A DNA stretch of 33,166 nt from positions 1-33,166 of the forward strand of contig JAEKNW010000309.1 in the NCBI GenBank assembly GCA_016838885.1. The letters run 5' to 3'. The stretch comes from Candidatus Cloacimonadota bacterium (GTDB lineage Bacteria > Cloacimonadota > Cloacimonadia > Cloacimonadales > JAFGVF01). The translations under genes and the position numbers were made by a program. Shown here in pieces: positions 1-33,166 of this stretch. The notes under the pieces are model-generated. The model made no database searches and was not told where the DNA came from. It saw nothing but the letters and a program-made list of their open reading frames with translations. Position 1 is the first letter of the stretch. Each line of letters starts with the position of its first letter.

Positions 1-123
1 TTGCAAAAGTAAGCTACATAATTTTCAGGAATATATATATTATATGCCTTCAAATTCTGTAACTTATTTTGCTAAAAGAATCTAGCACTCTTCATCAAAA
101 TTCTACTGCACCATTCGGGTTTA
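1..123. repeat. Dispersed palindromic repeat, copy R1 (partial, cut by window edge)
   Basis: This is the loop and right arm of the repeat seen whole at 13170-13334. Shared parts are the TTGCAAAAGTAA block, the AT-only loop around bases 30-47, TTATTTTGCTAAAAGAATCT, and the end CTACTGCACCATTCGGGTT. The left arm would lie outside the window. The right end runs directly into the coding remnant at 120-152, so the repeat probably inserted into, or recombined with, an insertion-sequence end. Confidence 0.75.
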
Positions 124-152
124 AAGATAAGTTATTGAAGAAGGTGGCTTGA
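120..152 (+). pseudogene. C-terminal remnant of a probable transposase
   Basis: An open frame reads FKDKLLKKVA followed by TGA. The same C-terminus (FKDKLLERVA, stop) ends an open frame at the far right edge of the window on the minus strand. Similarity continues past the stop: TGATGATTGAACAGTCTC here against TGATGGTTGAACAGTCTC there. Conservation across the stop into non-coding sequence is what an insertion-sequence end would show. Everything upstream of the first codon is replaced by repeat R1, so this is only a fragment. The family cannot be named from ten residues. Confidence 0.5.
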
Positions 153-200
153 TGATTGAACAGTCTCCATGACATAATTTCAACTTATTTTATTAAATTA

Positions 201-235
201 TTGACAAATCCCATAAACAATAAAAAAATGATAAT
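201..235 (+). promoter_or_regulatory. Possible promoter of the pyrR operon
   Basis: TTGACA at 201-206 matches the -35 consensus exactly. The AT-rich stretch after it holds only weak -10 candidates (AAAAAT at 224-229 with a 17-base spacer; GATAAT at 230-235 with too long a spacer). The pyrR Shine-Dalgarno, GGAGGAAGG, follows just before the start codon. I see no PyrR-type anti-terminator or terminator hairpins in this leader. Confidence 0.3.
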
Positions 236-241
236 AAGTGA

Positions 242-805
<564 letters not shown>

Positions 806-810
806 TTTAA

Positions 811-1617
811 ATGTCATTCTGGGAAAAATATACAAAAATAATTAAGAGTAACAACTCTTATGTCTGTGTTGGGTTAGACAGTGAGTTAAGCAAACTTCCT
901 GCTCATCTTTTAGAAAAAGATGATCCCCTTTTCGAGTTCAATAAAGCGATTATTGATGCAACCAAGGATATAGTCGCGTGTTATAAGCCTAACTTTGCTT
1001 TTTACCTAGCTCAAGGTTTAAAATCTTTAGAATCATTGCGGAAAAGTATCGCCTATATCCCTGAACATATTCCAGTAATATTAGACATAAAAGCTGGAGA
1101 CATAGGAAATACTATGTCGAATTATGCCAAGGCATTTTTTGAAGATTGGCGAGTAGATGCAATTACCTGTAATCCACTCATGGGTGGAGATGTGATTAAA
1201 GCCATAAGTCCATATCAAGAGAACTTTGCCTTTGTTTTGGCCTTGACTTCAAATCCATCAGCCTCTGATTATTTAAAACCCCATCATCTCTATAAGAAGA
1301 TTTCGGCTGATATAGCAGAACTTCCTTATACTCAATTTGGGGCTGTAGTTGGAGCTACCAATTCAGAGGAATTGCAAGAGTTAAGAAGATTAATGCCTAA
1401 TTCTCTCTTTCTAATCCCAGGTATTGGAGCTCAAGGTGGGTCATTAGAGGAAGTTGTAAACAATACCTTGCACAGCAAAGACGATGCACGCTTTTTAATA
1501 AACTCTTCTCGTGGTATTATCTTTGCTGATTCAACAACTAATTTTGCTCAAGTCGCTCGAAGTAAGAGCCAACTATTAAGGGATCAAATTAACCAGATAA
1601 TTTCTGACATAAAATAA
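811..1617 (+). CDS. pyrF: Orotidine 5'-phosphate decarboxylase, PyrF type 2
   Basis: This enzyme catalyses the last step of de novo UMP synthesis, decarboxylating OMP. At 268 residues it fits the longer 'type 2' group. The substrate loop VGLDSEL is at 20-26 and the catalytic Asp-Lys-Asp array DIKAGDIGNT at 92-101 (D92, K94, D97). Type 2 enzymes usually read DAKRGDIGNT, so the spacing is kept. CNPLMGGD around 120 and IPGIGAQGG near 202-210 form the expected phosphate-binding segments. The gene lies 5 bases downstream of pyrR and is surely co-transcribed. The next gene follows after 45 bases. Confidence 0.93.
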   Translation: MSFWEKYTKIIKSNNSYVCVGLDSELSKLPAHLLEKDDPLFEFNKAIIDATKDIVACYKPNFAFYLAQGLKSLESLRKSIAYIPEHIPVILDIKAGDIGNTMSNYAKAFFEDWRVDAITCNPLMGGDVIKAISPYQENFAFVLALTSNPSASDYLKPHHLYKKISADIAELPYTQFGAVVGATNSEELQELRRLMPNSLFLIPGIGAQGGSLEEVVNNTLHSKDDARFLINSSRGIIFADSTTNFAQVARSKSQLLRDQINQIISDIK

Positions 1618-1662
1618 CGACTTATTAGGTAAGAAAAGTTAGAATAAGGAATAGATAATAAA

Positions 1663-2139
1663 ATGAAAAATAGACCAAGCTGGCAGAAGTATTTTATTGA
1701 AATGGCTTATTTAGTATCATCGCGATCAACCTGTTTGCGCAGAAAAGTAGGGGCTATAATTGTAAAAAATAATCAGGTTTTAGCAACAGGTTATAACGGA
1801 GCACCCAAAAGTGTTCCTCACTGTTCAGTTACCGGTTGTTTAAGAGAGCAACTCAACGTCCCTTCAGGTGAAAGACATGAACTATGTAGAGGTGTTCACG
1901 CAGAACAGAACGCCATAATCCAGGCTGCAGTCAATGGTACTTCTATTCAGAATGCTGAGCTATACTGCACAACTCAACCTTGTATTATCTGTGCAAAAAT
2001 GATTATTAACTCTGAAATAAAAAGAGTATTTGTTGCAGAAAGTTATAATGATAAAATGTCTTTAGAGATGTTTACTCAGGCTAATGTAGAGCTAATAAAA
2101 GTAGATAGAGAGACTGGGCAACTAACCAAAATAAATTGA
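1663..2139 (+). CDS. dCMP deaminase / ComEB-type cytidine deaminase family protein
   Basis: This is a zinc-dependent deaminase predicted to convert dCMP to dUMP, feeding thymidylate synthesis. Zinc ligands and the proton shuttle are visible: H79-A80-E81 and PCIIC with C107 and C110. The insert rich in Cys and His between residues 53 and 75 (HCSVTGC, RHELC) is typical of the dCMP deaminase/ComEB group and holds an extra metal site in homologues. The N-terminus [21 protein letters not shown] also matches that group. The length of 158 residues is normal. It extends the pyrimidine theme of pyrR-pyrF, 45 bases downstream of pyrF. The stop overlaps the TTG that could be misread as the start of the next gene. 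Confidence 0.88.
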
Positions 2140-2147
2140 GGAATTCT

Positions 2148-3383
2148 ATGAAGAAAATTATCCTAATAATGTTCTTACTATCCATATCATTGATTTGGGC
2201 AAGAGTAATAACATTAGAAGAAGCAGTTAACATTGCTTTAGAAAATTCTTATGAGAGTCAACAGAATAATATTACTCAGAACAAGGTAAATTCAAGTTAT
2301 AAATCAACTCTTTGGGATATAGCTCCGGATGGGTCTATTAGTTATAACTGGTCCCATAGTGATAGCGGAACATCTAAAAGTGCTGGCTTAACTATTGGAA
2401 AAAGTATAAATTCAACCCTTCCTGATTATTTTAATTGGAGAACAGCCAGACATAACATTGAGGTTACCAATATAAATTCAGATAAAATCACAAAATCCAT
2501 TGCTTGGAATGTTTTAAGTAGCTATGTTGACCTATTGTTAAGTCAAAAAAAAATGGACGTATATACTAAAAATTATCAAATGCAATTGGATATTTTGAAA
2601 GAGACTAACTTACAAAAAGAACTGGGCCGTAAAACTATCTATGAATACAACCAAGTCGAAATAAACGCACTTAACAGTGAGCTTAATCTTCTTGATGCCC
2701 AGAAAAATATTATAAAGAAAATTAAAAATCTCTCTCTATTGCTTAACATTGAGGCTGATACCCTCTCCTTACAGGATATTGATTTAGATATAAAACCTGA
2801 GTATGAATATAATATTGATCAAGAAAAATCTCTTGCCATCATTATTAGTGAGTTAAGCATAGAGCATAATAAATTACTCCTAAATCAGGATAAATTAAGG
2901 TTTTTACCAGACTTATCTGTCTCCTGGTCATACTATAACAATTCCATAAATAATGAACCTTTTGAGTTTGATAATTACCAGTCAGGAAATACTTGGCGAC
3001 TTTCTCTCAGTTACCCTCTGTTGAACTACTTTAAACAGAGTCAAAGTCATTACAGGAATAAAGAGAACTTGCTTTCAGAAAAAATTAGCCTATATCAAAA
3101 GATTGATGAATTTAAGACTAATTATCAAAATTATGTTTCTGACTTAGAAAATCTCTTCATAAGAAAAGGGATTAATGATAAAATCTTGAGACAATCCCAA
3201 CAAAATTTTGAGATTGCAAAAACTAACTTCAACCTTGGTCTAATTAAAAGTATTGAACTAGAACAAACAAAGACAGACTTAAGAGAAGCTGAATTGAATA
3301 ATCTGGACATTGATTACCAAATCTATCTCCAGCAAGAAGCAATTAATCATCTCTTATCAAAAAAAATTGCTAACAAATGGTAG
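2148..3383 (+). CDS. TolC-like outer-membrane efflux protein
   Basis: This outer-membrane factor of the TolC/OEP family (411 residues) forms the exit duct of tripartite export systems. Residues 1-18 are a signal peptide (MKKIILIMFLLSISLIWA), followed by the family's opening helix ITLEEAVNIALENS. Two OEP repeats follow, each ending in a long coiled helix. The second closes with FEIAKTNFNLGLIKSIELEQTKTDLREAEL, the usual penultimate-helix signature. A TTG at 2136 would add four residues, but the Shine-Dalgarno GAGGA at 2138-2142 sits 5 bases before the ATG at 2148, so I chose the ATG. The adaptor gene starts 6 bases after the stop, which pairs the two. No lipobox is seen. Confidence 0.85.
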   Translation: MKKIILIMFLLSISLIWARVITLEEAVNIALENSYESQQNNITQNKVNSSYKSTLWDIAPDGSISYNWSHSDSGTSKSAGLTIGKSINSTLPDYFNWRTARHNIEVTNINSDKITKSIAWNVLSSYVDLLLSQKKMDVYTKNYQMQLDILKETNLQKELGRKTIYEYNQVEINALNSELNLLDAQKNIIKKIKNLSLLLNIEADTLSLQDIDLDIKPEYEYNIDQEKSLAIIISELSIEHNKLLLNQDKLRFLPDLSVSWSYYNNSINNEPFEFDNYQSGNTWRLSLSYPLLNYFKQSQSHYRNKENLLSEKISLYQKIDEFKTNYQNYVSDLENLFIRKGINDKILRQSQQNFEIAKTNFNLGLIKSIELEQTKTDLREAELNNLDIDYQIYLQQEAINHLLSKKIANKW

Positions 3384-3389
3384 GGAATA

Positions 3390-4508
3390 ATGAAGAAAGC
3401 ACTAAAAATAATTATTACTTTAGCTATTATAATTTCCATTGGATATTATGGTCTAAAATTTTTAAATAAAAAAAATCAAACTAAGACTGAAAGCACTCTT
3501 GTAGACTTAAAAACGGCTAAAGTTGAACTTGGAGAAATTGCTACTCAAATTGACATAACCGGCGAGATAGAACCAGAAACGATTGTAGAGATCAAATCTA
3601 AAGTTTCTGGAAAAATTATTAAATTCTACAAAAACATTAATGATTATGTCAAGGCTGGAGATTTGATAGCTACAATTGAGATCGATTATCAACAAGCCAA
3701 TACTATTACCAATACCAGATCAAATTTAGATCTTGCTGAAATTAGGTATAAATGGGCTAAAAGAGATTTTGAGGACATCAAAGTTCAGTATGAAGCAGGT
3801 TTTGCAACAAAATACAGTTATGACGCTGCTGAAAAAGATTTAGAGCAAGCTGAACTAAACTATACTATAGCCCAAGAACAATATAAACAGGTGGAAGAGA
3901 TCGACACTAAAGGGGAAGAATCAAAAATCTACTCCTCTGTAAGTGGTACAGTAATAACACGTACTGTAGAAGAAGGAGAAATGGTCTCATCTATTGGTTT
4001 AGGTAATTCAGACGGAACTGCTATTATGCAAATTGCTGATCTTTCCAAAATGATTGTTAATTCCAATATCAATGAGATAGATATTAATAAATATCAGGAA
4101 GGCCAGACAGCTACTATCACCATCCCTGCAAATCCAGATCACATATATAATGGAGTAATTACTCAGGTGGCAGCAATGGCTTCGAATGTTAATAATGCTA
4201 AGGTTTTCCCTATTGAGATTGAGTTATCTGATGTAGATAATTTAATTAAACCTGGGATGACTGCTGAAATCACTATCAAAGGCCAATCTAAAAGCGATAT
4301 TCCAATTATCCCAATCACTGCCCTCTTTAGTAATGAGAAAGGCCAAGATGTTGTCTATACTATTGAAAATGGCCAAGTTAAAGATACAAAAGTTATTCAA
4401 ACAGGAATTAATAATATGTCACACGTTGAAGTTATTAGTGGAGTGGAAGTTGGGGAAGAAATATCATTAGTTCCACCTTCATTGCTTAAAGTTGATGAGG
4501 TTAAATAA
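3390..4508 (+). CDS. Periplasmic adaptor (membrane-fusion protein), MacA/HlyD-type
   Basis: This adaptor of a tripartite efflux or secretion pump has 372 residues. Residues 7-24 form the membrane anchor. The first half of a lipoyl-like domain begins near 50 (GEIATQIDITGEIEPETIVEIKS). A coiled-coil hairpin spans about 105-172, and the second lipoyl half, YSSVSGTVITRTVEEGEMV, follows near 181-199. A beta-barrel (VNSNINEIDINKYQEGQTATI) and a membrane-proximal domain complete the fold. It most resembles MacA-type adaptors that work with ABC permeases, but no ABC or RND gene is adjacent. tolC lies 6 bases upstream and the following gene starts 2 bases after the stop, so all three are probably translated together. 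Confidence 0.85.
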   Translation: MKKALKIIITLAIIISIGYYGLKFLNKKNQTKTESTLVDLKTAKVELGEIATQIDITGEIEPETIVEIKSKVSGKIIKFYKNINDYVKAGDLIATIEIDYQQANTITNTRSNLDLAEIRYKWAKRDFEDIKVQYEAGFATKYSYDAAEKDLEQAELNYTIAQEQYKQVEEIDTKGEESKIYSSVSGTVITRTVEEGEMVSSIGLGNSDGTAIMQIADLSKMIVNSNINEIDINKYQEGQTATITIPANPDHIYNGVITQVAAMASNVNNAKVFPIEIELSDVDNLIKPGMTAEITIKGQSKSDIPIIPITALFSNEKGQDVVYTIENGQVKDTKVIQTGINNMSHVEVISGVEVGEEISLVPPSLLKVDEVK

Positions 4509-4509
4509 T

Positions 4510-5196
4510 ATGAATGAGCAGAAAAAGAAAATTATCTACTTCATCATTATTGCCTTGATTGCAGTTGCTTTTATTGTTCTCTATATGATGGACACAAGTA
4601 TCAAGAAAAGTGATGATAGTTTCTTTACTGATATCTTTAATATTTCAGAATCTCCTATCCCCAACGATAGCAGTAGTGTTATTGCTTCAAAGAATAGTTC
4701 ATCATTGGATAATTCTGCTATATCACAATCATATCATGAGTTAGATGAAATTAAAGTAATTGATTGGAATGAAGTTGATGTAGATTCTATATATGTGGAC
4801 AGCAATCGCAATAAGTTCACCTTAACAAGACACGGCTTTAAAAAGTGGGCTATCAAATCAGTTCGCATTGATGAGAAAATACCTAGCTCAAATAATGCAA
4901 TTTTTAGATTGTTAAATGTTTTCCAACATTTTTTTACAGACAACAATCTAACTCGTAATTATTCTGAAATGTCTATCTACTTTGAAAAACCTATTTGCAC
5001 TGTAAAAACCTACTTCAAAGATGGAACTGTTGGAACATTAACTTTTACCAGAATTGAAGAATATGATAGATTTCATAAAGAAAATCGACTAAAAACATGG
5101 GTAAGAGTCAACGACCAAACAGTTGTCTATGCCACATCTTTCAATATTTTGGAGCGCTTTATTGTCTCTGAAACTGAATTTTTAAAATTTAGATAA
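4510..5196 (+). CDS. Membrane-anchored protein of unknown function, DUF4340-like
   Basis: I do not firmly recognise this protein (228 residues). Residues 8-25 form one transmembrane helix (IIYFIIIALIAVAFIVLY). A Ser/Asn-rich linker to about residue 75 follows, then a compact soluble domain outside the cytoplasm. The domain pattern (strand with NKFTLTRHGFKKWAI, a helix FRLLNVFQHF, then YFKDGTVGTLTF) recalls DUF4340 proteins, which sit beside ABC exporters. That is a weak resemblance. Upstream TTG and ATG codons at 4492 and 4495 lie inside the adaptor gene. The ATG at 4510 has GAGG about 9 bases before it and is preferred. The gene follows the adaptor by one base, suggesting a part in the same envelope system. 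Confidence 0.6.
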   Translation: MNEQKKKIIYFIIIALIAVAFIVLYMMDTSIKKSDDSFFTDIFNISESPIPNDSSSVIASKNSSSLDNSAISQSYHELDEIKVIDWNEVDVDSIYVDSNRNKFTLTRHGFKKWAIKSVRIDEKIPSSNNAIFRLLNVFQHFFTDNNLTRNYSEMSIYFEKPICTVKTYFKDGTVGTLTFTRIEEYDRFHKENRLKTWVRVNDQTVVYATSFNILERFIVSETEFLKFR

Positions 5197-5218
5197 TATC
5201 ACTTATGGAGGATACAAA

Positions 5219-6364
5219 ATGGATTACTTTCTAACTGAAGATCAATTAGAAATGAAAGAAATTGCAAGAAGAATTGCTCAAGAAAAGATAAAACCTTTAT
5301 CAGAAGAGTATGATGAAAAAGGGATATTCCCTTGGGATATAGTAGAAATTATGGCTCAAAGTGACCTCTTTGCAGTCCTTGTCCCAGAAGAATACGATGG
5401 CATCAGTGGTAAAGTATTAGACCTGTCAATTGTTACAGAAGAGTTATCAAAAGTAGATGCCGGTATTGCACTAGCATTTGGTGCAACCGGCTTAGGTTTA
5501 TATCCGATATTATTGTCTGGCTCTGAAGAACAAAAAAAGAAATGGTTACCTGCCATTGCAGCAGGAGAAAGATTAGCAGCTTTTGCTTTAACAGAAGCAA
5601 ATGCCGGATCTGATGCCGGAGCTATCGAGACTACTGCAACCTTAGATGGTGATCATTATATTCTTAATGGAACCAAACAATGGATTACTAACGGTGGCGA
5701 TGCTGAAATATATACAGTATTTGCTATGACCAATAAAGCAAAAGGCCCTCGTGGATGTTCATGCTTTGTTGTAGAAAAAGGAACTCCTGGTTTCGAGTTT
5801 GGGAAAAAAGAGAACAAGATGGGAATTAGAGCTTCCTCAACCCGCGAGTTAATTTTTGATAACTGCCGAGTTCCTAAGGAAAATTTAATTGGTAAAGAAG
5901 GTTCTGGATTCCTTACTGCAATGAAAACTTTTGATAAATCTAGACCCATGGTTGGCTCCCAAGCTGTTGGTGTTGCTACAGGCGCTTTAGATATTGCTGC
6001 TAAGTATTCTAAAGAGAGATACCAGTTCGGTAAACCAATTTCTGCCTTCCAAGGGGTGCAATTTATGTTAGCAGACATGGCTACTCAAGTAGAGGCAGCT
6101 AGAGCATTAGTATATCAAACAGCAAGAATGATAGATGCAGGATGCAAAAAATATAGCAAAGAATCTGCTATGTGTAAATATTTCGCCTCAGATGTTGCTA
6201 TGAAAGTTACAACTGATGCTGTCCAAATCCTAGGTGGATATGGTTATATGAAAGAGTATCCTGTGGAAAAAATGATGCGTGATGCTAAAATTCTTCAGAT
6301 TTATGAAGGAACAAATCAGATTCAAAGAACTATCGTTGCCTCTAATTTATTAAAAGAATATTAG
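5219..6364 (+). CDS. Acyl-CoA dehydrogenase, short-chain/butyryl-CoA type
   Basis: This FAD-dependent dehydrogenase introduces a trans double bond into acyl-CoA thioesters. Its 381 residues match the family almost exactly. FAD and substrate segments are present: AFALTEANAGSDAGAIETTA near 119-138, QWITNGG near 157, and RYQFGKPISAFQ near 268. The catalytic base is Glu363 in IYEGTNQIQR, the position used by short- and medium-chain enzymes. In anaerobes such proteins often pair with EtfAB, but no etf genes occur here. The gene has a strong GGAGG site and starts 22 bases after the previous gene, so it may share the upstream transcript. A stem-loop follows it. Substrate length is inferred only. Confidence 0.93.
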   Translation: MDYFLTEDQLEMKEIARRIAQEKIKPLSEEYDEKGIFPWDIVEIMAQSDLFAVLVPEEYDGISGKVLDLSIVTEELSKVDAGIALAFGATGLGLYPILLSGSEEQKKKWLPAIAAGERLAAFALTEANAGSDAGAIETTATLDGDHYILNGTKQWITNGGDAEIYTVFAMTNKAKGPRGCSCFVVEKGTPGFEFGKKENKMGIRASSTRELIFDNCRVPKENLIGKEGSGFLTAMKTFDKSRPMVGSQAVGVATGALDIAAKYSKERYQFGKPISAFQGVQFMLADMATQVEAARALVYQTARMIDAGCKKYSKESAMCKYFASDVAMKVTTDAVQILGGYGYMKEYPVEKMMRDAKILQIYEGTNQIQRTIVASNLLKEY

Positions 6365-6373
6365 GCTTAGCTT

Positions 6374-6409
6374 AAGAATCGGAATAGGCAGCCCCTATTC
6401 CGAATCTTT
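6374..6409 (+). terminator. Stem-loop after the acyl-CoA dehydrogenase gene
   Basis: CGGAATAGG (6380-6388) pairs perfectly with CCTATTCCG (6394-6402) around a five-base loop, and the stem extends outward with one mismatch (AAGAAT/AATCTT). Only TTTA follows rather than a long T run, so termination may be partial. The position, 15 bases after the stop, fits the end of the pyrR-to-dehydrogenase transcript. Confidence 0.5.
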
Positions 6410-6470
6410 ACTTGATGTAGAGAAAAGTAATTTCTTAGGCATCAGATATCTGTTAAAAATGCATAATTAT

Positions 6471-6486
6471 AAGAAATTTCTTGACT
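6471..6486 (+). promoter_or_regulatory. Palindrome overlapping a -35-like box upstream of the 976-residue gene
   Basis: AAGAAATTTCTT (6471-6482) is a perfect 12-base palindrome whose right edge overlaps TTGACT at 6481-6486. A repressor-like site over a -35 box would look like this, but in AT-rich DNA a palindrome of this composition can arise by chance. No convincing -10 box is seen at the usual spacing. Confidence 0.25.
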
Positions 6487-6565
6487 TTATTTCTTGAAAA
6501 TTAACATAGTTTTAGAAATTGTGTGATTAATTTAATAAAAAATAAACATAAAATGGAGCTTTTAG

Positions 6566-9496
6566 ATGAAGAAAAAGACAATAATCATCGAATCAGTTAT
6601 ACTGATTATCTCAATTACTCTTTTGGTGTTTTTCTTAGGGTTGCCCCAAATGTTAGATCTTAATAAAAGAGCTAACAAACAGAAAAATATTTCTCAACTC
6701 ACTGAGTTGAGTATTTCAACAAACAAATTTTTAGATAAGTATTTATACAGCATGACTGCTGACCTTTCCAGTATTAAAGAAAAAATGGAATATACCCAGA
6801 GACTAAACGTTCCAGGAGATAGTAAGTATCAATACTTAATTTATGGTGGAATTAAGGATGCTGATTTAAGATATGTTGTATCCTACGACTTATTTGATTT
6901 AATGAATCAAAGTAAAAAGAATGATAGGACATTTATTAATTCAGTAAATGCTTATGTAATTTCAGCAAAAGAGAGAATGTTGAATAGTCCTGATTCAGAA
7001 AAATACATAAACTATATCGGATATTTAGATATTTTAACTTCCAAACTCAATGATGAAAGCTATTTCAGAAGAGCTCAATACACAAAAGATATAGTTAATC
7101 CGAAATTCAACACTAATAACGTCTCAAATTTTGGTTCCTTTGCCCAAGGTCTAGTAGGTTCAAGTTTATTCAAAGATAATAAACTTCCAGTTGCTATAAT
7201 CATCTACCTATCATACATTAATCAAGTAGATTCAGCTAATGCTACTGAAGAAACATTTGATACTTTTTATAATACCTTCACCAAGCTTACAAGTTTTAGT
7301 GGATATTATTTATCAGTGGCAGACAACACTATTGCAGATGGAATGAAACCAAACGATGTTAAAGAGATGTTTAATGATGAATTTAGAAAATTCTACTTTG
7401 ATTCTATTCAATATCCTGACAAGCTAAACAAGGGAATTGTAGCAATCGGTACCAACGCTGTAGTAGATCCAACTAACAGGCTTACAAACAACTTCCTTAA
7501 TGATTTAGTAGCTAGCTCCTATCAGAAGGAAGTTAATCAAGTAATAGATGATTTATTAAGCCAATATCCAGGAGATCATGAAGGTTTTGCTAGAGCTCTC
7601 AGAATTAAAATTAATGAGTATAAAGACAACGATATTAACAGACAAATAATTGATATCTATGAATCTGTGTTCAACTATATGCAATATCAAGAATATCTTC
7701 ACAAATCGATTAATTCTTTAAAAGAAGTTACTGTAAATTCTGCAGTGGAAAGCAAGTTTAAAGAATTCTTCCACAGCTATATCTTAAAATATGATAAAGC
7801 CTATATTCTCAATGATTTAGCCAATAGAGTAAATAGTATAGTTGTCGACCCAAATTCCAAACAGTCGAGTCTGATGAGAAATGTTAGTAATAAATTTGAG
7901 AGAGACTTACTTAACGATTTTAAAAAAGAGATAAAATCTCAACCTACTTTCTTATCTAATTACTATGCTTCTAAAGATTATTCAGATTTAATAAAAACCT
8001 CGAAACTACAATTTATTGAAGAGAAGACATCTCTATTTGTTGCTGAAGTTAAATCTGAAAGACTAACTATCGATTATCTCAAAAACAATATTGCTAAAAA
8101 CAAAATTATTGAAGATTCAGAATTTCAGCAGGAATTACAAATTAAAAAAACTCAATGGGAAAATGATTATTCATATATCCAATACTTAGCTTCTTTGGAT
8201 AATCCTTCAGCTAACAAGGGCAGTATTTCGCAAGCTCTTCTTGCTGATTCAATTAATTTCAAAAAAGTCAATAAAAATCAAATTGATAGGTTAACTTCAG
8301 CAGTAAATGATACAAAAGAAAAATATTTCACAGGAAGTTATGATAGAAATAGAAAATTTGATACTTACGCTGAATTCTGTGCTACAACTATAGCCTCAAC
8401 AGTAAGTGAAGATAGAATGGCAGAATTTATGCAATACCAAGAAGCTATTCTTAGAATTGTTTCTGATTTTATAGCTAATAATGACTATCCTGAATTTGCA
8501 GAAGAGTTAGGTCAAAACGTAAGAAACGAGTTAAACGACTTATATAAAGAGCAAACTCTTGCTTATGCTAGTCTATCCCCAGAGTATCTAGAAAAGATTA
8601 ATACTCTTAACTCAAACCTAACTAATTATGATAATTATACTAAGTTTGCTACCACAAACAGAATAGCAAGAAATAAGCTTCTTTCTAAAGACATTGTGGA
8701 TGTTTTAAAAGATGTTTCAATTAATCCTGAAGGGCTTATTCATCATTACAATTATTATCTCTTTTATGCTAAAGATATTGTTAATAAAGATAAATATTAT
8801 GCGTCATTTGGTAACACTCAGTTAGAAATTGCCAAAAAACGCTATATTGATGATAAAATTTCCGGAGAAGCCACTGACTGGACACAATTAGAGAAAGAGA
8901 TTGCGGCTATAGTTAAGAATGATAATCAAGAAACAAGAGCCCAATTCACTAATACTATGAAGTTAGCTGTTAAAAATTATAAAGCATTTAGAAATGACAA
9001 TTATAAATATGAAAATGCTTTCAATTTTAACGGTTTGATTTCTGATTTAGCAAGAGTTGAAAATAATATCAAACTCTATCGTGGTCCCATTGATTACCCA
9101 TTCTACGATAAAGATGAATACTACTTAATCTATGGAAGATTCATTGAAGATGGTAATAAAAAACTTGGTATCTCTGTAGTTACTTACACTGATATTCATA
9201 ATTTTCCTCAAGCCAATGCAGTTGTTGTCAGAAATATTGCTTCTTCCAATGAAGATACAAAGGCGATAACAGTTAATCTCCAAGGAAAACTTGATAACTT
9301 AATTTCCCAATATCAACAAGAGATTGAAAAGTTAAAGGTCGATAGAGAAGAGTTCAGCAATATTAAAGTTATTCATAATAATGACCCTAATTTTAAAATT
9401 ACAACTCAATCAGCCCAAGCTAAGAAAATTATAAGAGATAGATTTGCTATAGCTCTCGAAAAAATGCTTGAAGAATTTGTTAGAGAAATATACTAA
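6566..9496 (+). CDS. Large membrane-anchored protein of unknown function
   Basis: I do not recognise this protein of 976 residues. An N-terminal transmembrane helix (about 6-27) follows the positive start MKKK, so the remaining roughly 950 residues should lie outside the cytoplasm, anchored rather than released. The rest looks mainly helical and is rich in Lys, Asn, Asp and Tyr. It has one Cys (in EFCATTIAS) and no visible nucleotide-binding, metal or protease motif. A short beta-rich part occurs near 875-920 (YYLIYGRFIEDGNKKLGISVVTYTD), and the C-terminus (about 925-976) is charged helix. The start ATG has GGAG upstream. It is transcribed alone between two terminators. Scaffold, surface or envelope roles are all possible and none is shown. 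Confidence 0.8.
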   Translation: MKKKTIIIESVILIISITLLVFFLGLPQMLDLNKRANKQKNISQLTELSISTNKFLDKYLYSMTADLSSIKEKMEYTQRLNVPGDSKYQYLIYGGIKDADLRYVVSYDLFDLMNQSKKNDRTFINSVNAYVISAKERMLNSPDSEKYINYIGYLDILTSKLNDESYFRRAQYTKDIVNPKFNTNNVSNFGSFAQGLVGSSLFKDNKLPVAIIIYLSYINQVDSANATEETFDTFYNTFTKLTSFSGYYLSVADNTIADGMKPNDVKEMFNDEFRKFYFDSIQYPDKLNKGIVAIGTNAVVDPTNRLTNNFLNDLVASSYQKEVNQVIDDLLSQYPGDHEGFARALRIKINEYKDNDINRQIIDIYESVFNYMQYQEYLHKSINSLKEVTVNSAVESKFKEFFHSYILKYDKAYILNDLANRVNSIVVDPNSKQSSLMRNVSNKFERDLLNDFKKEIKSQPTFLSNYYASKDYSDLIKTSKLQFIEEKTSLFVAEVKSERLTIDYLKNNIAKNKIIEDSEFQQELQIKKTQWENDYSYIQYLASLDNPSANKGSISQALLADSINFKKVNKNQIDRLTSAVNDTKEKYFTGSYDRNRKFDTYAEFCATTIASTVSEDRMAEFMQYQEAILRIVSDFIANNDYPEFAEELGQNVRNELNDLYKEQTLAYASLSPEYLEKINTLNSNLTNYDNYTKFATTNRIARNKLLSKDIVDVLKDVSINPEGLIHHYNYYLFYAKDIVNKDKYYASFGNTQLEIAKKRYIDDKISGEATDWTQLEKEIAAIVKNDNQETRAQFTNTMKLAVKNYKAFRNDNYKYENAFNFNGLISDLARVENNIKLYRGPIDYPFYDKDEYYLIYGRFIEDGNKKLGISVVTYTDIHNFPQANAVVVRNIASSNEDTKAITVNLQGKLDNLISQYQQEIEKLKVDREEFSNIKVIHNNDPNFKITTQSAQAKKIIRDRFAIALEKMLEEFVREIY

Positions 9497-9519
9497 TCTA
9501 AAATAATCATAATATAGTC

Positions 9520-9555
9520 GATGAGATACTTATTTTAGTATCTCATCTTTTTTAT
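9520..9555 (+). terminator. Rho-independent terminator of the 976-residue gene
   Basis: GATGAGATA (9520-9528) pairs with TATCTCATC (9541-9549) around a 12-base loop that can add three more pairs with a bulge. A run of T follows (9550-9555). It begins 23 bases after the stop codon. Confidence 0.75.
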
Positions 9556-9557
9556 AC

Positions 9558-9632
9558 CGAATGCTACAGTAGAGCTTTGCGAATAGCACTATCTTCTTTT
9601 GCAAAAGATCTACTGCATCATTTGGGTTTATA
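9558..9632. repeat. Dispersed palindromic repeat, copy R2 (short form)
   Basis: The left arm begins TACCGAATGCTACAGTAGAG and the right arm ends CTACTGCATCATTTGGGTT; they are imperfect reverse complements. The inner blocks GCGAATAGCAC and TTGCAAAAG also match other copies, but the long AT loop of the full copy at 13170-13334 is missing. The element ends about 22 bases before the folC start codon, so it lies in or next to the folC leader. Confidence 0.75.
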
Positions 9633-9654
9633 GATCACTTACGGAGAAATTATC

Positions 9655-10929
9655 ATGGAATACAAAGAATTTTTAGAAACACTTTACCAAAGATATTCAG
9701 GGAATATCAAGTTAGGATTGCAAAGAATGTTTGAGATTCTAGCAGATATGGATAGCCCTCATACAAAGCTTAAAGGACTCCATATTGCCGGCACCAATGG
9801 AAAAGGATCAACTTGTGCAATGTTAGAGGCTTTATGTTTAGCTAGTAAGCTAACAACAGGATTAAATACTTCACCTCATTTAGTTAATTATACAGAAAGA
9901 TTCAGAATTAATGGTAACAACTTGGATTATGAAACTATCTACAATGAGTACCGGAAATGGGAAGGTACTTTTAACCGAACAGATGCTTCCTTCTTTGAAA
10001 TTACAACGGCAATTGCCTTTAAACTTTTCCTGGATAACAAAGTTGATACTGCTATCTTTGAGGTAGGTCTCGGTGGCAGATTAGATGGCACCAATCCCTT
10101 CCAATCTACTGTTACCGCTATAACCTCAATATCCATTGACCATAGAAAAACTCTAGGGGATACTATTGAAAAAATTGCTGCTGAGAAAGCTGGGATTATT
10201 AAAAAGTATGTACCAATGGTAATAAGTAAATTAAAACCAAGTGCCTTAGAAGTTATTCTCAAAGTTGCAGAAGAAAACTTTGCTCCTACCTATATCTATA
10301 ACAAAGATTACTTTGTTTCTAATGTTAGAATCTCTGATAAAGGAACAATCTTTGATTACTCTCTACCTGAGTTAAATATCAATTTTAAAGATATCGCAGT
10401 TAATCTTTTAGGAGAACATCAGTCCCTTAATGCTGGTGTAGCGTTGACCTCATTCCTGCTTTATCTTCAAATACGAGGAATCCCTGTTCAAGAAGATTTA
10501 ATCAGAAATGGCCTATCCCAAGTTGTTTGGTCAGGCAGAATGCAGATTATAAACTTCGAACCTCTTACCATTCTTGATGGTGCTCATAACGATGCAGGTA
10601 TGGAATTCTTGATTGATAATATCAATAGCATCTTTCCAAATCGTAAGAAGAGATTTGTGTTAGGAATCCTCCAAGATAAGACTTTTAAAGAGATGTTAAC
10701 TATGGCCGCTAAAATAGCATCAAAACTATACTTATGTCAGAGTAACTCTCAAAGAGCTGCAGATGTTAATTTACTGGCTGAAGTTGCAGACTCATTAAAT
10801 ATTGAGTATGAGAAAATTCCTGATGTTTTTGAAGCCTATCATAAAGCGATTCAAGATGCTGATAAAGATGATATAATAATCATAGGAGGCTCTCTTTACA
10901 CTATCTCTGAAGTGTTAGCAAAATTATAA
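9655..10929 (+). CDS. folC: Bifunctional folylpolyglutamate / dihydrofolate synthase
   Basis: FolC adds glutamate to folates, and in many bacteria also makes dihydrofolate from dihydropteroate. The P-loop GTNGKGS is at residues 46-52 (HIAGTNGKGSTCAML). The following LNTSPHLVNYTERFRINGN segment is the Mur-ligase-fold substrate loop. GLGGRLDGTNPF near 138-149 and ITSISIDHRKTLGDTIEKIAAEKAGI near 156-181 carry the usual ATP/Mg and ligand residues, and ILDGAHND near 304-311 marks the C-terminal domain. The length of 424 residues is normal. GGAG precedes the ATG. The gene stands alone between repeat copies R2 and R3, and R3 doubles as its terminator. Confidence 0.93.
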   Translation: MEYKEFLETLYQRYSGNIKLGLQRMFEILADMDSPHTKLKGLHIAGTNGKGSTCAMLEALCLASKLTTGLNTSPHLVNYTERFRINGNNLDYETIYNEYRKWEGTFNRTDASFFEITTAIAFKLFLDNKVDTAIFEVGLGGRLDGTNPFQSTVTAITSISIDHRKTLGDTIEKIAAEKAGIIKKYVPMVISKLKPSALEVILKVAEENFAPTYIYNKDYFVSNVRISDKGTIFDYSLPELNINFKDIAVNLLGEHQSLNAGVALTSFLLYLQIRGIPVQEDLIRNGLSQVVWSGRMQIINFEPLTILDGAHNDAGMEFLIDNINSIFPNRKKRFVLGILQDKTFKEMLTMAAKIASKLYLCQSNSQRAADVNLLAEVADSLNIEYEKIPDVFEAYHKAIQDADKDDIIIIGGSLYTISEVLAKL

Positions 10930-10944
10930 TCTAATCTTAGGTAT

Positions 10945-11008
10945 GAAAAGAATCTAGCACTCTTCATCAAAGTTCTACTGCATCATTCGGGTTTAACCCG
11001 AATGATGC
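10945..11008. repeat. Dispersed palindromic repeat, copy R3 (right arm plus inverted end)
   Basis: GAAAAGAATCTAGCACTCTTC and CTACTGCATCATTCGGGTT match the right arm of R1 almost base for base. The terminal block is then repeated immediately in inverse orientation (AACCCGAATGATGC, 10995-11008) after a single T. This makes a perfect 14-bp inverted repeat. It looks like two repeat ends joined head to head, or an internally deleted copy. Confidence 0.75.
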
Positions 11009-11017
11009 TGATTTTTT
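10980..11017 (+). terminator. folC terminator built from repeat R3
   Basis: GCATCATTCGGGTT (10980-10993) and AACCCGAATGATGC (10995-11008) form a perfect 14-bp stem, and TGATTTTTTT follows on the plus strand. It ends folC transcription 51 bases after the stop. The same bases encode, on the minus strand, the last residues and stop codon of the converging secreted-protein gene. Confidence 0.75.
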
Positions 11018-12980
11018 TAATTACTTCTTTATTATCAGATTTAAGTTTAACAAAGTATATTCCATTAGGTGTATTCTTAGGTAATTTTACTTGGTGTTCA
11101 GGATTTAGGACTTTCTCTTTATGAATTAATTGACCTTTTAGATTATATATTTTAACTTGTGTTTCTCCTCTTATATCTCCTACTTGGAAACTACCATTTC
11201 TAACAGGATTAGGAAATATTACAGGTTCATGAACTACTTGACTAAACTCCTCATTACTAGTCGGTGATGAGGAGATAACAATTCTATCAATAACTAACAT
11301 GAGGGTTTGAATTCCGCATGATTCTAACCAAATATTTGTTATTCTATCTTGGCTATTTTCGCAAGTATGAGAAAAGTTAAGATGGGTCATCTCACCCGGA
11401 ATTTCAATATAATTACCTTCTTGAAAATAAATTATATCCTCTTGATTATTATTATAAACCACTCCACATTTAACTCTTTCCATTCCCCAAGAAGTGTTCA
11501 AGCTTTTTAGGTAAATATCAATCCCTACTTGATCGGCTTGAAAAGAAGGTGATATGAGAATATCTGAAGTCGGAGGGGTAATACTGGAAAAACTAACTAA
11601 GCATTTATCTCCAGTAATATTTAGTTCTAAGGGAGGGGTAACTGCCCCAGGTTCGAATACCACAAAACCTGCTTCTGACCCCGCATTAGGATAAAAATAA
11701 TTACTAAGGATATAAGTAGCACTTCCATCATTATCGATGTTTATCCAGTCTCCTAAATCACTAGTAAAGGACTCATAATTTTCAAATTCCTCATCGATGA
11801 TTATATTTTCAACTGCTCCAATTTCAATATTGTATATCTCTGTTTCCAGATAACTTCCATCAATATAATAAAACTTTACTTGGTAATCATAACTTTCTCC
11901 AACACAGACCTGATTGTCTAGGAATGAATTTTCATATTGATTAACTATTTCCTCATTGTTTCTATAAACAACATAAGGATATTGGTTATCATAAATTGAG
12001 TTCCATTCTAAAGAGACAGAATAAGTGTCATTTTCTAGAGAAGCAAAATATAAATCATGTTCATCATCGGATGTTTCAAAACTAAATTCATCACTATCAT
12101 AAATATCAACACCATTATTATAATGTACTTGCCACTCATAAGGTGTGTTTGGCGCAAAAGGCAGTTGCGGATAAATCTCATACACGTAATCATGGAGATG
12201 CTGATAATTGTCTAAAATATCAATAGTGAATACATTTTCTGGGCAGGCGAAACTGATACTTGTGTTGTTTGGTTGTAGAACATTGATCTGTAGTCCTGTA
12301 CTTGTCTCAATATCAATAGCATTATCAGTAGGATAGATTGCTTGAGGATAATTTTGATCTATTGCTATATCAAAAATAGTATTAGGTAACCAGTTCCGGA
12401 TAAAGATTGGTGTTACTAAATTTCCAGGATCTAAAGGATTTTCCAGATCAACAAAACACATTGAAGTGTTACCTGAAGTAGAGAAGGCCAGAAAATTATC
12501 AGAATTCAAGCCACTATTAGTGTGATTTTCCATGAAAAAAACAATTAGATTTCCATTTCCTGAATATGAATAAGCTTGAGTCAAATCGATAGTCATCCAA
12601 CCTGATCCCGTACTATTTGATGCTTGAAAATTATCAGCAGTAAGATTCCCAGAATAGCATAGCTCTAATTGGTTGAGAGCAATGAAATCTTCTTCATTCT
12701 GATAAAAGTTTGTCGGAGCTTCACCCATCATAAGAGTTACATCATTGATAATAGTCTCAGGATTAGTAGTGGTAAATTGATACTGAAAAGAAAGCTGTGT
12801 TATAGTCCCATTATATGGAAAATAGTTGCTATCATAGATTAATTGAGAGCCACTATGGTTATAAAATGGGTCACAAGGAAGATGCTGATTATGCTCAGTA
12901 CCATTACCTACATTCAGTTGATAACAATTAACTATACTTATCATAACTAAAAACCATGCTGTTAAAATTGATATTTTCAT
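10983..12980 (-). CDS. Secreted beta-rich protein with Por/T9SS-type sorting tail
   Basis: Predicted extracellular or surface protein (665 residues). Residues 1-20 form a signal peptide. Residues about 22-205 form a beta-sandwich opening with NGTEHNQHLPCDPFYNHSGS, a module I associate with Cloacimonadota/Bacteroidota surface proteins. Ig/FN3-like parts follow (EWQVHYNNGVDIYDSDEFSF; VSLEWNSI...YPYVVYRNNEEIV). Near 388-575 lies a carbohydrate-binding-like sandwich. The C-terminal 75 residues are a sorting domain: FPNPVRNGSFQV, VKIYNLKGQLI, NGIYFVKLKSDN, KKISII. Such tails direct type IX secretion in Bacteroidota; whether that system exists here cannot be seen. No enzyme motif is evident. The last few codons (RVKPE, stop) are made by repeat R3. 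GGAG precedes the start. Confidence 0.8.
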   Translation of the reverse strand: MKISILTAWFLVMISIVNCYQLNVGNGTEHNQHLPCDPFYNHSGSQLIYDSNYFPYNGTITQLSFQYQFTTTNPETIINDVTLMMGEAPTNFYQNEEDFIALNQLELCYSGNLTADNFQASNSTGSGWMTIDLTQAYSYSGNGNLIVFFMENHTNSGLNSDNFLAFSTSGNTSMCFVDLENPLDPGNLVTPIFIRNWLPNTIFDIAIDQNYPQAIYPTDNAIDIETSTGLQINVLQPNNTSISFACPENVFTIDILDNYQHLHDYVYEIYPQLPFAPNTPYEWQVHYNNGVDIYDSDEFSFETSDDEHDLYFASLENDTYSVSLEWNSIYDNQYPYVVYRNNEEIVNQYENSFLDNQVCVGESYDYQVKFYYIDGSYLETEIYNIEIGAVENIIIDEEFENYESFTSDLGDWINIDNDGSATYILSNYFYPNAGSEAGFVVFEPGAVTPPLELNITGDKCLVSFSSITPPTSDILISPSFQADQVGIDIYLKSLNTSWGMERVKCGVVYNNNQEDIIYFQEGNYIEIPGEMTHLNFSHTCENSQDRITNIWLESCGIQTLMLVIDRIVISSSPTSNEEFSQVVHEPVIFPNPVRNGSFQVGDIRGETQVKIYNLKGQLIHKEKVLNPEHQVKLPKNTPNGIYFVKLKSDNKEVIKKISIIRVKPE

Positions 12981-13078
12981 ATCTTCTCCTTTATTCTAAC
13001 AATGATATCCAAATAAATATCTGCTTTTAATTATTGTCAATATTTATTTTCATTTTTGAATAAATAAATATTAAAATC

Positions 13079-13150
13079 CCGGTTTGTGAGGTCTAGCTTT
13101 CTACTTCGCTAAAGCTATGTAGAATGATTTAGCGAAGATTCACAAGCCGG
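13079..13150. repeat. Palindromic element of a different sequence family
   Basis: Outer arms CCGGTTTGTGA (13079-13089) and TCACAAGCCGG (13140-13150) pair with one G-T mismatch. Inner arms CTTCGCTAAA (13104-13113) and TTTAGCGAAG (13128-13137) pair perfectly. The left side carries an extra 12 bases or so. The whole could fold as a long hairpin. It shares no sequence with the R1-R7 family. Confidence 0.65.
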
Positions 13151-13169
13151 AATTTAAGAGCACATATTC

Positions 13170-13334
13170 AACCCAAATAATGCAGTAGATCTTTGAGAAT
13201 AGCACTATATTCTTTTGCAAAAGTAACTTCCATAATTCCCCCGAATATATATATTATATGCGTCCGAATTCTGTAAGTTATTTTGCTAAAAGAATCTGCA
13301 CTCTTCTCAAAAGCTCTACTGCATCATTCGGGTT
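13170..13334. repeat. Dispersed palindromic repeat, copy R4 (full length, MITE-like)
   Basis: This is a 165-base near-palindrome. The left end AACCCAAATAATGCAGTAGA is matched by the reverse complement of the right end, AACCCGAATGATGCAGTAGA. Complementarity continues inward through TTTGAGAA/TTTTGAGAA, TTCTTTTGCAAAAGTAACTT and TTATTTTGCTAAAAGAA to a central AT-only loop (GAATATATATATTATATG, about 13243-13260) that also occurs in R1. There is no open reading frame. Long terminal inverted repeats, dispersal and lack of coding fit a miniature inverted-repeat element. No clear target-site duplication is visible. Confidence 0.8.
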
Positions 13335-13356
13335 CGAATATAATAAAAGATATGAA

Positions 13357-13397
13357 TTTATCTAAATTCTAGTTATTTAGATAAACTTTTATTGACA
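13357..13397 (+). promoter_or_regulatory. Inverted repeat (operator candidate) and -35 box upstream of nifJ
   Basis: TTTATCTAAAT (13357-13367) and ATTTAGATAAA (13375-13385) form a perfect 11-bp inverted repeat with a 7-base spacer. It ends 6 bases before TTGACA (13392-13397), a consensus -35 box. No strong -10 box follows at 17 bases. The arms and spacing suit a dimeric DNA-binding regulator just upstream of the nifJ promoter. Confidence 0.45.
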
Positions 13398-13467
13398 TAA
13401 AAAGGGGTAAATAATTCTATGGCAATAGAAAAAAATAAACACAAAAAAATAAATAAAGGAGTGTGAC

Positions 13468-16400
13468 ATGGCTCAGTTTAAGAAAGAAACTATGGATGGA
13501 AACACAGCTGCTGCTCATGTGGCTTATGCTTTTAGTGAAGTTGCTGCAATTTATCCGATAACTCCCTCTTCTAATATGGGGGAATCTACAGATGCCTGGT
13601 CTGCTAATGGAAGAAAAAACATATTTGGAACTACAGTTGATGTAGCTGAACTTCAATCAGAAGGTGGAGCAGCCGGTGCTGTTCATGGAGCTTTATCAGC
13701 TGGTGCATTAACAACTACTTTCACAGCTTCTCAAGGACTCTTATTAATGTTACCTAACATGCATAAGATTGCTGGAGAGATGTTACCTACTAACTTCTGG
13801 GTATCTGCAAGATCACTTGCTGCCCAATCACTATCTATTTTTGGAGATCACTCAGATGTGATGTCTGCTAGAAATACCGGTTTTGCTTTAGTTGCATGCA
13901 ACTCAGTTCAAGAAGTAATGGATATTGGTGTTGCTACTCATTTATCAACTTTGAAAACAAGTATCCCTTTCTTAACATTCTTTGATGGTTTTAGAACTTC
14001 CCACGAAGTCCAAAAAATTGAAGTAATTGATTATGCTTCAATTGCCTCTTTAGTTGAACCTGAATATATTGAGAAGTTCAGAGCTAATGCCTTAAATCCG
14101 GAAGCTCCTAGATTAAAAACAGGTGCTCAAAATCCTGATGTATATTTCCAAGGAAGAGAAACAACTAACAATCAATATGATGCAACTCCTGCAGTTGTAG
14201 AAGATTATCTAAAAAAAGTATCTGCTTTAGTTGGTAGAGAATATAATCTTTTTGATTATGTTGGTGCTCCAGACGCAGATTCTATTATTATCGCAATGGG
14301 TTCTGGTTGTGAAACAATCGAAGAAGCTGTTGAATACTTAAATAAAAATGGAAAAAAATATGGTTTAATTAAAGTTCGACTATTCAGACCATTCTCAGTT
14401 GAACATCTTATAAAAGCCATTCCAACCACAGTTAAAAACATAGCTGTATTAGATAGAACAAAAGAACCAGGTGCTATTGGAGAACCTCTCTATTTAGATG
14501 TAGTTACAGCCCTTCAAGGCAAATGTTTAAATATCATTGGTGGTCGTTATGGATTATCTTCCAAAGAGTTTACTCCTGGTATGGTTAAATCTGTATTTGA
14601 TCATTTAGATAATAAAGGCTTCCATGGTTTCACAGTTGGTATCAACGACGATGTTAGTCATAAATCACTTCCATTAGGTGAATTTATTAATGCTATTCCT
14701 GCTGATACAATCAGTTGTAAATTCTGGGGCTTAGGTTCTGACGGAACTGTTGGTGCTAATAAAAATTCTATTAAAATCATTGGTGATAATACTGATCTTT
14801 GGGCCCAAGGATACTTCCAATATGACTCTAAGAAGTCTGGTGGAATCACCCGTAGCCATTTAAGATTCGGTAAATCAAAAATCAGAGCACAATATACAGT
14901 GAACAGTCCTGATTTTGTTGCTTGCCACAATCCTGCTTTCATCGGTCGTTTTGATATCTTAGAAGGTATTAAACCAGGTGGAACATTCTTATTAAACTCA
15001 CAATTCTCTAACAATGAAGTATTTGCTAACTTAACTGAAGATATGCAAAAGACAATCATTGAGAAGAAAATTAAATTATATAATATTAACGCCTTAGAAA
15101 TTGCTAATGAAGTTGGTCTTGGTGGCAGAATTAATACTGTGATGCAGGCTGCTTTCTTCATTATCTCAAATGTTCTTCCTAAAGACAAGGCTATTGAATT
15201 GATTAAAAAGGCTATTGTTAAATCTTATACCAAGAAGGGTGAGGAAATCGTTAAGATGAATATCCTTGCAGTTGATAAGGTTGATGAAGCTTTAGTTGAA
15301 ATTCCTGTTCCAGCTGAAATGATTGCAGAACATATTAAAGCAAAGAAACTTATTCCTGATAATGCTGATGAATTCACTAGAAATATTATCGAGCCAATTA
15401 TGAGAGAAAAAGGTGATGAGATTCCTGTTTCTGCCATGCCTATCGATGGTTATATTCCTACCGGAACTTCTGCTTTAGAAAAACGTGGTGTTGCTCCTTT
15501 TGTTCCTCATTGGGATGCTTCCAAGTGTATTCAATGTAATCAGTGTTCAATGATATGTCCTCATGCTGCCATCAGAGCTAAATTAATCCCTGTTGACTTA
15601 CTTTCTGACGCTCCAGAATCATTTGTTACTCTTGACGAAATGATGGAAGCCCGTAAAGGTGATGTTAAACATAAATACAAGATCCAAGTATATATCGATG
15701 ACTGTCAAGGCTGTAAAGCTTGTGTCTTAGAATGTCCTAAGGATGCCTTAAGTATGAGTCCTATTGATCATGAAAGAGCAATTGGTGAGCAAGCTAATTA
15801 TGAATACTTCGAAAAATTACCTACTGATATCCTTGGTGATTATAAAGAAGATACAGTTAAAGGTTCACAGTTCAAGCAACCTCTTCTTGAGTTCTCAGGA
15901 GCTTGTGCCGGTTGTGGAGAAACACCTTATGTAAAACTCATCACTCAGTTAGTTGGTGATAGAATGCTTATTGCTAACGCTACAGGTTGTTCATCAATCT
16001 GGGGTGGAACATTCCCAACTGTGCCTTACTGCAAAAATAATCAAGGAAACGGACCTGCTTGGGCAAACTCCCTCTTTGAAGACAATGCAGAATACGCTTA
16101 TGGCTTTAGATTAGCTGTCAATGCTAATAGAAAGCAATTAAGATACAACATTGAGAAGTTACTTCCTATCTTAAATTGTCAAGGCTGTAAAGAGAAGTTT
16201 AACTATGCTTTAGAAAACTGGAATGCAGTTGATCAAGCAGCTAAAGAGAATATTATTGCTATCAAGAATATTCTTCCAACTCTTTTAGAGAAAGCTACTC
16301 CTGAAACCAAGCCAATGATTGAAAAAATTATTGAACTCAAATCATATTTCTTAGAGAAATCTGTTTGGGGCTTTGGTGGAGACGGTTGGGCCTATGATAT

Positions 16401-16995
16401 TGGATTTGGTGGTTTAGACCATGTATTAGCTCAAAACAAGAACGTTAATATCCTAGTGATGGATACAGAAGTTTATTCTAACACAGGTGGTCAAGCCTCA
16501 AAAGCAACTCCTTTAGGTTCAGTTGCCAGATTTGCTGAATCTGGAAAAACAACAAATAAAAAAGATTTAGGTAAGATGATGATGACTTATGGTTACATCT
16601 ACGTTGCTCAAATCTCCATGGGAGCTAATAAGAATCAAGCTATAAAGGCAATCAAAGAAGCAGAAGCTTATGATGGACCTTCTATCATCTTAGCCTATGC
16701 TCCATGTATTAATCATGGTATTGATATGGCTGAAGCTCAAAAGATTGAAAAAGCTGCAGTTGATTGTGGATATTGGTTAACTTACAGATATAATCCTGCT
16801 CTCAAAGCAGAAGGTAAGAATCCATTCCAATTAGATTCAAAGAAACCAACCGGTGATCCTATTGAATTTATCGAATCAGAAAAGAGATATTCTTCATTAA
16901 GAACTACTTTCCCTGATAAAGTAGATGAATATCGTAAAGAACTTAAGAAATGGGTTGAAGAGAGATACGAAAGCTATGCAAAAATGGCTGAATAG
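13468..16995 (+). CDS. nifJ: Pyruvate:ferredoxin (flavodoxin) oxidoreductase, single-chain
   Basis: This enzyme oxidises pyruvate and CoA to acetyl-CoA and CO2, passing electrons to ferredoxin; it is central to fermentative anaerobes. All domains of the homodimeric form are present in 1175 residues. The N-terminal pyrimidine-binding domain has YPITPSSNMGE near 29-39. The gamma and CoA domains follow. Two [4Fe-4S] motifs start at C687 (CIQCNQCSMICP) and C746 (CQGCKACVLECP). The TPP domain has CAGCGETPY, ANATGCSSIWGG and, from about 972, GDGWAYDIGFGG with NTGGQASKATPLG. The start ATG follows AAGGAG. Likely acetate production and ferredoxin-linked hydrogen metabolism are inferred. The gene is monocistronic, with a candidate operator upstream and a strong terminator downstream. 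Confidence 0.97.
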   Translation: MAQFKKETMDGNTAAAHVAYAFSEVAAIYPITPSSNMGESTDAWSANGRKNIFGTTVDVAELQSEGGAAGAVHGALSAGALTTTFTASQGLLLMLPNMHKIAGEMLPTNFWVSARSLAAQSLSIFGDHSDVMSARNTGFALVACNSVQEVMDIGVATHLSTLKTSIPFLTFFDGFRTSHEVQKIEVIDYASIASLVEPEYIEKFRANALNPEAPRLKTGAQNPDVYFQGRETTNNQYDATPAVVEDYLKKVSALVGREYNLFDYVGAPDADSIIIAMGSGCETIEEAVEYLNKNGKKYGLIKVRLFRPFSVEHLIKAIPTTVKNIAVLDRTKEPGAIGEPLYLDVVTALQGKCLNIIGGRYGLSSKEFTPGMVKSVFDHLDNKGFHGFTVGINDDVSHKSLPLGEFINAIPADTISCKFWGLGSDGTVGANKNSIKIIGDNTDLWAQGYFQYDSKKSGGITRSHLRFGKSKIRAQYTVNSPDFVACHNPAFIGRFDILEGIKPGGTFLLNSQFSNNEVFANLTEDMQKTIIEKKIKLYNINALEIANEVGLGGRINTVMQAAFFIISNVLPKDKAIELIKKAIVKSYTKKGEEIVKMNILAVDKVDEALVEIPVPAEMIAEHIKAKKLIPDNADEFTRNIIEPIMREKGDEIPVSAMPIDGYIPTGTSALEKRGVAPFVPHWDASKCIQCNQCSMICPHAAIRAKLIPVDLLSDAPESFVTLDEMMEARKGDVKHKYKIQVYIDDCQGCKACVLECPKDALSMSPIDHERAIGEQANYEYFEKLPTDILGDYKEDTVKGSQFKQPLLEFSGACAGCGETPYVKLITQLVGDRMLIANATGCSSIWGGTFPTVPYCKNNQGNGPAWANSLFEDNAEYAYGFRLAVNANRKQLRYNIEKLLPILNCQGCKEKFNYALENWNAVDQAAKENIIAIKNILPTLLEKATPETKPMIEKIIELKSYFLEKSVWGFGGDGWAYDIGFGGLDHVLAQNKNVNILVMDTEVYSNTGGQASKATPLGSVARFAESGKTTNKKDLGKMMMTYGYIYVAQISMGANKNQAIKAIKEAEAYDGPSIILAYAPCINHGIDMAEAQKIEKAAVDCGYWLTYRYNPALKAEGKNPFQLDSKKPTGDPIEFIESEKRYSSLRTTFPDKVDEYRKELKKWVEERYESYAKMAE

Positions 16996-17020
16996 ATTAA
17001 TCAACTAACATATAAAATTA

Positions 17021-17056
17021 ACAGGAATCTGAATTTCAGATTCCTGTTTTTTTTTA
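17021..17056 (+). terminator. Rho-independent terminator of nifJ
   Basis: ACAGGAATCTGA (17021-17032) pairs perfectly with TCAGATTCCTGT (17036-17047) across a 3-base loop, and a run of nine T follows. It begins 26 bases after the nifJ stop. Confidence 0.92.
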
Positions 17057-17064
17057 TTCTCATA

Positions 17065-17077
17065 GCTCCAGTGGAGC
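17065..17077. repeat. Short GCTCC-N3-GGAGC hairpin
   Basis: GCTCC AGT GGAGC forms a small perfect hairpin. The same core, GCTCC AGA GGAGC, sits at the centre of the long palindrome at 27401-27545. Surrounding bases differ, so this may be a degraded copy of that element or coincidence. Confidence 0.35.
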
Positions 17078-17131
17078 GATACCTTTGTAGACCAGAAAAG
17101 CTAAACCATCCCTAACCCATCTTTACCATTT

Positions 17132-17187
17132 AACCCAAATAATGCAGTAGAGCTTTAGAGAAGAGTGCTACTGCACCATTTCGGGTT
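17132..17187. repeat. Dispersed palindromic repeat, copy R5 (short form)
   Basis: The left arm AACCCAAATAATGCAGTAGA and the right arm GTGCTACTGCACCATTTCGGGTT are imperfect reverse complements joined by GCTTTAGAGAAGA. The long AT loop is absent, as in R2. The right end touches the stop codon of the minus-strand hybrid sensor gene, so the hairpin lies immediately after that gene in its 3' untranslated region. Confidence 0.8.
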
Positions 17188-20100
17188 TAAACCTTACTAT
17201 TCTTGTATTCGTTAGCGATTTCGATTAACAAAGCAATATTTGCTATGTTAAGCACATCAGGCAATTCATCATTAATTAAATCATAAACGCCCATGTAATC
17301 ACTATTTTGGTAATTATCTTTGATAAAATAGTTGTTGGTAATTATGTAAGGTTGAGAGATATTCTTCATTTCTCGAACAGCTTTAAGAGTCTGAAGATCA
17401 TTGATGCTACTTACTGATAAATCTATGAAAATAACATCATAAGTGTTTTTATCAATTAGCTCTTTCATATCTTGTTCAGTAGTACAAATCTCGATTTTTT
17501 GATTTAGAATCTCCAAAATCTTATATAAAACAAAATGACATATATTATTGTAATTTACAATTAATGTTCTTAGTGGATAGAGATTTTTAATTCTATTCCG
17601 AGTAAATTCACAAACATCATTTGGTAGAATAAATTTATCAATATTGTTCTCACTATCGATAACAGAGAGGTCATCATTAACTTCAAACTCAGTAAATTTT
17701 TTGATTAAGAAGGTAATTTTATTACAATTCTGAGATTCATCTCCAAACTCAATCCTTCCCCCTAGAAGATCTAGTAAGTTGTTTATGATCACACTACTAA
17801 ATCTAAAATCACAAATATTTTCTAGTTTATGCAAAACCTCACGCTTTTCAGCCTTGACTTCTGTGTATCTTCCAAGACTTTCTGATGATAAGTTACTTGC
17901 CTGAATGGTGAATTTTAAGAATTTATCATCTTCGTCATAAATATCAATGATTATTGGATTTAAAGCCTTTTCCTTGGCTAACTTAAGTATTAAAATTTCT
18001 AATAACTTTGTTAGCTTATCAACTGCTAAAAATTCGATTTCCTTGGCTTTGTTACCAATATGGTAGAAGATTTTAGCAACATTTAAAGAATTTATCAATA
18101 CTTGAGAAGTATATGTAACAACTTCTGATAATTGTGCTTTTTGGATTACTAAGTCATTGGCTTGATCACCCGTCTGATAATTAGTAATTTCATGAACAAT
18201 AAATAACAATTGACCTGTTAAATCTCTTAAAATATCCAAATACTCATCAATGGTTGAAGAATCTTCAGTATGCTTGATTAAATCAATTATCCCGTAAAGT
18301 GAGTTTATTGGATTAATCAAATCTTGGCCAAAGCTTTTGTAAAAACTCAACTTAGCCTCAGTAAAAGCTTTCTGCTCTTCTAAAAGGATTGTCATTTTAT
18401 TCTGTACTGCATTTTTGGCAGTTATATCTGTTATTGAAGAGATAATTTCCTTAGTCTCTGGAACCAAAACTACATTTAGCATAACATCTAAAACATAACC
18501 TTTTTTGTTAACTAATTTAGTTTCATAATTATCTGTAGAATCAATTTTGCTTTGATATCTTAATTCTCGATTATTAGCCATCCGGCTGACATGAGAAGAA
18601 TCAACAAATGTCTGCCAATCCATCTTGTTTACGACTTCTTCTTTGCTATAACCACTCAATTCCTCAAATTTCTTATTCACCATTGTTACAATACCATTCT
18701 CAGCAACAGTAACTAGTGCTATACCACTGTTTAGGTAAACAGATCGATATCTATTTTCTTCTTTTTCTAACTGCTCAAATAGATGCTGCTTTTCTGTTAC
18801 ATTCATCCCTGTCAAAAGATAGTATAATCTATCTTTGGCACGAATTGATGTAACTACACCCTCTACAATGATCTTCTTACCACTATTAGTTATTAAATTG
18901 AACTGTCTTCGTAAATCTTCTTTAGTGGATTTTTCATTATCAACATAAGTCTTAATCAGGACTAAATCACCTGCTTCTTCAAAAAAGTCCCAGAGAAATT
19001 GCTCCCTGTGTTGAATATTAACTAACTCTAAATTAGTAATAGCATAATTATTTGCTCTACTGATTACACCATTTTTATCAAAGACTATCATCAGAGATTC
19101 TTCATGATCTTGTACTGTACGAATGAAGTTTTTCTCATCTTCTAATTCATTAGTTCTTTCTTGAACAATCTCTTCCAAGTTATCAGTCAGGTTTATTAAA
19201 GATTCATTTGATTTTATCAGTTCGTTCTTTAGCTTATTCTTTCTCATCAATGTTATTATTAACCATAAGATTATCGAAGCAAGGAATAGAACAATTAGAG
19301 AAAATCTAATTATCAGAACTTTGTTCTTCGACCAATAGGATTCTTCATAGTTTATAATCACTGAATCTTCAGGTAATTGATTAAGCTTTATCCCCCACTT
19401 ATCCAAAGCTTTTTTATCAAAGTAGTAGGTATTTGGACTAACTTCTATTATTGGTAATTTTTCTGCAGGGGCTCCTTCCAAGATCTCTATTGCCAACTTT
19501 GCTGCACTCTGGCCTTGCAAAGTACCACTTGAAAGATATCCTCCAACCGCACCATAGCCTAAGCTAAAATCTATCGAAACATAAACAGGTACATTTGCAG
19601 ACTCAGTAACCAATAGAATACTTTCATCATATTCTAAGAATTGGCCCAGATTATCTTTAAAAAATATACTATATAAAACTACTGTGTTTTGATTTAAATT
19701 TCTTAATCTTTCCTTCAAATCCCCAACAGAAATATCTTCTAATATTTCTATCTCAATATCTTCTTTAAAGTCTCTAATATCAGCCTTTATGTTAATTCTA
19801 TTCTGCTCACCTGTAGGGGTCAGCTCATTCAAAACAATAATTTTTTCTACATTCTTATGAATCTTCTTGATGAGTTGGAAATTCTCTAAAGAGACGATTT
19901 TCTCGCTTACCCCAGTAACATTCTTCATATTACCTAATTGGGAGGGATGAAAATAGTTTACACCACAAAAAACAACCGGAGCACCTTTAAAAACTGTTTC
20001 ATGAAGATCTTTTACTATATCAAAAGCATTATTATCTGATGTGATTATTACATCAAAATTACTATCCTTATATTTATATTCCAACATCATTTTAAGATTA

Positions 20101-20336
20101 TTTCTGAAAGATTCAGAATTAAACCTTTTAGTATCTAGATATTCAGTCTTAATTCTAACATTACTATTATACTCTTTTAGTGTGGATTTTATTGCAGAAT
20201 CTATATTGTCTGACCAGAGAAAACCAGAATGATAGGACTGAATAACTAATACCTGAGGTATCTTATAGCTTATCTCTGTGGCATTTACGATGATAATTGC
20301 CATAATAAAAAAAGTAATTAATAATATTTTCTTCAT
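17187..20336 (-). CDS. Membrane hybrid sensor with degenerate kinase and receiver domains
   Basis: Signal peptide (1-19), then a periplasmic ABC_sub_bind-like sensor (about 26-320: VLVIQSYHSGF, DVIITSDNNAFD, FCGVNYFHP). A transmembrane helix spans 341-363, coiled coil about 366-402, and two PAS domains about 403-515 and 526-640. A HisKA-like helix pair (661-720) reads FGQDLINPINSLYGI where active kinases read SHEIRTPxNAIIGF, so the phosphoacceptor His is Gln671. The ATPase-like domain (about 765-880) keeps the LLGGRIEF strand but lacks the N-box Asn and the G-boxes. A receiver-like domain (about 922-1035) has Asn928-Tyr929 where the acidic pair belongs; Asp972 is kept, but the switch Lys is Asn. 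I infer a signalling protein without phosphotransfer. GAGG precedes the start; the stop codon abuts R5. Confidence 0.85.
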   Translation of the reverse strand: MKKILLITFFIMAIIIVNATEISYKIPQVLVIQSYHSGFLWSDNIDSAIKSTLKEYNSNVRIKTEYLDTKRFNSESFRNNLKMMLEYKYKDSNFDVIITSDNNAFDIVKDLHETVFKGAPVVFCGVNYFHPSQLGNMKNVTGVSEKIVSLENFQLIKKIHKNVEKIIVLNELTPTGEQNRINIKADIRDFKEDIEIEILEDISVGDLKERLRNLNQNTVVLYSIFFKDNLGQFLEYDESILLVTESANVPVYVSIDFSLGYGAVGGYLSSGTLQGQSAAKLAIEILEGAPAEKLPIIEVSPNTYYFDKKALDKWGIKLNQLPEDSVIINYEESYWSKNKVLIIRFSLIVLFLASIILWLIITLMRKNKLKNELIKSNESLINLTDNLEEIVQERTNELEDEKNFIRTVQDHEESLMIVFDKNGVISRANNYAITNLELVNIQHREQFLWDFFEEAGDLVLIKTYVDNEKSTKEDLRRQFNLITNSGKKIIVEGVVTSIRAKDRLYYLLTGMNVTEKQHLFEQLEKEENRYRSVYLNSGIALVTVAENGIVTMVNKKFEELSGYSKEEVVNKMDWQTFVDSSHVSRMANNRELRYQSKIDSTDNYETKLVNKKGYVLDVMLNVVLVPETKEIISSITDITAKNAVQNKMTILLEEQKAFTEAKLSFYKSFGQDLINPINSLYGIIDLIKHTEDSSTIDEYLDILRDLTGQLLFIVHEITNYQTGDQANDLVIQKAQLSEVVTYTSQVLINSLNVAKIFYHIGNKAKEIEFLAVDKLTKLLEILILKLAKEKALNPIIIDIYDEDDKFLKFTIQASNLSSESLGRYTEVKAEKREVLHKLENICDFRFSSVIINNLLDLLGGRIEFGDESQNCNKITFLIKKFTEFEVNDDLSVIDSENNIDKFILPNDVCEFTRNRIKNLYPLRTLIVNYNNICHFVLYKILEILNQKIEICTTEQDMKELIDKNTYDVIFIDLSVSSINDLQTLKAVREMKNISQPYIITNNYFIKDNYQNSDYMGVYDLINDELPDVLNIANIALLIEIANEYKNSKV

Positions 20337-20382
20337 AATAACCTCTATTTTAAATATATTAAATAAAATAACTAAAAAAAAG

Positions 20383-20411
20383 ATAATACCAAATTTTTAA
20401 AACATTTTCAA
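20383..20411 (-). promoter_or_regulatory. Sigma70-type promoter of the hybrid sensor gene
   Basis: Read on the minus strand, TTGAAA (20411-20406) and TATTAT (20388-20383) are separated by exactly 17 bases. Each box differs from consensus at one position. The start codon lies about 47 bases downstream of the -10 box, with GAGG in between. This is the best-formed promoter in the window. Confidence 0.6.
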
Positions 20412-20500
20412 AAATTAGATTAAGAAAAATGATATGTTTGGTTCTTGCTCAAGACTAGTGGAAGCATTTTGTATCTAATGCTAATCAACAAGAGTTTATT

Positions 20501-20574
20501 CCTGAAAATTATGGAAATTACTTTTGCAGAAGAATATAGTGCTATCCACAAAGATCTACTGCATTATTTGGGTT
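20501..20574. repeat. Dispersed palindromic repeat, copy R6 (one arm)
   Basis: CCTGAAAATTATG and ATTACTTTTGCAGAAGAATA match the reverse complement of the first 29 bases of R1. GTGCTATCCACAAAGATCTACTGCATTATTTGGGTT is the standard right end. The other arm and the AT loop are missing. The copy ends 44 bases before the TTGACT upstream of the HD gene. Confidence 0.75.
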
Positions 20575-20717
20575 ATACAGTCTCAGTGGTGATAATAAGA
20601 CTAAACAAATATATATATTGACTAATTCAGCCTTGATAAATAAATTTGCAATGTAATATAAAGTCATTAATTTATGTGTTAATCCCGAATCCCGAATGAT
20701 TATACAGGAGAAAAAAA

Positions 20718-21524
20718 ATGAATAAATCAATAAAACAAGTACATTTTGAAGAAAAAATACTCAACTTGTTAGAGTGTAAAGCTTTTGATATTACCAGCAG
20801 TATTTTTGAAGATGAAGAGATTCAAGCACTTCAGGATTATTGTAACAGTGTATCTATAAAGAGATTAGGCTTCAATGATCATGGTCCCGTTCACATGCGG
20901 AAAGCAACTCTTAATGCCATTGTTATGTTTAAACTTTTATCAAACGGAGGAATTAAGTTTAATCTAGAAAAAGAGGGGTTAGGAAATAAAGAGGATTCCT
21001 TGATTGGGATTATTTTAGCATCATTATTTCACGATTTTGGGATGTCAATTGCTAGGGAGAATCACGAGTTAATGAGCGTAGAGTTAGCAATGCCATACAT
21101 CAGAAAATATATTGATCAAGTATATGACCAACATAAAATTAAGACAAAAATGGCAGTACAATCAATTGCGGTTGAAGGTATTTTTGGCCACATGGGTACT
21201 CAGACTATTCACTCACTTGAGGCAGGTTTAGTTTTAATAGCAGATGGAGCTGATATGGAGCACGGAAGAGCTAGAATTCCTACTCTTTTAGCCTCTACTC
21301 CCAAACCTGGAGATATTCATAGAACATCAGCCAATGCTATCAAAAAAGTAAGATTTGAAAAAGGTGCCACTAAACCAATAGAAATTAAAGTAACAATGAC
21401 AGCTTCAGTTGGTTTTTTCCAAATAGAGGAAGTTTTATTTCCAAAAATATTAAAGAGCCCGGTAAAGAAATATATCGAATTATATGCTGGTGTAGAAGGA
21501 AGAGAATATCTTAAATATCTTTAG
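20718..21524 (+). CDS. HD-domain metal-dependent phosphohydrolase family protein
   Basis: This cytoplasmic protein of 268 residues has the HD-superfamily pattern: H55 and H59 in NDHGPVHMRKA, the H105-D106 doublet in ASLFHDFGMSI, and a later Asp in LIADGADMEHG (D176/D179). These would bind one or two metal ions for phosphomonoester or phosphodiester hydrolysis. The helix after the HD pair lacks the usual GK, and there is no GYP motif, so a cyclic-di-GMP HD-GYP phosphodiesterase is unlikely. The C-terminal 70 residues form a beta-rich domain of unknown role. AGGAG precedes the start. The phospholipase D gene begins 8 bases after the stop, making a likely two-gene operon. The substrate is unknown. 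Confidence 0.8.
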   Translation: MNKSIKQVHFEEKILNLLECKAFDITSSIFEDEEIQALQDYCNSVSIKRLGFNDHGPVHMRKATLNAIVMFKLLSNGGIKFNLEKEGLGNKEDSLIGIILASLFHDFGMSIARENHELMSVELAMPYIRKYIDQVYDQHKIKTKMAVQSIAVEGIFGHMGTQTIHSLEAGLVLIADGADMEHGRARIPTLLASTPKPGDIHRTSANAIKKVRFEKGATKPIEIKVTMTASVGFFQIEEVLFPKILKSPVKKYIELYAGVEGREYLKYL

Positions 21525-21532
21525 AAGTAATC

Positions 21533-23077
21533 ATGCTTAAGACGCACCACTCCAAGAAGTTAAAAAAGAGAATTATTGCCCATTCCATCATAGTGATGAT
21601 GATTTTAGTCTCCATAGTCGCAGTATTTGCAAAATGGCCAAAACTGGTTAATCTTTCAACTTTCTGGGCTGTATTATCAGCAATCTCAGTTATAACTGTT
21701 ACTATTTTGATAATAATAGAAAAGAAGAGTTCTGCACATACTTTTGCTTGGTTGTTAATTCTTATCTTTATACCGGGCTTAGGTATCTTTTTCTACCTGG
21801 TTTTAGGCAGAAACTTTCGCAAAAGAAAAATGTTCTCGAATAAAGAGTTAGTCGATAGAATCGAATTCAAATCCATGTATAAATTTTTGAATAATAGCTA
21901 TCAAAACAAGGAGTTATTTAAAACACCATTAAGTAATAAGATTTCTCATCTCTTACATAATAATAGCAAAGCTTTTTTGAGTGAAAATAACGACATAAAT
22001 ATTTATCCCGATGGAATTAAGATGTTTGATGCAATGTTCAAAGATGTAAAAGCAGCAAAAGAACACATCCACCTGGAGTATTTTGTTTTTGATAACGATC
22101 ATCTGGGAAAAGAGTTAACTCGACTATTGATAAAAAAAGCTGAAGAGGGAGTTAATATACGAATTATTGTGGATGATGTTGGGTCTTGGAAGTTTAGATT
22201 TTCTTTAGCAAAAAAATTAACAGATGCTGGAATTGAGTGTTTTTATTTCAATAAAGTTAGATTACCCTTCTTCAACAGTAGGTTCAATTATAGAAATCAT
22301 AGAAAAATTGTTGTTATTGACGGTTCTATTGCCTATTTAGGAGGACTTAACATTGGGGACAAATATGCCAGTAGAGATAAATATTTCGGCTATTGGCGAG
22401 ACACCCACATGAGAATAGTTGGTGGTTCTGTCTATGCCCTTCAAACTGTATTTCTTACTGACCTCTTTTTTGTTTCTAAAAAATATCTTTTCCAGCAAGA
22501 ATACTATCCAGAAGTTGTCATCGAAAATAAATTACCCATGCAAATTGTTACTTCAGGACCTGACTCTGATTGGGAAAGCATCATGCAGATATATTTCTCA
22601 GCTATTACCAATGCCCAGCATAAAATTTATATAACTTCACCTTATTTGATTCTTAATGAAAGCTTAACAATGGCATTGGTAACAGCAGCTTTAAGTGGGA
22701 CTGATGTGCGAATTATTGTTCCCGGGAAAGCAGATCATCTTGTGGTATTCTGGGGAACCCGCTCATATTATCAAGAGTTAATGGAAGCCGGAGTTAAAAT
22801 ATATGAATACCAAAGGGGATTTATTCATGCCAAAGTAATGCTGATTGATGGAGAGTTATGTTCAATAGGAACAGCAAATATGGATATCCGATCATTTGTA
22901 CAAAACTTCGAAATTAATGGTCTAATTTATGATAAAGACACAACTTTAAAACTTGAAAAGCAGTTCTTTGAAGATATTCAAAACTCTAGATTAATAACTC
23001 TTGTTGATATCGAAGAGCTCGGATTCTTCACAAAACTCAAAATCGGTTTAGCCCGCTTATTCTCTCCAATTTTATAA
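21533..23077 (+). CDS. Cardiolipin synthase-like phospholipase D family protein
   Basis: This membrane phosphatidyltransferase of the ClsA type (514 residues) probably condenses two phosphatidylglycerols into cardiolipin. Two N-terminal transmembrane helices lie at about 13-29 and 36-57, with a third at about 66-87 forming the PLDc_N region (KSSAHTFAWLLILIFIPGLGIFFYLVLGRNF). Two HxKxxxxD active-site motifs are intact: H256-K258-D263 (NHRKIVVIDG) with GGLNIGDKY, and H432-K434-D439 (HAKVMLIDG) with GTANMDIRS. The length is typical. It follows the HD gene by 8 bases with only a weak AGAAG site, consistent with translational coupling. The stop is close to a converging zinc-ribbon gene. Confidence 0.92.
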   Translation: MLKTHHSKKLKKRIIAHSIIVMMILVSIVAVFAKWPKLVNLSTFWAVLSAISVITVTILIIIEKKSSAHTFAWLLILIFIPGLGIFFYLVLGRNFRKRKMFSNKELVDRIEFKSMYKFLNNSYQNKELFKTPLSNKISHLLHNNSKAFLSENNDINIYPDGIKMFDAMFKDVKAAKEHIHLEYFVFDNDHLGKELTRLLIKKAEEGVNIRIIVDDVGSWKFRFSLAKKLTDAGIECFYFNKVRLPFFNSRFNYRNHRKIVVIDGSIAYLGGLNIGDKYASRDKYFGYWRDTHMRIVGGSVYALQTVFLTDLFFVSKKYLFQQEYYPEVVIENKLPMQIVTSGPDSDWESIMQIYFSAITNAQHKIYITSPYLILNESLTMALVTAALSGTDVRIIVPGKADHLVVFWGTRSYYQELMEAGVKIYEYQRGFIHAKVMLIDGELCSIGTANMDIRSFVQNFEINGLIYDKDTTLKLEKQFFEDIQNSRLITLVDIEELGFFTKLKIGLARLFSPIL

Positions 23078-23083
23078 AAAAAA

Positions 23084-23100
23084 AGAGGCTAAACAGCCTC
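23084..23100 (-). terminator. Terminator of the 54-residue zinc-ribbon gene
   Basis: On the minus strand GAGGCTG and its partner TAGCCTC form a stem (plus-strand bases 23085-23100), followed by a run of nine T (23084 to 23076). It begins 7 bases after that gene's stop codon. On the plus strand only a few A follow, so it is not a good terminator for the phospholipase D gene. Confidence 0.85.
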
Positions 23101-23106
23101 AAAAAC

Positions 23107-23271
23107 TTATACTTTTATTTTTGCAGGGTCTACACTTTTGCAAATCTTACAAACCATTATAGTTTTGTCATCTTTTTTAACTTCATGAAGAAGCTTAACT
23201 CCAGTTCTTCCACAAGAAGGACAGGTTCCTCTTTTCTTTTCAATATTTTTTCCACGGAAATTCTTTGCCAT
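23107..23271 (-). CDS. Small zinc-ribbon protein (54 residues)
   Basis: The reading frame runs from ATG at 23271 to TAA ending at 23107. The protein starts MAKNFRGKNIEKKRGTCPSC and ends KSVDPAKIKV. Two CxxC pairs (C17-C20 in CPSC; C41-C44 in CKIC), about 20 residues apart, make a zinc ribbon. The N-terminus is strongly basic (K/R-rich), suggesting RNA or ribosome contact. It resembles small ribosomal-type zinc-ribbon proteins but I do not equate it with a named one. Support for expression: GGAG 5 bases before the ATG, a strong terminator 7 bases after the stop, and a palindrome with TTGACT upstream. It converges on the phospholipase D gene. Confidence 0.8.
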   Translation of the reverse strand: MAKNFRGKNIEKKRGTCPSCGRTGVKLLHEVKKDDKTIMVCKICKSVDPAKIKV

Positions 23272-23302
23272 GATAGCTCCTCAATTTATTATGATTTACG
23301 AT

Positions 23303-23333
23303 TCAACAACTTGTTGATGTAAATTTTAGTCAA
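23303..23333 (-). promoter_or_regulatory. Palindromic operator candidate and -35 box of the zinc-ribbon gene
   Basis: Read on the minus strand, TTGACT (23333-23328) is followed 10 bases later by the palindrome TCAACAAGTTGTTGA (23317-23303), which would cover the spacer and -10 region. The start codon lies 31 bases further on. The layout suits a repressor site, but no regulator is identified. Confidence 0.35.
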
Positions 23334-23399
23334 GTAAAATCTCAATTTATTTCTCTTTCACTCTTCTCTCTTCACTCATCACTCTTGCAAAGCAAGATA

Positions 23400-26300
23400 C
23401 TATTTGATAACACAAATCTTCTTTGTGTGTGATTTAAGGCTATCCTGATATTTCACAAAATAGACTCCTGAACTTACTCTATTACCTCCATTATTAGTTA
23501 AGTTCCAAGTTATAACACTATTATCAGTTTTACAATCTTCGATATTAAAATCTTTAACTTTTTGTCCCTTCAGATTATAAATTGCTAAAGAAAAATCTTT
23601 ATTTCTCGTGTTACTTACTATAATCTCTGCTTTTTCCTTAATAGGATTAGGTGAAATGACAAACTGCGATGCAAGTTGAACATCATGATTTTCATTTTCA
23701 GTAATAGTCATAATTGATAGTTCAGCAGCATAAGTTCCTGCTAAATCAGTATTAGCGATAGTCATGAAATTATTAGTTAGCCTATAAGTATCAGTCCCCA
23801 AATGCAAGTCAAGAGGGTAGTTATATGGATTATTACTCTCTTTGATTCTCACTTGAACAGGTTGAGTTAAAGTATTGGTAAAAGCTATCTCCCAATAATA
23901 TGTATCAGCTTGAGTTAGTTCAATTAATTTGGTGTGCATTTTCGGGTAATAATTGCTTAGTGGAGCTTGTGAGACTATATAGGCCTCAGTAATCCCTGAA
24001 GTTGGCCTCACCGGAGCTTTCATTAAATCATATTCAACATCCATTATCGGGGTCAAGCCTGATTGAAGTCCAACTCTTAGCTCATCCTTAGCACCTGAAC
24101 TTGTAATGAATTCTAGGGTAAAATAGATTTCAGGGATGGAAAGAGAAAAGTCTTCACTCAGATTAACTGCTTCAAATCTGACATACATTTCTCCAGTCGT
24201 AAGCTGATTTAGGAATACACTCTCAAAAGCCTTGAGGGTATCTACAGGAGTATAACCACCATCTCTTATACCAATAATTTGAGGCATAATCAATTCACTC
24301 TCGGCTACTCTCTTAAAACTTCTGACTGAATTATTGCGATAAAAAAGAATATTTTCTATCTTATAATCTACGGGATGAGGGTTGTAAATCAGATTCCAAC
24401 CACGATTTATTTCATATTGAGTATCTGCTAAGAATGGACTGCCATTATAATCTAGTTGGCAATCTTCTAAAATATTTAGAAAATATCCTTTATCATTATC
24501 TAATAGCTCAACATTAAGAAACTCTTGTTCATTCAAACTAAATGCTTCAATATTTCCAGCTATGGTGTTAAGATAGAAACTCGAAGTAAATGGATAAGAT
24601 ATTAACTTATTGTTACTACTGGAGTCTATATTGATTGCTTCAATTTCGGAGACAAAGATGAATCTATCAAAAGATTTGAAGTCAATAATCTGGTCATCTA
24701 TCGATGTAACCTTCACAACTAAATTCATCATGTCCGAATCTTGACTGATGTTATTAGTAAAAGTATAGGATGTTTGATCTGCAGGTAAATTTTCTACAAT
24801 TGGAATCACATCGAATTCATTCATAAAATTAAGATCAATAGATTGAACTAATTCAGGATAATCTATATCCCATTCCATTTCAATATCATCCCCTTGATAA
24901 AGTAGAGAGTTGGCATAATCAGGGAATGTTACCTTAGCCTGCAAATTTCCCCAAACTAACTTAGCATTAAAGGTTCCGGCTCCCGGGAAATTTAATTGAA
25001 TAGGAGATGAATTTAAAGAATATAACTCATTATCATAGATGAGGTAAAACCTTTCTGAATTACGCGAATTATCCAAGGAGAATGTTAAACTTGTGGGGGG
25101 ATTGTAGATATTCAAATCTAAATATCTAACTTCTTCTGTTTCATCAAATTGAGGTATGATATTTCGCACCAGCTCTTCATTATTATATTCGATACAAAGA
25201 TGGTCATAATATCCATCTCTCAGCTGGTCGTAAGATTCATCATAACCATCAGTGGCAAAATAACTCTTCCCAAAAGTAATAGTTTCATTCCAAGAATTCC
25301 CTACAGAATTTAGCTGGATGTAATTAGCAAGAGCTCCGTTAATAATTTGAGATATCTGATTACTCTGTCCAAAGGATGTAACAACATTAACACGATAAGA
25401 ATAATACTCGTCTATCTCTAAATTCGTGTCAGTATATGAGAAAGGGTCATAGTATGAGTTTGTGATTACTAATTCAGGATTATCAATATAACTGGCATGA
25501 AGTTCAAATTCACCTGCATTAGTCTTTCTGTAAATTTCAAATCCTGAACAATTTTGTTGCTGAATCTGGGTCCATTCAATCTCTATGGAATTATTATCTG
25601 CATAAATACTAAAGTCGGAAGTTGTGATCGGAAGTGTAGTATATACAAGTTCCTCAGAGACAGGTGAGATATTCCCATTATAATCAAGGGTTCGCATTGC
25701 TATGTAATAGGTTTGATTAAGCTGAAGATTGTTTAAAGAAGCGCTGTTATTTATCGGAAAAGCTAAAGCACTATATAAATCTCTATCTATAACACTATAA
25801 TCACCTTGTGATATTGGTGTTAATGAGTATAATATTTCATAAGAATAAAAATCATAGCATGGTGCAGGGTCCCAAGCAATTGAATTTCCGGAACTAACAT
25901 AATTTCGTCTTAAGTTTGATGGAGCTTCAGGAATCTCTTGATCGTCAAATTCAACCCAAGCCTCAACTGCTTCTGCTAAAGCAGCAATAAAAGGTTGGTA
26001 ATAACTATCCATTTTAGTATATTTCTCAGAGATATTCCAATTGTATGTATAAGAATTAAATCCATAAAATGTCTTAAAAGACTCTTCACTTTGAAGGTAA
26101 CAATTTGGTAACTCATCAAATTCAACATGAAAGAAAGGACTAAAAACATCCCAATCGCTGAAGTTACTTGTTGAATAAATATCATGAAATGAATTCGGAT
26201 AACCCGGCAAATCAACATCATTACTTATGATTAAAGTATCATGATAAGTTGTTGGATAATATAAATTATGGACACTGTAATAATCCTCTACAGTTACCTC

Positions 26301-27230
26301 TTCATTGATACCTATACTTCCCTGAGGGATTACCAGATAATCAGTATTCTGAATCACATCCTGTCTAAGTGGTGAAAAATCTCTGATAGGCAAACCTGCC
26401 GGTCTTCTATACTGCCCGGGAGAAATCTGACAACTAGCCATGCCCGGATGAGTATCCCAGTCATAAGAATGCAATTGGACAGACAGCTCACGTCTTTCAT
26501 AATCTTCTCGAATCTTATCAGCTGCCTTTGCATAAAAATAATTAAAAGGATGATCGCAATTTCTGCTTGGATCACTTAAAGACTTATTATTAGAATAATT
26601 ACCATACTCACTCCACATAACTTCCCTACCACTGCCATTGATCATCAGATATTGAGCATCTAAGCTCATGAAACTCTTCACAGATAAATAGGGAGTAACA
26701 AAATCATCATTAGGATGAGGGGCTGTAACAATGACAGGATTAGGATTCGTTGTTCGATAAACAAAAATACCCCAGCCAAAATCAAACGACCCTATTTCAT
26801 CATCATAAGTAACCCCTGTTCCATTATCATCCATATAAGAAAGATTGAGATTTTCACGTAACATATAGTATATGTCAGATCCATCCGTGAATTTGACTAC
26901 CGAATAAGGAATATTATTCTGGGAAAATAAGATATGAGCAGCATTATAGTTTCCCTCAAAAAAAAGATCAACTCCCTCTTCCCATATATCAGTCTGGGCC
27001 TCAGTTGGTAAGGTGAATTGCCCAAAACCCTCAGTTTGCCTATCATAAGGTGCATACATATTATAGCCTTCTTGAGCAATACCTTCTACAATATGAGATT
27101 CCCACTTGCTATATGCACAATTTGGCTCATTGAAAAAAAAGAAGTTGAATAGGTCCGCATTTTCTTCAATAATTGCCCAGATTTGAACATTGATTGATAT
27201 AAGTACAAGAACAAAGATTAATCTTTTCAT
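23400..27230 (-). CDS. Very large secreted multidomain protein: hydrolase-like domain, FN3 modules, sorting tail
   Basis: Predicted exported protein of 1276 residues. An upstream ATG at 27242 would add MGET, but the Shine-Dalgarno GGGAGAG lies between the two ATGs, so I chose 27230. Signal peptide MKRLIFVLVLISINVQIWA. The first 430 residues resemble a metal-dependent amidohydrolase or peptidase: TAPHPNDDFVTPYLSVKSF, SDPSRNCDHPF, SVQLHSYDWDTH and FFHVEFDE offer His, Asp and Glu ligands; I suspect an N-formylglutamate amidohydrolase/M14-like fold but cannot prove it. Two or more FN3 domains follow (from PEAPSNLRRN, and TTSDFSIYADNNSIEIEWTQI), then beta-rich modules, then a sorting tail (FVISPNPIKEKAEI, LAIYNLKGQKV, SSGVYFVKYQD, KKICVIK). 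Translated alone. A weak CTTGC/GCAAG stem follows the stop without a T run. Confidence 0.78.
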   Translation of the reverse strand: MKRLIFVLVLISINVQIWAIIEENADLFNFFFFNEPNCAYSKWESHIVEGIAQEGYNMYAPYDRQTEGFGQFTLPTEAQTDIWEEGVDLFFEGNYNAAHILFSQNNIPYSVVKFTDGSDIYYMLRENLNLSYMDDNGTGVTYDDEIGSFDFGWGIFVYRTTNPNPVIVTAPHPNDDFVTPYLSVKSFMSLDAQYLMINGSGREVMWSEYGNYSNNKSLSDPSRNCDHPFNYFYAKAADKIREDYERRELSVQLHSYDWDTHPGMASCQISPGQYRRPAGLPIRDFSPLRQDVIQNTDYLVIPQGSIGINEEVTVEDYYSVHNLYYPTTYHDTLIISNDVDLPGYPNSFHDIYSTSNFSDWDVFSPFFHVEFDELPNCYLQSEESFKTFYGFNSYTYNWNISEKYTKMDSYYQPFIAALAEAVEAWVEFDDQEIPEAPSNLRRNYVSSGNSIAWDPAPCYDFYSYEILYSLTPISQGDYSVIDRDLYSALAFPINNSASLNNLQLNQTYYIAMRTLDYNGNISPVSEELVYTTLPITTSDFSIYADNNSIEIEWTQIQQQNCSGFEIYRKTNAGEFELHASYIDNPELVITNSYYDPFSYTDTNLEIDEYYSYRVNVVTSFGQSNQISQIINGALANYIQLNSVGNSWNETITFGKSYFATDGYDESYDQLRDGYYDHLCIEYNNEELVRNIIPQFDETEEVRYLDLNIYNPPTSLTFSLDNSRNSERFYLIYDNELYSLNSSPIQLNFPGAGTFNAKLVWGNLQAKVTFPDYANSLLYQGDDIEMEWDIDYPELVQSIDLNFMNEFDVIPIVENLPADQTSYTFTNNISQDSDMMNLVVKVTSIDDQIIDFKSFDRFIFVSEIEAINIDSSSNNKLISYPFTSSFYLNTIAGNIEAFSLNEQEFLNVELLDNDKGYFLNILEDCQLDYNGSPFLADTQYEINRGWNLIYNPHPVDYKIENILFYRNNSVRSFKRVAESELIMPQIIGIRDGGYTPVDTLKAFESVFLNQLTTGEMYVRFEAVNLSEDFSLSIPEIYFTLEFITSSGAKDELRVGLQSGLTPIMDVEYDLMKAPVRPTSGITEAYIVSQAPLSNYYPKMHTKLIELTQADTYYWEIAFTNTLTQPVQVRIKESNNPYNYPLDLHLGTDTYRLTNNFMTIANTDLAGTYAAELSIMTITENENHDVQLASQFVISPNPIKEKAEIIVSNTRNKDFSLAIYNLKGQKVKDFNIEDCKTDNSVITWNLTNNGGNRVSSGVYFVKYQDSLKSHTKKICVIK

Positions 27231-27400
27231 AGTCTCTCCCATTTCTATTATGGTTAAATTGCTTTTTGTTTAATGATTTGATCTAATTTGCATAACTTAA
27301 TGTATCTGACTTCATTCAGACATCATTATTTCACTAATAACAACTATTAATATAAAGAGATAAATCGTCAAGTTTTATGTTTGTTTTGTGAAAATTCTGT

Positions 27401-27545
27401 CTCTCTCAAGTATAGTGGGAAATAATTCTAATTATGTATCAAGAGCTACATAAATCTTCCAAGCTCCAGAGGAGCTGGAAGAATGAACAGTGTTTCGGAT
27501 AAGGATAACCTTGAAGTTATTTGCTACCCACTTTACTTGAGAGAG
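27401..27545. repeat. Long palindromic element, third sequence family
   Basis: The left arm CTCTCTCAAGTATAGTGGG (27401-27419) pairs with CCCACTTTACTTGAGAGA near 27528-27545 with one mismatch. Similarity continues inward (AAATAATT against AAATAACTT on the reverse strand). The centre is a strong hairpin: TTCCAAGCTCC (27457-27467), AGA, GGAGCTGGAA (27471-27480), with a single bulge. The whole of about 145 bases could fold into a branched structure. No coding frame is evident. Confidence 0.7.
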
Positions 27546-27550
27546 AACCA

Positions 27551-27635
27551 TTTATATATATTCAAAAAAATTATATAGCTTACTTTTGAAGAAGAATATA
27601 GTGCTATTCACAAAAGTCAACTGCATTATTTGGGC
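27551..27635. repeat. Dispersed palindromic repeat, copy R7 (loop plus right arm)
   Basis: TTTATATATATTC and AATTATATAGCTTACTTTTG match the reverse complement of the loop and inner arm of R1. GAAGAATATAGTGCTATTCAC and CTGCATTATTTGGG are the standard right arm. It begins only about 5 bases after the palindrome at 27401-27545, so two unrelated palindromic elements are stacked side by side. Confidence 0.72.
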
Positions 27636-27805
27636 CTGTATTTATTTAAATATTTTCTTACTTGTTTAAAATTGAATTTTATTTTTATACCTCGTAAAAT
27701 ATTTCTTAATTCCCTATTCACCCATTAATCAATATATTAAGCATAGTCTGAAGACTCATCAAATCAAGAGTTTTCATAATTTACAGAAAATAATTAAAAT
27801 TTGTA

Positions 27806-27860
27806 TTGACAGTATATTACCCTTTTATAAATTCAAATCAAATAGACTTCTTAAAGAAGT
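27806..27860 (+). promoter_or_regulatory. Promoter region and leader hairpin of the RRM gene
   Basis: TTGACA (27806-27811) is a consensus -35 box. TATAAA (27826-27831) follows, but only 14 bases later, so the match is imperfect. In the leader, ACTTCTT (27846-27852) and AAGAAGT (27854-27860) form a small hairpin ending 17 bases before the start codon, just upstream of the GAGGA site. Confidence 0.35.
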
Positions 27861-27877
27861 TAGAATGAGAGGAATTA

Positions 27878-28171
27878 ATGAATATTTACGTTGGAAACTT
27901 GTCATATACTATGACACAAGAAGATTTGAGAGAATTGTTTGCGGAATTTGGAGAAGTAACTTCAGTTAAAATAATTGAAGACAGAGAAACTGGTCGTCCT
28001 AAAGGTTTTGGTTTTGTTGAAATGGCAGATAATGCTGCTGGACAAAACGCGATTGATAGCTTAAATGAAAAAGAAATTCAAGGTAGAGGCATCAAAGTTA
28101 ATGAAGCTCGTCCTAGAGAAGATCGTCCTAGAGATGACAGACCAAGACGCAGACCAACAAACAGATATTAA
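27878..28171 (+). CDS. RRM-domain RNA-binding protein
   Basis: This small cytoplasmic RNA-binding protein (97 residues) has a single RNA recognition motif. RNP2 is IYVGNL at residues 3-8 and RNP1 is KGFGFVEM at about 43-50, with both aromatic positions kept. EDLRELFAEFGEV forms the first helix. The C-terminal tail (about 78-97) is rich in Arg, Asp and Pro with a three-fold RPRxDR-like repeat. Bacterial members of this family, well known in cyanobacteria and common in other phyla, are often cold-induced or act on mRNA; its targets here are unknown. GAGG precedes the ATG. The gene is monocistronic with its own hairpin terminator. Confidence 0.92.
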   Translation: MNIYVGNLSYTMTQEDLRELFAEFGEVTSVKIIEDRETGRPKGFGFVEMADNAAGQNAIDSLNEKEIQGRGIKVNEARPREDRPRDDRPRRRPTNRY

Positions 28172-28183
28172 TTTAGCTTTTTG

Positions 28184-28209
28184 ACCATCTCGCTCTGAAG
28201 TGAGATTTT
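28184..28209 (+). terminator. Terminator of the RRM gene
   Basis: ATCTCGCT and AGTGAGAT pair over 8 bases (one G-T) around a CTGA loop, then TTTTTG follows. It lies about 15 bases after the stop. Confidence 0.65.
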
Positions 28210-28229
28210 TGATAAAGAATTAATTTAAC

Positions 28230-28260
28230 AAAAAAAGGACTTAACAGTCCTTTTTTTTTG
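28230..28260. terminator. Bidirectional terminator between the RRM gene and manA
   Basis: A run of A, then GGACT TAAC AGTCC, then a run of nine T: the sequence terminates on either strand. It closes the minus-strand manA operon directly after the manA stop and backs up the RRM terminator. Confidence 0.85.
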
Positions 28261-29439
28261 TTATAAGTTAGTAGATGCCAAATAAAGAAGCCCTTTACCA
28301 GAAAGTATAATATTATCAGCCTCACTAGTGATGAAGAGAGTTTGCCCTTGCTTTAACACCTGAGCTTCATCAGCAGTTGTTACTTCTACTTCTCCATTTA
28401 TAACCAACAACATTGTTGGATTACCGTTATTAAAAGTACTTTTTCCAGCCAGATTAATTCTCTTTAAACAAAATTCATTAATTGGGAATTGATAATTGAT
28501 AATTTCTTGATTAGAATCATAAGCTTGAATATCAGCTTTCTTCATATCCCATTTTAGAACGCTAGTCAATTCATTAACATCAATGTTTTTAGAAGTCAAT
28601 CCTCCTCTTAAAACATTATCCGAGTTAGCCATAATTTCGACACCAGTTCCGGACAGGTAAGCATGTAAAACTCCTGCGTCCAGAAAAATTGCTTGGCCAG
28701 GATGTAAGACAAACGTATTAAGGAATAGTGGAGATATCACACCAATATCATTAGGGTGTTCAATTAAGAGTTTAGTAATCCAACCTCTTATAAAATCATC
28801 ACTTAAGAGATGAAAATTCTTTACTGTTTTTTCTATAATCTGTTGTTTTTTTTCCACAGGTGCGGTCAAGAGTTCAGAAAAAAGGATCTTCCAATTTTCC
28901 GGATTTGGTTCTTCCCCAAATTCTGTGAAGTTATCTAGAAAAGGTAGAATATTGAGCTGGGTAAAAAACTCAATAATCTCCTTGGCAGGCCTAAATCCAC
29001 ACATAGCATGGAATTCAGTTAAAGCACAGATAAGCTCAGGTTTGTGATTATCATCCTTATAGTTTCTGATGAAATCAGTTAATTGAATACCCAGCTGATT
29101 CTCATGAGCAAATCCTCTTTTAGCTTCTTCTAAATTTGGATGGGCTTGAATAGATAGAGGTTTTTTAGCACTTAGAATTTTAAAAAGATAAGGTAACTTG
29201 TGATTATATTGAGAAGCCACTTTATCTCCTAAAAACTCCTTGGGATTCTTGGCAATTGCCATGTCAAGATTTTGGTCAACTTCGGGTAAGTAAGAAGGTG
29301 CTTTATCATGAGCACTCATCCATAATTCAGCCCAAGGACGATCATCGTTCTTTTCCACCTGTAACAAATTAGCAATATAATCAGAACTTCCCCATTCATA
29401 CTTCTGTATTTGGTTTTGCATCCGATAGAGTTTTTTCAT
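28261..29439 (-). CDS. manA: Mannose-6-phosphate isomerase, class I
   Basis: This enzyme interconverts mannose 6-phosphate and fructose 6-phosphate, linking glycolysis to mannose-containing polymers. It is a type I phosphomannose isomerase of 392 residues, the normal length. Zinc ligands are seen as Q98 and H100 in SIQAHPN, E135 in HKPELICAL, and a His in FLDAGVLHAYLSGTGVEIM. The active-site Arg segment NSDNVLRGGLTSKNID follows. The N-terminus QNQIQKYEWGSSDYI is also diagnostic. It is the last gene of a five-gene minus-strand operon, 11 bases after the Nif3-like gene, with AAGGATG as ribosome site, and ends at a bidirectional terminator. Confidence 0.95.
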   Translation of the reverse strand: MKKLYRMQNQIQKYEWGSSDYIANLLQVEKNDDRPWAELWMSAHDKAPSYLPEVDQNLDMAIAKNPKEFLGDKVASQYNHKLPYLFKILSAKKPLSIQAHPNLEEAKRGFAHENQLGIQLTDFIRNYKDDNHKPELICALTEFHAMCGFRPAKEIIEFFTQLNILPFLDNFTEFGEEPNPENWKILFSELLTAPVEKKQQIIEKTVKNFHLLSDDFIRGWITKLLIEHPNDIGVISPLFLNTFVLHPGQAIFLDAGVLHAYLSGTGVEIMANSDNVLRGGLTSKNIDVNELTSVLKWDMKKADIQAYDSNQEIINYQFPINEFCLKRINLAGKSTFNNGNPTMLLVINGEVEVTTADEAQVLKQGQTLFITSEADNIILSGKGLLYLASTNL

Positions 29440-29450
29440 AATCGCATCCT

Positions 29451-30533
29451 TTAGATTAGCTTTAAATTGCTAATCTCATGTTCTTGAGGAGTAAGTTTAA
29501 AATATTGAATATCATATTGTTTTATAATTTCACTAAGATATTCCAATACAGGATTTTCAGTGTAGAAATGTCCTGCATCAATGATAGGTAGAGATGAATC
29601 TAGCATGGTATGATAAGTAACATCACCTGTTACAATTACATCACTTATAGCAGAAGCTTTATTAATTAAGAAAGAACCTGAACCTCCACAAACAGAAACA
29701 CGTTTAATCATAGAAGAACTTTTTCCAGCAGTCCATAGTTTAACAAACGGAGCCTGTAATTTATCCTTAACTAATCTGGCAAAATCCTCTAGAGTAATTT
29801 CAGATGCTAAGTCTCCCACCATTCCGGAACCATAGTTGATATTATCATCAGTAATTTCATAGAAGTGATAAACTGGAGTTTCATAGGGATGCACTGCTTT
29901 AATGGCAGATATAACTCTATTTAAATTTGCTTTATCCACTCTAAATTGCAGCTCCATTTCATCAACTAATTCAATAGCTCCGGGGTAACCTATGGCAGGT
30001 GTAGCATCTTCATTAGGATTAAATGAACCTTGAACTTCATGACTAACATAGCAGGCATCATACCTTTCATATAATCCACCTCCAGCATCTGTTACAGCTA
30101 CTTTTAAATCATTGAAATAATCACTAGGAATAAAAACCTTGCACCAATAAACTTTATTTCCCCCTTCAGAAGAGATGAAACTAAGCTTACTTAGTCCTAG
30201 TTTCTCTGCTAAGATTCGATTAACCCCACTCTTGATGGAATCCAGATTAGTGTGCATGCAAATAACATCAATTCCTGCTCTTATTAACTTCAAATATAAT
30301 GGATTATTAATTCTATCTATCTTGCCAAAGATCAAGGGATGATGAGAAAGAATCAGATTACACTTTTCCTTGATAGCCTTATCGACAGCCTTGGAAGTTA
30401 CATCTAGAGTTAACAAGACTTTGCCAATTTCAGCCTTACCATCACCAATCAATAAGCCAACATTATCCCATTCAAAAGTAATATTAGCCGGCATTATTTT
30501 TAATAATTCTGCATTAAGTTCTTTTATTTTCAT
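29451..30533 (-). CDS. Nif3-like dinuclear metal-centre protein (DUF34), long form
   Basis: This is a conserved metal-binding protein of the NIF3/YqfO/YbgI family, often labelled 'GTP cyclohydrolase I type 2' on thin evidence. The metal motifs are intact: H64-H65 in LSHHPLIFG, H94 and D98 in CMHTNLDSI, and the C-terminal DAGHFYTENP. At 360 residues this is the long form, with a CutA/PII-like insert from about 125 to 230 (VYWCKVFIPSDYF ... HPYETPVYHF) as in Bacillus YqfO. It lies 7 bases after the HAD gene and 11 before manA. The physiological substrate is not established for the family, so I leave the symbol blank. Confidence 0.9.
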   Translation of the reverse strand: MKIKELNAELLKIMPANITFEWDNVGLLIGDGKAEIGKVLLTLDVTSKAVDKAIKEKCNLILSHHPLIFGKIDRINNPLYLKLIRAGIDVICMHTNLDSIKSGVNRILAEKLGLSKLSFISSEGGNKVYWCKVFIPSDYFNDLKVAVTDAGGGLYERYDACYVSHEVQGSFNPNEDATPAIGYPGAIELVDEMELQFRVDKANLNRVISAIKAVHPYETPVYHFYEITDDNINYGSGMVGDLASEITLEDFARLVKDKLQAPFVKLWTAGKSSSMIKRVSVCGGSGSFLINKASAISDVIVTGDVTYHTMLDSSLPIIDAGHFYTENPVLEYLSEIIKQYDIQYFKLTPQEHEISNLKLI

Positions 30534-30540
30534 CTTAACC

Positions 30541-31362
30541 TCACTTTATAAAATCAAAATGTTTTGTCAGCATCTCCGTGAATCCATCAGCTCTGTCTTC
30601 ACTCACGACATGATATATATCCTTTAACAATTCAGGCGCATTAGCAACCACATAAGAATCTGTAAAGCTCTCTAACATAGCAATATCATTATAATCATTT
30701 CCGATAGTGAGAACATCATCATTTTCAATTCCAAGTCTTTCAACTAAATTCTTGCAAGCGTAACCTTTATTGATCCCTTGCGGGAAAATCTCTATCCAGA
30801 CAGATTTATGATCTAGAGGGGAAGTAGCTCTAATAATGGAAAGATTTGGTAGATTTTCTATAGCGTGCTCGACAATATCCTCTTTATCTTGGCTAACTAT
30901 GGCGATAAACTGAGAAGCATTTTTTTTATACAATCCTTGATGAAGGCTGGCAAATTGTTGATAATGTTTAACTCTTCTTAAGCTATCACGACAGGGATTT
31001 GAAGCAAAATAATATTCAAAATAATGGTTGTCAGGGATTGGATGATGAATCATGAAATCAACATCTAGTTCTTGTAAATATAATACAACTCTTTGGACAA
31101 TATTGTTTTCAATCTCTGCTTGATTAAGGATCTCTTTCGTTTTAAAGTCTATTATCCCAGCTCCTGATGATATTACTAAATAATCTATGGGAAAATTAGC
31201 AGGCAAAACTTGGTTAGCAGAATAGAGATTCCTTCCTGTTACAATAACTCTTATAATCCCCTCTTCTCCTAATCTAACTAATGATTCATAGTTTTTATTG
31301 GAAATCTTGGAGTCTGAGGTAAAAAGTGTTCTGTCTAAATCGGTAAACACTATCTTTTTCAT
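30541..31362 (-). CDS. HAD-superfamily phosphatase, Cof/type IIB
   Basis: This cytoplasmic sugar- or cofactor-phosphate phosphatase (273 residues) is of the HAD-IIB group. Motif I is FTDLDRTLFTSDS with nucleophile Asp8 and general acid Asp10; the third position is Arg then Thr, an accepted DxDxT-like form. Motif II is IVTGRN near 40-45. The C2 cap lies between about 85 and 190. Motif III Lys is in NKGYACKNL, and motif IV is TIGNDYNDIAML. The gene is 2 bases after the pyridoxal-kinase-like gene, so the two may be coupled; a role in vitamin B6-phosphate removal is possible but only by neighbourhood. Confidence 0.9.
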   Translation of the reverse strand: MKKIVFTDLDRTLFTSDSKISNKNYESLVRLGEEGIIRVIVTGRNLYSANQVLPANFPIDYLVISSGAGIIDFKTKEILNQAEIENNIVQRVVLYLQELDVDFMIHHPIPDNHYFEYYFASNPCRDSLRRVKHYQQFASLHQGLYKKNASQFIAIVSQDKEDIVEHAIENLPNLSIIRATSPLDHKSVWIEIFPQGINKGYACKNLVERLGIENDDVLTIGNDYNDIAMLESFTDSYVVANAPELLKDIYHVVSEDRADGFTEMLTKHFDFIK

Positions 31363-31364
31363 TG

Positions 31365-32237
31365 CTAATCCAAGATTTCGAAGCTACTCATGGGGATAGG
31401 AGCTTTCAGATAACTTAAGACACGTTCTACTAAAATCCCTTCATTTATCTGATGCTTGAAACCATAAGTTGACCGTATTCCTATAGATATAAACTGGACA
31501 GCTCTATCTAGGGCAATTGGCAAACTATCCCCTTGCATCAAACTACCTAATAAAACGCTTGTAAAGGCATCACCTGTGCCGGGATAACTTGCAGGAATAT
31601 AATCACAACTTACCTTCCAAAACCTCTTCTCTTCCCTGTTATAAGCAATCACAGCTGTACGTTTTTTAACACATTCATCAGGAACACTAGTCAAGACCAC
31701 AACCTTAGGCCCCTTCTCTGCTAATCTGACACACCACTCTTTAGCCTGTTGAATAGACATGACTTCTGGGTATTCTTCTTTTAAAAGAAAAGATGCTTCA
31801 GTAATATTAGGAGTAATAATATCAGCTGACTCTATTAATTTCCTCATCTCCTCTACCATCTCTAAACCAAAGGAAGAATATAGTTCTCCATCATCACCAA
31901 AAACCGGGTCAACAACAACCATTAAATCTGGATTATCAAAATCCTTAATCAAATTCTTTACTATCTCAATCTGTCTGGGAGAACCTAAAAAACCACTATA
32001 TATAGCGTCAAATACTATTCCCAACTCTTGCCAATGTTCAATAAAGCCCGGCATCTGCTCTGTTAAATCCATAAACCTATAATTATCATAAGCTGTATTT
32101 GATGAAAGCACTGCCGTGGGCAAAGAAACAACTTGATGTCCCATTGTACTTAGAATAGCTATTACTTCATTTAACGAAACATGACCTAAACCTGCTAAAT
32201 CATGGATAGCACATACTTTCTTAACCGGATTTTTCAC
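31365..32237 (-). CDS. Pyridoxal/pyridoxamine kinase-like PfkB-family kinase
   Basis: Ribokinase-fold small-molecule kinase, 290 residues. The N-terminus VCAIHDLAGLGHVSLNEVIAILSTMGHQV is that of PdxY/PdxK salvage kinases, and VVDPVFGDDGELY at 108-120 carries the ATP-site Asp. ITPNITEASFL at 141-151 is standard for this group. The anion-hole and catalytic motif is GTGD at 220-223 (Asp223). I predict phosphorylation of pyridoxal or pyridoxamine, giving PLP salvage; a hydroxymethylpyrimidine substrate cannot be ruled out. Its start overlaps the end of the upstream peptidase gene by 17 bases, and the HAD gene follows after 2 bases. Confidence 0.88.
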   Translation of the reverse strand: MKNPVKKVCAIHDLAGLGHVSLNEVIAILSTMGHQVVSLPTAVLSSNTAYDNYRFMDLTEQMPGFIEHWQELGIVFDAIYSGFLGSPRQIEIVKNLIKDFDNPDLMVVVDPVFGDDGELYSSFGLEMVEEMRKLIESADIITPNITEASFLLKEEYPEVMSIQQAKEWCVRLAEKGPKVVVLTSVPDECVKKRTAVIAYNREEKRFWKVSCDYIPASYPGTGDAFTSVLLGSLMQGDSLPIALDRAVQFISIGIRSTYGFKHQINEGILVERVLSYLKAPIPMSSFEILD

Positions 32238-33021
32238 TTGGGTACTCCTCTACATAGTTATCACGAAGCACGAAACTCCATTTCTTTAACTCTTTATCTA
32301 ACTCTAGTCTAAGAGGAAATTTATGCTCGATTATTGAATAAAATTCTTTACCATGATTAGGATGTATTAGATGAACTAATTCATGAAACACTACATAACT
32401 TCTAAGCTCAGGAGGAAGTTTTATCAAATGGGAATTCAAAGTGATAACCTTAGTAGATGACTTACAGTTACCCCATTGCCTTATCATTTTTTTAATCCTC
32501 AAAGTAGGTTTCTCCTTATAACTGAAGCAGACAAGATATTGTTCGAAAGCTTCAGGTAAAAATCTTTTTGCTGTAAAATCATAGAAGATGTCTAATTGCT
32601 GATAAATATTTTCATAATTTAACTCCTCGGGGTTAACTGGAAGAAGTATCTTATGATTCATATATCTGGCAGAGTATTTATAAATTCTACTATCGAAACA
32701 TTCGACCGGGGTTAACTCTCCTTCCAGATAAGCCTTGATTTCCAAATTATCTTTTTTTTCTTGCAATTCAAACTCTTCATAAAGTCCTTCCATGTAACGT
32801 TCATAGATTTTTTCTTTGTATGGCTTCAATATCTCTTTTATTCTTTTCTTAGTAATATAATCTGATGTTGTTACCCGAATATCATTACCTTTTCCTAACA
32901 GTTTTAGACCACTAGAGAAACTAAATCTCTTTATTTCAATAGGTATTTCTACCCCTTTAATTTTTAAATAAATGAATTCTTCAAAAGTAAATTTTCTCAT
33001 ATAATTACATTTATTTATCAT
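32221..33021 (-). CDS. YgjP-like metallopeptidase (M48/DUF45 family)
   Basis: Zinc peptidase-like protein of 266 residues with HELVH at 213-217 (H213, E214, H217) and a third ligand His223 in HPNHGKEFY. RQWGNCKSSTKVITLNSHL at about 181-199 is the typical block before the active site in the YgjP group. There is no signal peptide, so it is cytoplasmic. It is the first gene of the five-gene operon. The start is uncertain: ATG at 33021 gives MINKCNY before the family-like MRKFTFE, while ATG at 33000 would begin at MRKFTFE. Neither has a good ribosome site, and TTGACT at 33035-33030 sits so close that the shorter form seems more likely. The substrate is unknown. Confidence 0.85.
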   Translation of the reverse strand: MINKCNYMRKFTFEEFIYLKIKGVEIPIEIKRFSFSSGLKLLGKGNDIRVTTSDYITKKRIKEILKPYKEKIYERYMEGLYEEFELQEKKDNLEIKAYLEGELTPVECFDSRIYKYSARYMNHKILLPVNPEELNYENIYQQLDIFYDFTAKRFLPEAFEQYLVCFSYKEKPTLRIKKMIRQWGNCKSSTKVITLNSHLIKLPPELRSYVVFHELVHLIHPNHGKEFYSIIEHKFPLRLELDKELKKWSFVLRDNYVEEYPSEKSG

Positions 33022-33083
33022 AATTTTTTAGTCAATAATTTATTTTCATATTTTATTTGAATATAAGAGAGACTGTTCAACCA

Positions 33084-33166
33084 TCAAGCCACTCTCTCTA
33101 ATAGCTTATCCTTAAAGAAGTCAATAATATTGCCCATCTTAAGGTTTTCTTGACATAATTTGTTGA
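33084..33166 (-). CDS. C-terminal end of a probable transposase (cut by window edge)
   Basis: An open frame enters from the window edge and ends with MGNIIDFFKDKLLERVA and TGA at 33086-33084. Its last ten codons and the following bases (TGATGGTTGAACAGTCTC on the minus strand) match the remnant at 120-168 on the plus strand. Two copies in opposite orientation with similarity extending past the stop suggest an insertion-sequence end. Only 27 codons are visible, so the family is not assigned and the call rests on the repetition. Confidence 0.5.
   Translation of the reverse strand, partial: NKLCQENLKMGNIIDFFKDKLLERVA

Follow-up and report, generated by a model that had tools for sequence, protein, structure and literature searches.

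In Coxiella burnetii, the elements QMITE1 and QMITE2 are found at gene 3' ends, where they provide C-terminal residues and/or the stop codon for 11 genes, according to the excerpted parts of the study that describes them (PMC5896051). Inverted pairs of DNA uptake sequences in Neisseria are given as Rho-independent terminators in part of another report (PMC2397512), and the Rickettsia palindromic elements, Correia/NEMIS and ERIC appear in a section of a third as small non-autonomous repeats fused in frame to genes (PMC2229807). Here we describe a junction of two convergent genes, folC and a gene encoding a predicted secreted protein, at which partial copies of an abundant repeat lie between the two, coding for the C-terminus and stop of the secreted protein and forming, on the other strand, the stem of a likely terminator for folC. 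The junction lies in a window of 33,166 nt, which is the whole stretch of DNA that was analysed, and its features are collected in Table 1.

Table 1. Features of the folC junction and of its surroundings, in window coordinates
Feature	Position	Strand	Support or remark
folC (dihydrofolate/folylpolyglutamate synthase family), 424 aa	9655..10929	+	TIGR01499 346.9 bits, E 1.9e-103
Copy A, final 47 nt (model positions 116-162) of the 162-nt MITE; left part absent	10945..10991	+	nhmmer E 2e-11
Perfect palindrome, predicted RNA hairpin on the 3' side of folC	10980..11008	+	-22.0 kcal/mol, z -7.45
665-aa predicted secreted protein with C-terminal Por_Secre_tail sorting domain	10983..12980	-	PF18962 4.8e-11, TIGR04183 8.7e-11
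Stop codon (TGA) of the 665-aa ORF, within copy A	10983..10985	-	
Codons S-I-I-R-V-K-P-E	10986..11009	-	All but the first Ser base in repeat-matching DNA
TTTAA, 5-bp target-site sequence common to both facing ends, palindrome centre	10992..10996	.	Family 5-bp flanks
Copy B, second element end in inverted orientation, 12-nt stub CCCGAATGATGC	10997..11008	-	Element end match
T7 tract, antisense of part of AAA AAA ATC (Lys-Lys-Ile)	11012..11018	+	3 nt (TGA) behind the stem
Complete MITE copy upstream of the 665-aa gene	13172..13332	+	nhmmer E 3.3e-45; flanks TTCAA / TTCGA

A palindrome made of two element ends

The stop codon of folC, which faces the 665-aa gene, lies 50 nt before a perfect 14-bp inverted repeat with a 1-nt centre, GCATCATTCGGGTT-T-AACCCGAATGATGC (full letters GCATCATTCGGGTTTAACCCGAATGATGC), which is followed by TGA (11009-11011) and by TTTTTTT. 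The plus-strand RNA is predicted to fold into 13 pairs with a 3-nt loop, and none of 200 shuffles folded as well; the minus-strand RNA folds equally well but has no T run. Both arms match the end pattern CCCRAATRRTGCAGTAGA of one repeat family, in agreement with a first-pass annotation of the locus that had read the palindrome as built from two repeat-family ends. Copy A contributes its end as the left arm and copy B its stub as the right arm, and the arms are identical over 12 of 12 nt. Where that annotation spoke of a single mobile repeat, the site consists instead of 47 nt from copy A and 12 nt from copy B, with the TTTAA target site between them. Copy A is 94-98% identical to many other copies over about 51 nt; since its left part is missing, its own target-site duplication is not comparable. 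Beyond the 12-nt stub of copy B no further element sequence was found. The T run is host coding sequence of the sorting tail, not repeat DNA, and belongs to the codons AAA AAA ATC of the facing gene. The terminator-like arrangement is a repeat-made stem followed by a coding-made T tract.

As a candidate intrinsic terminator, the site has 13 pairs, seven of them G-C, and a T7 tract, but a gap of 3 nt separates the stem from the T run and may weaken termination. We regard the palindrome and T7 as a plausible predicted intrinsic terminator for folC. The palindrome is the longest terminator-like site between positions 9000 and 14000; that scan returned four sites against 2.0 +/- 1.8 in shuffles, so that by itself it proves little.

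The sorting tail of the facing protein

The Por_Secre_tail match of the 665-aa protein spans residues 588-659 and all 75 profile columns with 43.2 bits (cut-off 27), and both PF18962 and TIGR04183 are above cut-off at its C-terminus. The ORF ends in KKISIIRVKPE followed by TGA, and the repeat-matching DNA starts within the Ser codon, with eight codons and the stop inside it. The palindrome therefore does code for the last residues and the stop of the opposing gene (SIIRVKPE-TGA), as had been proposed, and from the position of the Ser codon SIIR may itself be repeat-derived.

We surveyed the sorting tails of the window's genome (G000, a fragmented assembly of 3.34 Mb in 350 contigs) by reading 93 Por_Secre_tail matches above the Pfam cut-off to their stop, leaving out 16 of 109 matches, all below that cut-off. 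In most tails (81 of 93) the stop comes two residues after profile column 75, and K is the last residue in 88 of 93. The focal tail ends six residues past column 75, the largest value of the 93, the next being five (L099). It has R in the slot of the canonical basic last residue and then continues with VKPE instead of ending there. Because R occupies the slot of the usual final K, the overshoot by register is four residues; the earlier claim of a tail reaching beyond its usual end stands (six against two residues past column 75), while its estimate of about five added residues has to be lowered to four (VKPE).

In the excerpted part of a study of such tails, histidine-tag extension left secretion intact in PorU, PorZ and PPAD, and RgpB was inactivated by the loss of two end residues (PMC11285876). 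Since the tag-extended tails described there are still secreted, VKPE is probably harmless. By analogy, the focal tail would tolerate residues behind its last tail residue and is probably still functional.

Two further observations were made on the sorting-tail genes of this genome. Directly behind the stop, the genes at L086, L090, L095, L097, L106, L113, L116, L117, L125, L128 and L134 have a stretch of DNA in common (TAGTACTGGGAACGCTTGCATCTTGCAGGCATC...), and those at L070, L076, L082, L089, L126, L127, L136 and L141 a second one (TAGTATCTTGCTTCGCAAGAATGAAAAATG...); in many sorting-tail genes the tail and its 3' flank look as if they had been copied or homogenised as one cassette. The last codons of the 93 tails contain runs of at least seven A in 15 cases and of at least six A in 23. 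The focal junction suggests that sorting tails, with their frequent Lys-Lys A runs, are predisposed to become terminators of facing genes once a palindrome has landed there.

The same gene pair in relatives without the repeat

In two genomes of the same family, G001 (C185) and G002 (C127), folC likewise faces a sorting-tail gene, with a 3-bp gap between the two genes in the former and an 8-bp overlap in the latter, and no match to the element was found in either genome. The tails end in IKKFIYLK (G001) and VQKFIYFK (G002). A comparison with loci lacking the repeat had been suggested in the first-pass annotation, with identical terminal residues at such loci named as counter-evidence; the ends KKFIYLK and QKFIYFK carry no extra residues, and no such identity is seen.

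The G001 protein is 28% identical to the focal protein in the C-terminal part and 25% in the N-terminal part, and a 134-aa tail fragment from G002 is 48.5% identical to the G001 protein. In the window's genome the G001 protein matches a paralogue on C2 best, the focal gene coming sixth, and no sorting-tail neighbour was seen within 1.5 kb around folC in nine other relatives; orthology is thus argued chiefly from the common location next to folC. A protein scan of the genome contigs found no same-genus orthologue of the 665-aa protein. We infer orthology from position beside folC and from similarity over most of the length (25-28%), rather than from reciprocal best hits.

The repeat family is a MITE with IS1380-type ends

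A 72-base repeat query gave at least 71 matches in the window's genome, with 40 of 334 initial candidates scored, and the end pattern, with at most one mismatch, matched 277 + 291 = 568 times in the 3.34 Mb, the reversed control giving none. The family is about 162 bp long. Complete copies usually measure 161-162 nt and have long imperfect inverted repeats: they match the element on both strands, the reverse matches being about 70-78% identical over most of the length. Of 40 complete copies, 23 carry the same 5 bp on either side, against 8.9 +/- 2.3 with shuffled partners (0 of 5000 shuffles reach 23); in an earlier set of 14 copies, six did so (shuffled mean 3.1, maximum 7). This excess over the shuffles delimits the element as CCC...GGG with a 5-bp target-site duplication, and most insertion sites resemble TTWAA. 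In a 430-kb sample (the window and 20 stretches), one of 50 merged copies is fully contained in an ORF of 100 aa or more, and on entering the element end each of the three frames runs into a stop after no more than about 25 nt. Being short, non-coding and present in high copy number, with terminal inverted repeats and a target-site duplication, the element is a MITE. Rfam gave no match in the window, and a search of the literature on Cloacimonadota MITEs and on target-site duplications of Bacteroidales MITEs found no published description of the repeat, which is a weak negative.

The 23-base end was found in six Cloacimonadota contigs among the eight matches listed, and one of the eight listed contigs (L253) holds a full-length relative of the element. 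At L254, L255 and L257 (CSSed10_348R2) the 23-base end starts repeats with a quite different body, TTCCGGA-CG-TGAATTGGCTGCG..., which suggests that several MITE families may have one set of ends in common. Also present are very short complete copies (22-32 nt) with the two element ends fused (L246:10164-10195, and L219 and L229 beside facing sites); those of 22 nt apparently formed by deletion between TGCA motifs.

In a contig from a MAG labelled Balneolia, a transposon about 1.6 kb long (L256:1314-2908) carries the 18-bp ends of the MITE, with 0 and 1 mismatch, on either side of a 484-aa ORF, and is flanked by ATAAA / TTAAA. The ORF product matches DDE_Tnp_1_4 (PF13701, E 1.1e-26), which we take to be the family covering IS1380 transposases, and the transposon is apparently autonomous. 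An apparently autonomous relative with the same ends thus exists, but in another MAG and not in the window's genome, where searches of the fragmented assembly for PF13701, PF01609 and relatives of the L256 transposase found no transposase, so that the MITE looks orphaned in this assembly. A transposase in the same genome is not strictly required of a MITE.

Facing ends and the origin of the junction

The pattern ATTYGGG-N5-CCCRAAT occurs at 36 places in the genome (control 4), of which 22 were examined and 21 kept, the site at window position 28903 being left out as chance-like. Each of the 21 sites has a longer copy on one side and a piece of 6-54 nt on the other. In 17 of the 21 the piece and its neighbour have opposite end types, so that the orientation is mostly tandem (two-sided binomial p 0.007); in four, including the focal site, the types agree. 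By script, the partner is a complete tiny copy in five of the 21 (L004, L095, L219, L222 and L229), and by eye those at L127 and L223 also look like complete small copies, from which it follows that elements do insert beside each other's target site. End stubs across target sites are ordinary debris of this MITE family.

Two simpler accounts of the facing pieces were discarded. They are not all truncated ends, since some of the 21 partners are complete though very short (22-78 nt among the matches found). Nor do they stem from circularly permuted insertion, the copies at L028, L219, L220 and L223 (aligned length 161) being complete at the far end; these also have matching 5-bp flanks.

On balance we favour, with moderate confidence, a reading in which the focal site is the debris of two adjacent IS1380-type MITE copies and serves the ends of both facing genes. 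Two copies would have landed next to each other at the convergent junction, one of them using, or having in common, the TTTAA target site beside the other, and later deletions would have trimmed copy A to 47 nt and copy B to 12 nt, the two remnants facing across TTTAA. The minus-strand gene for a type IX-like cargo protein would now run through B, TTTAA and the edge of A, with B encoding S-I-I-R, which fills the slot of the normal last tail residues, and TTTAA and A adding V-K-P-E and the TGA. Read on the plus strand, the palindrome would probably be an intrinsic terminator for folC, with T7, the antisense of the tail's conserved Lys-Lys codons, starting 3 nt behind it.

Less probable, though a serious contender, is that debris of this same origin has no function either as hairpin or as extension, folC being terminated elsewhere or Rho-dependently and the added residues being merely harmless. 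The relatives manage without the palindrome, their genes abutting or overlapping, and the stem and T run are 3 nt apart. Accidental arrangements are moreover to be expected from so abundant a family. Among 44 oriented readings of facing ends, no site but the focal one combined a stem of 7 bp or more with at least six T in the next 10 nt. What argues for a function is the strength of this terminator-like site, a 13-pair stem (-22 kcal/mol) with T7, 50 nt behind the folC stop.

The focal pair is of the same end type, unlike most facing pairs, which speaks against the favoured reading. In an alternative that we consider unlikely, copy A alone would have inserted, S-I-I would be native, and a template switch of the quasi-palindrome kind would have copied the end of A to the far side of the target site, with 6 nt gained and the palindrome perfected, so that the protein gained RVKPE behind a native KKISII. 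We keep this alternative because SII fits the canonical tail register, SIIR standing exactly where a tail normally ends; the identity of the arms over 12 of 12 nt is also as it would predict, and the same-type pairs at L221 and L225 have perfect arms of 11-12 nt too. It needs, however, a native seed of about 6 nt present by chance at the right distance, and the 17 of 21 comparable pieces that are of the opposite end type are not copies of their neighbour. Since pieces of second copies are common and recur across the genome, the palindrome is better explained by a second, truncated copy than by a template switch from the end of A.

REP-type palindromes can protect mRNA 3' ends from decay, and a hairpin that mainly protected one or both facing mRNAs rather than terminating would agree with the equally good fold on both strands and the lack of a T run on the minus strand, but the T tract in about the right place on the plus strand makes this improbable.

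The element at other gene ends

The focal gene is one of several that end in the element. In the 430-kb sample, 9 of 314 ORFs have their stop in a copy or in its 5-bp flank. The element-coded C-termini there are NPNGAVEL (twice), NPNDAVEL, TRMM and the focal KPE, and they correspond to three reading frames into the element end. L232 holds a second gene that reads through a facing stub, a target site and an element end, and among the 93 tails those at L052, L064, L065 and L100 have an element-like end directly behind TAAA, the target site carrying the stop. Elsewhere in the window, the minus-strand gene at 17187-20336 (1049 aa) has its TAA stop (17187-17189) in the TTTAAA flank of another repeat copy.

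It is tempting, if rather doubtful, to see the MITE family as a running source of gene ends, through stop-bearing targets, three-frame stops and facing stubs that turn into hairpins, with a terminator gained in one step. The element ends would provide stops in all three frames and fixed short tails (PNDAVEL, RMM, PE), and the near-TTWAA target would often hold a TAA stop. Copies inserting beside each other's target sites would leave facing stubs able to form hairpins; where such a stub met a sorting-tail gene, the Lys-Lys codons would give an antisense T tract and the convergent neighbour would gain an intrinsic terminator.

Comparison with known systems

The junction is a neat but fairly ordinary case of mobile DNA remodelling gene ends. 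It illustrates how abundant mobile repeats may reshape two convergent genes together, setting the stop and the tail of one protein and, likely, the point where transcription of the other gene ends. The focal protein is also a naturally occurring case of a type IX-like sorting signal lengthened at its C-terminus. With the IS1380-family element at L256, the window element has in common 18-bp ends that are identical bar one mismatch and 5-bp TTWAA-like flanks; it differs in being about 162 nt long, in coding for no protein and in that no transposase was found in its genome.

As far as the excerpted account of the Coxiella QMITEs goes (PMC5896051), MITE ends supply C-terminal residues or stops there as well, with little harm inferred; those elements act by one insertion per 3' end, belong to another family and use another target site, whereas here two facing partial copies are involved. 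Unlike in the Coxiella cases described in those parts of the study, the focal bases also form a stem behind the opposing gene. The Neisseria uptake pairs, in the portion of the report cited above, resemble the focal site in that two close inverted copies of an abundant repeat form a terminator-type stem, here a predicted one. Those sequences are 10-12 nt long and serve transformation, while the focal arms are the ends of transposons that flank a target site; the focal T tract, unlike what that portion describes, comes from the codons of the facing gene. With the Rickettsia palindromic elements, Correia/NEMIS and ERIC, the likeness lies in a small non-autonomous repeat being in frame with a gene; several repeats of this type carry open frames according to the section cited (PMC2229807), whereas here all three frames stop within about 25 nt of the element end. 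Element-coded C-termini and repeat-pair terminators are already known from these systems; what the present locus adds is a T tract derived from coding sequence and the joining of the two themes at one site.

Follow-up and report, generated by a model that had tools for sequence, protein, structure and literature searches.

A Cloacimonadota pseudo-hybrid sensor kinase with an intact reading frame and nearly all catalytic residues of its kinase and receiver lost

The gene at positions 17187-20336 of the analyzed window (the whole 33,166-nt stretch of DNA, from a Cloacimonadota genome of 3.34 Mb in 350 contigs) encodes a pseudo-hybrid kinase derived from an active one, and it probably still yields a folded protein. 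ORF analysis gave an uninterrupted frame of 1049 amino acids; the original prediction of an intact frame over 1049 codons was right, except that the gene lies on the minus strand. In the Pfam search, the ABC_sub_bind family (PF04392) matched residues 69-319 with 45.9 bits against a cut-off of 25.9, and PAS matched residues 529-640 above its cut-off. HisKA (residues 671-723, 14.4 bits, cut-off 26.9) and Response_reg (residues 925-1000, 22 bits, cut-off 30.2) were detected only below threshold, and HATPase_c gave no match. Two stretches of the protein matched the NCBIfam sensory_box model; the first PAS-like domain is assigned from this together with the sequence and the alignment to G002. The binding domain carries all invariant columns; it also matches a TrpX-like NCBIfam model, far under the cut-off of that equivalog, and found no solved structure by sequence. 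With a binding domain above the curated cut-off, followed by a transmembrane helix and a cytoplasmic output, the protein is an ABC_sub_bind sensor. The complete layout is given in Table 1.

Table 1. Features of the pseudo-hybrid sensor kinase gene, in window coordinates
Feature	Residues	Position	Strand	Basis
Pseudo-hybrid sensor kinase, entire gene	1-1049	17187..20336	-	open frame, 1049 aa
Signal-peptide-like N terminus	1-20	20277..20336	-	sequence; aligns with G002 N terminus
Periplasmic ABC_sub_bind-like binding domain	24-335	19332..20267	-	PF04392; 40% identity to G002
Transmembrane helix	~340-363	19248..19319	-	hydrophobic stretch; TM/coil 46% identical to G002
PAS-like domain 1	401-518	18783..19136	-	sequence; G002 alignment, 26% identity
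PAS domain 2	519-645	18402..18782	-	PF13426/PF00989; 40% identity to G002
Degenerate DHp/HisKA	646-735	18132..18401	-	sub-cut-off HisKA; modeled helical hairpin; core 24/30
Degenerate CA/ATPase, without N, G1, G2 residues	736-884	17685..18131	-	HATPase_c unmatched; core 31/35
Linker at the place of the G002 first receiver (missing here)	885-918	17583..17684	-	alignment
Pseudo-receiver, matching the second G002 receiver	919-1049	17190..17582	-	sub-cut-off Response_reg; alignment
Gln, codon CAA, at the phosphoacceptor His position	671	18324..18326	-	residue check, alignment
Asn-Tyr replacing the acidic pair	928-929	17550..17555	-	residue check, alignment
Asp, phospho-site Asp still present	972	17421..17423	-	residue check, alignment
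Ribosome-site-like AGAGG upstream of ATG		20342..20346	-	sequence

Residue columns were defined against 20 intact kinase modules taken from the fetched loci. Seven of the 34 conserved polar, Gly or Pro columns are retained in the kinase part (K662, P676, N678, G682, D773, K788 and G860). Around the H-box, His is replaced by Gln671, Glu by Asp672, Arg by Ile674 and Thr by Asn675; the two N-box Asn residues have become I781 and K785, the G1 residues D/G/G have become A813/N815/S817, and the G2 glycines fall in an alignment gap. The receiver retains one of seven functional columns, D972, with Asp replaced by Y929, Pro by S976, Gly by D980, the switch Lys by D1023 and Pro by E1024. The proposed replacement of the phosphoacceptor His by Gln671, the loss of the N-box Asn and the G1 and G2 glycines, and the exchange of the acidic pair for Asn928-Tyr929 next to a kept Asp972 were all borne out by residue numbers or alignment. 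An Asn had been named at the switch position; no Lys is present there whether D1023 or the adjacent N1022 is taken, but the aligned residue is D1023, N1022 lying one column off. The statement that every phosphotransfer residue is lacking went too far, as Asp972 and the seven kinase columns are kept, although almost all are indeed lost.

Each of the three hallmarks of an active hybrid histidine kinase fails in this protein: the H-box has no His, the N, G1 and G2 boxes for ATP binding are replaced or deleted, and of the receiver's acidic pair, phospho-Asp and switch Lys D972 alone is kept. Its C-terminal domain is a pseudo-receiver, a recognizable receiver without the residues required for phosphotransfer, and the kinase part, collinear with an intact kinase and stripped of catalytic residues, agrees by homology with pseudo-histidine kinases of the DivL/RocA type. 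Judged from the families, the protein cannot autophosphorylate, because the His, N, G1 and G2 residues are missing, and its receiver should not be phosphorylated efficiently, because the acidic pair and the Lys are missing. No His stands at the phosphoacceptor position, and the possibility that a conserved His sits elsewhere in the helix did not hold, since H689 and H715 fall in other alignment columns. It is highly improbable that the protein still serves an active phosphorelay, with the phosphoacceptor shifted to H715 or with D972 phosphorylated by another kinase: H715 does lie within an HEIxN string and D972 is kept, but the column of H715 holds, in intact kinases, the Asn of DHp helix 2, and H715 was rejected as an alternative phosphoacceptor, no N-box, G1 or G2 residue is left for ATP binding, and the receiver has neither acidic pair nor switch Lys. 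Elsewhere in the same genome, two sub-threshold receiver matches (G000:C220:23781-24050 and G000:C84:6193-6516) may be further pseudo-receivers.

The best full-length relative was found in the genome G002 of a sister genus, a Cloacimonadota MAG, where its sequence lies on two contigs (L037 reaches query residue 322, and L038 takes up the alignment at query residue 344); from their position and from a copy in the genome G001 that spans the junction, we infer that the two contigs carry one gene. The orthologue (loci L037/L097 and L038) is an intact ABC_sub_bind-PAS-PAS-HisKA-HATPase-REC-REC hybrid kinase with the motifs SFLANMSHEIRTPL, NLVGNAIKF, DSGIG and GGTGLGL. It is collinear with the 1049-aa protein from the signal peptide to the end, so a swapped-in foreign output domain was rejected. 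The binding domain and the second PAS domain are each 40% identical between the two proteins, whereas the G002 kinase has all H, N, G1 and G2 residues and two complete receivers, and the 1049-aa protein has none of these residues and a single degenerate receiver, its first receiver and G2 box being deleted relative to G002. In a tree of 57 binding domains the two are sisters with support of 95/84, values that are incompletely settled, and both terminal branches are long.

A second orthologue (L046:1496-3068, G001:C105), which belongs to a different species of the sister genus, is broken up. It lacks most of the binding domain, the second PAS domain, the ATPase domain, the first receiver and half of the second, carries a frameshift, and has His replaced by Tyr within an otherwise perfect H-box; the 3' neighbor is common to the G001 and G002 copies. 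The deletion junctions in G001 lie in similar short sequences, e.g., EEVLD at both places, which suits either a true loss of DNA between short repeats or misassembly of a fragmented MAG. Because the G002 orthologue is intact and the G001 copy is broken with a His-to-Tyr change, kinase activity was ancestral and then lost, and it appears to have been lost in two of the three family lineages compared. Among 125 genomes of the phylum, no other species had a relative of the degenerate module. Intact orthologues beside a simply decaying copy had been named as grounds against a selected role. Half of this applies: in G002 the H, N, G and DD residues are all intact. The G001 orthologue is wrecked, and the gene is therefore being lost elsewhere in the family.

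Identity to G002 is unevenly spread along the protein, at 40% in the binding domain, 46% in the TM/coil region, 26% in the first and 40% in the second PAS domain, and 22%, 22% and 28% in the DHp, CA and receiver parts, respectively. Between G002 and other intact kinases, DHp (46-56%) and CA (38-43%) are the most conserved parts; at the level of sequence, the 1049-aa protein inverts this pattern, the input half being best kept. This distribution would suit a protein in which the input half alone works, as a membrane-anchored binding protein that captures a ligand or hands it on to a transporter or another receptor, while the cytoplasmic half is simply carried along and tolerated, and the binding domain does resemble substrate-binding proteins of ABC transporters. 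We regard such a role as quite unlikely, as the second PAS domain is conserved to the same degree as the binding domain, the C-terminal core pattern is retained, and neither a permease nor an ATPase gene of such a transporter is present in the 33,166-nt window.

Neutral decay was simulated from the G002 sequence, a single modern sequence standing in for the ancestor, with base frequencies taken from the intergenic DNA of the window. Reaching the observed 24% identity required ~0.7 substitutions per site, which yields ~19 stops in 369 codons; overall, decay to the observed divergence is expected to leave ~16-20 stops, against 0 observed; even at 0.2 substitutions per site the simulation gives 8.5. 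The hydrophobic core is kept at 55/65 positions in the kinase (85%) and 30/33 in the receiver (91%), where neutral decay at matching divergence predicts ~67% and ~66% (P <= ~0.0015 for kinase and receiver alike over the range of 0.6-0.8 substitutions per site), with an alignment that slightly favors matching hydrophobic columns. Part of the divergence, however, accumulated in the G002 lineage or, under selection, before kinase activity was lost; this lowers the neutral share and weakens the core test: at 0.3 substitutions per site P is 0.12 for the kinase and 0.06 for the receiver, while the expectation remains at 11.6 stops. Retention of polar columns is close to the neutral level. These patterns are most simply read as selection that acts on folding of the product but not on its catalysis. 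Stop count and core retention thus agree with the proposal that kinase and receiver have both degenerated in an intact frame, beyond plain neutral decay.

The same data bear on a different history, in which this lineage has given up the pathway and what is left is a relic gene eroding under weakened selection without any new function, its open frame reflecting merely the purging of stops or of misfolded membrane products. The wrecked G001 orthologue with its H-to-Y change, which shows that the gene can be dispensed with, the deletion of the first receiver and the G2 box, the near-neutral loss of polar columns, and the singleton status of the degenerate module in the phylum all fit this history. 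The lack of any stop or frameshift where ~16-20 stops are expected and the retention of the hydrophobic core well above neutral speak against it, and we consider it unlikely, if a serious contender.

AlphaFold2 modeling with 11 kinase relatives in the alignment reached a mean pLDDT of 64, with up to 85 in the receiver part, and the model shows a DHp hairpin, a CA-like alpha-beta layer and a receiver-like fold; its PDB matches include ShkA, ZraS, GacS, RetS, CpxA and DivL. Folded without relatives, residues 640-1049 gave a poor model with a pLDDT of 33. The prediction, of medium confidence only when relatives are in the alignment, speaks for a retained fold but falls short of proof because of the low value without them.

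Upstream of the gene, the good promoter that had been claimed was not upheld: promoter-like matches occur at chance level (24 found vs 22.4 +/- 4.8 in shuffled sequence), and TTGAAA-17-TATTAT at 20411-20383, a 10/12 match, lies in a region without an excess of such matches. The ribosome-site-like AGAGG does exist, but it is ordinary beside the sites of neighboring genes. Divergent from the sensor gene, and adjoining a cardiolipin synthase gene, window 20718-21524 encodes a 268-aa protein in which motifs like those of HD phosphohydrolases (HDFG) can be made out by eye, with no Pfam or NCBIfam match. Elsewhere in the window, two large secreted proteins (10983-12980 and 23400-27242) end in T9SS-type Por_Secre_tail C termini and are unmatched in Pfam over most of their length, and the 976-aa product of 6566-9496 has a membrane segment at its N terminus and is unmatched in both Pfam and NCBIfam. 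The ~1 kb at 27243-28260 holds no ORF of at least 100 aa and no Rfam match; the Rfam search of the entire window also gave none.

The binding-domain-TM unit itself is widespread, with at least 542 relatives in many phyla in one scan of a genome collection. Besides the 1049-aa protein, 62 fetched proteins with this unit have a detectable kinase module; the second N-box Asn is present in all 62 and the G1 Asp in 61. Among these kinase-module proteins, the 1049-aa protein alone has none of the checked residues. Across many phyla the unit (L067-L146) is coupled to many different outputs, and about a third of the fetched proteins have no HisKA-type kinase module by profile. Two 859-aa proteins (L128:5917-8493 and L079:3256-5832), also without a kinase module, apparently carry tandem binding domains.

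We consider it somewhat probable that the 1049-aa protein is a ligand-sensing pseudo-hybrid histidine kinase that works through protein contacts without phosphotransfer. Such a membrane receptor would combine a periplasmic binding domain, one TM helix, two PAS-type domains, a dead DHp-CA module and a dead receiver, and would descend from an active hybrid kinase with two receivers, such as the sister genus still has. The periplasmic domain would bind a ligand, dimerization may be retained through the coil and the DHp bundle, and a conformational change could be relayed to a partner by contact, in a mode like that of DivL, RetS or RocA; a scaffold or allosteric-relay role, as first suggested, would be of this kind. 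The likeliest partner would be a response regulator or one of the cell's own ~25 intact HisKA kinases, examples of which lie at G000:C141, C147 and C336; the genome also encodes >30 receivers. Within the genome, the dead module is closest to the hybrid kinase at G000:C141, a paralogue with 20% identity, and no putative partner gene adjoins 17187-20336. More tentatively, and with somewhat less than an even chance in our view, this transmembrane ligand sensor may have converted a whole hybrid phosphorelay module, kinase and receiver alike, into a selected structural relay that works without phosphate, over no more than the divergence between two genera of a family in which the active ancestral type persists. 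The intact G002 orthologue permits a before/after comparison of a phosphorelay sensor going phosphate-free. Annotation pipelines may label such proteins 'hybrid sensor histidine kinase'.

Our literature search found nothing specific on this exact architecture in Cloacimonadota or on ABC_sub_bind sensor kinases, and comparison is with better known systems. DivL of Caulobacter is a pseudo-histidine kinase that functions without kinase activity (PMC4211667); it resembles the 1049-aa protein in combining PAS domains with a DHp-CA module whose His is replaced, and it was matched in the fold search. In DivL, however, the N, G1, F and G2 boxes are all present and the His alone is replaced (PMC4211667), whereas the 1049-aa protein has lost all boxes and has an added periplasmic binding domain and a pseudo-receiver. 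Unlike in DivL, the best studied of the bacterial pseudo-histidine kinases, nearly all catalytic residues of kinase and receiver are gone here, with core and input kept. RetS of Pseudomonas, a hybrid sensor kinase, modulates GacS by direct contact (PMC12148439); RetS is among the best fold matches of our model, but its partner is known and the transmitter of the 1049-aa protein is far more degenerate. RocA of Streptococcus is a membrane pseudokinase modulating the intact kinase CovS (PMC7028121); that account records for it no binding-protein domain, PAS pair or receiver, in contrast to the 1049-aa protein. The pseudokinase ChrS offers a further precedent for contact with another two-component protein (PMC9491836). 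Pseudo-receivers make up several percent of bacterial receivers and share with the present domain a receiver-like fold without phosphotransfer residues; most characterized ones occur in response regulators (PMC12632262), whereas here the pseudo-receiver forms the C-terminal end of a hybrid kinase whose kinase is also dead.
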